This document shows positions 1 through 64,000 of a stretch of DNA of 64,000 bases, in pieces. Made by a program: the position numbers and the translations under genes. The stretch covers positions 1 through 64,000 of the forward strand of contig VBLC01000045.1 in the NCBI GenBank assembly GCA_005879315.1, written 5' to 3'. The notes under the pieces are model-generated. The model worked only from the letters and a program-made list of their open reading frames with translations, was not told the origin of the DNA and made no database searches. Each line of letters begins with the position of its first letter. Position 1 is the first letter of the stretch. This stretch comes from Deltaproteobacteria bacterium. Lineage in GTDB: Bacteria > Myxococcota > Myxococcia > Myxococcales > 40CM-4-68-19.

Positions 1-923
1 CGCGCTATCTGCACATAGTTCGGATCCAGTTCGACGCCAACGCTGCGGTAGCCCACGGACTCCGCTGCGGCGAGCACAGAGCCGGAACCGGCGAATGGGT
101 CCAGCACGATTCCCTCGCCGAGCGGCAGCGCTGCGCGCACCAGCTGCCGCAGGAACGCTTGCGGCTTCAGACTCGGATGGTTAGCCATTGCGCGCTCCGC
201 CGGGCGAGTCGGGTGCGACCGAATCACGTCGCCGAAGGGCTTTTCGCCGGACACGCGGCGCCAACCGCCAGTCTTCCACTTGCGCAGGTTGTCCTGCGCC
301 CTACCTTCGAGGGGCTTTCGGAACGCCAGCCACGGCTCCCACATGGAGCGCGGCATCACGCTCACGCCGGGAAATTCTTCGTGAGCATTCTTTGGGCGGT
401 CGCCGCCCCGCATGGTCATCACTAGCCGCACGATCTCGCCCCGCCGCTCGAACCCCGCGCGCACCACGGCGTTCGCCACGAGATAGGACAGCAGTGGGTT
501 GGAGGCGATCACCACATTGGCGCCCGGTACCAGCACCCGCACCAGTGCCTTCGCCCAGAGTTCGAAGAACCTCTCTAGCTCGGCCAGCTCATTCTTGCTG
601 AGGGTGGTGAAGCGCGGTAGCGGCGACCGGGCATGTCCGTCGAATGACGGCGGGATCCGCCAGACGCCGCCCTTGCCGCTACGCAGCTTGGCCTGCTCCT
701 TCTTGGTGTACTCGACCAGCCCGTAAGGCGGATCCGTCACCACGGCATGGATGCTGCTCTCGCCCAGCTGCCCCAGCCACTCGAGGCAATCCCCCTCGAA
801 CAACGACGCACCGCCGAACGTGAATACTGGCTTGAAGTTGATCCCGCCACCGCCCTCGCCCATGCCCCGCCCCCCCTTGAACGGAACCACGATACAGCGG
901 GGGTCTGACATCGCTCGCCTCAT
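1..923 (-). CDS. DNA methyltransferase, beta class (N6-adenine or N4-cytosine), C-terminus cut by window edge
   Basis: This enzyme would transfer a methyl group from SAM to an adenine or cytosine in DNA. Reading leftward from the ATG at 923, the catalytic DPPYG motif comes first (about residues 64-68) and the SAM-binding motif DPFAGSGS comes near the C-terminus, just before the window edge. That order (motif IV before motif I) marks the beta class. The specificity region should lie between them, around residues 100-200. The ATG overlaps the stop of the upstream small gene (ATGA), so the two are probably co-translated. No restriction nuclease is visible on this side, but the left flank is missing. 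Base specificity cannot be read from the motif alone. The true C-terminus lies beyond base 1. Confidence 0.88.
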   Translation of the reverse strand, partial: MRRAMSDPRCIVVPFKGGRGMGEGGGGINFKPVFTFGGASLFEGDCLEWLGQLGESSIHAVVTDPPYGLVEYTKKEQAKLRSGKGGVWRIPPSFDGHARSPLPRFTTLSKNELAELERFFELWAKALVRVLVPGANVVIASNPLLSYLVANAVVRAGFERRGEIVRLVMTMRGGDRPKNAHEEFPGVSVMPRSMWEPWLAFRKPLEGRAQDNLRKWKTGGWRRVSGEKPFGDVIRSHPTRPAERAMANHPSLKPQAFLRQLVRAALPLGEGIVLDPFAGSGSVLAAAESVGYRSVGVELDPNYVQIA

Positions 924-1126
924 GACCACTTCCCGTCGCGCATTGCGTCGAGCGCCTTCGTCAGGAGCACGCGTACCGCTACGCCGCGCTCGATGCGCAG
1001 ACCAGGGCGCTCATTGTTGAGGAGTTCAGCGAATTTCTCGATCTGCTGCACCATCTCCAGAGGCACACGGGTCGAGATGGTCTTCAGTAGCTCCTTCTCC
1101 ATCGGCGCTTTCCCGCCCTTGCCCAT
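920..1126 (-). CDS. small ribbon-helix-helix-like protein upstream of the methyltransferase
   Basis: This is a 68-residue basic protein. Residues about 17-60 look like a ribbon-helix-helix DNA-binding fold: a short strand (STRVPLEMV), an amphipathic helix (QQIEKFAELLN) and a second helix (AVRVLLTKAL). Such proteins usually act as dimeric repressors or antitoxins. Its stop overlaps the methyltransferase start by ATGA, so it may regulate its own two-gene operon. The start at 1126 has no clear Shine-Dalgarno; an internal ATG at 1102 would remove eight residues. The fold call is by pattern only, without a profile search. Confidence 0.6.
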   Translation of the reverse strand: MGKGGKAPMEKELLKTISTRVPLEMVQQIEKFAELLNNERPGLRIERGVAVRVLLTKALDAMRDGKWS

Positions 1127-1135
1127 CCAAGTCTC

Positions 1136-1164
1136 ACATTGCGTCTACCAAGATCGCTTGTCAA
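1136..1164 (-). promoter_or_regulatory. candidate promoter for the small RHH gene and methyltransferase
   Basis: On the minus strand a perfect -35 hexamer TTGACA (1164-1159) is followed after 17 bases by CAATGT (1141-1136), a weak -10. The gap also holds an inverted repeat, CATTGCG at 1138-1144 with CGCAATG at 1186-1192, and a repeated GATCGC at 1152 and 1171. These could be operator sites for the small DNA-binding protein. The placement is plausible but unproven. Confidence 0.35.
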
Positions 1165-1196
1165 CATGCGGATCGCAGAGATCTCGCAATGCTAAT

Positions 1197-1925
1197 TTAG
1201 CGCTGAACGGGCAGCTCCGAACAGCGGAAGTAGAGGCTGCTGCGGTCGGCGTGCTCGCGCGTCCAGATCAGCACATGGGAGAAGTGGCGGCGGAGGAGCT
1301 CGCTCAGCTCGGAGGCGGAGGCAAATTCGTGGCGATGCTGCTCCTGCGCCTTCTTCGACCCGCCGCGGATGGTCGAGCCGTGCAGGATTCCGCCGGCTGC
1401 CAGCGCCTCTCGCGCCCGCGCGAGGACGCTGTCCATCTCCTGCTCTGTGAAGTACTGGATGGAGGCATCCCAGAGGATGACCTCGAACGCCCGCTGCGGC
1501 AGCTCGCTTTTGCGGATGTCCATCTCTTCGAAGCGCAGGTTGCCGATGGCCTGCCAGCGACGGCGCGCATGGGCGACCGCGCCCGGATGCTGATCGAGTC
1601 CCAGCACGCTCGCGGCGACCGGCGCGATGAAGAGCGCAGCCCCGGCGCCGTCGCCGGAACAGAGATCGAGCACGCGCTTGCCCCGGCAGATCTCGGACGC
1701 GTAGACGCCGCGCTCGAAGAAGTGCGGTTGGCGCCATCGCTCGAAGAAGGCGATGTCGAATCGGTGATCGAAGAAATCCGGCGTCGGAGGAAAGGTCCAG
1801 TCCGTGATGAAACGCAGCCGCACGCCGGCCCGCCAGACTGCTCCAGCCGCGGCGGTCACCGGCGCGAACGCCGCGGAGAGCGCGCGCAACGCCAGCTTGA
1901 CGGCGGGGCGCAGGGCCTCTCTCAT
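1197..1925 (-). CDS. class I SAM-dependent methyltransferase
   Basis: This 242-residue protein carries the glycine-rich SAM-binding motif VLDLCSGDGAGA at about residues 85-96, followed by an acidic position (GLDQHP) and the later LWDASIQYF segment, as in the Rossmann-fold methyltransferase family. The substrate is not recognisable. The N-terminal 35 residues are Ala-rich and could touch the membrane. Its ATG overlaps the stop of the preceding gene (ATGA), so it is the last gene of a purS-purQ-exported protein-methyltransferase operon. Confidence 0.8.
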   Translation of the reverse strand: MREALRPAVKLALRALSAAFAPVTAAAGAVWRAGVRLRFITDWTFPPTPDFFDHRFDIAFFERWRQPHFFERGVYASEICRGKRVLDLCSGDGAGAALFIAPVAASVLGLDQHPGAVAHARRRWQAIGNLRFEEMDIRKSELPQRAFEVILWDASIQYFTEQEMDSVLARAREALAAGGILHGSTIRGGSKKAQEQHRHEFASASELSELLRRHFSHVLIWTREHADRSSLYFRCSELPVQR

Positions 1926-2458
1926 TGATCGAGCCTGAGCCGACCGAGGATGGCCGGGTAGATCGCCCGCAGCGCCCTGCGCTTTTCGCTCTCGTCCTTG
2001 GCGCCTTTGAGCTTCACGCCGAAGGGCGAGAGACCCACCTCGATGTGCGGAAGTCCAGCCCGCGCCAGCTCTTGCTGCGCTGCCTTCGCCTCGGCCTGCA
2101 GCCCTTCCAGCTCGAAGACGAGCTTGTCGGTCGGATGCGCGCGAAACTGCGCGTAGCAGGCTGCGTCCTTGACGGAGGTGCAGGAGGGCAGAGGCCCCGG
2201 CTCGGGAAAGGCCGTATCGATGGCGACTTCCACCACGTGCACCTCGTGGCGCCCGAAGAGAAACGCGCGCGCGATCCCCTTCGCCTGCGGCTCGAGCAAG
2301 AGCTCGTTGCCGCTGGGAAGCAGCTCAGCGTGCAGCGGCCCCTCCGTCTCGACGGCGACGAAGCCCGGCCTCACTTTCTCGATGGCGTGCGCGCCCGCGC
2401 GCAGCGAAAGTCGCGCATCGGCGGGAATGGCGAGAAGCAGCGCTGCCGCTGCGATCAA
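1922..2458 (-). CDS. exported protein with a possible pilus-formation N-terminal domain
   Basis: This 178-residue protein starts with a hydrophobic segment ([10 protein letters not shown], then PADA) that looks like a Sec signal peptide. The next roughly 65 residues ([20 protein letters not shown] through [13 protein letters not shown]) follow the pattern of the short all-beta domain at the N-terminus of CpaC/secretin-type pilus proteins. The rest is unrecognised, with a pair of cysteines (SCTS and DAACY). The start is TTG at 2458, overlapping the purQ stop as TTGA. A role in secretion or surface structures is suggested only by the domain resemblance; the purine neighbours do not explain it. 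Confidence 0.55.
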
Positions 2459-3147
2459 CCGACGGCCTCGAGGATGCTCTCGAACAGCCGGCGCCCGTCC
2501 TCGCCGCCCAGCACGGCCTCGGCGAGCCGTTCGGGATGCGGCATCATCCCCATCACGTTGCCGCGGGCGTTGGTGATGCCGGCGATGTCGGCGAGCGAGC
2601 CGTTGGGGTTGCTGCCGGGCGTGCCGCGAACGCCGGCGGCGTCGCTGTAGCGGAAGGCGACCTGCCCCTCGCTCTCCAGCCGCCGCAGCCCCTCGTCGTC
2701 GATGAAGTAGTTGCCGTCTCCGTGGCCGATGGGGATGCGGATCACTTGCCCCTTGGCGTACTTGCGCGTCCAGGGCGTGAGCGCGTTCTCCACCTTGAGG
2801 TGCACGTCGCGGCAGACGTACTTCAAGGAATCGTTGCGGCGCATCGCGCCCGGCAACAGGCCTGCCTCCAGCAGGATCTGGAAACCGTTGCAGATGCCGA
2901 TCACGTGTCCGCCCCGCTGCGCGAAGCGGCGCACCTCTTCCATGATCGGCGAAAAGCGCGCGATGGCCCCGGTGCGCAAGTAGTCGCCGTAGGAAAATCC
3001 GCCGGGCAGGACCACGACGTCGGCACCGCGCAAATCGCGATCCTTGTGCCAGACGTAGCGCGCCGCGCAGCCGAGGACGTGCTTGGCGACGTGGTAGACG
3101 TCGTGGTCGCAGTTGGAGCCGGGGAAGACAACGACCGCAAAGAGCAT
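2455..3147 (-). CDS. purQ: phosphoribosylformylglycinamidine synthase, glutaminase subunit
   Basis: PurQ releases ammonia from glutamine for the fourth step of purine synthesis (FGAR to FGAM) and works with PurS and PurL. The 230-residue protein begins [12 protein letters not shown] and has the oxyanion/LPGG strand ([12 protein letters not shown], about 47-58), the nucleophile cysteine in GICNGFQ (about residue 86) and the later MPHPER triad segment. Its ATG at 3147 overlaps the purS stop by one base (TGATG), which excludes longer in-frame starts. PurL is about 9 kb away rather than adjacent. Confidence 0.95.
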
Positions 3148-3389
3148 CAGGCCGGCTCCTCGATGCGGTACTCCTCGATCACGGTGTTGGCGAGGAGCTT
3201 CTCGCACATCTCTTTCAGCCGCTCGCGCGCCTTGCGCGCGTCGGACTCCTCCAGCTCGAGCTCGATGATCTTGCCCAGCCGCACGTCCTTCACCTCGGTG
3301 AAACCGAGCGCGCCGAGGGCGCGGCCGACCGCCTGCCCCTGCGGATCGAGCACCGAGCGCTTGAGGGTGACCACCACGCGAGCTTTCAC
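3147..3389 (-). CDS. purS: phosphoribosylformylglycinamidine synthase subunit PurS
   Basis: PurS is the small bridging subunit of the three-part FGAM synthase complex. I chose the GTG at 3389 because an AGGAG lies seven bases upstream and it gives an 80-residue protein of normal family length, starting [20 protein letters not shown]. The longer frame from 3458 would add about 23 residues that do not belong to the family. The pattern of a short beta strand, helix ([12 protein letters not shown]) and RLGK strand fits PurS. It is first in the purS-purQ operon. Confidence 0.93.
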
Positions 3390-3490
3390 CGACGTCTCCT
3401 CGACAAAGGCGCGCAAACTGAAGCGCATCTCATAACCTCGCAGGGTGCAACTCCACAAGCGTACCGTTCGCGCAGCCTTTCGAGGGCGCG

Positions 3491-3499
3491 TGCTACGAT
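3491..3499 (+). promoter_or_regulatory. extended -10 promoter element of the CorC-like gene
   Basis: TGCTACGAT is an extended -10 box (TG, one base, TACGAT). The hexamer ends six bases before the ATG at 3506, so transcription would be expected to start at or next to the start codon. No Shine-Dalgarno is present. This is one of several such arrangements in the window. Confidence 0.5.
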
Positions 3500-3505
3500 C
3501 GGGCC

Positions 3506-4798
3506 ATGCTCGAGCTTCTGGCGGCTGGCGCCGCCCTGGCCGGCCGCACGCTCTTGCAGGCAGCGGACGCGGCCATCCTCGCGGTCGGCGAAGACGAAGT
3601 GATCGCCCATGAGCGGAAGGCGCCGCGCGAGGTGCGCTGGCTCCTGCAACTCAAGCGCGATCCGGAGACGACCGCGACGGCGCTGCGCGGGGCCAGCTCT
3701 TCCCTGCTCGCCTTCGCCGCGGTGGCGGCGGCGATCGTCGTCGGCGATGCGCTCTTCGTCGCCGGCGTCCACCCGGTCTCGCGCACCACCCTGCAGCTTC
3801 TCGCCGGCCTGCTCGCCGGCGCAGTCGCTCTCGCCCTCGACCTCGCACCGCGATCGCTCGCCTCCGCCAGCCCTTTGAGCTGGGGACTTTCGCTCTCGGG
3901 CCCGGCCTGGCTCGTCTGCCGATCGCTGCGCGGGCCGGTGCGGCTGATGCTGCGCCTCTTCGACGCCGTCCTGCTGCGCCAGGGCGCGACTGCGCGCTAC
4001 ACTCCGCCGCCTCCACCGCTGCAGGAGATCGAGAAGATCCTTTCCGAAGAGGCGCGGGGCGGCGCTCCCGGAGCGCCTGCACCCGAGCTGGTGCACGGCC
4101 TCTTCTCCTTCGCCGATCGGACCGTGAAGGAGATCATGGTGCCGCGCACGCGGGTGGTCGGCGTGCCCATCGACGCGACTCCTCAACAAGTCATCGAGCT
4201 GCTCGCCGAGGAGGGCCACACCCGCATGCCGGTATACGAGGGCGATCTCGACAACATCAAGGGCGTGCTGCACGCCAAGGACGTGATTCCGCTGCTCGCG
4301 CACCCCGAGCTGATCGTGCTGCAGGACCTGCTGCGGCCGGCGCTCTTCGTTCCCTGGACCAAGCCGGTGGGCGAGCTTCTCCGCGAGATGCAGCAGAAGC
4401 GATCGCTCATCGCCATGGTGGTGGACGAGTACGGCGGCTTTTCCGGCATCGTTTCTTTGGAGGACATCCTCGAGGAGATCGTCGGCGAGATCCGCGACGA
4501 GCACGACCGCGAAGGGCCGCAGCCGCAGTTCGGCCCGGACGGCAGCGCGCTGGTGCGCGCCGAAATGCGCCTCGAGGATCTCAATCGCGCGCTCGGATCG
4601 CAGCTGCCCGGCGGCGGAGATTTCGAGACGCTGGGCGGCTTGCTCAATTCCTGCGCGGGCGCGATTCCGCAGGCGGGCGACCGCTTCTACGTCGGCGGGC
4701 TGGAGCTGACGGTCGTCCAGCGCGACGATCGGCGCGTGCGGTTGGTGCGCGTCAGCCGCGCCAAAGCGTCGCAGCCGCCGCCCCAGCCGCGGCCGTGA
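3506..4798 (+). CDS. CorC/HlyC-family membrane protein with CBS pair
   Basis: This 430-residue protein belongs to the CNNM/CorC family linked to magnesium and cobalt export. Residues 1-165 form a degenerate DUF21-type membrane region with hydrophobic segments near 65-85 and 90-115. A tandem CBS pair spans about 195-320, with the signatures VKEIMVPRTRV, EGHTRMPVYEGD and VVDEYGGFSGIVSLED. The C-terminal CorC_HlyC domain (about 335-415) includes FETLGGLL and RFYVGGLELTV. The N-terminal domain has weak similarity to canonical DUF21, so transport ability is uncertain. It converges on the GNAT gene with only two bases between the stops. Confidence 0.88.
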   Translation: MLELLAAGAALAGRTLLQAADAAILAVGEDEVIAHERKAPREVRWLLQLKRDPETTATALRGASSSLLAFAAVAAAIVVGDALFVAGVHPVSRTTLQLLAGLLAGAVALALDLAPRSLASASPLSWGLSLSGPAWLVCRSLRGPVRLMLRLFDAVLLRQGATARYTPPPPPLQEIEKILSEEARGGAPGAPAPELVHGLFSFADRTVKEIMVPRTRVVGVPIDATPQQVIELLAEEGHTRMPVYEGDLDNIKGVLHAKDVIPLLAHPELIVLQDLLRPALFVPWTKPVGELLREMQQKRSLIAMVVDEYGGFSGIVSLEDILEEIVGEIRDEHDREGPQPQFGPDGSALVRAEMRLEDLNRALGSQLPGGGDFETLGGLLNSCAGAIPQAGDRFYVGGLELTVVQRDDRRVRLVRVSRAKASQPPPQPRP

Positions 4799-4800
4799 TC

Positions 4801-5307
4801 TCAGAAGCGCAGCGCGTAGGCGTCCAGCTCGACCTCGGGAAGATCGAGGTCGCCCTCCGGCTCACGAACATATCCGCGCGACCTGTAGAGCTTGGCGACG
4901 CCGATGTTGCCGCGCCGCACGTGCAGGCAGACGGCCGAGAGGCGCCACTCCTCGCGCGCGATCCTTTCGGCCTCGTCGAGCAGGGCCCTGGAGAGGCCTT
5001 TGCCCTGCAAGGCCGGATCGATCGCGAGATGGCGCAGGTCGGCGGCGTCGGGCAGCCAGGCCTCGCTCTGCGGCGCGCCCTTCTTCCAGAGAGTGACCGT
5101 GCCGACCACGCGGCCCTCCAGCTCGGCCACCAGCACCGTCGCCTGCTCGCGCTTCTTGCCGACCTCGCGCAGCTCCGCCTTGCGGCGATCGCTGAGCACC
5201 ACCTGCGGCATCTTGCGCGCATAGGCGGTGACGTATCCGGAGACGAGGATCTCGCCGAGCCGCTCGTCGTCCTCGGGCCGCGCCAGACGGACCTTCACTT
5301 CACTCAT
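4801..5307 (-). CDS. GNAT-family N-acetyltransferase
   Basis: This 168-residue protein has the GNAT fold: an N-terminal strand (VKVRLARPEDDERL), and the acetyl-CoA pyrophosphate-binding stretch DPALQGKGLSRALLDEAE at about 95-112, followed by LHVRRGNIGVAKLYRSRGY. The substrate is unknown. The ATG overlaps the stop of the double-GNAT gene upstream (ATGA), so both acetyltransferases are probably made from the transcript that also carries the Fe-S protein. Confidence 0.85.
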   Translation of the reverse strand: MSEVKVRLARPEDDERLGEILVSGYVTAYARKMPQVVLSDRRKAELREVGKKREQATVLVAELEGRVVGTVTLWKKGAPQSEAWLPDAADLRHLAIDPALQGKGLSRALLDEAERIAREEWRLSAVCLHVRRGNIGVAKLYRSRGYVREPEGDLDLPEVELDAYALRF

Positions 5308-6176
5308 TGCTGACGCTCCAGGACGATGCGGCGCGCTGACAACGCGAATCCGAGCGACCGGTAGAGCGCGCGCGCCGCGCGGTTGTTCTCGCCGACCGAG
5401 AGGACCGCGCCTTCTTTCCCGGCCAGCGCCGCGGCGAGCAGGGCGCGGCCCACTCCCCTGCGGCGGAAGGCCGGCAGGACCGCCACCTCCTCGATGCCCA
5501 GCGCGCGGCCGAGACGCAAGGCCGCGAAATAGCCGATCGCTCTCCCATCCGCCTCGGCGAGCAACACCAGGCGGTCCTCCTTGGTGAAGAGCTGCGCGAT
5601 CTCGTCGGCGCGCGAGGAGAAGGAATCGGGAATGTCCGCCCAGGCGTCGTTGCTCAGGCGCTCGAGCACTTCCCGATCTCGCTCGACGGCGTTTCGAATG
5701 CGCAGCGCCGGAAGGTCGGGCGCATTCCGCCGTTCGCCGTCCCAGGTCAGCGAGAGCTGGGCGGAGACCTCGGCGAAGCCGAGCGCCTCGAGAAAGGCGC
5801 GGCCGTCTTCATGCCCGTCGCGGACGCGGGCGCGCAAGGTCACCTGCGGGAGCGAAAGGAGGGGCTCGAGCAGGGCGCGGCCCACCCCCTGCCGGCGCAA
5901 GCGCGGCGCGACGGCCGCGTAGATCTCCAGCGTGCTCCGCTGCGGCCCGTCTCGCGCCTCGCGCAGCGCCGCGAAAGCGATGCCGTCCAGCTCGCCGTCC
6001 TCGCACTCCGCCACCCGCCAGAGGGGCAAGAGAGCGCGCGGCCCGGTCGCCACCACCGGGAGCCGCTGCGCGAACGGCTCGACCAGCGGATCGGCCGCGC
6101 GCAACCGCTCGCCCAGCCGCGCGGCGCTCCCGAGATCTTCGAGCGAGAACTCGCGGATCGCGACGGCGCCGTTCAG
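5304..6176 (-). CDS. tandem-GNAT acetyltransferase, possible CTG start
   Basis: This protein of about 290 residues holds two GNAT domains. The first (about 1-140) has the CoA-binding motif RRQGVGRALLEPLL; the second (about 150-290) has RRRGVGRALLAAAL and ends with the NNRAARALYRSLGF helix. The tandem layout resembles mycothiol-synthase-type proteins, but the substrate is unknown. In this frame there is no ATG, GTG or TTG that preserves the first strand (AIREFSLEDL). The CTG at 6176 overlaps the upstream stop (CTGA) and has a GGAG eight bases before it, so I placed the start there. A GTG near 6057 is the next alternative and would cut into domain one. Confidence 0.8.
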   Translation of the reverse strand: MNGAVAIREFSLEDLGSAARLGERLRAADPLVEPFAQRLPVVATGPRALLPLWRVAECEDGELDGIAFAALREARDGPQRSTLEIYAAVAPRLRRQGVGRALLEPLLSLPQVTLRARVRDGHEDGRAFLEALGFAEVSAQLSLTWDGERRNAPDLPALRIRNAVERDREVLERLSNDAWADIPDSFSSRADEIAQLFTKEDRLVLLAEADGRAIGYFAALRLGRALGIEEVAVLPAFRRRGVGRALLAAALAGKEGAVLSVGENNRAARALYRSLGFALSARRIVLERQQ

Positions 6177-8257
6177 GGCAGCTGCTCCGCGACCAATTCC
6201 GCGATGTCGCGCGCCTGCAGCTGCTCCGCGCGGCCGGTCTCGCCGATGCCGTCCTTGATCATCGTCAGGCAGAAGGGGCAGGCGGTGGCGATGGTCCCTG
6301 CTCCGCCGAGAGTTCTGGCCGCCTCGTCGACGCGGTTCTGGTTGATGCGCTGGCCGAGAGTCTCCTCGAGCCACATGCGCCCGCCGCCCGCGCCGCAGCA
6401 AAAGGTTTCGGTGCGGTTGCGCTCCATCTCCTTCACTTTGATTCCCAGCGAGACCAGCGCCTGCCGCGGCGCCTCGCTGATGCCGTTGTGGCGGGCGAGG
6501 TAGCAGCTGTCGTGATAGGTGACGTTGGCTTCCCCGAGGGAGCGCGAAGGACGGAGCCGGCCCTCCTCGACCAGCCGGGCGATCAGCTCGGTGTGGTGCA
6601 CGACCTGGTAGTTGCCGCCGAACTGGGGAAACTCATTGGCGATGGTATTGAAGCAATGCGGGCACTGGGTGATGACCTTCTTGATTTTGTATTGATTGAA
6701 CTTGTCCACGTTCTGCTGCGCCAATGCCTGGAAGAGATATTCGTTGCCCAGCCGGCGGGCCGAGTCGCCGTTGCAAGTCTCCTCCTCGCCGAGAATGGCG
6801 AAGGAGACTTTCGCCTCGCGCAAGATCTTGATCAACGCGCGCGAGACCTTCTTCTGCCGATCGTCGTAGGAGCCAGCGCAGCCGACGAAGAAGAGGTACT
6901 CGAAATCCCTCCCCTGCTCTTTCATCGCCGCGGCGGTGGGGACGTCGAGATCGGCGCACCATTCGGCGCGCCGGTTGGAGCCCATTCCCCAGGGATTGCC
7001 CTGCGTCTCCATTCCCTTGAAGACGCGCGCCGCCTCCTCGGGAAAGCGGCTCTCCATCAGGACCAGGTTGCGGCGCATGTCGACGATGCGCGGCAGGTGC
7101 TCGATGAAGACCGGGCAGGCCTGCTCGCACCAGCCGCAGGTGGTGCAGGCCCAGATGGTCTCGTCGGGCAGGACCCCGGCCTCGCCGACGAGCGGGGCCA
7201 TCTTCTCGATCATTTCGGGCGGCAGTTGCAGCGCGGCGCGATGGCCATTGCCGTTGGAAGCGACCGGCCGCGTCCGGTCGAGCCGCGCGAAGAGGGCGCC
7301 GAGCGGCAGCGGCATCCCTTCCGCCATCTGCTGGGCGTGATGGCGGATGGCGCGATTCACCTCTTTATGGGTGAGCGGCTTTCCCGTCACGTAGGTGGGG
7401 CAATAGGTCTGGCAGCGCCCGCACTCGGTGCAGGAATAGGTGTCGAGGATCTCCTTCCACGACAGATCGACGAGCTTGGCGACGCCGAACTTCTCGCTGT
7501 TCTCCAGATCGAGCTTCGACAGCTGGCCCTGCGGCGTGAGCCGTTGGAAATAGACGGTGGGCAGTGCGGTGATGATGTGGAAATGCTTCCCCAGAGGAAG
7601 AAAATTGAGGAAGGCCATCACGATGGTGATGTGCGAGAGGACGCCGGCTGTCATCACCGTCGTCGCGGTCTGCTGCGACATTCCGTAGAGGAACCACTTC
7701 GCCAGGCGCCCCGAGACGGGCAAGTACCAAGGCACCTCGCCCGCGCTCTTCGCCAGCATGGCGGCGTCGATGAGGGCGTCGCTCCAGAGGACGCCGAGGA
7801 TCATGCAGAGGATGAAGACGCCCTCCCAGCTGAGCGTCATCCGCTCTTTGCGCTGCACCAGCCGGTAGTAGAGGAACACCGCGCAGCCGGCGGTCCCGAG
7901 GACGTCGATGACATCCTTGACCCAGAGATAGATCTGCCCGACCTGCGACTCGTGCGTGAGGAACGGGAGATGAAAGCCGGCATCGTAAGCGAGCCCGAAG
8001 GAAGCCAGCGTCCCGAGCTGCGCGACGAGAAAGGCGACGAAGATCCAGACGTGCGCCGCGCCTGCCGGCCGCTCCGGCTTCGCCGGCATGCGCTTCTGCC
8101 CGAAGCCGTAGAGCAGGAGCTTCTCGGTGCGCGCCGTCGGATCGTCCCAGCGCACCTCCCTGCGGGCGAAGAGCAGCGGGCGGATGCGGAAGGAGATCGT
8201 CCGGAGAAAGAGGGCGAGCCCGGCGGCGATGATGAGCGTGGCGAGCAGGGGAGCCAT
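6173..8257 (-). CDS. membrane-bound heterodisulfide-reductase-like Fe-S oxidoreductase
   Basis: This 694-residue protein fuses an N-terminal membrane domain to a soluble Fe-S region. Residues 1-230 hold about five hydrophobic segments of the NarI-like, haem-binding type. Two 4Fe-4S clusters follow, with CxxCxxCxxxC at 276-286 and 371-381. The C-terminal half has the repeated CCG-type motifs of HdrD/GlpC (QCPHCFN, DSCYLARHN, FCCGAGGGRMW, ACPFC). It probably passes electrons between the quinone pool and a soluble partner, often an electron-transfer flavoprotein, though none is encoded here. It is the first gene of a unit with the two GNAT genes. Confidence 0.9.
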   Translation of the reverse strand: MAPLLATLIIAAGLALFLRTISFRIRPLLFARREVRWDDPTARTEKLLLYGFGQKRMPAKPERPAGAAHVWIFVAFLVAQLGTLASFGLAYDAGFHLPFLTHESQVGQIYLWVKDVIDVLGTAGCAVFLYYRLVQRKERMTLSWEGVFILCMILGVLWSDALIDAAMLAKSAGEVPWYLPVSGRLAKWFLYGMSQQTATTVMTAGVLSHITIVMAFLNFLPLGKHFHIITALPTVYFQRLTPQGQLSKLDLENSEKFGVAKLVDLSWKEILDTYSCTECGRCQTYCPTYVTGKPLTHKEVNRAIRHHAQQMAEGMPLPLGALFARLDRTRPVASNGNGHRAALQLPPEMIEKMAPLVGEAGVLPDETIWACTTCGWCEQACPVFIEHLPRIVDMRRNLVLMESRFPEEAARVFKGMETQGNPWGMGSNRRAEWCADLDVPTAAAMKEQGRDFEYLFFVGCAGSYDDRQKKVSRALIKILREAKVSFAILGEEETCNGDSARRLGNEYLFQALAQQNVDKFNQYKIKKVITQCPHCFNTIANEFPQFGGNYQVVHHTELIARLVEEGRLRPSRSLGEANVTYHDSCYLARHNGISEAPRQALVSLGIKVKEMERNRTETFCCGAGGGRMWLEETLGQRINQNRVDEAARTLGGAGTIATACPFCLTMIKDGIGETGRAEQLQARDIAELVAEQLP

Positions 8258-8263
8258 GGCGGC

Positions 8264-8272
8264 AACATAGCG
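8264..8272 (-). promoter_or_regulatory. -10-like element directly upstream of the Fe-S protein gene
   Basis: On the minus strand CGCTATGTT contains TATGTT (8269-8264), followed by six bases and the ATG at 8257. The spacing fits a leaderless start; the TG of a full extended -10 is replaced by CG. No Shine-Dalgarno is visible. Confidence 0.35.
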
Positions 8273-8311
8273 GCTCCCGCCACAGGCGGGAATCGCCGGC
8301 CAGCCCCGCTG

Positions 8312-9007
8312 TCAATGCATCATGCGCATCTGCGCCGGCGCCACGCGCTCGCGCAGGTACTTGTCGATCACCTGCCGGTACTCGGTCAGATCGCGGCAGC
8401 CCTGCATCAGCCACTCCCCGCCGATGACCAGCGCGGGGACGCCCTTGATGCCGAGCGCCTCCGCCTCCTCGACCGAGTCGGTCACTTCCGGCTCCAGATG
8501 GGAGTCGTCGAGCCGCTCGACGAAGCGGGTCAGGTCGAGCCCCACCTGCGCGGCCAGTTCCAGCTGCACGTCGCGGCGGGCGACGTTGATGCCTTCGATG
8601 AAGGCCGCGCGCCTCATGGCCTTGAGCAGCGCCCGCTGCCACTCGGATCCCTGCGGCAACGCCGCCTCGAGCGCGACCAGCGGAGGGAGCGAGCTCGAGG
8701 GCGGGTCGGCTCCGGTCCAGAGATCGGCCGTGATGCCCGCGCCCTCGCGCTCGCGCGAGACGCGCCGGAAGTGGCGCGCCAGGACCGCCCGCTCCTTCTT
8801 GTCGGGCAGCTGGTTCTCCGGCCGCAGCGGATAGGGACGCAGCCTCCAGCGCACAAGCGGCCCGTACTCGTCGCGCAGGTACTCGAGCCGCGCATCGGCC
8901 ACGTAGCACCAGGAGCAGAGAACGTCGTGGTACAGCACCAGCTCTAGAGCGGCCGGCTCTCCCTGCAGGCGCTGGAGGACCGCGCCTTGGGCGGGGCGAA
9001 TCGCCAT
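8312..9007 (-). CDS. DsbA-family (FrnE-like) thioredoxin-fold protein
   Basis: This 231-residue protein has the thioredoxin-like active site CSWC in LYHDVLCSWCYV at about residues 30, then a helical insertion, and the cis-proline region GVPALVIGG near the C-terminus. That layout matches FrnE-like DsbA oxidoreductases, which act on disulfides or isomerise 2-hydroxychromene-type substrates. No signal peptide is seen, so it is likely cytoplasmic. I chose the ATG at 9007 because the upstream frame to 9061 has no family residues. A GGGAGAG lies about nine bases before it. Confidence 0.85.
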   Translation of the reverse strand: MAIRPAQGAVLQRLQGEPAALELVLYHDVLCSWCYVADARLEYLRDEYGPLVRWRLRPYPLRPENQLPDKKERAVLARHFRRVSREREGAGITADLWTGADPPSSSLPPLVALEAALPQGSEWQRALLKAMRRAAFIEGINVARRDVQLELAAQVGLDLTRFVERLDDSHLEPEVTDSVEEAEALGIKGVPALVIGGEWLMQGCRDLTEYRQVIDKYLRERVAPAQMRMMH

Positions 9008-9062
9008 GCATCGAGTCTCTCCCGACGAGGCGGCGCCGGGCAAGGAAAATGCTGGCCTCACA

Positions 9063-9124
9063 CTTCAGGTCTCAGGCCTCAAGAAAAGAGAGTCACCCTG
9101 AAGCCTGAAGCCTGAGGTCTGAAG
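9063..9124. repeat. inverted array of the heptamer CCTGAAG
   Basis: Four direct heptamers (CCTGAAG, CCTGAAG, CCTGAGG, TCTGAAG) run from 9097 to 9124. Facing them, 9063-9083 contains three more in reverse orientation. The two 21-base outer arms match at 17 of 21 positions, so the transcript could fold into a long hairpin. The array lies between the DsbA-like and RimK-like genes and includes the last codons and stop (9093-9095) of the latter. It could serve as a terminator or be an inserted short repeat. Confidence 0.7.
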
Positions 9125-10025
9125 CCTTCTTCACTGCCTCCTCGACGATCGCTCCCGCGACGTCGAGACCGGTCGCCCGCTCGAGCCCTTCGAAGCCGGG
9201 GCTGGAATTCACCTCCATCACCTTGGGGCCGTCAGCCGACTCGAGCAGATCGACGCCGGCCACGTCCAGGCCGAGCACGCGCGCCGCTTGCACGGCCGCC
9301 TCCTCGTAGTCGCGCGACAGCGTAAGCGCGGTGCCGGCGCCGCCCCGGTGCAGGTTGCTGCGGAACTCGCCGCTCTTGGCCGCTCGCCGCATGGCGCCGA
9401 CCACGCGCTCGCCGACCACCAGCGCACGGATGTCCGAGCCGCGCGATTCGGCGACGAACTCCTGCAGGAGAATCTGCTCGCCGAGATCCCAGAGGGTGGA
9501 GAGGATGCTCTCGACCTCGGCCTCGCTGTGGGCGATCATCACGCCCACTCCTTGCGTGCCCTGGATGAGCTTGAGGATGGCAGGCAGGCCGCCCACCTGC
9601 GCGACCAGGTCCTTTACCTCGCCGCCGCCGCGCGCCAGCACGGTGCGGGGGATGCGCACGCCTGCGGCGGCGAGCTGCTGCAGGGCGGCGAGCTTGTCGC
9701 GGCTGCGGGCGATGGCGGCGGCGCCATTGAGCAGCGGCACGCCTTGCGCCTCGAGCTGGCGGACCACGGCCAGCCCCGCCGCGGTGACGCTCGCGCCGAT
9801 GCGCGGCAGCACGACCGAGAGCCCGCGCAGCTCCTTGCCGCGGTGGAAGATGCGCGGCTTGCCCGACTCGAGAACGAGATTGCACTTGAGCACGTCGACG
9901 ACGCGGGTGCGAAAGCCGCGGGCGCGCGCCGCCTCGAGCAACCGGCGGCTCGAGTACAGGCTCTTCTTGCGCGAGAGCAGCGCGAGCGTCGCCCGCAGCT
10001 TTACGCGCCTCACCACCCGGGCCAT
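9093..10025 (-). CDS. RimK-like ATP-grasp ligase
   Basis: This 310-residue protein follows the RimK family, which ligates amino acids such as glutamate to protein or peptide carboxylates with ATP. The N-terminal domain (about 1-110) is followed by the ATP-grasp region, with SRDKLAALQQLAAAGVRIP, the ATP-loop lysine in AILKLIQGTQGVGV (about 165-178), QEFVAES, and the metal-binding KVMEVNSSPGFEGLE near 270-285. The last ten residues (ASDLRLQASG) are encoded by the heptamer array, so the original C-terminus was probably altered. The actual substrate is not known. Confidence 0.88.
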   Translation of the reverse strand: MARVVRRVKLRATLALLSRKKSLYSSRRLLEAARARGFRTRVVDVLKCNLVLESGKPRIFHRGKELRGLSVVLPRIGASVTAAGLAVVRQLEAQGVPLLNGAAAIARSRDKLAALQQLAAAGVRIPRTVLARGGGEVKDLVAQVGGLPAILKLIQGTQGVGVMIAHSEAEVESILSTLWDLGEQILLQEFVAESRGSDIRALVVGERVVGAMRRAAKSGEFRSNLHRGGAGTALTLSRDYEEAAVQAARVLGLDVAGVDLLESADGPKVMEVNSSPGFEGLERATGLDVAGAIVEEAVKKASDLRLQASG

Positions 10026-10032
10026 GCGCCGC

Positions 10033-10041
10033 AGTAGAGCA
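10033..10041 (-). promoter_or_regulatory. extended -10 element of the RimK-like gene
   Basis: On the minus strand TGCTCTACT reads as TG, one base, TCTACT, and the hexamer ends seven bases before the ATG at 10025. No Shine-Dalgarno intervenes, so a leaderless transcript is possible. It lies in the 24-base gap after the histidine kinase stop. Confidence 0.4.
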
Positions 10042-10049
10042 CATCGGCT

Positions 10050-12167
10050 TCAGCCTGACGGTTTCGGCGACGGCTCCGCTCCTCGCGTCCGGGCGAGCAG
10101 GCGCTCGACGACCCCCTGCAGTTCCTCCAGCTCGAAGGGCTTGCGCAGCGCCGCATCGGCCTGCACCAGACGGGCCTTCTCCCCCGCGTCGCGGTCGGCG
10201 GAGAAGACCACCAGCGGCACGCCGGGCGCGAGCTGCTCTTCGCGCAGCCGGGAGATCAGCGCCCAGCCGTCCATCACCGGCATCATCAGATCGACGAGCA
10301 TCAGATCGGGCCGAGCGCCGCGCGCGAGCTCGAGCGCTGTCAGACCGTCGCGCGCCTCGTCGACCGCGTAACCCCACTCGCGCAGCACCTGGCCGGTGGC
10401 CTCGAGGATCTCCGGGTCGTCGTCGACCAGGAGCACGCGCGCCTTGCCGTCGCTCTCGTTCTCCTGGGTGTGCGCGAGAGGAAGGAAGACGGTGAAGGTC
10501 GAGCCTCGTCCTGGTTCGCTCTTTACCTCGAAGTGGCCGCCGTGCCCGCGGACGATCTCGTTGGAGACGTAGAGGCCGATACCGAGGCCTCCGTAGTTGC
10601 GCGCGGTCGCATTGTAGGCGCGGAAGAAGCGCTGGAAGAGCCTGTCCTGCTCCTCGGTGGGAATGCCGATGCCCTGGTCGCTCACCGAGATGCAGACCTC
10701 CCCGCTCCGTTTCTCCACCTTGAGGGTGATGGCGCCGCCCTGCGGGCTGTACTTGATGGCGTTGGTGAGGAGGTTGACCAGCACCTGCTCGAGGCGGACC
10801 CGATCTCCCTCGACCACGGCCCGCGTCCGCGGCCGGTGGAAGATGATCTCGTGCTGGCGCGAGACGCTGCGGAAATCGCCCACCACCTGATCGACCAGGT
10901 CGTCGATGACGACGCGCTCGCGCGCGAGGCTGAGCCGCTTCGATTCGAGGCGGGAGAGGTCGAGCAGGTCCTCCACCAGCCGGGTGAGGCGGCCCACCTG
11001 CCGCCGCGCCTTGGCCGCCATCTCCGGCTCGATCGGTTGCTGGCGCTGCAGCCGGCGCTCGATGCTCTGCAGATACATCGAGAGCGGCGTGAGCGGCGTG
11101 CGCAGCTCGTGCGCCGCGACAGTGAGGAAGTCGGCTCGCTGCTGATCGGCCTTCCGCTGCTCGGTCACGTCGACATAGACGAAGAGCCGCCCCAGATACT
11201 CCTCCCGCTGCCCGCGCACCGGCACGCTGAGTCGGGTCAAGAAGCGGTGGCGCGGCTTGTCCAGCTCCAGCTCGTCCTGCGCCGTCCGGTCGGGATTTGC
11301 GAACAGCTCCGCTACGCGCGCCAAAAGCTGCTGGTGGCTTCCGCTGATCACTTGCTCCAGCTTGCGCCGGTAGATGTCCTGCCAGCCCTGCCCGACCATC
11401 GTCCCGAGCGGTGCGCCGAAGAACTCCTCCAGCTTGCGGCTGGCGAGCTGCAGGGCGCCTTTGGCGTCGAAGAGCGCGATGCCGTTCGGGTCGGAGTGGA
11501 AGACCGCGCGCAGCATGGCTGCCCGGCGGTCAGACTCGACGCGCGCCTGCTCCTGCCGGTCGCGCTCCTCGGAGATCTGCCGCACCAGGCGGGCGTTGCG
11601 CACCGCCAGCGCCGCGCGTCCCGCGAGCGAGACGGCGAAGTCGATCTCGGCTTCGCTGTGGCGCTTGCCGTCAGGCCCGGTCGTCGCGAGCAGCATCGTC
11701 CCCATCGGCTCGGGACCATCGAACATCGGCGCGGCCACGAGCGAGGTGAGCCCGACCTCCTTGAGCAAGGCGAGAGCGTCGGGCTGCTTCACCCATTGCT
11801 TGAGCAGCTCGTCGGGGATGTGCTCGATCACCACCGGCCGCTTGAGCACCAGCGGATTGAACTCGGGATTGGCGTCCCAGCGCGAGGGAGGAAGGATGGT
11901 GTTGAGCTTCTTCTCCAGCTCGCGCTGCCGTGGGTCGGGATGATGAGCGGCCACGCTGCGGGTGGTGCCTTCGGGCTGCACCAGGGAAAACGAGACCCAC
12001 CCCCCCATCGCCTCGGTGACGGACTTGACGATGCGGCGAAGCGGCTCGATCTCGTCGGGGCCGACATAGTCGAGCAGTACCCGGGAGACGTCGGACAAGA
12101 TGCGGTGGCGCCGCTCCGCGTCGGCAAGCCTCTCCCCCTCGGTTTCCGCGCTTTCCGGAATCCTCAC
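10050..12167 (-). CDS. hybrid sensor histidine kinase (GAF-PAS-HisKA-HATPase-REC)
   Basis: This 705-residue signal protein has, in order, a GAF-like domain (about 25-195), a PAS domain (about 215-335), the HisKA dimerisation helix with phospho-acceptor His353 in AAHELRTPL, an HATPase domain (about 450-565, with [20 protein letters not shown] and [10 protein letters not shown]) and a C-terminal receiver domain (about 577-695, DDDP and the phospho-aspartate in LMLVDLMMP). No transmembrane segment is visible, so it should sense a cytoplasmic cue. No output regulator is adjacent. The start is GTG at 12167, divergent from purL. Confidence 0.92.
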
Positions 12168-12230
12168 TCTGCAAGTGCAACGTCTTGCGAGAACTTTTGC
12201 AAGTCCGTTTGCGCCGAGTGTGTTCGCGGA

Positions 12231-12239
12231 TGCTAAAGT
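12231..12239 (+). promoter_or_regulatory. extended -10 promoter element of purL
   Basis: TGCTAAAGT (TG, C, TAAAGT) lies 11 bases before the ATG at 12251. Initiation about seven bases downstream of the hexamer would leave a leader of only about five bases. It also overlaps the alternative ATG at 12230, which argues against that codon as the start. Confidence 0.45.
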
Positions 12240-12250
12240 GCGCCGCCCAA

Positions 12251-14497
12251 ATGGGAGCCATCGGCAAGAAGATCATCGAGCAGCACGGCCTCTCGCCCGA
12301 CGAATTCGAGCGCATCCGCCAGGTGCTGGGGCGAGAGCCGAACCTGGTCGAGCTGGGGATCTTCTCGGCGATGTGGAGCGAGCACTGCTCCTACAAATCC
12401 TCGCGCCGCTTCCTCAAGCACCTGCCGACCAAGGGACCGCGCGTCCTGCAGGGCCCTGGCGAGAACGCCGGCGTCGTCGACGTGGGGGGCGGGCTGGCGG
12501 TCGCTTTCAAGATGGAGAGCCACAACCATCCCAGCTACATCGAGCCGTACCAGGGCGCGGCGACTGGCGTGGGCGGAATCCTCCGCGACGTCTTCACCAT
12601 GGGGGCGCGGCCGATCGCCACGATGAATGCCTTGCGCTTCGGCGATCCCTCGCATCCCAAGACGGCGCGGCTCCTGGAGGGGGTGGTCGCGGGCATTGCT
12701 GGTTATGGCAATTGCATAGGAGTTCCTACCGTCGCCGGAGAGGTGGCATTCGACGAGAGCTATAACGGCAATTGTCTGGTCAATGCCTTCACTCTCGGCC
12801 TTCTCAAGAGCAACCGCATCTTCCGCGGCACCGCCTCGGGCGTGGGCAATCCGGTCATCTACATCGGCGCGCGCACCGGCCGCGATGGAATCCACGGCGC
12901 CACCATGGCCAGCGCCGAGTTCGACGAGGCGAGCGAGAGCAAGCGCCCCACCGTGCAGGTGGGCGATCCCTTCATGGAGAAGCTGCTCCTCGAGGCCTGC
13001 CTGGAGCTCTTCAAGACCGACTGCCTGGTGGGCATCCAGGACATGGGCGCGGCTGGGCTGACCTCCAGCAGCGTGGAGATGGCCTCGCGCGCGGGCAGCG
13101 GCCTCGAGCTCGACCTCGATGCGGTGCCCCGGCGCGAGACCGGCATGACGCCCTACGAAGTGATGCTCTCCGAGTCGCAGGAGCGGATGCTGCTGGTGGC
13201 GAAGAAAGGGCGCGAGCAGGAGGTCTTCGCCATCTGCGACAAATGGGACCTCTCCCACGCCCTCGTCGGGCGCGTCACCGCGAGCGGCAAGCTGGTGGTG
13301 AAGAGCGGCGGCGCGGTCGTGGCGGAGCTGCCCATCGCGCCGCTCACCGAAGAGGCGCCTTCGTACGATCGCCCGCGCCGCCGGCCCGCCTGGCAGGATC
13401 AGGTGCAGAAGATGCCGGAGATTGCGCCGCCGCGCGATCTTCTCGCGGCCTTCAAGAAGGTGCTCGGCTCGCTCAACGTCGCCTCGAAGGAGTGGGTGTA
13501 CCGGCAGTACGATCACATGGTCCGCATCGGGACCGCGGTGCGGCCCGGCTCGGGCGATGCGGCGGTGGTGCGCTTCACCGGGCAGCGCGAGGGCGGCGTG
13601 GCGCTCTCGGTCGACTGCAATTCGCGCTGGTGCTTCCTCGAGCCGAGGCTGGGCGCCGCGCACGCGGTTGCGGAGGCGGCGCGCAACGTCTCCTGCGTCG
13701 GCGGAGAGCCGCTGGCGATCACCGATTGCCTCAACTTCGGCAATCCCGAGCGGCCGGAGATCATGTGGCAGTTCGAGCAGGCCTGCCTGGGCATCGCCGA
13801 TGCCTGCAAGGCGCTCGAGACGCCCGTCGTCTCCGGGAACGTCTCGCTCTACAACGAGACCGAGGGCAAGGCTGTCTTTCCCACGCCGATGATCGGCATG
13901 GTCGGACTGATGGACGACTGCGCGCGCAGCGTGGGCAGCGGCTTTCTCTCCGCCGGCGATCGCATTGCGCTTCTCGGCGGCGTCGGCGCAGGCCATCTGG
14001 GCGGCAGCGAATACCTGCGCGCGGTGCAGGGCAAGACGGCAGGTCTCCCGCCGCCGCTCGACTTCGCTCGAGAAAAAGCGGTGCAGCGCGCGGTGCGCGA
14101 ATGCGTGCGGCAAGGAGCCATCCGGGCGGCGCACGATTGCTCGGAGGGCGGCCTCGCGGTGGCGCTGGCGGAGATGTGCTTCGTGCGCGACCTCGGCTGC
14201 CGCGTCCGCTTCCCGCCTTCGAGCTTGCGCCCCGACGCGCTCCTCTTCGGCGAGGACGCCTCGCGCATTCTCGTCTCCTACGCTCCGGCGCAGGCGGAGC
14301 GGGTGAAAGCGATCGGCGCGGCGGCCTCTGTCCGGTGCGAGGAGATCGGCGAGGTCGGCGGCGCGAAGTTGATCCTCGAAGGCTTGCTCGATGTGCCGCT
14401 CGTCGAGCTGCGCGAGCCGTGGGCGCGGGCGATCTCGCGCCTCTTGGGCGAGACCATCCACGCCGTCGCGCTCGAGGGCCACGCCGGCGCTCCTTGA
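12251..14497 (+). CDS. purL: phosphoribosylformylglycinamidine synthase, large subunit
   Basis: PurL is the ATP-using synthetase subunit that converts FGAR to FGAM with ammonia delivered by PurQ. The 748-residue length fits the small three-subunit type. Diagnostic stretches are [23 protein letters not shown] with the catalytic histidine region, [28 protein letters not shown] and [17 protein letters not shown] chose the ATG at 12251 because homologues begin shortly before the helix [10 protein letters not shown] and because a -10 element covers the ATG at 12230. Its stop overlaps the next gene by one base (TGATG). Confidence 0.96.
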
Positions 14498-15471
14498 TGG
14501 AGACGAGGCTCCTCAGCGCGAGGTCGCCCCCCGACCTCGATGAGGCGGCCGCCCTCTTGCGCCGCGGCGGGCTGGTCGCTTTTCCCACCGAGACCGTCTA
14601 CGGGCTGGGCGCGCTCGCGCTCGAGCCGCTGGCGGTGCGCGGCATCTATGCGGCCAAGGGCCGGCCGCCGACGAATCCGCTCATCGTCCATGTGCTCGGC
14701 GAGGACGATGCGCGCCCTTTGCTCGCCCGCTGGCCGCTCGAGGCGCAGCAGCTGGCGGCGCGCTACTGGCCGGGGCCGCTCACCCTGGTGCTGCCGCGCA
14801 CTGCGCTCGTCCCCGACGAGGTCACCGCCGGCGGCGAGACCGTGGGCGTTCGCGCGCCGTCCCATCCAGTGGCGCGCGCGCTGCTCGAGCGGCTGGGAGC
14901 GCCGCTCGCGGCGCCGAGCGCGAACAGCGCCCAGCACGTCTCCCCGACGTCGGCGGCGCACGTGCTGCGCGATCTGAATGGCCGCATCGATGCGGTGCTC
15001 GACGGCGGGCGCTGCTCGGTGGGCATCGAATCCACCGTGCTGGGGCTCGACGGGCCGGTGCCTCGGCTCCTGCGCGCGGGGGCCATTTCGCGAGCGGAGC
15101 TCGAGGAGATGCTCGGGCCGCTCGAGATCGGCCCGCGACCCGGTGTGGTGCCGCAGTCGCCGGGGCAGAACCGCCGCCACTACGCGCCGGCAGCTCTGGT
15201 GCGCCTTTCGTCGCGCGCGGGCTTGACCGACGCGGTCGCGAGCCTTTCGGGGCGGATCGGCGTCCTGCTCCGCGGCGATACTCCCGCGCCGGCCGCGGCG
15301 GCCGTGGCGCGGCTGCCCGCGGACGCGACCGCCTATGCGCGCGGACTCTACGCGGCTCTCCGGGAGCTGGAGGATTCCGATTGCAGCGCCATCGTCGTCG
15401 AGCAAGTGCCGGACGGAGCGGAGTGGGACGCGATCCGCGACCGGCTGGCGAGGGCGGCGGCCCCGGAGTGA
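14497..15471 (+). CDS. sua5: L-threonylcarbamoyladenylate synthase (YrdC/Sua5)
   Basis: This 324-residue enzyme makes threonylcarbamoyl-AMP, the first intermediate for the t6A modification of ANN-decoding tRNAs. The YrdC domain spans about 1-200, with FPTETVYGLG, the nucleotide-binding KGRPPTNPLIVH, RYWPGPLTLVL, PSANSA and SVGIESTVLGL. The C-terminal Sua5 domain (about 215-324) starts after the linker SPGQNRRHYAP, which makes it the long Sua5 type rather than short TsaC. It overlaps the purL stop by one base and is probably co-transcribed. Its stop lies two bases from the convergent psuG stop. Confidence 0.94.
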   Translation: METRLLSARSPPDLDEAAALLRRGGLVAFPTETVYGLGALALEPLAVRGIYAAKGRPPTNPLIVHVLGEDDARPLLARWPLEAQQLAARYWPGPLTLVLPRTALVPDEVTAGGETVGVRAPSHPVARALLERLGAPLAAPSANSAQHVSPTSAAHVLRDLNGRIDAVLDGGRCSVGIESTVLGLDGPVPRLLRAGAISRAELEEMLGPLEIGPRPGVVPQSPGQNRRHYAPAALVRLSSRAGLTDAVASLSGRIGVLLRGDTPAPAAAAVARLPADATAYARGLYAALRELEDSDCSAIVVEQVPDGAEWDAIRDRLARAAAPE

Positions 15472-15473
15472 TC

Positions 15474-16382
15474 TCAGACCCGCGCGCTGAGCAACGCGAC
15501 CGCGATCTGAGCCGCCACGCGCGCGTTGTTCTCCAGCAGCTCCAGATTTGCCTGCTGCGTGCGCCCGCCGGTCGCGTCGGCCAGCGCGGCGAGGAGAAAG
15601 GGCGTCACTTCCTTGCCCGGCAGCTTGCGTCGTGCGGCCGCGCGCAAGGCAGCCGCCAGCGCCGTCTCGATCTCGGCCCGCGGCAGAGGCGAAGGAGGCG
15701 GCACCGCCACGACCGCCCCGCCCGGCGACAGCTCCCAGTGCATCCGCAGCGCCGCGGCGACCTCCGCCGGCCCCTCGAAGCGATGCTCGAGCGCGATGCC
15801 GCTCGCCTCGGTGAAGAAAGCCGGCAGCTGGGAAGTCCGGTAGCCCCACAGCGGCACGCCGAGCGTCTCCAGCATCTCCGCCGTCGCAGCCAGATCGAGA
15901 ATCACCTTCGGCCCGGCACAGACCACGCACACTCGCCGCCGCGCGATCTCGGCGAGGTCGGCGGAGACGTCCGGGGGATCGAGCGGATCCACCCGGCGGT
16001 GCACGCCGCCGATTCCGCCAGTCGCGAAGAGCCGGATGCCGGCCCGCTCGGCGATGGCGCAGGTCGCTGAGACGGTCGTCCCGGCATCGCGGCCGGCGCC
16101 GCAAAGAGCCGCGAGATCGCGAGCGCCCGCCTTGGCGGCCTTGCGCGAGGGATCGGCGAGCCGCTCGAGCTGGGCCTCGCTGGCGCCGACCACCAGCTCT
16201 CCCCCGAGAACCGCGATCGCTGCCGGGACAGCTCCCTCGGCTCGCACCGCCGCGCCGCAGCTACGCGCGGCTTGCAGATTCGCCGGCGGCGGCAGCCCCT
16301 GCGCGACCACGCTGGTCTCGAGAGCGACCACGGCGCGTCCTTCGCGCAGCGCTGCCGCCACTTCCTCCGAGACGCGAAGCAT
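15474..16382 (-). CDS. psuG: pseudouridine-5'-phosphate glycosidase
   Basis: PsuG splits pseudouridine 5'-phosphate into uracil and ribose 5-phosphate. The 302-residue protein carries the family stretches [61 protein letters not shown] and [12 protein letters not shown]. The ATG at 16382 has AAGG seven to eight bases upstream, and longer readings run into the ceramidase-like gene. The usual partner, pseudouridine kinase PsuK, is not in this window. It is the last gene of the MsrP-NlpC-ceramidase-like unit, with eight bases after the preceding stop. Confidence 0.92.
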
Positions 16383-16390
16383 GCCGCCTT

Positions 16391-17581
16391 CTACCGGAGG
16401 CCAAGCGCCCGCGCGAGGTCGGGACCGAAGTACGTCTTCGAGCTCTCGCCCTCGCCGCGCTGCCAGCGCTCGGGCGTCTCGACATAGCCGATGTAGCCGT
16501 CGGCGAACGAGACGAGCACCTCCGGCCGCGCGCGCAGCCCGAGCTCGCCCACGGCCTCGCCGGGAACTCCGATCAGCGAGATCGGCCCGATGCGCAGCCG
16601 CGTCTGCACGGCGAACCGATCGAGAGCGAGCGCAAAAAGATTGCTTGCCGCGCGCCGCAAGAGAAACGGCACGCGCCGGCTCGCCTGCGCGCGCGGCAGG
16701 GCGAGAAGGTGCGTCTCGCAGGCGAGCGAAATCGCCGACGATGTCTCGGCGCCGGCGAGAATGCGCGCGGCTTCCGATTGCACGCGCCGCCCGGGGTCCG
16801 CGCCGCTCCAGGTCGCGTTGCCAACCGCGCCTTGCAGCAAGAGCGCATCGTCCCGCAGCTGTCCTGGCCAGTCGCGCGAGATGCGCAGCTCGGCGCGAGG
16901 CATGCTCGTCGGATGCATGGCGTAGACGATCGCGGTCGCCACGCCTGGGATTTCGACCGCCACCAGCTCGGGATCGATCGGCCCCTCGCTCCGCAGCTGC
17001 GCAGGTCCCTGCGGCCACTCCTTCCTGGCAGCGCGCAGCTGGGCCGGTCGAATCGACTTTCCCGCCGTGGTCAGCGCCTCCGCCGCCGCCTGCGCAATGG
17101 CGTCGCGCTGCTCGCGGTCGAACGCTCCCGCGCCGGCCCAGCCGGCGAGGAGGTTGTCCCAGGCGCCGCCCGGCCCCGAGTGCGTGTGCGTAGCCGCAAG
17201 CAAGAGGCAGGTCTGCGGGCCGAGGTTGGCGCGCCGGAGGACTTCCTCCTCCAGCTCGCCGGGGATGAGCACCGTATCGATGTTGGCGATGAAGGCCTGG
17301 GCGCCGCCCGCCTCGACGGCGAGGGCGCGCGCGTAGACCGGTTCGCCGGGCAGCTCCGCACGCCGATGGCCGGGATAACCGCCGAGGACCGGCCGCTCGC
17401 CGAGCGCGATCTTCACCCGAGCCGCTCCCGCGCGGAGCGGCCCTTGCCCTCGCGAACTCGCGGCGGCGCGGCCATGGACGATGGCAGGGACCTCGCCGGG
17501 ATCCTCGCCCAGCGGAATCACGCAGAATGCAACGACCGCCGCGGCCACCGCCGCGCCGGCCAGGGCGAGCGCGTGCTTCAG
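16391..17581 (-). CDS. neutral-ceramidase-like protein, membrane-anchored, altered active-site motif
   Basis: This protein of about 396 residues resembles the N-terminal domain of neutral/alkaline ceramidases, which hydrolyse the amide of ceramide. The zinc-site motif THTHSGPGG lies at about 131-139 and a second histidine in MHPTSM at about 222. The place where ceramidases carry the GDVSPN serine nucleophile instead reads QGAVGNATW (about 250-258), so classical activity is doubtful. Starting at CTG 17581 (overlapping the upstream stop as CTGA) gives a credible signal anchor, [18 protein letters not shown]. The GTG at 17548 would remove its positive end. An unusual start is therefore likely but unproven. 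Confidence 0.7.
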
Positions 17582-18786
17582 CGCACCACCCTGCGCGCCC
17601 CCAGATACCGCACCTGGAACCAGCTGCTGTCGATGTCGGCCTCGACCACGCCGTGCGAGGAGCTGGCGTGGATCAGCTTGCGCTTGGGCGCATCGACCAT
17701 CATGCCGACGTGCGAGACGCCGTTGCCGAGCGTGTCGAAGAAGACCAGGTCGCCGTTCTGCAGCTGGAACTTGTTCACCGGCGTGCCGGTCGCGTACTGC
17801 AGCTTGGAGACGCGCGGGATGTCGATCGAGACGTCGCGATAGGAGCTCATCGTCAGCCCCGAGCAGTCGATCCCGCGGTGGGAGAGCCCGCCCCAGACGT
17901 AGGGCGTGCCGAGATAGGAGCGAGCAGCGCGCTTGAGGCCGGGCCAGAGGGCGGCCTTGGGCGCGCCGGTGCGGCGGATCACGCCACCCGCGCTGCTGCT
18001 CGCCACCGGGGTCGTCTCGGTGTCACCGTCGCTGTCGCTGCTCTTGTCGACATCGGCGACCGCCTGCTTTTTCGCAGGCCGCGGCGGCGGGGCGAGCTCG
18101 TAGGCGACCGGCTTGTATTCCGGCGCCGGCAGCTTCTTCCCCGACTGTTTCGCCTCGGAGAACTTCCGGCGGAGCGATCCCTGCAGCGATCCCGGATGCG
18201 CCGGATCCTTCTGCATGCCGGCGAGGAAATACGCCGCGTACAGCTGCAGGTCCCAGCCTTCCTTCCTGGCCGCGACCAGCGCCCACTTGGTCGTGTTGAA
18301 GTCTTGATCGCTCCACCCCTCGGCCATGGCGGCGTGGATGGCATCGGCCATCACTTCGCCGGGGACGCCGCCCGCGACGGCCTCGCGATAACCGTTGGCC
18401 CAGGTGGCGATGCTCTCCGCGGGAATCTTCTTCTGATAGCCGTAGAGAGCGATCCCGTCGACCGCGTCGGCGGGCGCGCCGCGCCAGATCGCCTGGTAGG
18501 CGGCGAAGCCCACCTCGGCGATGCGCCCCGGCGCGACCTCGTCGAGCAGCCCCTCGGCGATGACGTGCATGAGCGTGCGCGCGTCCTCGGGCTTGTCGGG
18601 CTTGACGACGTTGAACCCGTAGTTCTGGAACTTCTCCTTGAGCGCCGTCTCGAGCTCCTCACGCCGCGCCACCGAGAGCGAGGCGTCCTGCGAGAGCTTC
18701 TCGTGGACGTACTCGAGGACGTTCTGCCTCGCCGCCTGTGCCGCGAGCGCGCAGAGCGCGATCAGGAGTAGCGATCGTCTCGCCAG
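17578..18786 (-). CDS. exported NlpC/P60-family cysteine peptidase with unknown N-terminal domain
   Basis: NlpC/P60 enzymes cut peptide stems in cell walls. Here the C-terminal domain (about 285-402) has the catalytic cysteine in GIDCSGL (about residue 308), the histidine in VSHVGMMVD and the third polar position in HASSSHG. Residues about 20-220 form a helical domain I do not recognise, followed by a Pro- and Ser/Asp-rich linker. A signal peptide ([17 protein letters not shown]) begins directly after the CTG at 18786. In-frame ATG, GTG or TTG codons near it are absent; the next ATG is at 18867, deep inside the upstream gene. The start is therefore uncertain. Confidence 0.82.
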
Positions 18787-19433
18787 GGATCGGCGCTGTT
18801 GCTGTAGCCGCGCAGTTCCCAGTAGCCGAGCCGGTCGCGCGTCAGCACCTCGATGCGATGAATCCACTTGGCTCCTTTCCAGGCATAGAGCTGCGGCGTG
18901 ATGATGCGCACCGGCCCGCCGTGCTCGCGCGGCAGCGGCTTTCCTTCGGCGGTGTGGACGAGCAGCACGTCGTCCTTGAGCGCCTCTTCGAGCGCCAGAT
19001 TGGTGGAGTATCCGTCATAGGCGTGGGTGATCACATGCGTCGCTTCCGGCTTGGGGCGCGCCAGCGCCAGCACGGTGGCGAGCTGCACGCCCTCCCACTC
19101 CACGTCCATCTTCGACCAGGTGGTGACGCAGTGGAAGTCGCTCGTGTCCTTGATCTGGGGAAGCGCGCGGAACTCCTGCCAGGTGAAGCGGCGCGGCTCC
19201 TCGACCGCGCCGTCGACGATCAGCTCCCACTTGGAGAGCTCGACGTTCGGCTGGCGGCCGAGATCGAGCACCGGCCACCCCTGCGTCACCGTCTGGCCCG
19301 GCGGCAGCTTCGGCATGCCGTGGCGATTGGGGGATCCCGCGCCCATCGGCTGCGCTGCCGGCCGCGCCTTGTACCGCTCGCGCAGCTTCATGCGCGCCTC
19401 GACGATGCGCTGCTCCTTGTCGTTGTCCGCCAT
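18762..19433 (-). CDS. molybdopterin-dependent oxidoreductase, MsrP/sulfite-oxidase fold
   Basis: This 223-residue protein belongs to the sulfite-oxidase/MsrP fold, whose Mo-cofactor is held by a cysteine, here in [18 protein letters not shown] (about residue 110). Other family stretches are [46 protein letters not shown] and [10 protein letters not shown]. It lacks a Tat signal peptide, unlike periplasmic MsrP, so it may be cytoplasmic. The ATG at 19433 is preceded at ten bases by a -10 element shared with the divergent purF promoter. moaC for the cofactor lies elsewhere in the window. Confidence 0.88.
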
Positions 19434-19451
19434 GAGCTGCGAGACTATAAC
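19423..19451. promoter_or_regulatory. overlapping divergent promoters of purF and the MsrP-like gene
   Basis: For purF, TTGTCC (19423-19428) and TATAAC (19446-19451) are 17 bases apart, followed by GGAGG and the GTG at 19476. On the other strand TATAGT (19449-19444) shares most of the same bases and lies ten bases before the MsrP-like ATG at 19433. The purF -35 lies just inside the MsrP-like coding start. RNA polymerase could occupy only one direction at a time. Confidence 0.6.
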
Positions 19452-19475
19452 TTGCTGTCCCGGAGGACCCCCAAC

Positions 19476-20915
19476 GTGCGCCTTCCCGTCCTTCACCGCG
19501 ACGACGACAAGTTCCACGACGAGTGCGGCGTCTTCGGCATCTTCGGCCACGCCGAGGCAGCGAACCTCGCCTACCTCGGCATCCATGCGCTGCAGCACAG
19601 GGGGCAGGAGTCGGCCGGCATCGCCTCATGGGATGGCCGCAAGATCCACCTGCACAAGGCGATGGGCCTGGTGGCCGACATCTTCACCCAGCAAGTCATC
19701 GCCGGCCTGCCCGGAAGCTCGGCGATCGGCCACACGCGGTACTCGACCTCGGGTCAATCCAACCTGGCCAACGCGCAGCCGATGGTGGCGCGCACGACCG
19801 CCGGCCAGATCGCGGTCGCGCACAACGGCAACCTCGTCAACTACGAAGAGCTCAAGCTCGAGCTGGAGGAGAAGGGCGCGCTCTTCCAGGGCACCAGCGA
19901 CACCGAGGTCATCGTCCACCTGCTCGCCCACGAGAAGATCGGCAGCGTCGAGGAGCGCATCCAGGGCGCTCTGGCCAACGTCCGCGGCGCCTACTCGCTT
20001 CTCTTCCTCACCGAGAAGGGCCTGGTGGCGGTGCGCGATCCGCTCGGCTTCCGCCCGATGGTGCTGGGCAAGCTGCGCAACGGCGGCACCGTCTTCGCCA
20101 GCGAGACCTGCGCGCTCGATCTGATCGAGGCCGAGTACATCCGCGAGATCGAGCCAGGCGAGATGGTGGTGGTCGACGCCAAGGGTCTGCGCACGGTGCA
20201 ATCGCTGCCCAAGCAGCGGTCGGGCAAGTGCATCTTCGAGCTCATCTACTTCGCCCGGCCCGACTCGCAGGTCTTCTCCCGCTCGGTGTACGACACGCGC
20301 AAGGCCCTGGGACGGCGGCTGGCCATCGAGCAGCCGGTGGTCGCCGATGTCGTGGTCCCGGTCCCCGACTCGGGCCTGGCCGCTGCGCTCGGCTATTCCG
20401 AGCAGAGCGGCATTCCCTATGACATGGGGCTCATCCGCAGCCACTATGTCGGCCGCACCTTCATCGAGCCCTCGCAGTCGATCCGGCATTTCGGGGTGAA
20501 GCTTAAGCTCAACCCCGTTCAATCGGTGGTGAAGGGCAAGCGGGTCGTGGTGGTCGACGACTCGATCGTGCGCGGCACCACCAGCCGCAAGATCGTCAAG
20601 ATGCTGCGCGACGCCGGCGCGCGCGAGGTCCACTTGCGGATCAGCGCGCCGCCCACCCGCTGGCCCTGCTACTACGGGATCGACACGCCGGTGCGCAGCG
20701 AGCTGATCGCCGCCTCGCACACCGTCGAGGAGATCGCCAAGTACGTCACCGCCGACAGCCTCGGCTATCTCTCTCGCGAGGGTGTGCACGAGGCCGCCAA
20801 TGCCGAGCCGCGCTCGTTCTGCGACGCCTGCTTCACCGGAGAGTACCTGGTGCAGCTCACGCCACCTTCGAAGCCCCGCACCTCCGACCTCGCCTCGCCG
20901 ATCCTTCTCGCCTAG
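19476..20915 (+). CDS. purF: amidophosphoribosyltransferase
   Basis: PurF commits PRPP to purine synthesis by replacing its pyrophosphate with an amino group from glutamine. The 479-residue protein starts at GTG 19476, supported by GGAGG nine bases upstream. After a short leader the catalytic cysteine appears in [10 protein letters not shown] (Cys17), so the leader (about 16 residues) is probably cleaved. The glutaminase domain includes [12 protein letters not shown] and [12 protein letters not shown]. The phosphoribosyltransferase domain has the PRPP loop [14 protein letters not shown]. Cysteines in [13 protein letters not shown] and SFCDACF fit the Fe-S type of PurF. Confidence 0.96.
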
Positions 20916-20917
20916 TC

Positions 20918-21844
20918 GTGGCGGCGCTCATCGATCTGCTCGTCAAGATGCAGCTCCTCGACGAGCGCCAGCACGCCAATGTGCAGAGCCGCGCCAAGTC
21001 GCAGATGGGCGGGCACGTCGTCCAGCAGGTCGCCGAGATGGGATATGCGACCGAGAGCACGGTGGCGCGGGCGATCTCGGTCGAGCTTGGCCTGCCTCGC
21101 ATCGATCTCGCCGTCAGTCCGCCCGAGCCGGCGGCGCTGCAGCTGCTCGACGCGCGCACCTGCGCCGATCGCTTCGTCCTCCCTGTGGCCCTGCGCGAGA
21201 ACGGCGAGCTGCTCTGGCTGGCGATGGCCGACCCCACTGACCAGGAGGCCATCACCACCGTCAGCCACAAGGCGAACAAGCGCGTCCGCCCGGCGGTGGC
21301 GGGGCCGACGGAGATCCTCCGCGCCGTGCGACAGCTCTACGGCGGCTCGCCGTCAGAGACCGCGGGAAGCAACAAGCCCGCCGCGAGGGAAAGCTCCGAC
21401 GCCGGATCGGACGAGGCCTTCGAGGTCCTCAACGTCGCCGACGACATCGGGGCGAGCCCGGCGGATTCCGAGGAGGGGCCGCTCTCGCGCATCGCCAGGC
21501 AGCTCGGCGTGGAGGTGCCGGAGGCCGTCGCCTCCCGTTCGTCCCCGGCGGCGGCGAAACTCGCTCCCGAGGTGCAGATCGCGGTCAAGGGGGCGCCGGC
21601 CATTCCGCCCAAGAGCGATCCCCGCGCGCCGCTCACCTTCGACGAGATGCTCCCGCCGGCGACCAGCGCCGGAGCGATCGCGCGCGACGACCTCACCGAG
21701 GAGGACCTTTCCACCATCGACGCGATCCGCGCCAGCATGGAGAAAGCCGCGCTGGTCCTGCGCGCGCTCGCCGAGCTGTGCATGGAGAAGGGCATCTTCA
21801 CCCGCGAGGAGATGCGCAAGCGCAGCAGCAAGACCGCGCCTTGA
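20918..21844 (+). CDS. stand-alone MshEN (GspE N-terminal) domain protein
   Basis: This 308-residue protein has the two-part N-terminal domain of type II secretion/MshE ATPases (about 1-145: [17 protein letters not shown], then [34 protein letters not shown]). The ATPase domain itself is absent. In MshE this region binds cyclic di-GMP, so a role as a c-di-GMP reader is possible, but the ligand residues are not clearly conserved here. Residues about 145-260 are low-complexity and acidic; about 265-300 form a helix ([19 protein letters not shown]). It starts at GTG, two bases after the purF stop, so it is probably co-transcribed with purF. Confidence 0.75.
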
Positions 21845-21879
21845 CTTCCCCTGCGCAGAAGCGGATGAAACCCCACACC

Positions 21880-21893
21880 GTTCACAACTGAAC
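21880..21893. promoter_or_regulatory. short dyad GTTCA-N4-TGAAC
   Basis: GTTCA and TGAAC flank four bases between the MshEN gene and the lipoprotein gene, 18 bases before its ATG. The same dyad occurs at 30107-30120. It could be a hairpin or an operator site; with two copies only, no regulator can be named. Confidence 0.35.
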
Positions 21894-21911
21894 TTAGGGT
21901 AGGGGGAACCC

Positions 21912-23168
21912 ATGCTTCGCAAATCGCTTTCGCTCGCGCTCGCGCTTGCCGCCGCCTGTGGCGGCGTCCAGCACACCAATGTCAGCAAGCCCACCTCACA
22001 GGAGGTCAATGCGGAGGAGCTTGCCAAGCTGGGCCGCATCACCTCGCTGCGTGAGAACGGCGGGACACTCTTCATCGGCGCCGAGAAGGGCATCGCCGCC
22101 ATCGACGGATCGGGCAAGGTCCTCTGGACCCTCGAGCAGCCCGCCGCCATGGCTCGCCTGCTCGAAGCCGACGCCGACGGCATCACCTTCACCAGCTTCA
22201 ACGGCGATGGCATCGCAGAGGGCGGCGCCGTGGCGCACTTCCTCATCGGCGACCTCGGCGACGAGCCGCACTTCAAGGACCAGAGCGTGGGCGCCGCCAC
22301 GCGCGACGGCAAGCTGCTCTTCACCGCACCGGCGATGAAAGGCGTCACGCAGATGTCGCCGCCGGCGATGACCAAGGACCAGATCGGCGTTTCCCGCGGG
22401 CGCGGCCTCTTCGTCTACTCGCGCGCGGACGGGCACGAGATCGGCCGCAGCCCCCTGCTCGCCGAGCTCCTCGTCGACAAGTGGGTCCTCAACGCCAGCT
22501 TCAACCGGCCCGCGTTCCTCAACGGCGCCTGGTACGGGTCGCACCTCACCGATTTCGTGAAGGCCGACGGCAAGGGCGAGTATCAGGATCGCACGCGCAT
22601 CTGGCGGATCCTCCCCGTGCTGGGCCTGGACAACCTCACCATCGGGCCTGTCCTCTTCAAGAACCGCCTCATCTGCGGCAACGCGCCCTACGAGGGCGAC
22701 AAGAAAGCGGTCGTCTTCGCCTTCGACAAAGAGGGAGGCAAGGACTGGAAGGAGTACATCGACGACAAGGCGAGCGGCGTGGGCAGCATCACCGCCAACT
22801 CCGAGCGCCTCTTCGTGGCGACCAACTTCCACGTCAAGGCGATCGACGAGAAGGGCAGCGAAGTGTGGGACCAGGTCAACAAGAAAGGCGGTCTCTATCC
22901 GAGCAAGTACCGGGGGCTCAAGTACGCCAAGGGTACGAACCATGCCGCGCGAAGGTCGCAGGGGCAGCTGATCGTGGCCGACGAGAAGAACGTCTACGTG
23001 GCCACCAACCTGAGCAAGACCTCCGACGCGCTCACGGTGCTCAATGCGAAGACCGGCGAGTACGTCGGCTCGCTCGATCTGGGCACCTTCGTCTCCGACA
23101 TGGCGCTGGTCGGCGGCAAGATCGCGCTGGCCACCGACGACGGTCTCAAGCTGGTGCAGGCCCTCTAG
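21912..23168 (+). CDS. lipoprotein with beta-propeller (PQQ/WD-like) repeats
   Basis: This 418-residue protein has a lipoprotein signal peptide ([16 protein letters not shown], Cys16). The rest is rich in short beta-blade repeats such as [44 protein letters not shown] and [23 protein letters not shown], typical of PQQ-type propellers like BamB. It likely sits on a periplasm-facing membrane surface as a scaffold. A GGGGGA lies six bases before the ATG. Its stop shares a CTAG with the stop of the convergent rapZ gene. Confidence 0.78.
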
Positions 23169-24046
23169 ACCTTCGCCACGTCGCGGTGGGTGACCTTCAC
23201 CTTGGCGCGGTGCTTGTCCGAGAGACGCTTCGCCAGCTCCTCGGCGAGCACCACGCTGCGGTGGCGGCCGCCGGTGCAGCCGATGCTCACCGTCAGGTAG
23301 CTCTTTCCCTCGGCGCGGTACTGGGGCAAGAGGAAGGCGAGCAGGGACTCGATCCGCTCGAGGAACTCCTCCGTCTGCTGCCGCTCGAGGACCCAGGCCG
23401 CGACCCTCGGGTCGGTGCCGGGGTGCGGCTTGAGCCCCTCGACGAAATAGGGGTTGGGCAAGAAGCGCACGTCGAAGACCAGGTCTGACACCGGCGGGAT
23501 GCCGTTGCGGAAGCCGAAAGAAAGAAGCGTGACGTTGAGCAGCTCCTCCGCGCTCGCTCCGCCGAAGCGGGCGGTCATCGCGTCGCGCAGCTCGTGCACC
23601 GTCATGCGGGTGGTGTCGATGATCTCATCGGCCAGCCCGCGCAGCTGCGCGAGCACGCGCCGCTCCTGGACGATTCCCTCCTGCACGGTCCCCTCGGGGC
23701 TGAGCGGATGGCGGCGGCGGGTCTCCGAGTAGCGGCGCAAGAGGGCGTCGTCGGCTGCGTCGAAGAAGACCACCTCCAGCTTGTGCCCCTGCCGGCGCAG
23801 CTCCTCGAGCGCGGCGGGCACCGAGGGGAGCTGTTGCCCCTCGCGCGCGTCGATGACGATGGCGAGCCGGTGCACCTCGTCGCTCGTGCCGCGGCCGACC
23901 AGCTCGAGCAGCTTGGGCAGGAGCAAGACCGGCAGGTTGTCGATGCAGAAGTAGCCGAGGTCCTCGAGCGCCTTGGTGGCGGTGGACTTGCCCGAGCCGG
24001 ACATCCCCGTCAAAAGCGCGATGCGGTGCGTGTCCGCCGCCGCCAC
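23165..24046 (-). CDS. rapZ: RNase adapter protein RapZ
   Basis: RapZ-family proteins are nucleotide-binding regulators; in enterobacteria RapZ directs RNase E to the glmZ small RNA and so tunes glmS. The 293-residue protein has a Walker A motif GMSGSGKST (14-22), the SFGFRNG segment and the C-terminal metabolite-binding signature [10 protein letters not shown]. It starts at GTG 24046, directly after the hprK stop. It is the last gene of a long unit; its stop overlaps the stop of the convergent lipoprotein gene within a shared CTAG. Whether it controls glmS here is unknown. Confidence 0.94.
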
Positions 24047-25012
24047 CTATTCGACCTCGTCGCCGATGCCCCTCGTCAGGGTGGCCTGGGCGATCTCCTT
24101 GGAGAGCTTCTCCTGGAACTCCTTGGCGGAGTGGTGGCCCTGCAGCTTGAGCAAGTGGTTGCGCGCGGCGACCTCGACGATGGTGGTCAGGTTGCGCCCC
24201 GGCCGCACCGGGATGACCAGCAGCGGCACCTCGACGTCGAGGATGTTGTACTTCTGGTCCTCGACGCCGAGCCGGTCGTACTCGACCTTGTCGTCCCATT
24301 CGACCAGCTCGACCACCATCTCCACCTTCTTCCGCTCGCGCACCGCGCTGACGCCGAAGAGGTCCTTGATGTTGATGATGCCGATGCCGCGGATCTCCAT
24401 GTGGTGCTTGATGATCTCCGAGCCGCTGCCGAAGACCGACTGGCCCTGCTTGCGCTTCAGGTCGACGATGTCGTCGGCCACCAGGCGATGGCCGCGCGTG
24501 ACCAGATCGAGGGCGAGCTCGCTCTTGCCGATGCCGCTCTTGCCGAGGATGAGCACGCCGACGCCGGTCACGTCGATGAGGACGCCGTGCACCGAGGTGG
24601 CGGCGGTGAGCGCCTCCTGCAAGAACTGCTCGACGTTGTCGATGAAGACGCTGGAGAGGTGGCTGCTGCGCAGGAGCGGCACGCGCGCATCGGCCGCCTC
24701 GCGCTTCATCCATTCGTCGATGGGCAGGTTCTTGGTCACCACCAGGCAGGCGATGGGCAGGTTGAAGAGATTGCGCACGCGCTTCATCGCCTCGTCGTGC
24801 TTGAGGGTGGCGAGATAGCTGATCTCGGTGTTGCCGAAGACCTGCAGGCGGTCCTTGTGGATGTGCTCGGTGAAACCGGAGAGGGCGAGCCCCGGCTTCT
24901 GGATGCGCGAGCTGACCACGCGGCGGTCGAGGCCGCCTTCGCCGGCGAGCAGCTCGAGGCGGAGGTCGAAATCCCGGTCGTTGAGCAGCTGGCCGATCTT
25001 GACGGAGTCCAT
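24047..25012 (-). CDS. hprK: HPr kinase/phosphorylase
   Basis: HprK phosphorylates a serine of the PTS carrier protein HPr and can reverse the reaction. The 321-residue protein is full length: an N-terminal domain (about 1-130) and a C-terminal kinase domain with VHGVLIDVTG, Walker A GKSGIGKS (157-164), and the HprK signature EIRGIGIINIKDLFG followed by ERKKVEMVVEL. No HPr or enzyme I gene is present in the window, although they usually sit just downstream of rapZ in related bacteria. TGTTACCCT nine bases before the ATG could be its own -10. Confidence 0.96.
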   Translation of the reverse strand: MDSVKIGQLLNDRDFDLRLELLAGEGGLDRRVVSSRIQKPGLALSGFTEHIHKDRLQVFGNTEISYLATLKHDEAMKRVRNLFNLPIACLVVTKNLPIDEWMKREAADARVPLLRSSHLSSVFIDNVEQFLQEALTAATSVHGVLIDVTGVGVLILGKSGIGKSELALDLVTRGHRLVADDIVDLKRKQGQSVFGSGSEIIKHHMEIRGIGIINIKDLFGVSAVRERKKVEMVVELVEWDDKVEYDRLGVEDQKYNILDVEVPLLVIPVRPGRNLTTIVEVAARNHLLKLQGHHSAKEFQEKLSKEIAQATLTRGIGDEVE

Positions 25013-25055
25013 TCGAGACCGAGGGTAACATCCCTCCTGAAGAGGCGCGAGGGCG

Positions 25056-25082
25056 CGACCTCGAGCCTGAAATCCGAGGTCG
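25056..25082. promoter_or_regulatory. 8-bp perfect stem-loop between ptsN and hprK
   Basis: CGACCTCG (25056-25063) and CGAGGTCG (25075-25082) enclose an 11-base loop just after the hprK start region. There is no T-run, so it may influence RNA processing or attenuation within the operon rather than terminate strongly. Its loop and right arm share the word GCCTGAAnnCnGAGGTC with the heptamer repeat near 9100. Confidence 0.45.
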
Positions 25083-25088
25083 GAGGCC

Positions 25089-25550
25089 TCAGTACTTGGC
25101 GTCTTCCTCGGAGATCAGCCGATAGATGGCCGCGGCGTCCGGGGCGGCGAGGATGGCCTGGCGCAGCTGCGGCTGCTTGAAGAGCCGCGAGATGCGCGCC
25201 AGCGCCTTGAGGTGCAACCCGGCCGAATTTTCCGGCGCGAAGAGGACGAAGAAGAGGAAGGTCGGCTTGTTGTCGATGGCGGCGAAATCCAGGCCCGCCT
25301 TCTTGCGCGCGAAGGCGGCGATCAATCCCGGCAGGCCCGGCAGCTTTCCATGGGGGATGGCGACTCCTTCGCCCACCCCGGTCGACCCGAGCTTCTCCCT
25401 TTCCAGGAGCGCCTCGGTGAGCCGGCCGGCGGCGAGCGAGGGAAAAGATCGGGCAAGCGCAGCCGACATCTCGCCGAGCACAGCCGCTTTCTCGTTCGCC
25501 TTCAGGTCGGCAAAGACCAGGTCCTCGCGCAGGAACTCGGCGATGCGCAT
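25089..25550 (-). CDS. ptsN: PTS EIIA-Ntr-like protein
   Basis: This 153-residue single-domain protein is a nitrogen-type IIA phospho-acceptor. The phosphorylated histidine is in GVAIPHGKLPGL (His67), and ENSAGLHLKALARISRLF is typical. In other bacteria EIIA-Ntr receives phosphate from the PTS-Ntr chain and regulates potassium transport and stress genes; it does not carry sugar. The ATG at 25550 is preceded by AAGG and, nine bases upstream, by the -10-like TGATATAGA, whose TGA is also the hpf stop. Confidence 0.93.
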   Translation of the reverse strand: MRIAEFLREDLVFADLKANEKAAVLGEMSAALARSFPSLAAGRLTEALLEREKLGSTGVGEGVAIPHGKLPGLPGLIAAFARKKAGLDFAAIDNKPTFLFFVLFAPENSAGLHLKALARISRLFKQPQLRQAILAAPDAAAIYRLISEEDAKY

Positions 25551-25565
25551 CGCCTTCCGTCTATA

Positions 25566-26171
25566 TCACTTCGCGGCCTGGGTCCGCTGCCGGCGCGGCG
25601 GCGCCACGCTGAGCATGCTCTCGCCCCCCGGCGCGATGAGCCCGAAGTTTCCGTCCTTGCGCCGGTAGATGACGTTGAGGTCGGTCGACTCCGGCCGGGT
25701 GAAGACGAGGAAGTCGTTGTTGAGCAGGTCCATCTGCATGAGAGCTTCCTCGACGCTCATCGGCTTGGCGAGGAATTCGTCGGAGCGGATCACTTCCGGC
25801 GTCATTCCCAGCTCGTCTTCCTTGGCGGAGAAGACCTCGTAGCGCACCCGCACCGGACCGCTCTGGTGCACGTGCGCCGGGCGGTGGTTCTTGAGCCGCT
25901 CCTTGTGCTTCTTCAGCTGCCGTTCGATCTTGTCGATCGCCATGTCGATGGAGGCGTACATGTCCTCCGATTTCTCCTTGCCGCGGACATGGAAATGGCC
26001 GGCGTGCAGATTGACGTCAGCGTGGTGCAGGTACCGCTCGAGCGAGAGCGTGACGTGGGCCTCGGTCACCTTGTCCAGATACTTGTCGGCCACCTTCGCG
26101 AGCTTGTCCTGCACGTGATTGCGGAGCGCGTCGGTGGCGAACATGTTCCTGAAGGTGATGTTGACCTGCAT
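25566..26171 (-). CDS. hpf: ribosome hibernation-promoting factor, long form
   Basis: This 201-residue protein binds the 30S subunit and causes inactive ribosome dimers in stationary phase. The N-terminal S30AE domain (about 1-100) begins QVNITFRNMFATDALRNHV and has the DMYASIDMAIDKIERQLKKHK helix. The C-terminal dimerisation domain (about 140-190: PMSVEEALMQMDLLNNDFLVF, YRRKDGNFGLI) makes it the long form. GGAGG lies eight bases before the ATG at 26171. It follows rpoN, the common order. Confidence 0.95.
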   Translation of the reverse strand: MQVNITFRNMFATDALRNHVQDKLAKVADKYLDKVTEAHVTLSLERYLHHADVNLHAGHFHVRGKEKSEDMYASIDMAIDKIERQLKKHKERLKNHRPAHVHQSGPVRVRYEVFSAKEDELGMTPEVIRSDEFLAKPMSVEEALMQMDLLNNDFLVFTRPESTDLNVIYRRKDGNFGLIAPGGESMLSVAPPRRQRTQAAK

Positions 26172-26210
26172 GTGACTGACCTCCCACAGAGTTGCCAAAA
26201 GCCAAGGCCT

Positions 26211-26229
26211 GGCCGCTCCTGCGGCGGCC
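26211..26229 (-). terminator. GC-rich hairpin between rpoN and hpf
   Basis: On the minus strand a six-base perfect stem (GGCCGC/GCGGCC) with a seven-base loop lies directly after the rpoN stop and is followed about ten bases on by TTTT. It could act as a partial terminator that sets hpf expression apart from rpoN. The T-run is short, so read-through is likely. Confidence 0.35.
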
Positions 26230-26233
26230 GCGG

Positions 26234-27895
26234 CTAGAAGAACCGCTTGCGCTTGCTGGACGGCAGGATGCCGAGCACCTCCCTGTATTTGGCGACCGTG
26301 CGCCGGGCGATGTCCACGTTCTGCGACCTGAGCACCTCGACGATCTTCTGATCGCTGTACGGCTTGTCTCCAGGCTCCTGGGAGACGATCTGTTTGATCT
26401 GGTTCTTCACTGCCTCGGAGGCGATGTCCTCGCCGCCCACCCGAGCGATGGACGAATTGAAGAAGAACTTCAATTCGTAGATCCCCTGAGGCGTGTGCAC
26501 GTACTTGTTGGTGGTGACCCGCGAGACGGTGCTCTCGTGCATGCCGATGTCCTCGGCCACGTCCCGAAGGATGAGCGGCCTCAGATAGGCGATGCCCTTG
26601 TCGAGGAAATCGCGCTGGAACTTGATGATCGAATCGGTGACCTTGACGATGGTCCGCTGCCGCTGGTGGATGCTGCGGATGAGCCACACCGCCGAGCGCA
26701 GCTTCTCCTGGATGTACTCTTTCGTCTGCGAGGCCGAGCCGTTCTTCAAGGCATTTCGATAATGCTGAGAGATGCGCAGCTTGGAGAGCCCGTCGTCGTT
26801 CAAGACGGTGACGTAGTTCTCGCCGATCTTGTGGATGTAGACGTCGGGGGTGATGTACTGGGGCTCCTCCGCCGAGTAGGCCCGGCCCGGCTTGGGATCG
26901 AGCCGCCCGAGCAGCTTGATGGAGGCGACCACCTCCTCGAGTGAGACGTGCAGGTCCTTGGCGATGGCCTGGTACTTCTTCGCCTCGACGTTCTTCAGAT
27001 GGCGGCGGATGATCTGCGGCAGGAGCTCGGCGTCTGGATCGTCCTTGCCCTCGCCTTCGCTGATGAAATGCTTGGCCTGGAGCAGGAGGCACTCGCGCAG
27101 GTCGCGCGCGCCGCAGCCGATCGGATCGAATCGCTGGATGCGCTTGAGGACCTTCTCGGCGACGGAGGCCGGGACGCCCGCCTCGAGCGCGAGCGGAATC
27201 AAGGGATCGCATTCGCTCTTCGGCTTGCGCGCTTCCTGTTCGCGCCGCAGCGCCTCGAGCGCCTCGGGAGCGACCGCCGGCACCTCGGCAGTCTTCTCGG
27301 CGGAAGCGGGCTCCCCGGCCGGCAGCGCAGGCGCGGCAGTCGCCAGATCCGGATCCACCACCAGGTATCCGTCGCGGTTCAGGTTGCCGATGATGAGCGC
27401 GCCGATGCGCTCCTCTTCGGGCATGAGGCCGGCCATGCGCAGCTGCTCCATCAAATGCTCGGTCAGGTTCTCGCCACGCGTCAGCGTGGCCTCGTAGCTG
27501 GGCAGGTCCTCGGTGTTGAAGCCGCCGCCGGAGGGCGCGGTGTGCTGGGTCTGGTAGTTGTCGAGGTACTGCTCCCAGTCGATCTCGTCGCGCTTGACGT
27601 CGCCCTCGTTGGTCTTCTTCAGATCGGGCTGGGCCTGCTCGGCCGAAGGCGCCGCCAGCTCGCTCGCCTCGATGCTCTCGTTGAGGGTCGAGACGAGCTC
27701 GGCCGGGGCCTCGTTCAGCTCCGCCTCGGCGCCGTCCTGCGGCTCCTCGAGGAGCGGGTTCTGCTCCATCTCGGTGCGGATGAGATCGACCAGCTCCAGC
27801 CGCGAGAGCTGCAGGAGCTTGATCGCCTGCTGCAGCTGGGGAGTCATCACCAGCTGCTGTGAAAGTCTCAGACTTTGCTTGAGCTCCAACGCCAT
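26234..27895 (-). CDS. rpoN: RNA polymerase sigma-54 factor
   Basis: RpoN directs polymerase to -24/-12 promoters and needs an AAA+ activator. The 553-residue protein has the Gln-rich region I (ELKQSLRLSQQLVMTPQLQQ, then AIKLLQLSRLEL), an acidic and Ala-rich region II (about 55-240) that is longer than usual, the core-binding domain with RFDPIGCGARDLRECLLLQ, the helix-turn-helix with MHESTVSRVTTNKYVHTP, and the RpoN box ARRTVAKYRE near the C-terminus. AAGGGGGA lies before the ATG. It sits between lptB and hpf. Confidence 0.97.
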   Translation of the reverse strand: MALELKQSLRLSQQLVMTPQLQQAIKLLQLSRLELVDLIRTEMEQNPLLEEPQDGAEAELNEAPAELVSTLNESIEASELAAPSAEQAQPDLKKTNEGDVKRDEIDWEQYLDNYQTQHTAPSGGGFNTEDLPSYEATLTRGENLTEHLMEQLRMAGLMPEEERIGALIIGNLNRDGYLVVDPDLATAAPALPAGEPASAEKTAEVPAVAPEALEALRREQEARKPKSECDPLIPLALEAGVPASVAEKVLKRIQRFDPIGCGARDLRECLLLQAKHFISEGEGKDDPDAELLPQIIRRHLKNVEAKKYQAIAKDLHVSLEEVVASIKLLGRLDPKPGRAYSAEEPQYITPDVYIHKIGENYVTVLNDDGLSKLRISQHYRNALKNGSASQTKEYIQEKLRSAVWLIRSIHQRQRTIVKVTDSIIKFQRDFLDKGIAYLRPLILRDVAEDIGMHESTVSRVTTNKYVHTPQGIYELKFFFNSSIARVGGEDIASEAVKNQIKQIVSQEPGDKPYSDQKIVEVLRSQNVDIARRTVAKYREVLGILPSSKRKRFF

Positions 27896-27907
27896 CCCGA
27901 GTCCCCC

Positions 27908-28630
27908 TTACTCCAGCTTGAAGCGTTCGCCCAGGTACACGGCGCGCGCCCGGTCGGAGGCGGCGATCTCGTTCGGGGTACCCGCTTCGAGAAGCTTCCC
28001 CTCGAAGAGCAGCACGGCGCGGTCGCAGATGCCCAGCGTCTCGCGCACGGCGTGATCGGTGATGAGGATGCCCAGGCCGCGCGCGCGCAACTTGCCGATC
28101 AGCCGCTGCAGGTCGTGCACCGCGATGGGATCGACACCGGCGAACGGCTCGTCGAAGAGCATGAACTGCGGTCCGGCGAGCAGCGATCGGGCGATCTCGG
28201 TGCGCCGCCTCTCGCCGCCGCTGAGCGTCTCGCCGAGCGAATCGGCCACCCGCAAGAGATCGAACTCGGTGAGCAGCTCGTCGGCGCGCTCCTCCTGCGC
28301 CTTGCGCGCAAGCCCGGAACCCTCGAGCACGAGCAGGAAGTTCTGCCGCACCGTCAGCTTGCGGAAGATGGATGGCTCCTGCGGAAGGTAGCCGATCCCC
28401 ATCTGCGCGCGGCGGTGGAGGGGCATCCCCGAGAGATCGCGGTCGCCCAGCCGCACTTCCCCTGCCTCGGGAACGAGCAGCCCCACCACGCAGTGGAAGC
28501 TGGTGGTCTTGCCGGCGCCGTTCGGGCCGAGCAGCCCGACCACCTCGCCGGCCGAGACGTCGAAGGAAACTCCGTCGACCACGCGGCGGCCGCGGAAGCT
28601 CTTCTGAAGCCCTCGCGCTCGCAGCGTCAC
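27908..28630 (-). CDS. lptB: LPS export ABC transporter ATP-binding protein
   Basis: LptB powers extraction of LPS from the inner membrane with LptF and LptG, which are not in this window. The 240-residue protein has Walker A GPNGAGKTT (about 35-43), the LptB-type Q-loop stretch GYLPQEPSIFRKLTV, the signature LSGGERRR, Walker B FMLFDEPFAGVDP and the switch histidine in ITDHAVRE. It starts at GTG 28630 overlapping the lptA stop (GTGA), which shows co-translation. Confidence 0.96.
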   Translation of the reverse strand: MTLRARGLQKSFRGRRVVDGVSFDVSAGEVVGLLGPNGAGKTTSFHCVVGLLVPEAGEVRLGDRDLSGMPLHRRAQMGIGYLPQEPSIFRKLTVRQNFLLVLEGSGLARKAQEERADELLTEFDLLRVADSLGETLSGGERRRTEIARSLLAGPQFMLFDEPFAGVDPIAVHDLQRLIGKLRARGLGILITDHAVRETLGICDRAVLLFEGKLLEAGTPNEIAASDRARAVYLGERFKLE

Positions 28631-29505
28631 CGGTGCGCCTCGATCTCGTCCTTGTGCGTGTCGGGCCGCACCCGCCCGCGGGCGCGCTCGACGAACACTT
28701 CCTTCGAGTCGAGCGCCATGTCGATGCGGTCGCCGACGAGCATGTCGCCGCGGTCGTAGAGGCGCGGATCGCCGGTGAGGGCGACGACTCTCTTCCCCGC
28801 CTGGTAGTCGGCGCTCTGGCCGGTGGCGTGGCGATCGCCCTCGCGCAAGTCGACCCCGCCGCGAAGCTCGAGGAGGGTGAGCTGGCCGTCCTTGTCGTAG
28901 AGCGCATCCATCCGCGGGCTCTTGACGATCAGGTCTTCGCGGTGGACGACGACGTTGCCGTCGAAGTGCGCCACCTGGCGCGCCTTGTCGACGAAGAGGT
29001 GCGCCGCCTCGACCCGCAGCGGCAGATCCTTGCGCTCCTTCTCCTCGGGCAGCGCGCGGCGGAGGACCAGCCGCGGCCGCTGCACCTCGACGTCGTCGTT
29101 GTCGAGGCGCATGAGGATGCGGTCGCCCGAGAGCGTCTCCTCGCGCTCGCGCACCACCGGCGGCGCTTCCTGCGTGCCGGTGAGCAGCATCGTCTGCCCG
29201 ACGAGGTCGAGGTCGCCGTGCGAGCCTTGCGCGGTCTTGGTCGCCCGCTGCAAGCGGACGTTCCCGTCGACCGTGAAGCGATCGATGTTTTGCCCGGTCG
29301 GGCTCGCTGCCGTTCCGGACTTCTGCGGTGCGTAGAACGCCACCGCATGGTCGGAGTCGATGGTCAGATCGCCGCGGACGAGCTTCACCTCGCCGTCGAG
29401 AAAGACGCGGCGCTCTTTGGAGTCGATGCGCATCTGCGCAGCAGCGAAGTCCACCGGCCCCGACTGCAGCCCGGCCGCGGCGGCGGCGAGGAGGAGCGCG
29501 GTCAT
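28627..29505 (-). CDS. lptA: LptA-like LPS transport protein (OstA repeats)
   Basis: LptA forms the periplasmic bridge that carries LPS. This 292-residue protein has an N-terminal signal peptide (MTALLLAAAAAG) and two stretches of OstA-type beta-jelly-roll strands, about 20-125 and 165-290, such as IDSKERRVFLDGEVKLVRGD and HFDGNVVVHREDLIVKS. It is longer than typical LptA (about 185 residues), suggesting extra strands or a fused second unit. Its ATG overlaps the lptC-like stop (ATGA), and lptB follows. Confidence 0.85.
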   Translation of the reverse strand: MTALLLAAAAAGLQSGPVDFAAAQMRIDSKERRVFLDGEVKLVRGDLTIDSDHAVAFYAPQKSGTAASPTGQNIDRFTVDGNVRLQRATKTAQGSHGDLDLVGQTMLLTGTQEAPPVVREREETLSGDRILMRLDNDDVEVQRPRLVLRRALPEEKERKDLPLRVEAAHLFVDKARQVAHFDGNVVVHREDLIVKSPRMDALYDKDGQLTLLELRGGVDLREGDRHATGQSADYQAGKRVVALTGDPRLYDRGDMLVGDRIDMALDSKEVFVERARGRVRPDTHKDEIEAHR

Positions 29506-30047
29506 CGCTGCGCCTCCATCTGTAGCGACCCGCGCACGCCGCCGAGCAGCGCGATGGAGCTGCCGTCCGTTCTGGCGAGAAGCCCATTGCCGCGCACGCG
29601 ATAGCCAGGGCCCTGTGCATCGACCGGTGTGTCGCTGCGCAGCGAGCCGGCCGCGCCGTCGTATTCCGCCCGCTCGGTCGTGGCCGTGTCGCCGCGGGCC
29701 GCATCGAAGCGGACGCCGCCCGACGCCGTCGCGCGTTGCCCGGAGACGTGGCCCGTCGTCCGCGGCGCGGTGACGTGCAATTTGCCGAAGGACGCAAAGC
29801 CTGTGCCGGGCTCGGGCTCCAGCACCGCTGCTCCTCTGCTGGCATCCAGCCGGCCGCCTGCTCGCAGGTAATCGACGGAATCGAAGCTGCCGCGCGCCAC
29901 CACTCGCCCCTCGGAAAACCGGGCGAACGCCACCGTGCGAAGGCTGAGATCAGGGGCTACCGGTAGTGGGGAAGTGTCCGACATCCCTGCAGAACCGCAC
30001 GCGAGACCCAGAGCGCCAAGAGAGGCGATGACGATCTGGCTCCGCAT
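29502..30047 (-). CDS. lptC: LptC-like protein with lipobox-like N-terminus
   Basis: LptC links the LptBFG transporter to LptA. The position just before lptA and lptB and the beta-strand pattern (ARFSEGRVVARGSFDSVDYLR, GGVRFDAARGDTATTERAEYDGA) support this call; the sequence itself is divergent. The N-terminus (RSQIVIASLGALGLAC, Cys17) looks like a lipoprotein signal rather than the usual uncleaved membrane anchor. I chose the ATG at 30047 because TGCTAGCCT lies nine bases before it; a TTG at 30053 adds two residues. Confidence 0.7.
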   Translation of the reverse strand: MRSQIVIASLGALGLACGSAGMSDTSPLPVAPDLSLRTVAFARFSEGRVVARGSFDSVDYLRAGGRLDASRGAAVLEPEPGTGFASFGKLHVTAPRTTGHVSGQRATASGGVRFDAARGDTATTERAEYDGAAGSLRSDTPVDAQGPGYRVRGNGLLARTDGSSIALLGGVRGSLQMEAQR

Positions 30048-30056
30048 TTGCAAGGA

Positions 30057-30065
30057 AGGCTAGCA
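30057..30065 (-). promoter_or_regulatory. extended -10 element before lptC
   Basis: On the minus strand TGCTAGCCT (TG, C, TAGCCT) lies nine bases before the ATG at 30047 with no Shine-Dalgarno. It could give lptC-lptA-lptB-rpoN its own promoter inside the long gene run. Confidence 0.35.
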
Positions 30066-30106
30066 CCGGCGCCCGCCCCTGTCGAGGCGTCACCGCGTCT
30101 TTTTTC

Positions 30107-30120
30107 GTTCAGGCGTGAAC
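30107..30120. promoter_or_regulatory. short dyad GTTCA-N4-TGAAC
   Basis: This dyad touches the stop codon of the lpxL-like gene and matches the one at 21880-21893 in both arms. On the minus strand it is followed by an A-run, not a T-run, so it is not a good terminator for lpxL. Confidence 0.3.
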
Positions 30121-31004
30121 TACTTTTCCCTTGCAATTCCCGAAGGCTGTGTACGCCAGCGGGGGTGCATCCAGACCCACTCGGCGGGGCGTGCGCGGAT
30201 CTCCTCCTCGATCACTCGGGTCGCCTCCGCGGTGAGCGCGAGCGAGTCGGCATCGCGGTCGCCGCTGCGCGCCGCATCGATGCTCCGGAGCGTGACGCGG
30301 TGGCCACGGCCCCTCCGGTGGGCGCATCCGAAGAGCATCGGCGCTCCGCTGATCGCGGCGAGGTCGCCGGCGGCACGCGGCGTGAACGCGGGCCGCCCGA
30401 AGAAGGGGACGAAATGGCCGGCGACCCTGGTGTCCTGATCGATGAGGATGCCGACGACGCCGCCGCTCTCGAGGAACCGGAGCACCTCGCGCGCCGAAAA
30501 CGTCGAGCCGCGCCAGAAGATCTTCAGACCGGCGCCCGCGCGCGTCCGCTCGAGCAGCGCAGTGAGGCGCGGGTCCTGCGCTTCCTTGGCCACCACCGCG
30601 CAAGGAGGGCCGAGCGCGGCCATGCGGCGCGCGAACAACTCCCAACTGCCGAGGTGGGCGGAGGCGACCACGACTCCTTTCCCCTGGGCGTGCGCTGCGC
30701 GGAAGATGGCGTCCTCCGCCGGCGGCACCTCCACCTCGCTCGCGTCGTTGCGGGCGGTCTCGAGCGCTGCGCGGCCGAGGTTGGCGAAGCTCGCCCGGCC
30801 GATGCGATCCCGCTCCTTCGGGCTCTTCTCGGGAAAGGCGATGGCGAGCTGCTCGCGCGCCAGCCGCCGCTGCCTTGGCGAGAGGTACCAGGCGAGCGTG
30901 CCGATGAGCGCGCCGGCCTGGAGAGGAAGGACGCGCAGAAGCGGGAGCGCAGCGAGCAGCGCCCGGACGCGGAGCTCCCGGCGGGCCCGCTTCGAGAAGC
31001 TCAT
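30120..31004 (-). CDS. LpxL/HtrB-type lipid A acyltransferase
   Basis: These inner-membrane enzymes add a secondary acyl chain to KDO-lipid A. The 294-residue protein has the catalytic HxxxxE motif in SAHLGSWELF (about 110-119), a substrate stretch GGVVGILIDQDTRVAGHFVPFFG, and an N-terminal hydrophobic anchor (LLAALPLLRVLPLQAGALIGTLAWYL). The exact acyl preference cannot be read. Its ATG overlaps the kdsC stop (ATGA), placing lipid A acylation directly in the KDO operon. Confidence 0.88.
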   Translation of the reverse strand: MSFSKRARRELRVRALLAALPLLRVLPLQAGALIGTLAWYLSPRQRRLAREQLAIAFPEKSPKERDRIGRASFANLGRAALETARNDASEVEVPPAEDAIFRAAHAQGKGVVVASAHLGSWELFARRMAALGPPCAVVAKEAQDPRLTALLERTRAGAGLKIFWRGSTFSAREVLRFLESGGVVGILIDQDTRVAGHFVPFFGRPAFTPRAAGDLAAISGAPMLFGCAHRRGRGHRVTLRSIDAARSGDRDADSLALTAEATRVIEEEIRARPAEWVWMHPRWRTQPSGIAREK

Positions 31005-31537
31005 GACTGCGCGGGCGGCTCTTCGACGGGCGGCCAGCCGGTTCGTGCGGCGAGGAGCAACTCGCAGAGATCGCGCACGGCGCCGTGGCCGGCTCGGTGC
31101 TTGGCCACCCAGCTCACTTCGCGGAGGACTTCCGGCACGGCGTCGGCGGGAGCGCAGGGAAGGCCCACCCGGCGCAGCGCGGGCAGGTCGTTGACGTCGT
31201 CGCCCATGAAGCAGACCTGCTCGAGCGGAACCGACATCGTCTGGGCGATCTCTCCGATGGCCTGGCCCTTGGCGCGGCTCTGCCCGACGACGTGATCGAT
31301 GGAGAGCTCGCGGCAGCGCTGCAGCACCAAATCCGCGCGGCGGCCGGTGAGCGCCGCCAGCTTGACGCCGGCGTGCATCTGCAGCAGGCGCAGGCCGTGG
31401 CCGTCGCGCACGTCGAAGGCCTTCATCGCCTCGCCCTGCGCGCCGTAGTAGAGGCGGCCGTCGGTCATGGTGCCGTCGACGTCGAGAACCACCAGGCGGA
31501 TGCTCTGCAAGAGCGCGCGCGGGGGCTTGCGAGGCAC
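31001..31537 (-). CDS. kdsC: 3-deoxy-D-manno-octulosonate-8-phosphate phosphatase
   Basis: KdsC is a HAD-family tetrameric phosphatase that releases KDO from KDO-8-phosphate. The 178-residue protein lacks a cap domain. It has the catalytic DxD in VVLDVDGTMTDG (Asp19, Asp21), the second motif in LAALTGRRA and the metal motif FMGDDVNDLPAL. It starts at GTG 31537, and TGATAGAAG six bases upstream suggests its own promoter. kdsA lies 22 bases upstream and lpxL overlaps downstream. Confidence 0.94.
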   Translation of the reverse strand: MPRKPPRALLQSIRLVVLDVDGTMTDGRLYYGAQGEAMKAFDVRDGHGLRLLQMHAGVKLAALTGRRADLVLQRCRELSIDHVVGQSRAKGQAIGEIAQTMSVPLEQVCFMGDDVNDLPALRRVGLPCAPADAVPEVLREVSWVAKHRAGHGAVRDLCELLLAARTGWPPVEEPPAQS

Positions 31538-31543
31538 GGCGCG

Positions 31544-31552
31544 CTTCTATCA
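31544..31552 (-). promoter_or_regulatory. extended -10 element of kdsC
   Basis: On the minus strand TGATAGAAG (TG, A, TAGAAG) is followed by exactly six bases and the GTG at 31537. With no Shine-Dalgarno this fits a leaderless start. The same TAGAAG hexamer occurs before the YqiA-like gene and ugd. Confidence 0.4.
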
Positions 31553-31559
31553 CGAGCGA

Positions 31560-34788
<3,229 letters not shown>

Positions 34789-34793
34789 ATGGG

Positions 34794-34799
34794 TTTGTA
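34794..34799 (-). promoter_or_regulatory. -10-like hexamer before kdsB
   Basis: On the minus strand TACAAA lies five bases before the GTG at 34788. It would be the leading promoter of the KDO/LPS run and leaves no room for a Shine-Dalgarno. The base pair before it is CG rather than TG, so this is a weak call. Confidence 0.3.
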
Positions 34800-34847
34800 G
34801 CGCAGGGGGCGCCGCGCGCGCAACCCGTTCTGCGATAGCCTTGCGGC

Positions 34848-35543
34848 GTGAGTGTGCTCGACGACATCCGGCGCGCCGCTTTCGAGCTGCGGCGGACCGA
34901 CCCGCAGGAGGCCGTTCGCGTCTTGCGCCGCGCTGCCGCGCTGGGTGGAGAAGCCGAGGTGCTCGCGCGGGGAGCGCTGGGCGAGATCTATCTGGAAGAG
35001 TTCGGCGACCTCGACGGAGCCGAGCACGAGTTTCGCAGGGTGCTCGGGGCTGCGCCGGGATTGATCGCGGCCCAGATCGGCCTGGCGCGCACGCGGCACG
35101 AGGCGGGGGACTTCGCCGAAGCCGAGGCAGGGTTCGAGCGCGCCCTGCGCGGTCTGGAGCGCGACTTGCGCGAGCTGAAGAAAGGCCCCCTGCCCGCCGG
35201 CGCGGAGGAGCTGGTGCTGACGCTCCTGGAAGTCGCGGTCGAGCTGGCCGAGCTGCGCGCCTCCGCGGCTCCCGACCAGAGAGTCCCGGTCGAGATCGAC
35301 GAGGACCTCTTGCGCTGGGCCGCCGCCGAGAAGCTCTTCGACGCGGAGGGCGATACCGACGACTGGGTCCGCTTCCATTCGCTCTGGACGGAGCTCCGCC
35401 TGCTCACCGGCCGGGGCGAAGAAGCGATCACCGAGCTGCAGGAGGCCGCGCAGCTTCCCGCCGACGAGCGCGCGCGCCTCGTCGACCTGGCCCGCGACGA
35501 CCTCGGCCTGCCCCCGCTGGTGCAGCTGGGCAAGAAGAACTAA
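34848..35543 (+). CDS. TPR-like helical repeat protein
   Basis: This 231-residue soluble protein starts at GTG 34848 and is built of helical pairs resembling tetratricopeptide repeats, for example AVRVLRRAAALGGEAEVLA, DLDGAEHEFRRVLGAAPG and DFAEAEAGFERALRGLERDL. TPR proteins bind partner proteins; no enzyme motif is seen. It is divergent from kdsB and converges on the zinc-ribbon gene, the two stops overlapping in a CTAA. Confidence 0.65.
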   Translation: MSVLDDIRRAAFELRRTDPQEAVRVLRRAAALGGEAEVLARGALGEIYLEEFGDLDGAEHEFRRVLGAAPGLIAAQIGLARTRHEAGDFAEAEAGFERALRGLERDLRELKKGPLPAGAEELVLTLLEVAVELAELRASAAPDQRVPVEIDEDLLRWAAAEKLFDAEGDTDDWVRFHSLWTELRLLTGRGEEAITELQEAAQLPADERARLVDLARDDLGLPPLVQLGKKN

Positions 35544-35968
35544 GCGCGCGGGCCGTCGGACTGGCGCGGCGGGCGCGCGCGCTTCTCCATCGGGTCCCAG
35601 CTGCGATCGTCTCCTGGCCGGCGGACGCGAGCGGTCATGCCGTGGATCGGCAGCCACGCTCCGCAGCGCGGGCAGGTGGGCGGGCGAAGGTTGCGCATCA
35701 TCCGGCCGCACGAGGGACAGAAGCGGATCAGGTAGAGGTAGCCGAACTCGACCAGAAGCAGCGCGCCGAAGAGCATGAAGCGGAAGCCGAGGCTGGTGTG
35801 TGTCCAGAGGCCGCGGTCCGCTCCGATTCCGATCAGCGCGGCGAAGAGCGCGAGCAGGCTGAGCCGGAAGAGCGCGCGCTTGGTCGCGCCCCTCATGCGC
35901 CCGCGCGCCAGAAACCAGATCCAGGCGATGCCGGCCACGGCTGCCGGCGCGATCCACGCGTCTCGCAC
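35540..35968 (-). CDS. small membrane protein with zinc ribbon
   Basis: This 142-residue protein has about three hydrophobic segments (WIAPAAVAGIAWIWFL, LSLLALFAALIGIGA, FMLFGALLLVEFGYLYLI) followed by a four-cysteine zinc ribbon, CPSCGRMM and CPRCG, and a basic tail. It starts at GTG 35968. The function is unknown. It lies 98 bases after the wecB stop on the same strand. Confidence 0.6.
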   Translation of the reverse strand: MRDAWIAPAAVAGIAWIWFLARGRMRGATKRALFRLSLLALFAALIGIGADRGLWTHTSLGFRFMLFGALLLVEFGYLYLIRFCPSCGRMMRNLRPPTCPRCGAWLPIHGMTARVRRPGDDRSWDPMEKRARPPRQSDGPRA

Positions 35969-36037
35969 GCGCCTATTGAAAGCCGGCGCGCGCCGCGGCG
36001 CAAGCGATCAGAACAGCCTGGATCGCAGCCGGCGCAA

Positions 36038-36050
36038 CCGCCGCAGGCGG
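36038..36050. other. small GC hairpin after wecB
   Basis: CCGCC and GGCGG are separated by three bases in the 98-base gap between wecB and the zinc-ribbon gene. There is no T-run; it may weakly end wecB transcription. Nothing else was seen in this gap. Confidence 0.25.
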
Positions 36051-36066
36051 CGGCGCGGTCGTCCCC

Positions 36067-37137
36067 TCATCTTCCCTCCACCAGGATGCGCGCGATCCGC
36101 TCGGCGGCTCGCCCGTCCCACAGCTCCGGCATGCGGCCCGGCCTCGCTTCAGCCGACAGCGCCTGGCGCGCCGCCGGGACGATCCGGTCCGGGTCGGACC
36201 CGACCAACTGGTTGGTTCCGTCGGTGATGGTCACCGGCCGCTCGGTGTTCTCGCGCAAGGTCAGGCAGGGCACCGAGAGAGCGGTGGTCTCCTCCTGGAT
36301 TCCGCCCGAGTCGGTCATCACCAGGCGCGCCTCGGCGGTGAGGGCGAGGAAGTCGAGATAACCGAGCGGCTCGATGATCTTCAGCCCCGGCGCAGTGAAC
36401 GACTGCATGCGCGCACGCGTGCGCGGGTGGACGGGGAAGACCACCGGCAGCATCGCCGCCACTCCGGCCAGCGCCGAGAGCAGCCGCGCGAGCGCCTTCG
36501 GCTCGTCGACGTTCGCGGGCCGGTGCAGGGTTGCGAGCGCGTATCCTCCGGGCGAGAGCTCGAGCCGCTGGTGGATGCGGCTCTCGCGCGCCCGCGGCAG
36601 CGCGGCCTTGAGGCTGTCGATCATCACGTTGCCGACGAAATGCACCCGGTCTTCGGGAATGCCCTCGGCGGCGAGGTTCTGATCGCCGTCGCGCGAGGGG
36701 GTGAAAAGCAGCTGCGAGAGGCGATCGGTCAGGACGCGGTTGATCTCCTCCGGCATGCTCCAGTCGCGCGAGCGCAGGCCGGCCTCCACATGGGCGATCC
36801 GCAATCCCAGCTTGGCGGCCACGAGCGCGACGGCGAGCGTGGAGTTGACGTCGCCGGCGACCACCACTACCTCGGGGTTCTCGCGCAAGAGAACCGGCTC
36901 GATCTCCACCATCACCTTCGCGGTCTGCTGCGCGTGCGAGCCGCTGCCCGCTCCGAGGTGCACGTCCGGCTCGGGCATGCCCAGATCCTGGAAGAAGACG
37001 TCGGACATCTTCGCGTCGTAATGCTGGCCGGTGTGGACCAGCACCTGCCGCACGCCCTCGCGCTCGCGCAGCTGGGCGAGGATGGGCGCCACCTTCATGA
37101 AATTGGGCCGGGCGCCGACGACGTGAAGGATCTTCAC
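36067..37137 (-). CDS. wecB: UDP-N-acetylglucosamine 2-epimerase (non-hydrolysing)
   Basis: WecB interconverts UDP-GlcNAc and UDP-ManNAc for surface polysaccharides. The 356-residue protein from GTG 37137 starts KILHVVGARPNFMKVAP, and has VHTGQHYDAKM, VVAGDVNSTLAVAL, HVEAGLRS, TLHRPANVDE and the C-terminal MTDSGGIQEE. The longer frame to 37173 would overlap the divergent pseudouridine synthase promoter. UDP-ManNAc dehydrogenase is not adjacent; ugd lies 4 kb away. Confidence 0.95.
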   Translation of the reverse strand: MKILHVVGARPNFMKVAPILAQLREREGVRQVLVHTGQHYDAKMSDVFFQDLGMPEPDVHLGAGSGSHAQQTAKVMVEIEPVLLRENPEVVVVAGDVNSTLAVALVAAKLGLRIAHVEAGLRSRDWSMPEEINRVLTDRLSQLLFTPSRDGDQNLAAEGIPEDRVHFVGNVMIDSLKAALPRARESRIHQRLELSPGGYALATLHRPANVDEPKALARLLSALAGVAAMLPVVFPVHPRTRARMQSFTAPGLKIIEPLGYLDFLALTAEARLVMTDSGGIQEETTALSVPCLTLRENTERPVTITDGTNQLVGSDPDRIVPAARQALSAEARPGRMPELWDGRAAERIARILVEGR

Positions 37138-37180
37138 CCCGCTAAGCGTGCGCACGGACGGCTGCCCTCGCAACGTGCGC

Positions 37181-37189
37181 TGTTATAAA
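37181..37189 (+). promoter_or_regulatory. extended -10 promoter of the pseudouridine synthase gene
   Basis: TGTTATAAA is the best extended -10 in the window (TG, T, TATAAA; five of six consensus bases). Six bases follow and then the GTG at 37196, so the predicted +1 falls on the start codon. No Shine-Dalgarno exists, making this the strongest leaderless candidate. Confidence 0.6.
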
Positions 37190-37195
37190 GCGGAC

Positions 37196-38008
37196 GTGAA
37201 GGACGCTCTGCTGGAGCACCAGCTGCGCAAGCGGGCGCCGGGGGATCAGGGCGAGCCGCCCGAGGTCCCGGTCGTCTACCAGGACGACGCGCTCCTCTTG
37301 GTGGACAAGCCGGCGGGTCTCGCGCTCCATCCGACCGCGCGCTACTACTTCTCCACGCTGACTCGCGCGCTGCAGACGCGCCACCGCAACGCCGCGGGAG
37401 AGAAACCCGACCCGGCGCACCGGCTCGACCGCGAGACGAGCGGGCTCGTCGCCTGCGGGCGCGCGCCCCGCTGGACGCGCATCCTCAAGGCCGCGTTCGC
37501 CGCGCGGCGGGTGGAGAAGAGCTATCTGGCGCTGGTCGAGGGGATTCCGCAGCGGGACGAATTCGACGTCGACCTGCCGCTCGAAGTGGGAGGCGGGCGC
37601 GTCAAGGTGAAGGCGCGCGTCGATCCCCAGGGGGCGCCGGCGCTCACTTCCTGCCAGGTCTTGCGCCGGCTGCGCGGTGTCTCGCTCCTCCGCTGCCTGC
37701 CGCGGACGGGCCGGCAGCACCAGATCCGCGCGCATCTGCTCGCCGCCGGATTCCCCCTGGTGGGTGACAAGCTCTACGGGCCGAGCGAGGAGATCTTCCT
37801 CCGGCTGGCCGAGAGCGGCGGCACTCCCGCCCCGCCCGGCGAATTCGACCAGCTGATCACCGCCGAGGAGCGCGCGGGGCTGCGCCACTGGCGGCAGGCG
37901 CTGCACGCCGAGGAGCTGATCCTGCAGCATCCCGCGACCGGCGAGCGGATGCGCTTCGTCGCGCCGCTGCCGGCGGATCTGTCCGAGCTGATCGAGCAGC
38001 TCAGTTAG
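37196..38008 (+). CDS. RluD-family pseudouridine synthase
   Basis: This 270-residue protein would isomerise specific uridines in rRNA or tRNA. The catalytic aspartate lies in AHRLDRETSGLVA (about residue 82), with VDKPAGLALHPTARYYF before it and LPRTGRQHQIRAHLLAAGFPLVGDKLYG behind, but in short stretches as in RluA/RluD enzymes. An S4 RNA-binding domain is missing. The start is GTG 37196, given by the -10 position. Its stop overlaps the stop of the convergent epimerase in a TTAG. Confidence 0.92.
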   Translation: MKDALLEHQLRKRAPGDQGEPPEVPVVYQDDALLLVDKPAGLALHPTARYYFSTLTRALQTRHRNAAGEKPDPAHRLDRETSGLVACGRAPRWTRILKAAFAARRVEKSYLALVEGIPQRDEFDVDLPLEVGGGRVKVKARVDPQGAPALTSCQVLRRLRGVSLLRCLPRTGRQHQIRAHLLAAGFPLVGDKLYGPSEEIFLRLAESGGTPAPPGEFDQLITAEERAGLRHWRQALHAEELILQHPATGERMRFVAPLPADLSELIEQLS

Positions 38009-38949
38009 GCTGCGCGCGCTGCGGCGCTGCGCAAAGACGCCACCAGCGAGGCGAGACCCTCCTCGAGGCGCACGCGCGGTTCATAGCCGAGCAGCTCGCG
38101 CGCCTTGGAGATGTCGGCGGCGGAGGCGCGCAGATCTCCCGCGCGCGGCGCCTGGTGCTCGATCTCCAGCTCGCTCTTGATGATGCTCTTGAGGAGAGCG
38201 ATCAGCTCGAGGAGCGAGGCGCTCCGGCCGCTCGCGACGTTGATCACCTCGCCGACCGCGCGCGGGCTGGTCGCGGCGAGCAGGTTGGCGCGCACCACGT
38301 CGCTGACGTGGACGAAGTCGCGGGTCTGCTTGCCGTCGCCGTAGACGATCGGCCTCTGCCCGGCGAGAAGCCGCGTCGCGAAGCGGGGGATGGCCGCGGC
38401 GTACTCGCTCTTCGGATCCTGCCGCGGCCCGTAGACGTTGAAGAAGCGCAGCGCCACGCAGGGGAGGCCGTACGCCCGCGAATAGGTCTGCGCATACAGC
38501 TCGCCGGCAACCTTCTGCGCCGCGTAGGGCGACATCGGTCGCGGCTCGAGGCGCTCGTGCTTGGGCTGCTCCGGACCGTCGCCGTACGCAGCGCAGGAAC
38601 AGGCGAGCACGACGCGCTCCGCGCCGCTGCGCCGCGCCGCCTCGAGAACGTTCACCGTGCCGCCGACGTTGACGGCGTTGGTGCGCACCGGCTCCGCCAT
38701 CGAGAGCGGCACCGAGGGAATGGCGGCGAGATGGAAGACCCACTTCGCCCCGGCGACGGCTTCCTCGACCGAGCGCGGGTCTGCCACCGTGCCCTCGACC
38801 AGCGAGAAGCGCGGGTCTTTCGGCAAATTCTCCCGCTTGCCGCTGGAGAAATCGTCGAGCCCGACGACCTCGTACCCTTCTTTGACCAGCGCCTCGGCCA
38901 GATGGCCGCCGATGAACCCGGCAGCGCCGGTCAGACAAACTTTCGCCAC
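38005..38949 (-). CDS. NAD-dependent nucleotide-sugar epimerase/dehydratase
   Basis: This 314-residue short-chain (SDR) enzyme has the NAD-binding GAAGFIGGHLAEAL, the DDFSSGKREN specificity loop and the catalytic YAAQKVAGE (YxxxK). The close match to UDP-glucose/UDP-GlcNAc 4-epimerases (RFFNVYGPRQDP, YGDGKQTRDFVHVSDV) suggests that role. It starts at GTG 38949 with GGAGG five bases upstream. Nearby wecB and ugd suggest a shared role in surface polysaccharide precursors. Confidence 0.92.
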   Translation of the reverse strand: MAKVCLTGAAGFIGGHLAEALVKEGYEVVGLDDFSSGKRENLPKDPRFSLVEGTVADPRSVEEAVAGAKWVFHLAAIPSVPLSMAEPVRTNAVNVGGTVNVLEAARRSGAERVVLACSCAAYGDGPEQPKHERLEPRPMSPYAAQKVAGELYAQTYSRAYGLPCVALRFFNVYGPRQDPKSEYAAAIPRFATRLLAGQRPIVYGDGKQTRDFVHVSDVVRANLLAATSPRAVGEVINVASGRSASLLELIALLKSIIKSELEIEHQAPRAGDLRASAADISKARELLGYEPRVRLEEGLASLVASLRSAAARAA

Positions 38950-38962
38950 GTCCCCTCCCGCT

Positions 38963-39262
38963 TCAGGGAGCGATGTAGGCGAGCCCGCAGCCCACCTTTC
39001 CCTCCGGAGTGTTCAGCTGATTGCAGTCGCAGGCGTGCGAGTCGAGCTGCTGCTGGCAGAATTTCTCGTCCGCAGGCCGCACGCTGAAGTTCGCCTCCGA
39101 CTCCTTCGCCCGCTGGTTGCAGGCCGCCCTGCTTCCGTCGTCGGGCAGGCACTGGCAGATCTGGCTGGCGAGGGTACGACAGGCGTCCCCGCAGCCGGCG
39201 GCCAGCGAGACACTGAGCACGCAAGCGAACAGCCGCAAGGCCTTGACTGCAGTTCCGGACAT
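38963..39262 (-). CDS. small cysteine-rich lipoprotein
   Basis: This 99-residue protein has a lipoprotein signal (ALRLFACVLSVSLAAGC) and a mature part of about 75 residues with eight cysteines after the lipid-carrying one, in patterns such as ACRTLASQICQCL and HACDCNQL. Paired disulfides are likely. I chose the ATG at 39262; the frame extends to 39316 over the divergent gene's start. I do not recognise the family. It precedes the epimerase gene by 13 bases. Confidence 0.65.
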   Translation of the reverse strand: MSGTAVKALRLFACVLSVSLAAGCGDACRTLASQICQCLPDDGSRAACNQRAKESEANFSVRPADEKFCQQQLDSHACDCNQLNTPEGKVGCGLAYIAP

Positions 39263-39304
39263 GGCGGGCCGCGGATCTAACACGACTGGCGGCGAAGAGC
39301 AGGC

Positions 39305-39310
39305 TAGAAG
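39305..39310 (+). promoter_or_regulatory. -10-like hexamer of the YqiA-like gene
   Basis: TAGAAG lies five bases before the ATG at 39316, the same hexamer as before kdsC and ugd. No Shine-Dalgarno is present. Confidence 0.3.
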
Positions 39311-39315
39311 ACGCA

Positions 39316-39963
39316 ATGCGCTACATCTGGCTGCACGGATTCGCCAGCAGTCCGCAGTCGAGCAAGGGGCAGTTCGTTCGCGCCCGGCTGCTCGAGCAGG
39401 GCGTGCACCTCGTCCTCCCCGACCTCAACGAGCCCTCCTTCTTCGATCTGACGGTCTCGCGCATGCTCGAGCAGGTGGACGTACTCGCGCAAGGAGACGA
39501 TCCGCTGGTGCTCTTCGGCTCCTCTCTGGGCGGCTTCACCGCGGCCACCTGGGCGGCGACGCGGCCTGGCCGCACCGAGAAGCTCATCCTGCTCGCGCCC
39601 GCCTTCGATCTCGCCCCGCGCTGGGCGGCCCGGATGGGGCCGGCCGAGATCGCCCGCTGGCGCGCGCAGGGCAGATACGCTTTCGACCACTACGCGAGGG
39701 GGAGGAAGGAGGAGCTGTCCGCCGGCTTCCTCGACGACGCCGAGGCGCACGCCTCCTATCCTTTGCCGCGCAGCCCGACGCTGGTCTTCCAGGGGCGGCG
39801 CGACGACACCGTCGATCCCGCGGTGGCGCGGGAGTTCGTCCGCCGCATGGGGAGCCGGGCCCGTCTGGTCGAGCTCGACGAGGGGCACGAGCTGACGGCC
39901 GATCTGCCCGGGCTGTGGCGGGAGATCGCCGGCTTCCTTCAGCTGCCGCGGCCGATGCCGTAG
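39316..39963 (+). CDS. YqiA-like alpha/beta-hydrolase esterase
   Basis: This 215-residue protein follows the UPF0227/YqiA family of small esterases. The opening YIWLHGFASSPQSSKGQFV is characteristic, the nucleophile serine is in FGSSLGGF (about residue 75), an aspartate lies in GRRDDTVDP and the histidine in DEGHEL. The natural substrate is unknown. Its last 25 bases overlap the 3' end of the convergent ugd gene. Confidence 0.85.
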   Translation: MRYIWLHGFASSPQSSKGQFVRARLLEQGVHLVLPDLNEPSFFDLTVSRMLEQVDVLAQGDDPLVLFGSSLGGFTAATWAATRPGRTEKLILLAPAFDLAPRWAARMGPAEIARWRAQGRYAFDHYARGRKEELSAGFLDDAEAHASYPLPRSPTLVFQGRRDDTVDPAVAREFVRRMGSRARLVELDEGHELTADLPGLWREIAGFLQLPRPMP

Positions 39964-41246
39964 TAGGTGAAGCCGAGCTCGCGCAGCCGGCGGGCGTTCC
40001 AGATGTTGCGGCCATCGAAGAGGACCGGATCCTTCATCGCCTTCTGGATGCGGCCGAAGTCGGGCTGGCGGAATTCGTTCCACTCGGTGACGAGGAAGAG
40101 CCCCTCGGCCCCCTCCACTGCCTGGTAGGGATTTTGTACAAAATGCACGCCCTCGCCGAAGACGCGGCGGGCGTTGTCCATCGCGACCGGATCGTGGGCA
40201 GTGACGATGGCGCCCTCGGCGAGCAGCTCCTCGATGAGGGCGATCGAAGGGGCCTCGCGCATGTCGTCGGTGCGCGGCTTGAAGGCCAGGCCCCAGACGC
40301 CCAGCTTCTTGCCGCGCAGGCCTGGCGGGCCGAAGTGGGTCTTGGCCTTCTGCGCCAAGAGGCGCTTCTGCCGATCGTTCACCGCATCGACCGCCGAGAG
40401 CAGCGCGAAGTCGAGGCCGTGGTTGCGCGCCGTGGCGATGAGCGCCTTCACGTCCTTGGGGAAGCAGCTGCCGCCGTAGCCGCAGCCGGGGAAGAGGAAC
40501 TTCTGGCCGATGCGCTCGTCGCTGCCCATCGCCTTGCGGACGGCATCGACGTCCGCGGCCACGCGCTCGCAGAGGGCGGCGACCTCGTTCATGAAGGAGA
40601 GGCGGGTCGCGAGCATCGCGTTGGCGGCGTACTTGGTCAGCTCCGCCGAGCGGGGGTCCATGAAGTAGATGGGGCTCTCGGTGCGGACGAAGGGCGCGTA
40701 CATCTCCGACATGATGGCGCGCGCCCGCTCGCTGGAGGCGCCGATGACGATGCGGTCGGGGCGCATGAAGTCGTCGATGGCAGCCCCTTCCTTGAGGAAC
40801 TCGGGGTTCGAGACGACGTCGACCGGCACCTGCGTGCGGGCGGCGATCTCGGCCTGCATGCGCGCGGCCGTGCCCACCGGGACGGTGCTCTTGTTGACCA
40901 GCACCGTGTAGCGCTCGACGGCACCGGCGACCTGGTGGGCGACGGCCATGGCGATGCGCAGATCGGCATCGCCGCTCTCGCCCTGCGGGGTGCCGACCGC
41001 GATGAAGACGACTTCGCTCGCCTTCACTGCCGCGGCCAGGTCGGTCGAGAAGCTCAGCCGCTCGGCTGCGATGTTGCGGTGGAGCAGCTCGTCCAGGCCC
41101 GGCTCGTAGATGGGGGTCTTGCCCTTGCGGAGCTGGGCGATCTTCCCGGCATCGACGTCGACGCAGGCGACGGTGTGCCCCGAATCGGCGAAGCAGGTGC
41201 CCGCCACGAGGCCCACATAGCCGGTGCCGACGACGGCGATGCGCAT
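39939..41246 (-). CDS. ugd: UDP-glucose 6-dehydrogenase
   Basis: This 435-residue enzyme oxidises UDP-glucose to UDP-glucuronate in two NAD-dependent steps. It has the NAD-binding GTGYVGLVAGTCF, the central STVPVGTA and SNPEFLKEGAAIDDF, and the catalytic cysteine in GCGYGGSCFPKDV (about residue 260). GDP-mannose dehydrogenase is a close relative, but the substrate stretch favours UDP-glucose. It is the third gene after glmU and glmS, with its own TGCTAGAAG upstream. Confidence 0.93.
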   Translation of the reverse strand: MRIAVVGTGYVGLVAGTCFADSGHTVACVDVDAGKIAQLRKGKTPIYEPGLDELLHRNIAAERLSFSTDLAAAVKASEVVFIAVGTPQGESGDADLRIAMAVAHQVAGAVERYTVLVNKSTVPVGTAARMQAEIAARTQVPVDVVSNPEFLKEGAAIDDFMRPDRIVIGASSERARAIMSEMYAPFVRTESPIYFMDPRSAELTKYAANAMLATRLSFMNEVAALCERVAADVDAVRKAMGSDERIGQKFLFPGCGYGGSCFPKDVKALIATARNHGLDFALLSAVDAVNDRQKRLLAQKAKTHFGPPGLRGKKLGVWGLAFKPRTDDMREAPSIALIEELLAEGAIVTAHDPVAMDNARRVFGEGVHFVQNPYQAVEGAEGLFLVTEWNEFRQPDFGRIQKAMKDPVLFDGRNIWNARRLRELGFTYYGIGRGS

Positions 41247-41253
41247 GGCCCCG

Positions 41254-41262
41254 CTTCTAGCA
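41254..41262 (-). promoter_or_regulatory. extended -10 element of ugd
   Basis: On the minus strand TGCTAGAAG (TG, C, TAGAAG) lies seven bases before the ATG at 41246. No Shine-Dalgarno is present, which suggests a leaderless transcript separate from glmS. Confidence 0.4.
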
Positions 41263-41293
41263 CGAGGGGCCAGCAGCGAGGCAAAATCGGGCG

Positions 41294-43141
<1,848 letters not shown>

Positions 43142-43182
43142 TGAAGTCCTCCCGTCGCCCCTGCGCCTTCGGCTTTTCGGAG

Positions 43183-44571
43183 CTATCCCTTGGACGCCTT
43201 TTTCGGCGCCTTCTTCGCCACCCAGCCTTCGATGTTCCTCTGCTTGCCGGCGCTGACCGCCAGCGCGCCCGGCGGCACGTCCTCCCGGATGGTAGAGCCC
43301 GAGCCGACGTACGCTCCCTTGCCCACCCGCACCGGCGCGACCAGCTGAGTATCGCTGCCGATGAACGCGCCGTCCTCGACCGTGGTCGGGAGCTTGTTCG
43401 CGCCGTCGTAATTGCAGGTGATGGTGCCAGCGCCGATGTTGCAGCCCTCGCCGATGACGGCGTCTCCTAGATAGGTGAGGTGGTTCGCCTTGCTCCCTTT
43501 GCCAAACACCGTCTTTTTCAGTTCCACGAAATTGCCGATATGCGCCGCCTCGCCAACTTGTGCACCCGGGCGCAGGCGCGCAAATGGCCCGACGATGGCG
43601 CCTCGCCCCACCTTGGCGCCTTCGAAATGGCTATAGGGCAGGATGCGCACGCCGTCGGCGATCTCGCTGTCCACGATCACGCAGCCCTGCCCGATCTCGA
43701 CCGCGCGGCCGACCCGGGTCTTGCCGCGCAGCGAGACCAGGGGCTCGAGCACGCTGTCGGGACCGACCTCGATCCCTTCGTCGACGTAGGTGACTGCAGG
43801 ATCGACCAAGGTCACGCCGTCCTTCATCAGCTGCGCGTTCTTGCGCTGCCGCAGCTGCGAGGCGCTGCTCGCCAGTTGCGCCCGATCGTTGACACCGGAC
43901 ACTTCGGCCTCCTCCGCCAGGACCGCGACGGCGCGGCCCTGGGCGACGACGTCGGTCAGGTAGTACTCGCCTTGGGCATTCCCCCGGCCGACGGTGCGGA
44001 GGGCCCTGAAGAGAAAGTCTGCGTCGAACAGGTAGATGCTGACGTTGACCTCGCCGATCTTCTTCTCTTCCGGCGAGGCGTCTTTCTCCTCGACGACGCG
44101 GGCCACTTCGCCCTTCGCGTTGCGGACGACGCGGCCGTAGCCGCGCGGGTCCTTCGGCCGGGAGGTGAGAAGCGAGACTTGCGCGCCGCTCTGCTTCTTT
44201 GCGTCGATGAGCCCCTGCAGCGTCTCGGCGCGGACCAGCGGCACGTCGGCGGCGAGGATGAGCACGTCCCCGGAGAAGCCGCGCAAGGCGTCCTCTGCGC
44301 AGAGGACGGCGTGGCCGGTGCCGAGCTGCTCCTTTTGCAGCGCGAATTTCGCCGACGGGAAGAGCTGCCCGATCTCGCTCTGCGCCTGCTCCGCCTGATG
44401 TCCGACGACCACGACCAGCGGCGAGCAGTCGAGCGCGAGCGCCGCGCGGATGGGATAGTACGCGATGGGTCTGCCGGAAGCGCGGTGGAGGACCTTGGCC
44501 CGCTCCGACTTCATCCGCGTGCCCTTGCCGGCCGCGAGCACGACGGCGGCGATTTTCCGACCATTGCTCAA
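43183..44571 (-). CDS. glmU: bifunctional UDP-N-acetylglucosamine pyrophosphorylase/glucosamine-1-phosphate acetyltransferase
   Basis: GlmU acetylates glucosamine 1-phosphate and then makes UDP-GlcNAc. The 462-residue protein has the uridylyltransferase domain (about 1-230: VVLAAGKGTRMKS, EQLGTGHAV) and a left-handed beta-helix (about 255-440) with NLxK-type acetyl-CoA residues in GAGTITCNYDGANK. A Lys/Ala-rich tail (AKKAPKKASKG) closes it. The start is TTG 44571, supported by GGGAGGG seven bases upstream; the frame runs much further but without family residues. Confidence 0.96.
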   Translation of the reverse strand: MSNGRKIAAVVLAAGKGTRMKSERAKVLHRASGRPIAYYPIRAALALDCSPLVVVVGHQAEQAQSEIGQLFPSAKFALQKEQLGTGHAVLCAEDALRGFSGDVLILAADVPLVRAETLQGLIDAKKQSGAQVSLLTSRPKDPRGYGRVVRNAKGEVARVVEEKDASPEEKKIGEVNVSIYLFDADFLFRALRTVGRGNAQGEYYLTDVVAQGRAVAVLAEEAEVSGVNDRAQLASSASQLRQRKNAQLMKDGVTLVDPAVTYVDEGIEVGPDSVLEPLVSLRGKTRVGRAVEIGQGCVIVDSEIADGVRILPYSHFEGAKVGRGAIVGPFARLRPGAQVGEAAHIGNFVELKKTVFGKGSKANHLTYLGDAVIGEGCNIGAGTITCNYDGANKLPTTVEDGAFIGSDTQLVAPVRVGKGAYVGSGSTIREDVPPGALAVSAGKQRNIEGWVAKKAPKKASKG

Positions 44572-44613
44572 AATCAGTCCCTCCCGGTCCGCTAAGTTAA
44601 TCCTGCCAGCGGC

Positions 44614-45435
44614 ATGCCACAGGTTTATTGTCGCGAAATGGACCCCCCGGCGTTCGTCGATCTCCACCTGCACGCCGAGGGGATCTCCGACCAGGACCTG
44701 GCCACCTTGGCATTTTTCGGGATGAAAGCGGCCGTCACCTGCGCCAGCGACGCCGGCGCAGGCACCGCCGCGGAGCTGCGGCGCCATTGGGACGATCTGG
44801 TCGCAATCCAATCCCAGCGTCTCAAAATGGCCGGCATCCGGCCGCTGGTGGCGCTCGGCGTGCATCCCGCGCGCATTCCCTGGCACGGGGTCGACGATCT
44901 CCTCCATCGGCTGCCGCGGTATTTCGACGATCCCAAGGTGGTCGCCCTCGGCGAGCTGGGGCTGCACGAAGGTGGCAACCGTGAGGAGGAGCTCCTCGCC
45001 CGCCAGCTCAGGCTCGCCGTCTCGCTGCGCCGGCCGGTGATCGTCCACACTCCGGCCCGCGAGAAGCTCGCCCGCACACGCCGGCTCCTCGCCATCCTCA
45101 AGAGCTCAGCACTTCCCCCCGAGCGCGTGCTCATCGATCACGTCAGCGAAGAGACGCTGCCGCTGGTGCGCGGCTTCGGCTGCTGGGCAGGGCTGACGCT
45201 GCAGCCGGGGGCGATCGACGTCGAGGCGGCCTCATCGCTCCTGCGCAAGAATGGCGCGGAGCGGATTGTCCTGACCAGCGACATCGGGGAGGGGGCGACG
45301 GATCTCCTCGCGCTGCCCAAGGCAGCCGAGGCGCTGCGGGAAGCGGGACTCTCCGCTGACCTCTGCCGTCGGGCGCTCCTCGAGGGTCCTTCAGCATTTC
45401 TCGGGTCGGTGCAGGTAAGCGAACTCTTGCATTGA
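44614..45435 (+). CDS. TatD-family metal-dependent hydrolase
   Basis: This 273-residue amidohydrolase-fold protein has the N-terminal metal motif FVDLHLHAEG, then VALGELGLHEGG, a histidine in PVIVHTP, another in LIDHVSEET and a final aspartate in VLTSDIGEGATD. TatD relatives are DNases or phosphoester hydrolases; the usual GLD is replaced by GLH here, so the substrate may differ. The start could be ATG 44614 or 44638; neither has a clear Shine-Dalgarno. It is divergent from glmU. Confidence 0.75.
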   Translation: MPQVYCREMDPPAFVDLHLHAEGISDQDLATLAFFGMKAAVTCASDAGAGTAAELRRHWDDLVAIQSQRLKMAGIRPLVALGVHPARIPWHGVDDLLHRLPRYFDDPKVVALGELGLHEGGNREEELLARQLRLAVSLRRPVIVHTPAREKLARTRRLLAILKSSALPPERVLIDHVSEETLPLVRGFGCWAGLTLQPGAIDVEAASSLLRKNGAERIVLTSDIGEGATDLLALPKAAEALREAGLSADLCRRALLEGPSAFLGSVQVSELLH

Positions 45436-45655
45436 GCTAACCCTCTCGACGCCGGATAGCGCGGGACGTTCCTCCCCAGGCTCTCTACGACCGCATCGCA
45501 GGGCTCCGCTGAAAGGTGGCGCGCTGCTGGAAATCCGACCAGACTGTCAGGCGGAAGCCTGCCTGGAGGGCAGCAGTATGCTACCGTGTGGTATCCGCCC
45601 GTCCGGCTGCTTTCCGGGAAGGCGGGGAGCGATGTCCGGTGTTTGGAAAATAGCG
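45436..45655. other. 220-base intergenic region before the TPR-zincin gene
   Basis: This is the longest gene-free stretch in the window. It contains two overlapping, mutually exclusive hairpins: CAGGC/GCCTG with a GGAA loop (45548-45561) and CTGCC/GGCAG (45559-45573). Directly after them is the extended -10 TGCTACCGT. The first 110 bases show no clear signal. Confidence 0.5.
45579..45587 (+). promoter_or_regulatory. extended -10 element of the TPR-zincin gene
   Basis: TGCTACCGT is identical to the element before ssb on the other strand (52306-52314). It implies a leader of about 60 bases to the ATG at 45656. Two hairpin-forming repeats lie immediately upstream, where an operator could be. 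Confidence 0.4.
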
Positions 45656-46897
45656 ATGACGAACCTACGCCGGTGGCTCCCCGTGCTTGCGCTCGCCATC
45701 CTGGCGGGCCCTTTTGCCTGCAAGAAGCAGCCGCAGGCTCCTCAGCCCTCCGCAGCGGCCGCTCCGCAGCAGAAGATCGCGCTCGTCGGCGGACCCTCCG
45801 CTTCGACGGCGAAGATCGATGCCGCCGAGCAGCAGCCGCAGCCGCCCCCCACGCCCTGCGTGGAGATGGCGGGCGGCCGCGAGCCCGGACTGCCCGATCT
45901 GCTCGAGCAGGCGGGGCGCGATTTCGAGAAGGGCCGCTACGAGGACGCGCTCGAATGCGCGCGGGAGGCCTCGCGGCTGGACGGCACCAGCGTAGCGGCT
46001 CATCACTTCCGCGGCGCCGCGCTGGCCGAGCTGGGGCACATCGAGGAGGCGCGCACCGCCTATGCGCGCGCGCTGGCGATCGATCCCGACGACCCCGAAG
46101 TGCTGCGCTCCGCCGCCGACCTGCACGTGCGCCGGCTGGGCGCGCGCGACGATCTCGAGCTGGCCTTGCAGTACGTGCACCGGGCGCTGCCGCGCGCGAC
46201 CAAGGGGAAGGACAAGGGGCTTCTGCGCGAGCTCTATCTCTTGCAGGCGATGGCGCTCGACGACCTCGGCCGCCCCGCTGATGCGCTCGCGGCCGCCAAC
46301 CGATCGCTCGAGTACGAACCGCGCGATCGCGAGGCCCGGCGCGAGAAGGGCGTTGCGCTCTTCGAGCTCTGCCACTTCGACCAGGCACGCGTCGAGCTGT
46401 TGAAGCTCGCCGCCGAGGAGCCCGACGCCTGGGCCGAGCACTACCTGGGACTGATCGCCGAGCGCGCGCAGGACGACGTGGCCGCGGCCGCTCACTTCGC
46501 GCGGGCGCAGAAGCTCGATCCCGAGGCTTTCCGGTCGACCGCGAGCTCGCCGTCCTCGCTCTTCCAGAAGGTGGTGCAGGAGGAGGTCGACAAGCTCCCC
46601 TCCGACATCAAGCAGGGCCTGGCTCGCGCGCGCTTCGCCATCGAGGACTTGCCGGCGGTGAACGACCTGGTGGCGACCGATCCTCCTCTGTCGCCGGGCA
46701 TCCTCGGCCTCTTCCGGCCGCCACCCGAGAACGGCTCGAGCGAAAGCCGCCCCACCATCCTCCTCTATCGCCGCAACCTGGCGCGCGCCGCGCACAGCGA
46801 GGACGAGCTGCGCCGCGAGGTGCGGGATACCTTGATGCACGAGGTGGGGCACCTGAACGGCGAGGACGACGAACAGCTGCGCGACCGCGGCCTCTGA
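45656..46897 (+). CDS. exported TPR protein with C-terminal zincin-type HExxH domain
   Basis: This 413-residue protein has an N-terminal signal (MTNLRRWLPVLALAILAGPFAC) with a non-standard lipobox. After a Pro/Gln/Ala-rich linker come TPR-like repeats (about 80-270, such as AAHHFRGAALAELGHIEEART and AYARALAIDPDDPEVL). The last 110 residues resemble the minimal zincin (DUF1025-type) family, ending TLMHEVGHLNGEDDEQLRD, with His395, Glu396 and His399 as zinc and catalytic residues. Peptidase activity is inferred. An ATG at 45632 with AAGG upstream is an alternative start. moaC follows after four bases. Confidence 0.72.
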   Translation: MTNLRRWLPVLALAILAGPFACKKQPQAPQPSAAAAPQQKIALVGGPSASTAKIDAAEQQPQPPPTPCVEMAGGREPGLPDLLEQAGRDFEKGRYEDALECAREASRLDGTSVAAHHFRGAALAELGHIEEARTAYARALAIDPDDPEVLRSAADLHVRRLGARDDLELALQYVHRALPRATKGKDKGLLRELYLLQAMALDDLGRPADALAAANRSLEYEPRDREARREKGVALFELCHFDQARVELLKLAAEEPDAWAEHYLGLIAERAQDDVAAAAHFARAQKLDPEAFRSTASSPSSLFQKVVQEEVDKLPSDIKQGLARARFAIEDLPAVNDLVATDPPLSPGILGLFRPPPENGSSESRPTILLYRRNLARAAHSEDELRREVRDTLMHEVGHLNGEDDEQLRDRGL

Positions 46898-46901
46898 TCC
46901 C

Positions 46902-47429
46902 ATGAAAATGGTCGACGTCGGCGAGAAGGAGCGCACCTCGCGCGTGGCAGTGGCCCGCGCCGAGCTGCGCTGCTCGCGCGAGGCGCTCAAGCTGCTCAAC
47001 GAAGGCCGCCTGGAGAAGGGCGACGCGCTCGCCGCCGCGCGGCTCGCCGGAGTGATGGGCGCAAAGCGCACCCCCGACCTGGTGCCCCTCTGCCATCCAA
47101 TCGAGCTGGCGGGGGCGGACGTCGAGGTCGCGGCCGACGAGGAAGCGGGCGTGGTCCGCATCGAAGCGCGCGTGCACGCGATGGAGCGCACCGGGGTGGA
47201 GATGGAAGCGCTCACCGCCGTCTGCGCGGCGGCCCTGACCCTCTACGACATGATGAAGAAGCACTGCCGCGAGATGGAGATCAGCAACGTCCGGCTGGAG
47301 CACAAGAGCGGCGGGCGGTCGGGCACCTGGAATCGCGTGCCCAAAAAGAGTGCGACGGCCAAGAAGGGCGACAACGCAGGCGGAAGCCCGACCTCGGGGC
47401 GCGCGCCTAATGCGCGCCGCCGGAGCTGA
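46902..47429 (+). CDS. moaC: cyclic pyranopterin monophosphate synthase
   Basis: MoaC makes cyclic pyranopterin monophosphate, the first stable intermediate of molybdenum cofactor. The 175-residue protein has [17 protein letters not shown], the active-site [34 protein letters not shown] split by the catalytic aspartate, and [12 protein letters not shown]. The last 25 residues are a basic, low-complexity tail not usual in MoaC. It probably arose where the gene runs 23 bases into the convergent trxB gene. Only one other moco-related gene, the MsrP-like one, is in the window. Confidence 0.95.
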
Positions 47430-48342
47430 GGAACCGCTCCGCGTCGATGGCGGCCATGCAGCCTGTGCCTGCCGCGGTCACCGCCTGGCGATAGACGGGA
47501 TCGGCCGCGTCCCCGGAGGCGAAGACTCCGGGCACGCTCGTCTTCGTCGTACCGGGCAGGACTTTGATGTAGCCGACTGCGTCCATCTCCAGCTGTCCCC
47601 TGAAGAGCTGTGTGTTGGGCTCGTGGCCGATGGCGATGAAGAGCCCGCCCATCGGCAGCTCGCGGATTTCGCCGGTCCTGGTGTCCTTGGTGCGCACGCC
47701 GCGGACACCCTGCGCGGCCTCGCCCAGCACCTCGACCACTTCCTGGTTCCAGGCCCAGGCGATCTTGGGGTTGGCCTTCGCCCGCTGCTGCATCACCATC
47801 GAGGCGCGCAGCGCTTCGCGCCGGTGGATGACGGTCACCTTGTTCGCCATCTTGGTGAGGAAGAGCGCCTCCTCCATGGCGGTGTCGCCGCCGCCCACCA
47901 CGCCGACTTCCTTGCCGCGGAAGAAGAAGCCGTCGCAGGTGGCGCACGCCGAGACACCGCGGCCGGAGAGCGCCTTCTCGCTGGGGATGTCGAGCCACTT
48001 GGCCGAGGCGCCGGTGGCGATGACCACCGAGTCGGCCTGCATCTCGCGGCCTTCGCCCCAGACGCGGAAGGGGCGGTGGAGCAGGTCCACTTTGCTGACC
48101 GCGCCGTCGATGACCTGCGTGCCGAAGCGTTCGGCCTGGGCGCGGAAGAGCTCCATCATCTCGGGGCCCAGCACGCCCTTGGGGAAGCCGGGATAGTTCT
48201 CCACATCGGTCGTGATGGTGAGCTGGCCACCCGGCTGCAGTCCGGCGAAGAGCAGCGGTTTCAAGTTCGCGCGCGCGGCGTAGATGGCGGCCGTATACCC
48301 GGCAGGTCCCGATCCGACGATGACCACCTGGTGTCGTTCCAT
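47407..48342 (-). CDS. trxB: thioredoxin-disulfide reductase
   Basis: TrxB passes electrons from NADPH through FAD to thioredoxin. The 311-residue protein has the FAD motif [16 protein letters not shown], the redox-active CATC in VSACATCDG (about 137-140), the NADPH-binding [15 protein letters not shown] and the C-terminal [14 protein letters not shown]. Length and motif spacing are those of the low-molecular-weight bacterial type. It ends inside the convergent moaC coding end. Confidence 0.95.
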
Positions 48343-48396
48343 GGGCGCGCCAGTCTAACGGCCCGGGGCTGAAAATGCGCGCCAGCGGGAGCGTTC

Positions 48397-48405
48397 TGGT
48401 ACAGT
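48397..48405 (+). promoter_or_regulatory. extended -10 promoter of the cNMP-binding gene
   Basis: TGGTACAGT (TG, G, TACAGT) lies 25 bases before the TTG start at 48431. The leader includes AGAGGGA at the right distance, so this one is a leadered start in contrast to the leaderless ones. Confidence 0.45.
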
Positions 48406-48430
48406 AAAATGGCCCAGAGAGGGACGCCCC

Positions 48431-48892
48431 TTGGACCCGAGTCAGCTGAAAAAGATCCCCCTCTTCGCGAATCTGACGACCGATCACCTGGACAAAGTCG
48501 GCAACATCGCGACGCAGAAGCAGGCTCGCGCGAACGAGAAGATCTTCCAGGAAGGCGAGGTCGGCACGGAGATGTACCTGATCGCCTCGGGCAAGGTGCG
48601 CATCTCCAAGATGGTGCCGGGTGTCGGGGAGGAGGCGCTCGCCATCCTCGAGTCAGGCAGCTACTTCGGCGAGATGGCCCTGATCGACGACACCCCGCGC
48701 TCGGCCGATGCGACGGCGCACATGCCTTGTACTCTGTATGTCATCCAGAAGGCGGACCTCGAGCAGCTGATGTTCCTCCACAAGGATCTCGCTTACGAGC
48801 TGCTCTGGACGTTCGTGCGGACGCTCTCGGCGCGGCTGCGCGAGACGAACGACAAGATCAAGGCTTTCTTCGCGCTCTCGGCGCGCTTCTGA
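48431..48892 (+). CDS. cyclic-nucleotide-binding domain protein
   Basis: This 153-residue single-domain protein has the cNMP-binding beta-roll (about 8-125): KIPLFANLTTDHLDKV, FQEGEVGTEMYLIASGKVRI and the phosphate-binding cassette SYFGEMALIDDTPRSADATA. A DNA-binding helix-turn-helix, as in CRP, is absent, so it is a sensor or a regulatory subunit rather than a transcription factor. It starts at TTG 48431 with AGAGGGA upstream. It is divergent from trxB and ends at a strong terminator. Confidence 0.85.
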   Translation: MDPSQLKKIPLFANLTTDHLDKVGNIATQKQARANEKIFQEGEVGTEMYLIASGKVRISKMVPGVGEEALAILESGSYFGEMALIDDTPRSADATAHMPCTLYVIQKADLEQLMFLHKDLAYELLWTFVRTLSARLRETNDKIKAFFALSARF

Positions 48893-48898
48893 CAGCGG

Positions 48899-48936
48899 GG
48901 CGCCGCGGCGCCGAAAAAAAATAATTATTTTTTTTT
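48899..48936. terminator. bidirectional terminator: GC palindrome plus A8-TAATTA-T9 palindrome
   Basis: A perfect 14-base GC palindrome (48899-48912) is followed by CCG, eight A, TAATTA, nine T and CGG, itself nearly a perfect palindrome. On the plus strand the A/T hairpin ends in a long T-run, and on the minus strand the same holds. It follows the cNMP-binding gene and is by far the most AT-rich stretch in the window. Confidence 0.75.
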
Positions 48937-49030
48937 CGGCTTCGCGACCGGGGGGTGTCGATCTGGGCGCCCGTTTTCGGACCGCCTCCTCTGAGCGCGA
49001 CTGGCACGTCGGCTGCAATTCCTACGGCGC

Positions 49031-49690
49031 ATGCAGCGGCGCGAGCGCATCCTCTGCGAAGGTCCGTCCTCGCTCGGCGACAGCGACCTGATCGCTGCGC
49101 TGCTCGGCACAGGCGGGCCAGGCAGGCCGGTCGAGCTCACCGCCGCACACCTTCTCGCTTCGGGCATCGGCGGCTTGCGCCGCATGCAGCCCGCGGAGCT
49201 GCTCGACGTCCCCGGCATGGGCGAGGCGCTGGCGGCGCGCCTTCTCGCCGCCCTCGAGCTCGGGCGTCGTGCTGCCTGCGCTCGCGGTCCGGCCCGGCCC
49301 CGGTTGCTCCACGCCGCCGATGTCGCCGCCCTTCTCTGGCCGCACCTCGGCCACCTCGCGCACGAGGAATTCTGGGTGGTGTTGCTCACGGCGCGCCTCG
49401 AGGAGATCCGCTCCATCCGCATCGCCACGGGCGGGCTCACGCAATGCTCCGTGCTGCCGCGCGAGGCCTTCGCGCCCGCGCTGCTGCACGCCGCGCCGGC
49501 GGTGGTTTTCGCTCACAACCATCCCTCGCGGGATCCGACGCCGTCGGCTGAGGATCAGCGGCTGCAGCTGCTCCTGGGCGAGGCGGGGAACGCGCTCGGC
49601 ATCCACGTGGTCGACCATCTGGTCCTCGCCGAGGACAGCCTGCACAGCGCCGTCGAGGGGCACATTTCACTCGTCTGCAAGACCGGGTAA
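49031..49690 (+). CDS. radC: RadC-family JAB/MPN domain protein
   Basis: This 219-residue protein has an N-terminal helix-hairpin-helix-like region (about 1-80, RMQPAELLDVPGMGEALAARL) and a C-terminal JAB metalloprotease-fold domain with FAHNHPSRDPTPSAEDQ, the zinc-binding His-x-His and aspartate motif. RadC was once linked to DNA repair, but its biochemical role remains unsettled. It is followed after 13 bases by recQ. No mobile element or defence genes flank it here. Confidence 0.92.
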   Translation: MQRRERILCEGPSSLGDSDLIAALLGTGGPGRPVELTAAHLLASGIGGLRRMQPAELLDVPGMGEALAARLLAALELGRRAACARGPARPRLLHAADVAALLWPHLGHLAHEEFWVVLLTARLEEIRSIRIATGGLTQCSVLPREAFAPALLHAAPAVVFAHNHPSRDPTPSAEDQRLQLLLGEAGNALGIHVVDHLVLAEDSLHSAVEGHISLVCKTG

Positions 49691-49703
49691 AGGAGGAGGG
49701 CAG

Positions 49704-51752
49704 ATGGAGATCGAACTGCAGCAGTCGCTGCGCGAGCACTTCGGGTACCAGGAGTTCCGCAAGGGGCAGGAGGCCATCGTCCGCTCGGTGCTCTCGGGGC
49801 GGCCCACCATCGCCATCCTGCCCACCGGAGGCGGCAAGAGCCTCTGCTTTCAGCTCCCCGCGCTGCTCCTCGAAGGCACGACGGTGGTGGTCTCGCCGCT
49901 CGTCGCGCTGATGAAGGACCAGGTCGATGCGCTGCGCGGCCGCGGCATCGCCGCCACTTTCGTGAACAGCTCACTCAACGAGGCCGAGCGGCAGGAGCGG
50001 CAGGCGGCGCTGCGCCGGGGAGAGGTCCGGCTCGTCTATGTCGCGCCCGAGCGGTTCAAGTCGCCCTCCTTCCTTTCCGCCATGGTGGGCATCAAGGTCC
50101 CGCTGCTCGCCGTCGACGAAGCCCACTGCATTTCCGCCTGGGGGCATGACTTTCGGCCGGAGTACCAGCGAATCGCCCAGGCGCGCGAGGCCCTCGCCGC
50201 CGAGCGCGTTCTCGCTCTCACCGCCACTGCCACGCCCGAGGTGCGCCGCGACATCGCCGATGCCCTGGAGATGCGCGACCCCAAGGTCTTCGTCGCCGGA
50301 TTCGACCGCCCCAACCTCTTCATCGAGGTGCTTCGCGTCGGGGGCGACAAAGACAAGCTCGGGCGCCTTCTCGCGCTCGCTCGCGGCGGTGGCCCCGGCC
50401 TCATCTATGCGGCCACGCGCAAGAACGTCGACAAGGTCGTCGCCGCATTGCGCGCCGCCGCGGTCGACGCCCTCGGCTATCACGCCGGCATGGGGGACGA
50501 AGAGCGCACTTCGGTGCAGGACCGCTTCGTGCGTGGCGAGGTCCCTGTCATCGTCGCCACCAACGCCTTCGGGATGGGGGTGGACAAGGCCGACATCCGC
50601 TTCGTCGCGCACTTCGATGTCCCCCGCTCGCTCGAGGCCTATTACCAGGAGATCGGCCGAGCCGGCCGCGACGGGGCGGAGAGCTTCGCGCTTCTCCTCT
50701 TCAATTTCGCCGACGTGATGATGCAGCGGCGGATGATCGAAGGGGGCCGGCCCTCGCGCGATCTGGTCGAGCGCGTCTGGTCCGAGGCGCGCAAACAGCT
50801 GCACGGATCGATCGATGATCTTGCCCGCGCCTCCGGGCAAACTCCTTCCGAGCTCCATGGAGCGATCCGGCTGCTCGAGAGCGCCGGACATCTCGAGCGC
50901 GGCGAGTCGCGCGAGGGGCGCTTCTTCGCCGCAACGCCCTCGGTGGAGGCGGCCGAGCTCGCCGTCGACTTCGAGCTGCTCGAGCTGCGGGTCGCGCGCG
51001 AGCGGCAGATGCTCGAGCGGCTGGTGCGCTTCGCCGACACGCGCGGCTGCAGGCGGCACAATCTGTTGCGCTACTTCGGCGACGCCGATGCGCCCCGAAG
51101 CTGCCAAGGCTGCGAAAGCTGCATGGGCAGCCGCGCGCCGGAAGCCGAGGCGGTGGCCGAGCCGAAGCGCAAGGTGCGCACAGCCGATCCGGCCCAGCCG
51201 GAAGGGCCGTTCGACCAGCAGATCTTCGACAAGCTCCGCGAACTGCGCACCGAGCTTGCGCGCGAGTCCCGCGTCCCTCCCTACGTGATCTTCCACGACG
51301 CCACGCTGCGCGAGCTGGCCCGCGCTCTTCCCCACGATGAGCGCAGCTTTCTCGCCGTGAAGGGCGCCGGGCCCGGACGCTGGCAACGCTATGGCGGCAG
51401 GGTGGTCGCCATCACTTCCGCGGCGCGGCCGGATGCCGAGCCGACGATGGTGCGCGACAGCGCGACGCCCGTGCGGCCAGAGGCAATCGATCCGCTCTGG
51501 TCGCTGTGCGAGGCGGGTGCGTCCCTCGACCAGATCTGCCATCGCCTGCGCCGGTCGCCGGCGGATGTCGCCACCGAGCTCGCCGCAGGCGCGCGAGCGG
51601 GCCGCAGCCTCGATGCGGGGCGACTGCTCGGCCCCGAGAGAGTCGACGCCATCCGCGCAGCGGCGCACGGCGGCGATGGCGACCTGGTCGCGGTGCGCAA
51701 GCGGCTGCCCTTTCCCGCGGCGCTGGCCGAAATCCGCCTCGCGCTGCTCTAG
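49704..51752 (+). CDS. recQ: RecQ-family ATP-dependent DNA helicase
   Basis: RecQ unwinds DNA 3' to 5' during repair. The 682-residue protein has Walker A PTGGGKSL (about 35-42), DEAHC with SAWGHDFRPEY, the motif VI region QEIGRAGRDG, a zinc-binding set of cysteines (CRRHNLLRYF to CQGCESCM), and an HRDC-like domain (about 515-570, FDKLRELRTELARESRVPPYVIF). A short C-terminal helical domain follows, probably helix-turn-helix-like. AGGAGGAGGG lies before the ATG at 49704. Confidence 0.95.
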   Translation: MEIELQQSLREHFGYQEFRKGQEAIVRSVLSGRPTIAILPTGGGKSLCFQLPALLLEGTTVVVSPLVALMKDQVDALRGRGIAATFVNSSLNEAERQERQAALRRGEVRLVYVAPERFKSPSFLSAMVGIKVPLLAVDEAHCISAWGHDFRPEYQRIAQAREALAAERVLALTATATPEVRRDIADALEMRDPKVFVAGFDRPNLFIEVLRVGGDKDKLGRLLALARGGGPGLIYAATRKNVDKVVAALRAAAVDALGYHAGMGDEERTSVQDRFVRGEVPVIVATNAFGMGVDKADIRFVAHFDVPRSLEAYYQEIGRAGRDGAESFALLLFNFADVMMQRRMIEGGRPSRDLVERVWSEARKQLHGSIDDLARASGQTPSELHGAIRLLESAGHLERGESREGRFFAATPSVEAAELAVDFELLELRVARERQMLERLVRFADTRGCRRHNLLRYFGDADAPRSCQGCESCMGSRAPEAEAVAEPKRKVRTADPAQPEGPFDQQIFDKLRELRTELARESRVPPYVIFHDATLRELARALPHDERSFLAVKGAGPGRWQRYGGRVVAITSAARPDAEPTMVRDSATPVRPEAIDPLWSLCEAGASLDQICHRLRRSPADVATELAAGARAGRSLDAGRLLGPERVDAIRAAAHGGDGDLVAVRKRLPFPAALAEIRLALL

Positions 51753-51770
51753 GCAGGGCCGGCGTCGCAA

Positions 51771-52244
51771 CTAGAAGGGGATGTCCTCGTCGCTGCTCTT
51801 GGCGGGAGGAGCGCCGCTCTCGTCCATCGCGGGCGGAGGCGCACCGAAGTCGTCGGAGGGCGCGGAGCCTTGGCGGGCGCCGCGGCCCTGGCCGCGCTCG
51901 CCGCGCTCGCCGCCCTGGAGGAAGGTCACTTGATTGGCGACGACCTCGGTCGTGTACTGCTTGGCGCCTTCCTTGTTGGTCCACTCCCGCGTCTGCAAGC
52001 GGCCCTCGATGTAGACCTGCCGGCCCTTGGAAAGGTACTCGCCGCAGTTCTCCGCCGTCTTGCCCCAGACGACGATGCGGTGCCACTCGGTCCGCTCCTG
52101 CTTCTGGCCCTGCTTGTCGGTCCAGGCCTCATTGGTGGCGATGGTGAAGTTGGCCACGGCCTGGCCGCCGGGCGTGTAGCGGACCTCCGGATCCTTGCCC
52201 AGGTTGCCGATGAGGATGACCTTGTTGACGCCGCTGCCCGCCAT
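51771..52244 (-). CDS. ssb: single-stranded DNA-binding protein
   Basis: This 157-residue protein coats single-stranded DNA in replication and repair. The N-terminal OB-fold (about 1-110) begins [21 protein letters not shown], with [13 protein letters not shown] Gly/Arg-rich linker leads to the acidic tip SSDEDIPF, which binds partner proteins such as RecQ, encoded convergently 18 bases away. GAGG lies about six bases before the ATG. Confidence 0.96.
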
Positions 52245-52305
52245 CGTGCGCCTCGCTGTTCAGTGCCCCCGCCTTCCGGCTGCGGCACATCGGAAGAGTC
52301 GAGGC

Positions 52306-52314
52306 ACGGTAGCA
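52306..52314 (-). promoter_or_regulatory. extended -10 element of ssb
   Basis: On the minus strand TGCTACCGT (TG, C, TACCGT) lies 61 bases before the ssb ATG at 52244. The sequence is identical to the element before the TPR-zincin gene. The dacB stop is about 18 bases upstream, so ssb has its own promoter here. Confidence 0.4.
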
Positions 52315-52331
52315 CAGGGGCCTGACAACGA

Positions 52332-54734
52332 TCAGCCGCCGCCGGGTCGGGCGGCTTCGGCCGGAACCGCGCAGGGCGTGGCGGCCCCGGCGGCGCAGGG
52401 CGCGGCCGGCTTGTTCGCGTCGGGCGGCGGCGCGGCGCGGGCCGGCGCCGTGTCACCCGCGGCAGGAGCAGCCGGCGCCGCGGGGCTGGCCTCGGACGGC
52501 GATGCGACCGCCACTGGAATTGCCGGCGGTGGAACGACCGCTGCGCGAACCACCGCGGCGGCCGCAGCCTCCGGCGGGACGGCGGCAGCCGGCGCCGCGA
52601 CGACGGCGGACGGCCCCGACATCACCTCGCGATGCTCGAGGATGGCCAACCACTTTTCCATCTGCGGAGCTTCCTCCGCCGCGGCGTGCATCGCGCGCGC
52701 GAGCGGATAGCGCGACTCGTTCGTCCGCGCCTGGGCCAAGCCGATCCCCACCAGCTCGACGGCCGCCTGCGCCTGCTGCTGCGGCGCCGCGCGCAGCGCC
52801 GCCAGCATCTCGTCGGGCGAGGCTTCGCCGACTTCCAGGAGGCCATCGCTGAGAAGCGCCTCGAGCTGCTCGTCGTGCTGCTCGCCGCGCGCCAGGGGGG
52901 CCACCGCGAAGAGCCGCGCCAGGGCCTCGCTGCTGCCGTCGACGGCGAGATCGAGCAGCGAAGAGACGGCCGGAACCGGCAGCCCCAGCTCGCGCCCGAC
53001 GCTGCGCAGCCGCTGGAAGAGGTCGGGCGAGGGCGGCATCGCCTCGAGGAGCAGGCCTCCCCCTTGGTCGGGATCGCTGCGGTAGAGCGCATCGGCCACC
53101 ACCACCCGCAGGAGCGGATCGCGCTCGGTGCGCAGCGCCGACCGCAAGAAGGGCAGGTTCTTCTTGTCGGCCGCGACGGCCAGCGCGGCATAGGTGGCGA
53201 TGCGCGCCTTGAGCTCGGCCGGCTGCAGCTCCTGCGGCGCGAGCGATGCCAGCGCGGCCTCCCGCGCGCCCGCCTCGGGAGCGCCGGAGGCTGCGAGCAT
53301 GGCGCCGAGCCGATCGATCGCGGCATTGACCGGCCCGGTGCGGCCGCTCCAGTCGTTGACCAGCGCCGAGAAGACGAAACGCTCCCCGCCGAGGCTCTGC
53401 ACGTAACCGGAGAGCGCGGTCACGCGCTCGAGCGTTCCCGTCTTGGCGCGCAGCCGGCCGGCGGCATCGGTGCCTTCCATGCGCAGCCGCATGGTGCCGT
53501 CTCGGGCGGCGATGCCGAGCGAGGCCATGAACTCGGCGGCGATGGGGAAGCGCTTCCACACCGCGCTGAGCAGCGTCGCGATCTGCCGCGCCGAGAAGCG
53601 GTTGGTGTCGTTGAGGCCGCTGCCGTTCTTGAGCGTATAGCTTCCGCGCGAAAGGCCCATCTCGGCGAGCAGGTCTTCCGCCACCTGCAACCCCTTGGGC
53701 CAGGTGCCCGGCGTCCCCTTCAGCTCCGCCCCCAGCGTCTTGACCAGCATCTCGGCGATGAAGTTGGAGGAGGCCTTGTTCATGTCGCGCACGATCTCGG
53801 CCAGCTCGGGCGAGTCGTACGACTGCAGGAGCAGCGCATTCTCGGGCGCCACTCCGCGCTTGACCCGCCCCGTGACGCGGATACCGCGCCGCTTGAAGAG
53901 CATCCGCAGCGTCTGTCCGTAATAGAAAGTAGGGTCGCCGACCCTGCGGTACAGCATCACCGGATCGGCCCGGAGCGGGATCCGGCCCTCCACCTCGATG
54001 CGGGTCTTCTCGCCGTCGGGCAGGGTGTGCGGGCGCAGCTTGCGGCGACCGTTCTGGCGCACGGTGACGACCTCGTTCCAGACGGTGAAATAGTCGCGAG
54101 TGTCGGGCTCGACGTCGATGCGGGCGCGCGCCCCGGCCCGATTGCCGGGCGCCATGTAGATGCTGACGGAGTTGTGGTTGAGCGAGAGAGCACCGACGCC
54201 CGCCGCCCAGGCTTTGTCACTCGTCTCCTGCTCCCAGCCGGGGCCGAATTCCTCGCGGTCGAAGAAAGAGTCGTCGAGGACGATGTCGCGAACTTCGCGC
54301 AGGCCGCGATGCCAGAGATCGGAGACGAGCCCATCGAGGCGCTCGGTGCTGACGGAGGGATCGCCGCGCCCTCTGACGTAGAGGACGCCGGTGCGGCCGC
54401 GCTGCAACGGGCGGTCGGTGAGGTAGTCGGTGGCGAAGCGGTACTCCGGCCCCAGCCGCAAGAGCGCCGCAGCCGAGGTGATCAGCTTGGTGTTGGAGGC
54501 CGGATTGAGCTGCTCGTCGGCGCTGCGCGAATAGACGGGCTGGCCGTCCTCCAGCGAATCGACCTCGATGGAGATGTGCGCGCCGAGAAGCGGCGGCTGC
54601 GCGAGCAGCTGGTCGACGGCCTTGCGCAGCGCCTCGCGGTCGGCCGGCGTGGCCCGGGCCGACGTTGCCAAAGCGAAGCAGGCCGCGCAGGCGGCGAGAA
54701 ACGGCAGCGGGGAGCGGCGTCGATGCACTTCCAC
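52332..54734 (-). CDS. dacB: D-alanyl-D-alanine carboxypeptidase/endopeptidase (PBP4) with long C-terminal extension
   Basis: PBP4 trims peptidoglycan stems and cross-links in the periplasm. After a signal peptide, the S13 peptidase domain spans about 30-480: SxxK at 80-83 (SNTK), SxN at 322-324 (SSN) and KTGT at 431-434. A canonical PBP4 ends near there. The remaining 320 residues are helical, HEAT-like (about 490-690), followed by an Ala/Pro-rich tail. The start is GTG 54734; a second GTG at 54728 has GAGGTGG directly before it. Regulation is by a good promoter at 54761-54789. Confidence 0.93.
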   Translation of the reverse strand: MEVHRRRSPLPFLAACAACFALATSARATPADREALRKAVDQLLAQPPLLGAHISIEVDSLEDGQPVYSRSADEQLNPASNTKLITSAAALLRLGPEYRFATDYLTDRPLQRGRTGVLYVRGRGDPSVSTERLDGLVSDLWHRGLREVRDIVLDDSFFDREEFGPGWEQETSDKAWAAGVGALSLNHNSVSIYMAPGNRAGARARIDVEPDTRDYFTVWNEVVTVRQNGRRKLRPHTLPDGEKTRIEVEGRIPLRADPVMLYRRVGDPTFYYGQTLRMLFKRRGIRVTGRVKRGVAPENALLLQSYDSPELAEIVRDMNKASSNFIAEMLVKTLGAELKGTPGTWPKGLQVAEDLLAEMGLSRGSYTLKNGSGLNDTNRFSARQIATLLSAVWKRFPIAAEFMASLGIAARDGTMRLRMEGTDAAGRLRAKTGTLERVTALSGYVQSLGGERFVFSALVNDWSGRTGPVNAAIDRLGAMLAASGAPEAGAREAALASLAPQELQPAELKARIATYAALAVAADKKNLPFLRSALRTERDPLLRVVVADALYRSDPDQGGGLLLEAMPPSPDLFQRLRSVGRELGLPVPAVSSLLDLAVDGSSEALARLFAVAPLARGEQHDEQLEALLSDGLLEVGEASPDEMLAALRAAPQQQAQAAVELVGIGLAQARTNESRYPLARAMHAAAEEAPQMEKWLAILEHREVMSGPSAVVAAPAAAVPPEAAAAAVVRAAVVPPPAIPVAVASPSEASPAAPAAPAAGDTAPARAAPPPDANKPAAPCAAGAATPCAVPAEAARPGGG

Positions 54735-54760
54735 CTCGGGGGCTGGACGCCCCTTGGAGA

Positions 54761-54789
54761 ATCATACCAAGCGCCTGCTCGCCCGGCAA
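54761..54789 (-). promoter_or_regulatory. promoter of dacB
   Basis: On the minus strand TTGCCG (54789-54784) and TATGAT (54766-54761) are exactly 17 bases apart, and TG precedes the -10 by one base. This gives a leader of about 20 bases to the GTG starts. It is one of the best -35/-10 pairs in the window. Confidence 0.6.
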
Positions 54790-54919
54790 TGAAAGTGTCG
54801 GGTATTCAATTGCTTGCGTCCCCGCAGACGAAGGGCTGCCCTCGGACAACAAGCGGCCTTCCCCACTGCATCCCGGCGTGCGAGAGTTCGCCGGGTTTTC
54901 GCCCAGGCCGGAGAAGGAA

Positions 54920-56062
54920 ATGACCGATTTCGATCGCCAGGCCGCCCGCTGCGTCATCGTCGGAATCACAGGGACTTCGCCGACCGCGGCCGAGCTGGAG
55001 CTCGTCAAGCGCGGCGTGGGCGGGGTGATCCTCTTCGCGCGCAATGTGAAGGAGCCAGCCCAGGTGGCCGATCTGGCGAAGCAGTTGAAATCAGCGGCGC
55101 CTGGGCCGCTGCTCCTCTGCGCCGATCAGGAAGGTGGCCGCGTGCAGCGGATGCGGCCGCCCCACTGGACCGGCTGGCCGAGCATGCGCCGCCTCGGTCA
55201 GCTCGATGAGCAGGGCGGAGCGCTGGGGCTGAACGGCACCGCGCTGGTCGAGCGGGTAGCGAAAGCGATCGCGAGCGAGCTCGCCGCCTGCGGGGTCGAT
55301 CTCGACTTCGCCCCGGTGGTCGACGTCGACACCAACCCGCTCAATCCCGTCATCGGCGACCGGTCCTTCAGCCGCGATCCGAAGCGCGTCGCGCGCCTCG
55401 GCGTCTCCTTCGCCAAGGGGCTGGAGAGCAGCGGCATCGCCTCCTGCGTGAAGCACTTCCCCGGCCACGGCGACACCTCGCAGGACTCGCACGTCACCTT
55501 GCCACGGCTGGCGCACGACAAGCGGCGGCTCTGGGAAGTCGAGCTGGTGCCTTTCGTCGCCGCGGCGCGCGCCGGGCTCGCGTCGGTGATGACCGCCCAT
55601 GTGCGCTTCGAGGCCTTCGACCGGCTGCCGGCGACGCTTTCGCCGATGTCGCTCGAGCTCTTGCGCAAGGACGTAGAGTTCAAGAATTGCTGCATCTCGG
55701 ACGACCTGGAGATGAAGGCGATCTCGCAGACCTGGGGCGTGCCGGACGCCGCCGAGCTGGCGATCGCCGCCGGCTGCGACGCGGTTCTCGTCTGCCACAC
55801 GCTGCGCGAGCAGCACGACGCCATCGACGCCATCGCCCGAGGGGCGCGGGCGGGATCGCTCCCGCGCGATCGGTTGGCGGAGGCCGCTGCGCGCGTGGAG
55901 ATCCTGGAGAAATTCGCGAAGCCCGCCTCGGCGATCGATGCAGCCGCCGCCCCTGCCGCCTGCTCCAGCGAGGAGAACCGGCGCTTCGCAGCGCAGCTTG
56001 CCGAAGCCTCCGCGCTCGCCCAGACGCAGGTGCGGCCGGACCCGACGGAGCGTCGCGCGTGA
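54920..56062 (+). CDS. nagZ: beta-N-acetylhexosaminidase
   Basis: NagZ removes GlcNAc from anhydromuropeptides during cell-wall recycling. The 380-residue GH3 protein has LLLCADQEGGRVQR, VDVDTNPLNPVIGDRSF, the catalytic-loop signature KHFPGHGDTSQDSH and the nucleophile aspartate in ISDDLEMKAI. A C-terminal tail of about 50 residues is Ala-rich. The ATG at 54920 is chosen for GGAGAAGG just upstream. It is divergent from dacB, another wall enzyme, and overlaps the next gene by GTGA. Confidence 0.94.
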   Translation: MTDFDRQAARCVIVGITGTSPTAAELELVKRGVGGVILFARNVKEPAQVADLAKQLKSAAPGPLLLCADQEGGRVQRMRPPHWTGWPSMRRLGQLDEQGGALGLNGTALVERVAKAIASELAACGVDLDFAPVVDVDTNPLNPVIGDRSFSRDPKRVARLGVSFAKGLESSGIASCVKHFPGHGDTSQDSHVTLPRLAHDKRRLWEVELVPFVAAARAGLASVMTAHVRFEAFDRLPATLSPMSLELLRKDVEFKNCCISDDLEMKAISQTWGVPDAAELAIAAGCDAVLVCHTLREQHDAIDAIARGARAGSLPRDRLAEAAARVEILEKFAKPASAIDAAAAPAACSSEENRRFAAQLAEASALAQTQVRPDPTERRA

Positions 56063-56637
56063 AGTGGTTCTTGCTGGCGCTCGTCGTTTCCTCGGCTGCC
56101 TGGGCGCGCACGCCGAAGCATCCGGCGCTCGATCCGACGCGCTGGTTCGCCCTGCGCGCCGGGCTGGTGCGGATCTACGAGGGCCGCGCGCCCAGCGCGG
56201 GAAAGGACATGCCGCGCGCGGGGGCGTCCTGCGAAGTGCTGGAAGCGAAGCCGCGCGAGCGCTCGGTCAAGGAAAGCTGCGTCACCATCGTCGCCCGACA
56301 AGCGCGGCCTGCGACGCAGATCACTTACCAGCTGCGCAAGGACGGCATCTGGAGCGCGGCGGCCGAGGGCCAGAAGGAGCGGCTCGTCCTCCCGGCGCCG
56401 CTGCGGGTCGGCTCGAGCTGGCGCGAGGCGCGCGAGGCGGCGCAGCTCGATCGCACCGTCCGAAGCGCGGGCGGCGCTTGCAAGGCGGCGGGCCGCAGCT
56501 TCGTCGATTGCCTGGTGCTGTCGGTGACGCAGCGGCAGGGCAAGAAGGTGTTGCGCAGATACACGGAGACGTACGCGGCGGGCGTGGGTCTGGTCGAGGA
56601 TGCGCAGTGGCAGCTGATCGACGTGAAGGGCTTGTAG
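56059..56637 (+). CDS. exported protein of unknown function
   Basis: This 192-residue protein has a signal peptide (KWFLLALVVSSAAWA) and an all-beta mature part with four cysteines (SCEV, SCVTI, GGACKA, DCLVL). I do not recognise the family. It starts at GTG 56059 overlapping the nagZ stop as GTGA, so it is made with nagZ. Its stop lies one base from the convergent BatA-like stop. Confidence 0.65.
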   Translation: MKWFLLALVVSSAAWARTPKHPALDPTRWFALRAGLVRIYEGRAPSAGKDMPRAGASCEVLEAKPRERSVKESCVTIVARQARPATQITYQLRKDGIWSAAAEGQKERLVLPAPLRVGSSWREAREAAQLDRTVRSAGGACKAAGRSFVDCLVLSVTQRQGKKVLRRYTETYAAGVGLVEDAQWQLIDVKGL

Positions 56638-56638
56638 A

Positions 56639-58807
56639 TCATTTGCGGGTGAGCGTCCCTTCGCCGAGCAGCGCCAGCGCCCCGAGCAAGAGCAGACCGC
56701 TCCACAGCGGCGTCCCGTGCGCCCCTTGCGCCGCCTCCGAGCTGGCCGCCACCTGAGCCGAGCCGGCGCCGCCGAGCTGAGCCTTGAGCTCGGATTCGTC
56801 GACGCGGCGCAGATCGCTTTCTCGAGGATCGAGCGTCGCGACGAAGGCGAGCGAGCCATCCTCGTGCGGCGTCCCCTTGAGCGGCCCCACCTGCGTCCGA
56901 TAGAGGCCAGGAAGCTGCAGCGGCCCGACCACCGCGTCGGTCTCGCTCTGCTTCTCGCGCCGGAGCGCCACCGGCTTTCCGTCAGGCCCGACCACCGCCG
57001 CCACCGCCAGCCCCTGCGGCGCGGCGATGGCGCGCTCATCGCCCACCTGCGCCGGCGAGGGCGACTTCTCCTCCAGCGCCGCGGCGAGGAAGCTGACCGC
57101 CTGCTGCAACACCGGCAGGAAGCTGGAGCGGATCGGCCAGTCCGTCCAGCCGCGCGAGGCCGAGCTGGTGTAGAGCAGCACCCGGCCTGCGCCAGGGCGG
57201 CCCTCGAGCAGGGCGGGCGCGCCGTCGTCGTAGGAGGCGATGGTGTGGGCCTGCGATCCGGGATCGGGCTTGAGCAGCGCATAACGGAAGGTCCGCGCGG
57301 ACTCCAGACTCTCCCGCTCTGCCGCGCCGAAGATCCGGAAAAGGGGATGGGTCCACTCGATCACCCCGAAACGGGCGGCGTGCTCCTCGGAGCCCTGCTC
57401 GATGGAGCTCTTGAGCAGGTGGAGCGAGCGCGGCAACAGGTCGCCGAGCGCGTCGTTGTAGGCGTCGGGGTCGACGTGGTCGCCGAGCGCGATGAAGAGT
57501 CCCGCGCCGCGGTGGGCGACGGCGTTGCGCAGCCGCTCGGCGAAAGCGCGCTGCGGCGCCGGGACGTTGAGCAGGAGGATGACGTCAAAGCCATCGAGCG
57601 ATGCGTTGGCGGCAGCGTCGGCATCGAGCGTCTGCGCCGAGATCCGCCCGCCGCTGCGCGCCGGAGAGAGCGCCGCCTCGACGAAGAAGGCCTCGTCGCG
57701 GCTGCGCAGCGAAGAGGGCGAGCCGTCGACGATCAGCGCCTTGACGTCGCGCGGGACGTGGACGACGAAGTCCTGGCCGTCGTCCTCGTCGAGGCCCTGC
57801 GCCTCCTCGCGCGCCAGATCGACCCGGCCCATGATCACGCCGGCGGGCAGCACCGCCCCGAGCGTCTTCTTCGCCGTGCCACGCGCGGGGACGTCGACGA
57901 ATCCCTTCGCCAGCGTCTGCTGCCCGATGTGCAGCGAGACTTGCAGGCCCGAGGCCGCTTGCGCCGAGTAGTTGGCCACCGTCGCGACCACTTCGTATCC
58001 GCGCGGTCCGAGCGAGGCCGAGGGCCGGACGGCCGTCCCGATGATGGCTGCGTTGGGAAGCTCGCGGCCCTGCGCGGCGTCGACCAGCACCACCGTGGGA
58101 CGGATGCCCGTCTGCGAGCTCGACTTGCCCGGCGCCGAGGGCGGCGGCACCAGCGGCGGCGGCGCGTCGAGGCGGATCGAGTGCGCGGCCAGATCGGTGA
58201 AGGCGATGATGCGCTTGCCAGCGACCGGGCTTTCTCCCAGGGCGCGCGCCGCCGACGCCAGACAGCCGGTCATGTCGCTGCCGAGAAAAGTCGGCTGCGC
58301 GGACTGCAAGAGCCGCCGCGCGGCCGCGCGATCGAACGAAGGCGTGCCGATGCCCACGCCGACGAATCCCGCAGGTCCGGCGCAGAGCCCGACCGAGGCC
58401 GGCTCGTCGGGACCGAGCCGATCGAGCGCCGCCAGCGCCTCGCGCCGCGACCGATCGAAGAGCGTGCTCGCGCCCAGCCGGTAGCGCATGGAGAGGGAGG
58501 CGTCGAGCACCAGCGCGGTGGCCTGTGGACCGGTGCTCTGCGCGGCGACGGCTCCGCGCGGCTTGAGAGAGGGCCGCGAGAGCGCCAGCGCGACGGCGGC
58601 GATGAGCAGGCAGCGCAGCGCGAGCAGGATGATCTGCCGCAGCCGCAGGCGCCGCGCCTTCTGCCGCTGCGAGCGCAGCACGAACTCGATCGCGCCGAAG
58701 CTCAGCGGCCGCGGCCGGCGCTGGTTGAAGAGGTGCACGAGGATGGGCAGGGCCACCGCGAGAAGGCCCCAGAGATAAGCCGGATGGGCGAAGGCGAGCC
58801 GCTCCAT
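56639..58807 (-). CDS. BatA-like membrane protein with VWA domain
   Basis: This 722-residue protein starts with the two-anchor N-terminal domain (AYLWGLLAVALPILVHLFN, then ALRCLLIAAVALALS) typical of BatA/aerotolerance proteins. A von Willebrand A domain follows with the MIDAS-type DASLSM. About 300 residues of immunoglobulin-like and glutamine-amidotransferase-like folds come next, and a final membrane segment (LWSGLLLLGALALLG). These proteins assemble with MoxR ATPases for envelope protein handling, but substrates are unknown. It follows the DUF58 gene by three bases. Confidence 0.85.
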   Translation of the reverse strand: MERLAFAHPAYLWGLLAVALPILVHLFNQRRPRPLSFGAIEFVLRSQRQKARRLRLRQIILLALRCLLIAAVALALSRPSLKPRGAVAAQSTGPQATALVLDASLSMRYRLGASTLFDRSRREALAALDRLGPDEPASVGLCAGPAGFVGVGIGTPSFDRAAARRLLQSAQPTFLGSDMTGCLASAARALGESPVAGKRIIAFTDLAAHSIRLDAPPPLVPPPSAPGKSSSQTGIRPTVVLVDAAQGRELPNAAIIGTAVRPSASLGPRGYEVVATVANYSAQAASGLQVSLHIGQQTLAKGFVDVPARGTAKKTLGAVLPAGVIMGRVDLAREEAQGLDEDDGQDFVVHVPRDVKALIVDGSPSSLRSRDEAFFVEAALSPARSGGRISAQTLDADAAANASLDGFDVILLLNVPAPQRAFAERLRNAVAHRGAGLFIALGDHVDPDAYNDALGDLLPRSLHLLKSSIEQGSEEHAARFGVIEWTHPLFRIFGAAERESLESARTFRYALLKPDPGSQAHTIASYDDGAPALLEGRPGAGRVLLYTSSASRGWTDWPIRSSFLPVLQQAVSFLAAALEEKSPSPAQVGDERAIAAPQGLAVAAVVGPDGKPVALRREKQSETDAVVGPLQLPGLYRTQVGPLKGTPHEDGSLAFVATLDPRESDLRRVDESELKAQLGGAGSAQVAASSEAAQGAHGTPLWSGLLLLGALALLGEGTLTRK

Positions 58808-58810
58808 CGC

Positions 58811-60739
<1,929 letters not shown>

Positions 60740-60747
<8 letters not shown>

Positions 60748-62344
60748 CCGCATGATCCTTAACACCCTTGCCCGGGTCCGCGCCCGTCGAGAGCGCGTAG
60801 GCCCGCCGCTCCTGCTCCTCGAGCTTCTTGTCCTTGAGCCCGCGCGCCACCTCTACATAAGTGGCGTGCAGATCGGGATCGAAGGGATCGACGGCGATCC
60901 CTTGCTCGAGAGCGGCGCGCGCCTTGTCCCAGGAGCTGCGCTTGACGAGCACGTGCGCGTAGAGGGCCTGCGCGGCCTCGTCCTCGGGATCGCGCTCGAC
61001 CGCGCCGCGCAGCGCCTCTTCCGCCTCCGGCCAGTTGCCCAGCTGCACCTGGGCGAAGGCATAGCGCCGCGAGACCGAGGGCATCTCCGACGAGAGTCGG
61101 GCCCGCGCCTTGCCGTACTCCTTGGCGGCCGCACCCCAGCGGCGGCGGGCGAAGAGGATGTCGCCCACCCGCACCGATCGCTTGCCCTCGGAGTCGGCCG
61201 CGTCCTGCTCGCGCGAGGGCTGCAGCTGGGGCGGCTCGCTTCTTCCCTTGGCGTCCTCGCGAAAGACGAGCTTGCGCGCCACCAGCGGGCGGACATTTTT
61301 CGCCGAGGCCATCTTGGCGCGCGGCTTCGCCACTTCGGCGCGCCACTCGGCCTCGAACTCGCGGAAGCTCTTGCCGTAGGCCTGCGCCACCGCCTGCTCG
61401 TCGCTGAACCCTGCCGCCATCGCCGAGACCAGCTCGGTCAGCGCCTGCTGTCCGCCGCGCTGGTAGAGGAGGCGGATGGCGGCTTCCACCTCGGCGAATG
61501 CGAGCGCAGCCTGCTCCTGCGTGGGCAGCATCGCAATCGACGGATGCATGCGCGCAAAGGGGATCAGCTTCCCCCGCCGGGCGGCGTCTTGCAGCAGCGC
61601 GAGCGACATCTCGTCGACCGCGAGCCCCGGCTGTCCTCGCCAGCGCGTCTCGAGAAACTTCGCCAGGCCCTCCTGCAGCCAGATGGGGACGCTGTTCCGC
61701 CCCTTCTGGGTGACGAGATAGTGGACGAACTCGTGCGAGAGCGTGTCGAGCCAGGGATAGCCGCGCAAGAGAGCCTTGGGGCTGGTGATCATCAGCCGGC
61801 TGTACTTGCACAGGGCGATCGTCCCGCTCGCCTTGATCTGCTCCACGGTGAGCGGCGAGACGTGCGCCAGAGAGCGGGCGCTGTCGTAGACCTCGACGCG
61901 GATCCTGGAGGACGGCAAGACGCCCAGGTCCTTGGTGAGGCCGGCGAAGGCGCGCTCGAGCGCCTTGAGCGCATAGGGGGCGAGGAGCGTGTCCTTGCCG
62001 GGCCGGGTGCGGACGACGAAATGCTCGCTCTCGAAGATCTCGTCGCCGGCCGTCTCCTCCGCGGCGGCCCGCGCCAGCTTCTCGTCCTCGCCGCGGTGGA
62101 GCAGCGCCGCGACCGAGGAGTCCGCTCTCTCCTGCGCCCTCTGGAAGGCCTTGGCGGCCTCCTCGTATTTGCCCTGCTCGAAAAGCACGCGACCGTGGAA
62201 GTAAGCCGCCTCGGCGGACTCGGGCCGCTTCTGGATCAGCTCATCCACGCCGCGGGCCGCGGCCTCGATGTCCCAAGCCTCGAGATCGGCTTCGATCCGC
62301 GGGACATCGGCCGCGAAGAGGAGCGCGAGCAAGAGCGCGCTCAC
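60740..62344 (-). CDS. TPR protein with gluzincin (MA-type) peptidase domain
   Basis: This 534-residue protein has an N-terminal signal-like segment (SALLLALLFAADVP), a short TPR region (about 20-95), a peptidase MA-like domain (about 100-320) with HEFVH (His204, Glu205, His208) and the third ligand in WLQEGLAKFLE, and C-terminal TPR repeats (about 400-510). It likely cuts proteins in the periplasm within the MoxR/BatA module. It starts at GTG 62344 overlapping the upstream stop (GTGA). Confidence 0.85.
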
Positions 62345-64000
62345 TTCACCAGCTCCTCGTAGTACTGCTTGACCCGCTCCTTGTAGCTGGAGGGCGGCGC
62401 CTGCTTCATGGCGTCGAGCAGCTCCTTGCGGAACTCGGCCGGCGCGCGGGACGACTCGGCGTCGGGGATGTCGACGTGGTCGTGGCGGACCGAGTCGGAC
62501 TCGCCCTCCTCGTCGCCTTCGCCCGAGGGCTCGCCCCAGGGCATGGGCAAGCCGCCGCCGCCCTGACCTTTCGATTGTCGCGCCATCTGATCCATCGCGT
62601 CTTCGAACTGCTGCAGCTTGTCGAGCGCGCGCTGCTCGCCGGCCTGTGCTCCGCGCGGCTCACCCCGGCCCAGCCGCTGCTCGGCCTGGCCCATGCCCTC
62701 CTGCGCCTCCTGCAGCATCTGCTCGTGCTGCGGCCCGAAGATGGGCGCCTTCTTTCCCACCTCCGCGAGCTGGTCGCGCACCTTGCCGAGCTGGTCGCGC
62801 ACCCGCCCTTGCTCGGCCTGCTGGCCGCGCATCCGGTTCATCTGCTCCGGCGACACGCCCTGGCCCTCGCGCGGCAGCGCATCCTGCAGCGCCTCGACCA
62901 CCTCGCGCAACGGCTGCTGCGCCTGCGACGATCCCGAGAGCGCCTTGCGCACGCCGGCCGGATCGCGCGAGAAGCCGGGATAGCGCTGCGCGACCTGGTC
63001 CTCCATCGCCAGCCGACCCTGCAGCGTCTCCACCGCGCGCAAGCCGCGCTCGGCGAGATCGAGCGCCTCGTCGAAGTCGTTGAGCTCGAGCGCGCGCGAC
63101 AGATCCTGCGCCCGACCTGCCGCCATCTCCAGCGAATCCTCGAGGCCGAGGTGCTCGGCCACCTTGGGGTCGATCTGCGAGATGGCCTTGCGGGCCGCCT
63201 CCGCTTTCTCGCGCAGTCTCCTGGCCAGCTCCTTGCCGCCCTTCTGCTCGAAACGCTTCTCCGCCTGCTGCCGCATCTCGCGGCGCAATTGCGCGGTGCG
63301 CTTCTCCAGCTCCTTCTCCTTCTCCTTGATCTGCCGGAGCGCGCTCGCCGCCTCGCGCAGCTGCCGCGCCTCCTGCGCGTACTTCCCTCCCTGATCGCGC
63401 TGCGCCTTCGCCTGCAGGTCGTTCTCCAGCTTCTCCAGCTGCTGGGAAAGCCGGTCGAGCTCCCTCAGGGCCTCGTCGACCTTGCCCGACTGCAGCTTCT
63501 TCTGGATGTCGGACAGCTGGCCGAGGAGGTCCTGCTCCTTCTCGACGGCCTGCATCGCCTCCTGGTTCAAGTGCTCGTCGCGGATCCCCTTCGCCAATTC
63601 CGACATCCGCTGCATCAGGTCCTGGATGCGCTCGCGCAGCCGCTCGACTTCGGAGAGCAGCTGCTTGCGGGTCTCGGCGTCAGAGCCGGGGGGCGCCTTG
63701 CGCAGCTTCTCGGCGAGGCGGGCCAGCTCGCGCCGCGAGGCGGCCAGCTCCTTGGCCAGCTCCCGCATGGCGTCGAGCCGGGCGCGGTCGAGCAGGTCTT
63801 CGAGGTAGAGGACGTCCTTCTCTTCCTCGCGGATCTCGTTGGTCAGCGCGCCGGCGAAAGTCCGCAGGGCGCCGTCGTGGCCCATCGCTCCGCGCGAGAG
63901 CGGCGCGCGGGCGATGCTGGTCCGCTGCAGCGCCGGTCCCAGCGAGCTCGCGGCGTAGCGGAGCGCCCGGCCCACCGCGCGCGGGGCGAGCTTGTCCTTG
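62341..64000 (-). CDS. DUF4175-like coiled-coil protein, N-terminus beyond window
   Basis: The visible part (about 553 residues) is mostly long charged coiled coil (for instance LAEKLRKAPPGSDAETRKQL, LRREMRQQAEKRFEQKGGKE), a Gln/Gly-rich region (LPMPWGEPSGEGDEEGE) and a C-terminal helix (PPSSYKERVKQYYEELVK). The C-terminal layout and gene order fit the DUF4175 membrane proteins found with MoxR operons. The N-terminal membrane part should lie past base 64000; an ATG at 63975 is within the same frame but is not necessarily the start. Confidence 0.75.
   Translation of the reverse strand, partial: KDKLAPRAVGRALRYAASSLGPALQRTSIARAPLSRGAMGHDGALRTFAGALTNEIREEEKDVLYLEDLLDRARLDAMRELAKELAASRRELARLAEKLRKAPPGSDAETRKQLLSEVERLRERIQDLMQRMSELAKGIRDEHLNQEAMQAVEKEQDLLGQLSDIQKKLQSGKVDEALRELDRLSQQLEKLENDLQAKAQRDQGGKYAQEARQLREAASALRQIKEKEKELEKRTAQLRREMRQQAEKRFEQKGGKELARRLREKAEAARKAISQIDPKVAEHLGLEDSLEMAAGRAQDLSRALELNDFDEALDLAERGLRAVETLQGRLAMEDQVAQRYPGFSRDPAGVRKALSGSSQAQQPLREVVEALQDALPREGQGVSPEQMNRMRGQQAEQGRVRDQLGKVRDQLAEVGKKAPIFGPQHEQMLQEAQEGMGQAEQRLGRGEPRGAQAGEQRALDKLQQFEDAMDQMARQSKGQGGGGLPMPWGEPSGEGDEEGESDSVRHDHVDIPDAESSRAPAEFRKELLDAMKQAPPSSYKERVKQYYEELVK

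Follow-up and report, generated by a model that had tools for sequence, protein, structure and literature searches.

Restriction-modification genes that enter a new cell need timing, or else the cell kills itself. C proteins are helix-turn-helix proteins, and the SsoII and Ecl18kI methyltransferases are cytosine-5 enzymes that carry a fused helix-turn-helix. For the latter two, excerpts of the literature describe a part that binds DNA and is linked to the methyltransferase, with an operator that overlaps the methyltransferase promoter (PMC3874152 and PMC6100179, in excerpt), with precedents for methyltransferase self-repression via the N-terminal helix-turn-helix and for promoters responding to methylation of the cognate site (PMC3874152, in excerpt). 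The C-protein systems, such as Kpn2I and others, employ a small DNA-binding controller (PMC6237814, in excerpt), and ribbon-helix-helix (RHH) proteins are described in the cases of Omega and PaaR as repressors of a toxin-antidote operon (PMC3874152, in excerpt). The tail-to-tail arrangement of a Type II system, as in pP62BP1, is called 'rather uncommon' in an excerpt of PMC3346939.

How does the present locus compare with these systems? The window, i.e. the whole stretch of 64,000 nucleotides that was analysed (bases 1-64000 of contig C104, which has 75,754 bases in a 125-contig assembly), starts with a methyltransferase gene preceded by a gene for a 68-aa protein. Like SsoII and Ecl18kI, it associates a DNA-binding part, here a putative one, with a methyltransferase, and like the C-protein systems it has a small, again putative, DNA-binding controller. 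In contrast to the cytosine-5 enzymes SsoII and Ecl18kI with their fused helix-turn-helix, the methyltransferase is a beta-class amino enzyme and the RHH-like protein comes from a separate gene; most relatives of this methyltransferase differ from SsoII and Ecl18kI as well, having a winged-helix-like domain with the operator GACGTC-NN-GACGTC. Unlike C proteins, the window protein has no helix-turn-helix match and fits RHH by profile comparison of its family, in keeping with the earlier note, which had placed an RHH-like partner in a controller type of its own; and unlike Omega and PaaR, which control toxin-antitoxin systems, it precedes a restriction-modification pair. Most of the relatives are tail-to-tail as in pP62BP1, their ends overlapping or touching those of the nuclease, whereas the pP62BP1 methyltransferase is a cytosine-5 enzyme and the window's own nuclease would lie on the same strand.

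We consider it likely that the window pair forms the 5' portion of a Type II restriction-modification operon composed of an RHH-like controller, a methyltransferase and, across an assembly gap, a same-strand restriction endonuclease. What would be new here is the RHH-like controller in a system of Type II; the enzymes do not constitute a new class, and the methyltransferase is no orphan. In the open-access literature, judged mostly from titles and the starts of abstracts, no RHH or CopG controller of restriction-modification was found; by titles and abstract starts there was also nothing on the window's methyltransferase family, and no open-access paper was found on a GACGTC-NN-GACGTC operator or on winged-helix autorepression.

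Both genes are on the minus strand, the 68-aa frame at 1126-920 being followed by the methyltransferase frame from the ATG at 923, and the ATGA at 923-920 is at once the stop of the former and the start of the latter. Because base 1 of the window is base 1 of contig C104, and the methyltransferase frame is still open at base 3 with its 3' end missing, the absence of a nuclease is not something the window can tell. The features are as follows.

1..923, minus strand: beta-class amino DNA methyltransferase (Type II M), 307 aa readable, C-terminus past the contig end, 87 distinct relatives
920..1126, minus strand: 68-aa RHH-like protein, putative controller, with the ATGA overlap and a relative before the same methyltransferase in locus L002
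1127..1196, minus strand: intergenic region upstream of the operon, presumed promoter/operator, with TTGACA at 1164-1159 and no GACGTC-NN-GACGTC
1197..1925, minus strand: class I SAM-dependent methyltransferase, a passenger in the insertion, unmatched at E<=1e-20 among 14 related genomes
1922..1929, no strand: insertion junction on contig C104, where homology to empty-site genomes ends
1922..2458, minus strand: conserved flank gene, function not assigned, after purQ in G001, G002, G003 and G007
2455..3207, minus strand: purQ-like gene, conserved flank, conserved in related genomes

The last of these is presumably purQ-like. The SAM-dependent methyltransferase at 1197-1925 overlaps the end of the flank gene by four bases, inside the insertion. 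Upstream of the operon, GCGATC occurs at 1176-1171 and 1157-1152, in a number close to chance expectation by our estimate, and a promoter scan of window positions 1-2600 returned 0 sites; the two GCGATC copies and the TTGACA are only leads for a candidate site of the RHH-like protein.

An order of DPPY (motif IV) before FAGSGS (motif I) is the beta order of amino methyltransferases, and in the window TDPPYG precedes LDPFAGSGS. The motifs and the ATGA overlap with the small protein, both noticed earlier from the letters, are there as described, and the suggested search against N6_N4_Mtase returned a clear match (Pfam PF01555, E 1.1e-18), besides one to the PADLOC Type II model MTase_II (PDLC03215, E 4.4e-111). 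Relatives were gathered from a scan of public genomes (the best 80 of 145 related stretches being kept), from viral contigs (7 loci) and from a relatives search that added genomes G109 and G013; a close methyltransferase frame is present in 92 loci, which, minus the duplicates L001, L083, L103 and L108 and with the window counted once, give 88 distinct loci and hence 87 relatives. Among these best 80 of 145 stretches and the additions, the relatives share 61.7-78% identity with the window enzyme and come from many phyla, those on the seven viral contigs lying at 61-70%. Within the window's own phylum, members at E<=1e-60 occur in 4 of 195 genomes, its own included; none of the six same-genus genomes has one at that threshold, nor at 1e-10. 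In G013 (contig C184; L085, L125-L126), the methyltransferase relative has a nuclease down to two pieces, i.e. it is a decaying copy.

Judged by profile comparison, the 68-aa protein appears to be RHH-like; its structure prediction is poor. A search against RHH profiles, as proposed in the earlier note, gave a divided answer, the window protein having no Pfam match of its own and its family, taken together, resembling RHH proteins. This family has eight members, namely the proteins of the window and of L002 plus six of the other eight matches (L117 and L118 were dropped, and L112 is L002 again); the window protein is 31% identical to the one preceding the L002 methyltransferase and 23-35% identical to six small proteins of related genomes. 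Compared by hhalign with 21 of the 23 Pfam-RHH_1 proteins, the eight-member family reached a probability of 77.8 over the strand and both helices (~45 residues), the controls staying at or below 1.7 in 50 column shuffles and at 7.2 for a winged-helix set; with fewer members the value falls, to 40.9 for the window and L002 together and to 19.2 for the window protein alone. Within the family, though not for the window protein, there are weak matches to RHH_5 (one member, E 0.0032) and to Arc (three members, best E 0.017). The window protein itself has weak PHROG matches, the best being phrog_4738, 'transcriptional repressor' (E 0.015), with five more PHROGs whose function is not known, and a weak NCBIfam match, YlcI/YnfO (E 0.056); at E<=1, nothing with HTH in its name was matched in Pfam, NCBIfam or PHROGs. 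AlphaFold, run on a two-sequence alignment, placed helices at 6-16, 23-39 and 47-63 and no strand (pLDDT 67.1, pTM 0.40), and Foldseek with this weak model gave no match at E<=0.001. No relatives of the protein were found in viral contigs. Small RHH-like genes of one family, often with LNxxQPGIxA...AARMLLxRALxQVE, occur in several genomes of the window's family (L111, L113, L115, L116 and L119); this family is a possible source of the controller.

What stands in this position in the other loci? A fused N-terminal winged-helix-like extension (RDAI...SSVRSYLxLN...RGxYRL) is present in 73 of the 88 distinct loci, a class set by the SSVRSYL motif alone. 'Winged-helix-like' is our reading of the sequence, since the domain matches known families only weakly (HARE-HTH in 2 of 15, best E 0.0044; DUF7669 in 7 of 15, best E 0.00059). 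In L004 the domain is encoded on its own, by a gene that shows the same ATGA overlap with the methyltransferase. In the plasmid loci L121, L122 and L162 it likewise has its own gene, and the overlap with the annotated start of the methyltransferase amounts to 19, 4 and 4 bases, respectively. Three loci (L073, L077 and L081) have a fused XRE-type helix-turn-helix, L073 by profile scan (Pfam HTH_3, E 3.1e-12) and L077 and L081 by a shared motif. No winged-helix-like domain, fused or separate, was found ahead of the methyltransferase of the window or of L002, the window's nearest relative; these two and L106 carry an RHH-like gene instead, and the operator is missing from all three.

The operator in question, GACGTC-NN-GACGTC, lies within 450 bp upstream of the methyltransferase core in all 73 fused-winged-helix loci and in L004, in none of the three XRE loci, and in none of the 11 others, which include the window, L002 and L106 as well as L005, a locus with its own winged-helix-like frame that starts at a contig edge with only 254 bp upstream and is not judgeable. 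Outside the upstream stretch there is no copy in 1,081,604 bp of the same loci, nor does the operator occur upstream of the window operon or anywhere in the G000 assembly. Among plasmid records that had no part in motif discovery, all ten fetched (of 219 with a match; four are near-identical) have the domain and the operator once, and a halovirus member without the domain lacks the operator too. The operator therefore travels with the winged-helix domain. A scan of viral contigs with GACGTCYRGACGTCTA yielded 34 contigs, with one methyltransferase homologue (28%) and no winged-helix domain or nuclease, which was judged to be chance background and speaks neither for nor against the operator. The operator mostly falls between a -35 and a -10 element that are spaced 16-18 bp apart. 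For 52 of 74 sites, 9 of 12 promoter matches are reached, a level that 15 of 1780 random positions attain; the -35 and the operator itself overlap in about 8 of the 74. The operator is easy to test, besides being short and exact.

Since the operator consists of two copies of a 6-bp palindrome, GACGTC, the site of AatII/ZraI, is attractive as the system's own recognition site. The hexamer is not depleted in G000 (2721 in 4.43 Mb, ~614 per Mb); ten same-genus or same-family genomes without a close methyltransferase relative have ~430-880 per Mb, and the other three genomes with a close relative have low values (G011 ~347, G109 397 and G013 435 per Mb, genome sizes rounded). An excerpt of PMC12160562, the single methylome paper on bacteria or archaea that was found, assigns GACGTC to an m5C enzyme in the haloarchaeon Natrinema, an enzyme class other than the window's.

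Could the small protein be an RHH gene, antitoxin-like or of a local RHH family, that precedes the methyltransferase by chance and controls nothing? Such a coincidence is given some substance by the similar small genes in 8 of the 21 genomes searched, own genome counted, and by L106, where the small protein that overlaps the methyltransferase start belongs to another RHH subfamily (NikA-like, E 9.3e-6 and 26.1 bits, the cut-off being 27). It is nevertheless unlikely in our view, given the translational overlap with the methyltransferase, the identical order in L002, the winged-helix-like gene that occupies the exact slot in L004 (which stands beside the pair in the tree, without starred support), and the absence of the operator precisely where no winged-helix domain is seen, L005 being not judgeable.

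If the small protein is a controller, how was it acquired? In the careful tree, the window and L002 form a sister pair (100/89) within the winged-helix part, with L004 as their neighbour (94/79, below the star), and L106 represents a separate origin, two changes being forced by starred branches. The nesting of the RHH lineage within the winged-helix clade is seen in the best tree but was not retained as a result: an alternative that groups all 82 winged-helix rows in a single clade and leaves the RHH pair outside was not rejected (AU p 0.258), and in the quick tree it scored better (p 0.679). Our reading is that, in the lineage of the window, a separate winged-helix gene gave way to an RHH gene at this position and that the operator left with the old controller. 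More broadly, it may be that one phylum-spanning methyltransferase family uses interchangeable controllers, each of which has an operator of its own (winged helix as a fused domain or a separate gene, XRE as a fused domain, RHH as a separate gene), and that RHH replaced a separate winged helix in the window's lineage; this is a tentative proposal, to which we would give slightly less than an even chance. If it is true, RHH proteins form a further class of restriction-modification controllers beside C proteins and self-repressing methyltransferases. The family, in which the enzyme is little changed (62-78% identity) and the switch and its DNA site change together, offers a natural experiment on the evolution of timing.

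The nucleases that accompany the family are also of more than one type. The common one, type A, is defined by a single profile at E<=1e-3, with orientation taken from the best-scoring match per locus; the profile matches 71 of the 87 relatives (11 of the 71 matches being shorter than 150 aa). Going by the best match, the nuclease gene is convergent with that of the methyltransferase in 68 cases; in 65 of the 68 it ends no more than 110 bp from the methyltransferase end, overlapping or touching it. GHPDL and GxExK are invariant in an alignment of 48 type A sequences, which is the PD-(D/E)XK pattern. The first 22 Foldseek rows for the predicted structure of the L002 protein (pLDDT 89.8) are Type II restriction enzymes; only NaeI passes E 0.001 (E 9.1e-4), followed by BglI, EcoRV, SfiI and NlaIV, with TM-scores of ~0.3, and VIA-align likewise puts NaeI first (Z 10.0, rmsd 3.9, 146 residues). 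A second type, B, stands on the same strand where the convergent nuclease usually stands (L038, L051, L067 and L084, 60-64% identical to the L079 copy at 8928-9548); the L079 copy has no Pfam, NCBIfam or PADLOC match. The 16 relatives without type A thus comprise the four with type B, three (L037, L053 and L063) whose sequence ends at or within 252 bp of the gene, and nine with neither explanation. A convergent nuclease was at first expected for the window genome as well, because 68 of the 87 relatives have one; a profile search of the whole assembly found no type A nuclease (positive control G011, E 6e-105), and the enzyme on contig C11 is a different, same-strand one.

This enzyme came to light at the other end of the assembly gap. 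In same-genus genomes, purQ is followed, with (G001-G003) or without (G004-G006) the gene corresponding to 1922-2458, by a convergent gene, which in the window's genome lies at 5346-5813 on contig C11 (6271 bases), 458 bases from the contig end. In G003 (L192), the stretch matching C11 4884-5809 is 1-954 and the one matching window 1929-3296 is 966-2339, which leaves 11 bp between them; the same two flanks are 4 bp apart in G002 (L196) and 145 bp apart in G001 (L201), and in G004-G006 purQ adjoins the same C11 gene. These adjoining flanks are the empty site, which puts base 1 of C104 and base 6271 of C11 at the two sides of one gap; the join is based on synteny and gene identity, not on reads. 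On the minus strand of C11, 6269-6030 encodes the terminal 79 aa of an open reading frame that reads in the methyltransferase's direction and matches PADLOC REase_II (PDLC03399, E 1.9e-15). Its single match in a plasmid collection (35% over 77 aa, E 8e-8) is the C-terminus of a 356-aa 'hypothetical protein' directly after the homologous methyltransferase on Microvirga plasmid pMVF16-3, itself a match to PDLC03399 (E 1.1e-89). The insertion is therefore best read as a Type II restriction-modification insertion. If the layout is as in Microvirga, about 0.9 kb would be missing in the gap and the whole insertion would come to ~3.3 kb; the fragment shows no catalytic motif, and the N-terminal ~257 aa would fall in the gap. 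Given the 79 aa seen and the join by synteny, a cognate restriction endonuclease gene probably stands beside the methyltransferase. L002 pairs its RHH-like gene and methyltransferase with the convergent nuclease type, so the window's partner differs from that of its nearest relative; as neither type A nor type B proteins show clear similarity to the Microvirga enzyme, the nucleases of the window and L002 appear unrelated, with methyltransferases that are 78% identical.

The earlier note had seen no nuclease, which is an assembly artefact: the contig ends inside the methyltransferase, and the end of C11 carries the 3' end of a Type II restriction enzyme. This is not an orphan methyltransferase in the sense of one with no restriction gene nearby, and the case illustrates how a restriction system can take on the appearance of one through a gap in the assembly. 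A prophage or integrated element with its bulk to the left, offered there as an alternative, loses ground as well, for no integrase or phage gene is present in the readable insertion (window 1-1928, C11 5814-6271; the gap is unread), its ends abut conserved genes, and all 465 matching phage records lie below 60% identity; a phage or prophage origin was accordingly rejected. Nor does the left flank, extended over the gap, contain only housekeeping genes, a finding that, together with a small protein devoid of the RHH fold, had been named as fatal to the two-gene reading; the chromosome is conserved only after the restriction enzyme.

It is conceivable that the system is degenerate, with the restriction or the methyltransferase gene broken in the gap and only modification, or nothing, left. 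Decay does happen, since the nuclease of the G013 relative is reduced to two fragments; against it, every readable part of the insertion is an open frame without stops, and we regard this possibility as quite improbable. That the pair is a solitary methyltransferase with a small regulator, the C11 fragment belonging to something else, is very doubtful, for although the common convergent nuclease is not in the assembly (by the search with the G011 control above) and orphan-like members may exist among the nine relatives without a type A, B or C nuclease that are not cut short nearby by a contig end (L008, L015, L019, L027, L035, L040, L069, L071 and L105), C11 provides the second flank of this very empty site and bears the correctly oriented end of a Type II restriction enzyme.

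How might a three-gene Type II operon of this kind work? It would sit in an insertion between the purQ-linked gene and the conserved convergent gene. The 68-aa protein may bind the 70-bp region upstream of itself and repress, or time, the operon, and would in this way do the job of the winged-helix-like domain that in most relatives presumably acts through GACGTC-NN-GACGTC. Controller and methyltransferase would be translationally coupled, and methyltransferase and nuclease would share one site, the cell being protected while incoming unmethylated DNA is cut.

Some further observations concern the nucleases. On small enterobacterial plasmids and others, the convergent nuclease is annotated as 'hypothetical protein' (L120 2044-2649, L164 1235-1840, L166 3361-3966, L163 2354-3073 and L161 3380-3985), a label used wherever the gene is listed in the fetched records; naming it would therefore help the annotation of defence genes. 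In L005, two related nuclease-like genes, one same-strand and one convergent (1181-2068 and 2076-2723), stand behind one methyltransferase, and the same-strand nuclease-like type of L005 recurs on the M. avium plasmid L122. No relatives of the Microvirga enzyme were found in viral contigs or among solved structures; Haloferax virus Halfgib1 (L205 2336-3457 and 973-2187) has a 26% identical relative of it (E 5e-19) beside a cytosine methyltransferase.
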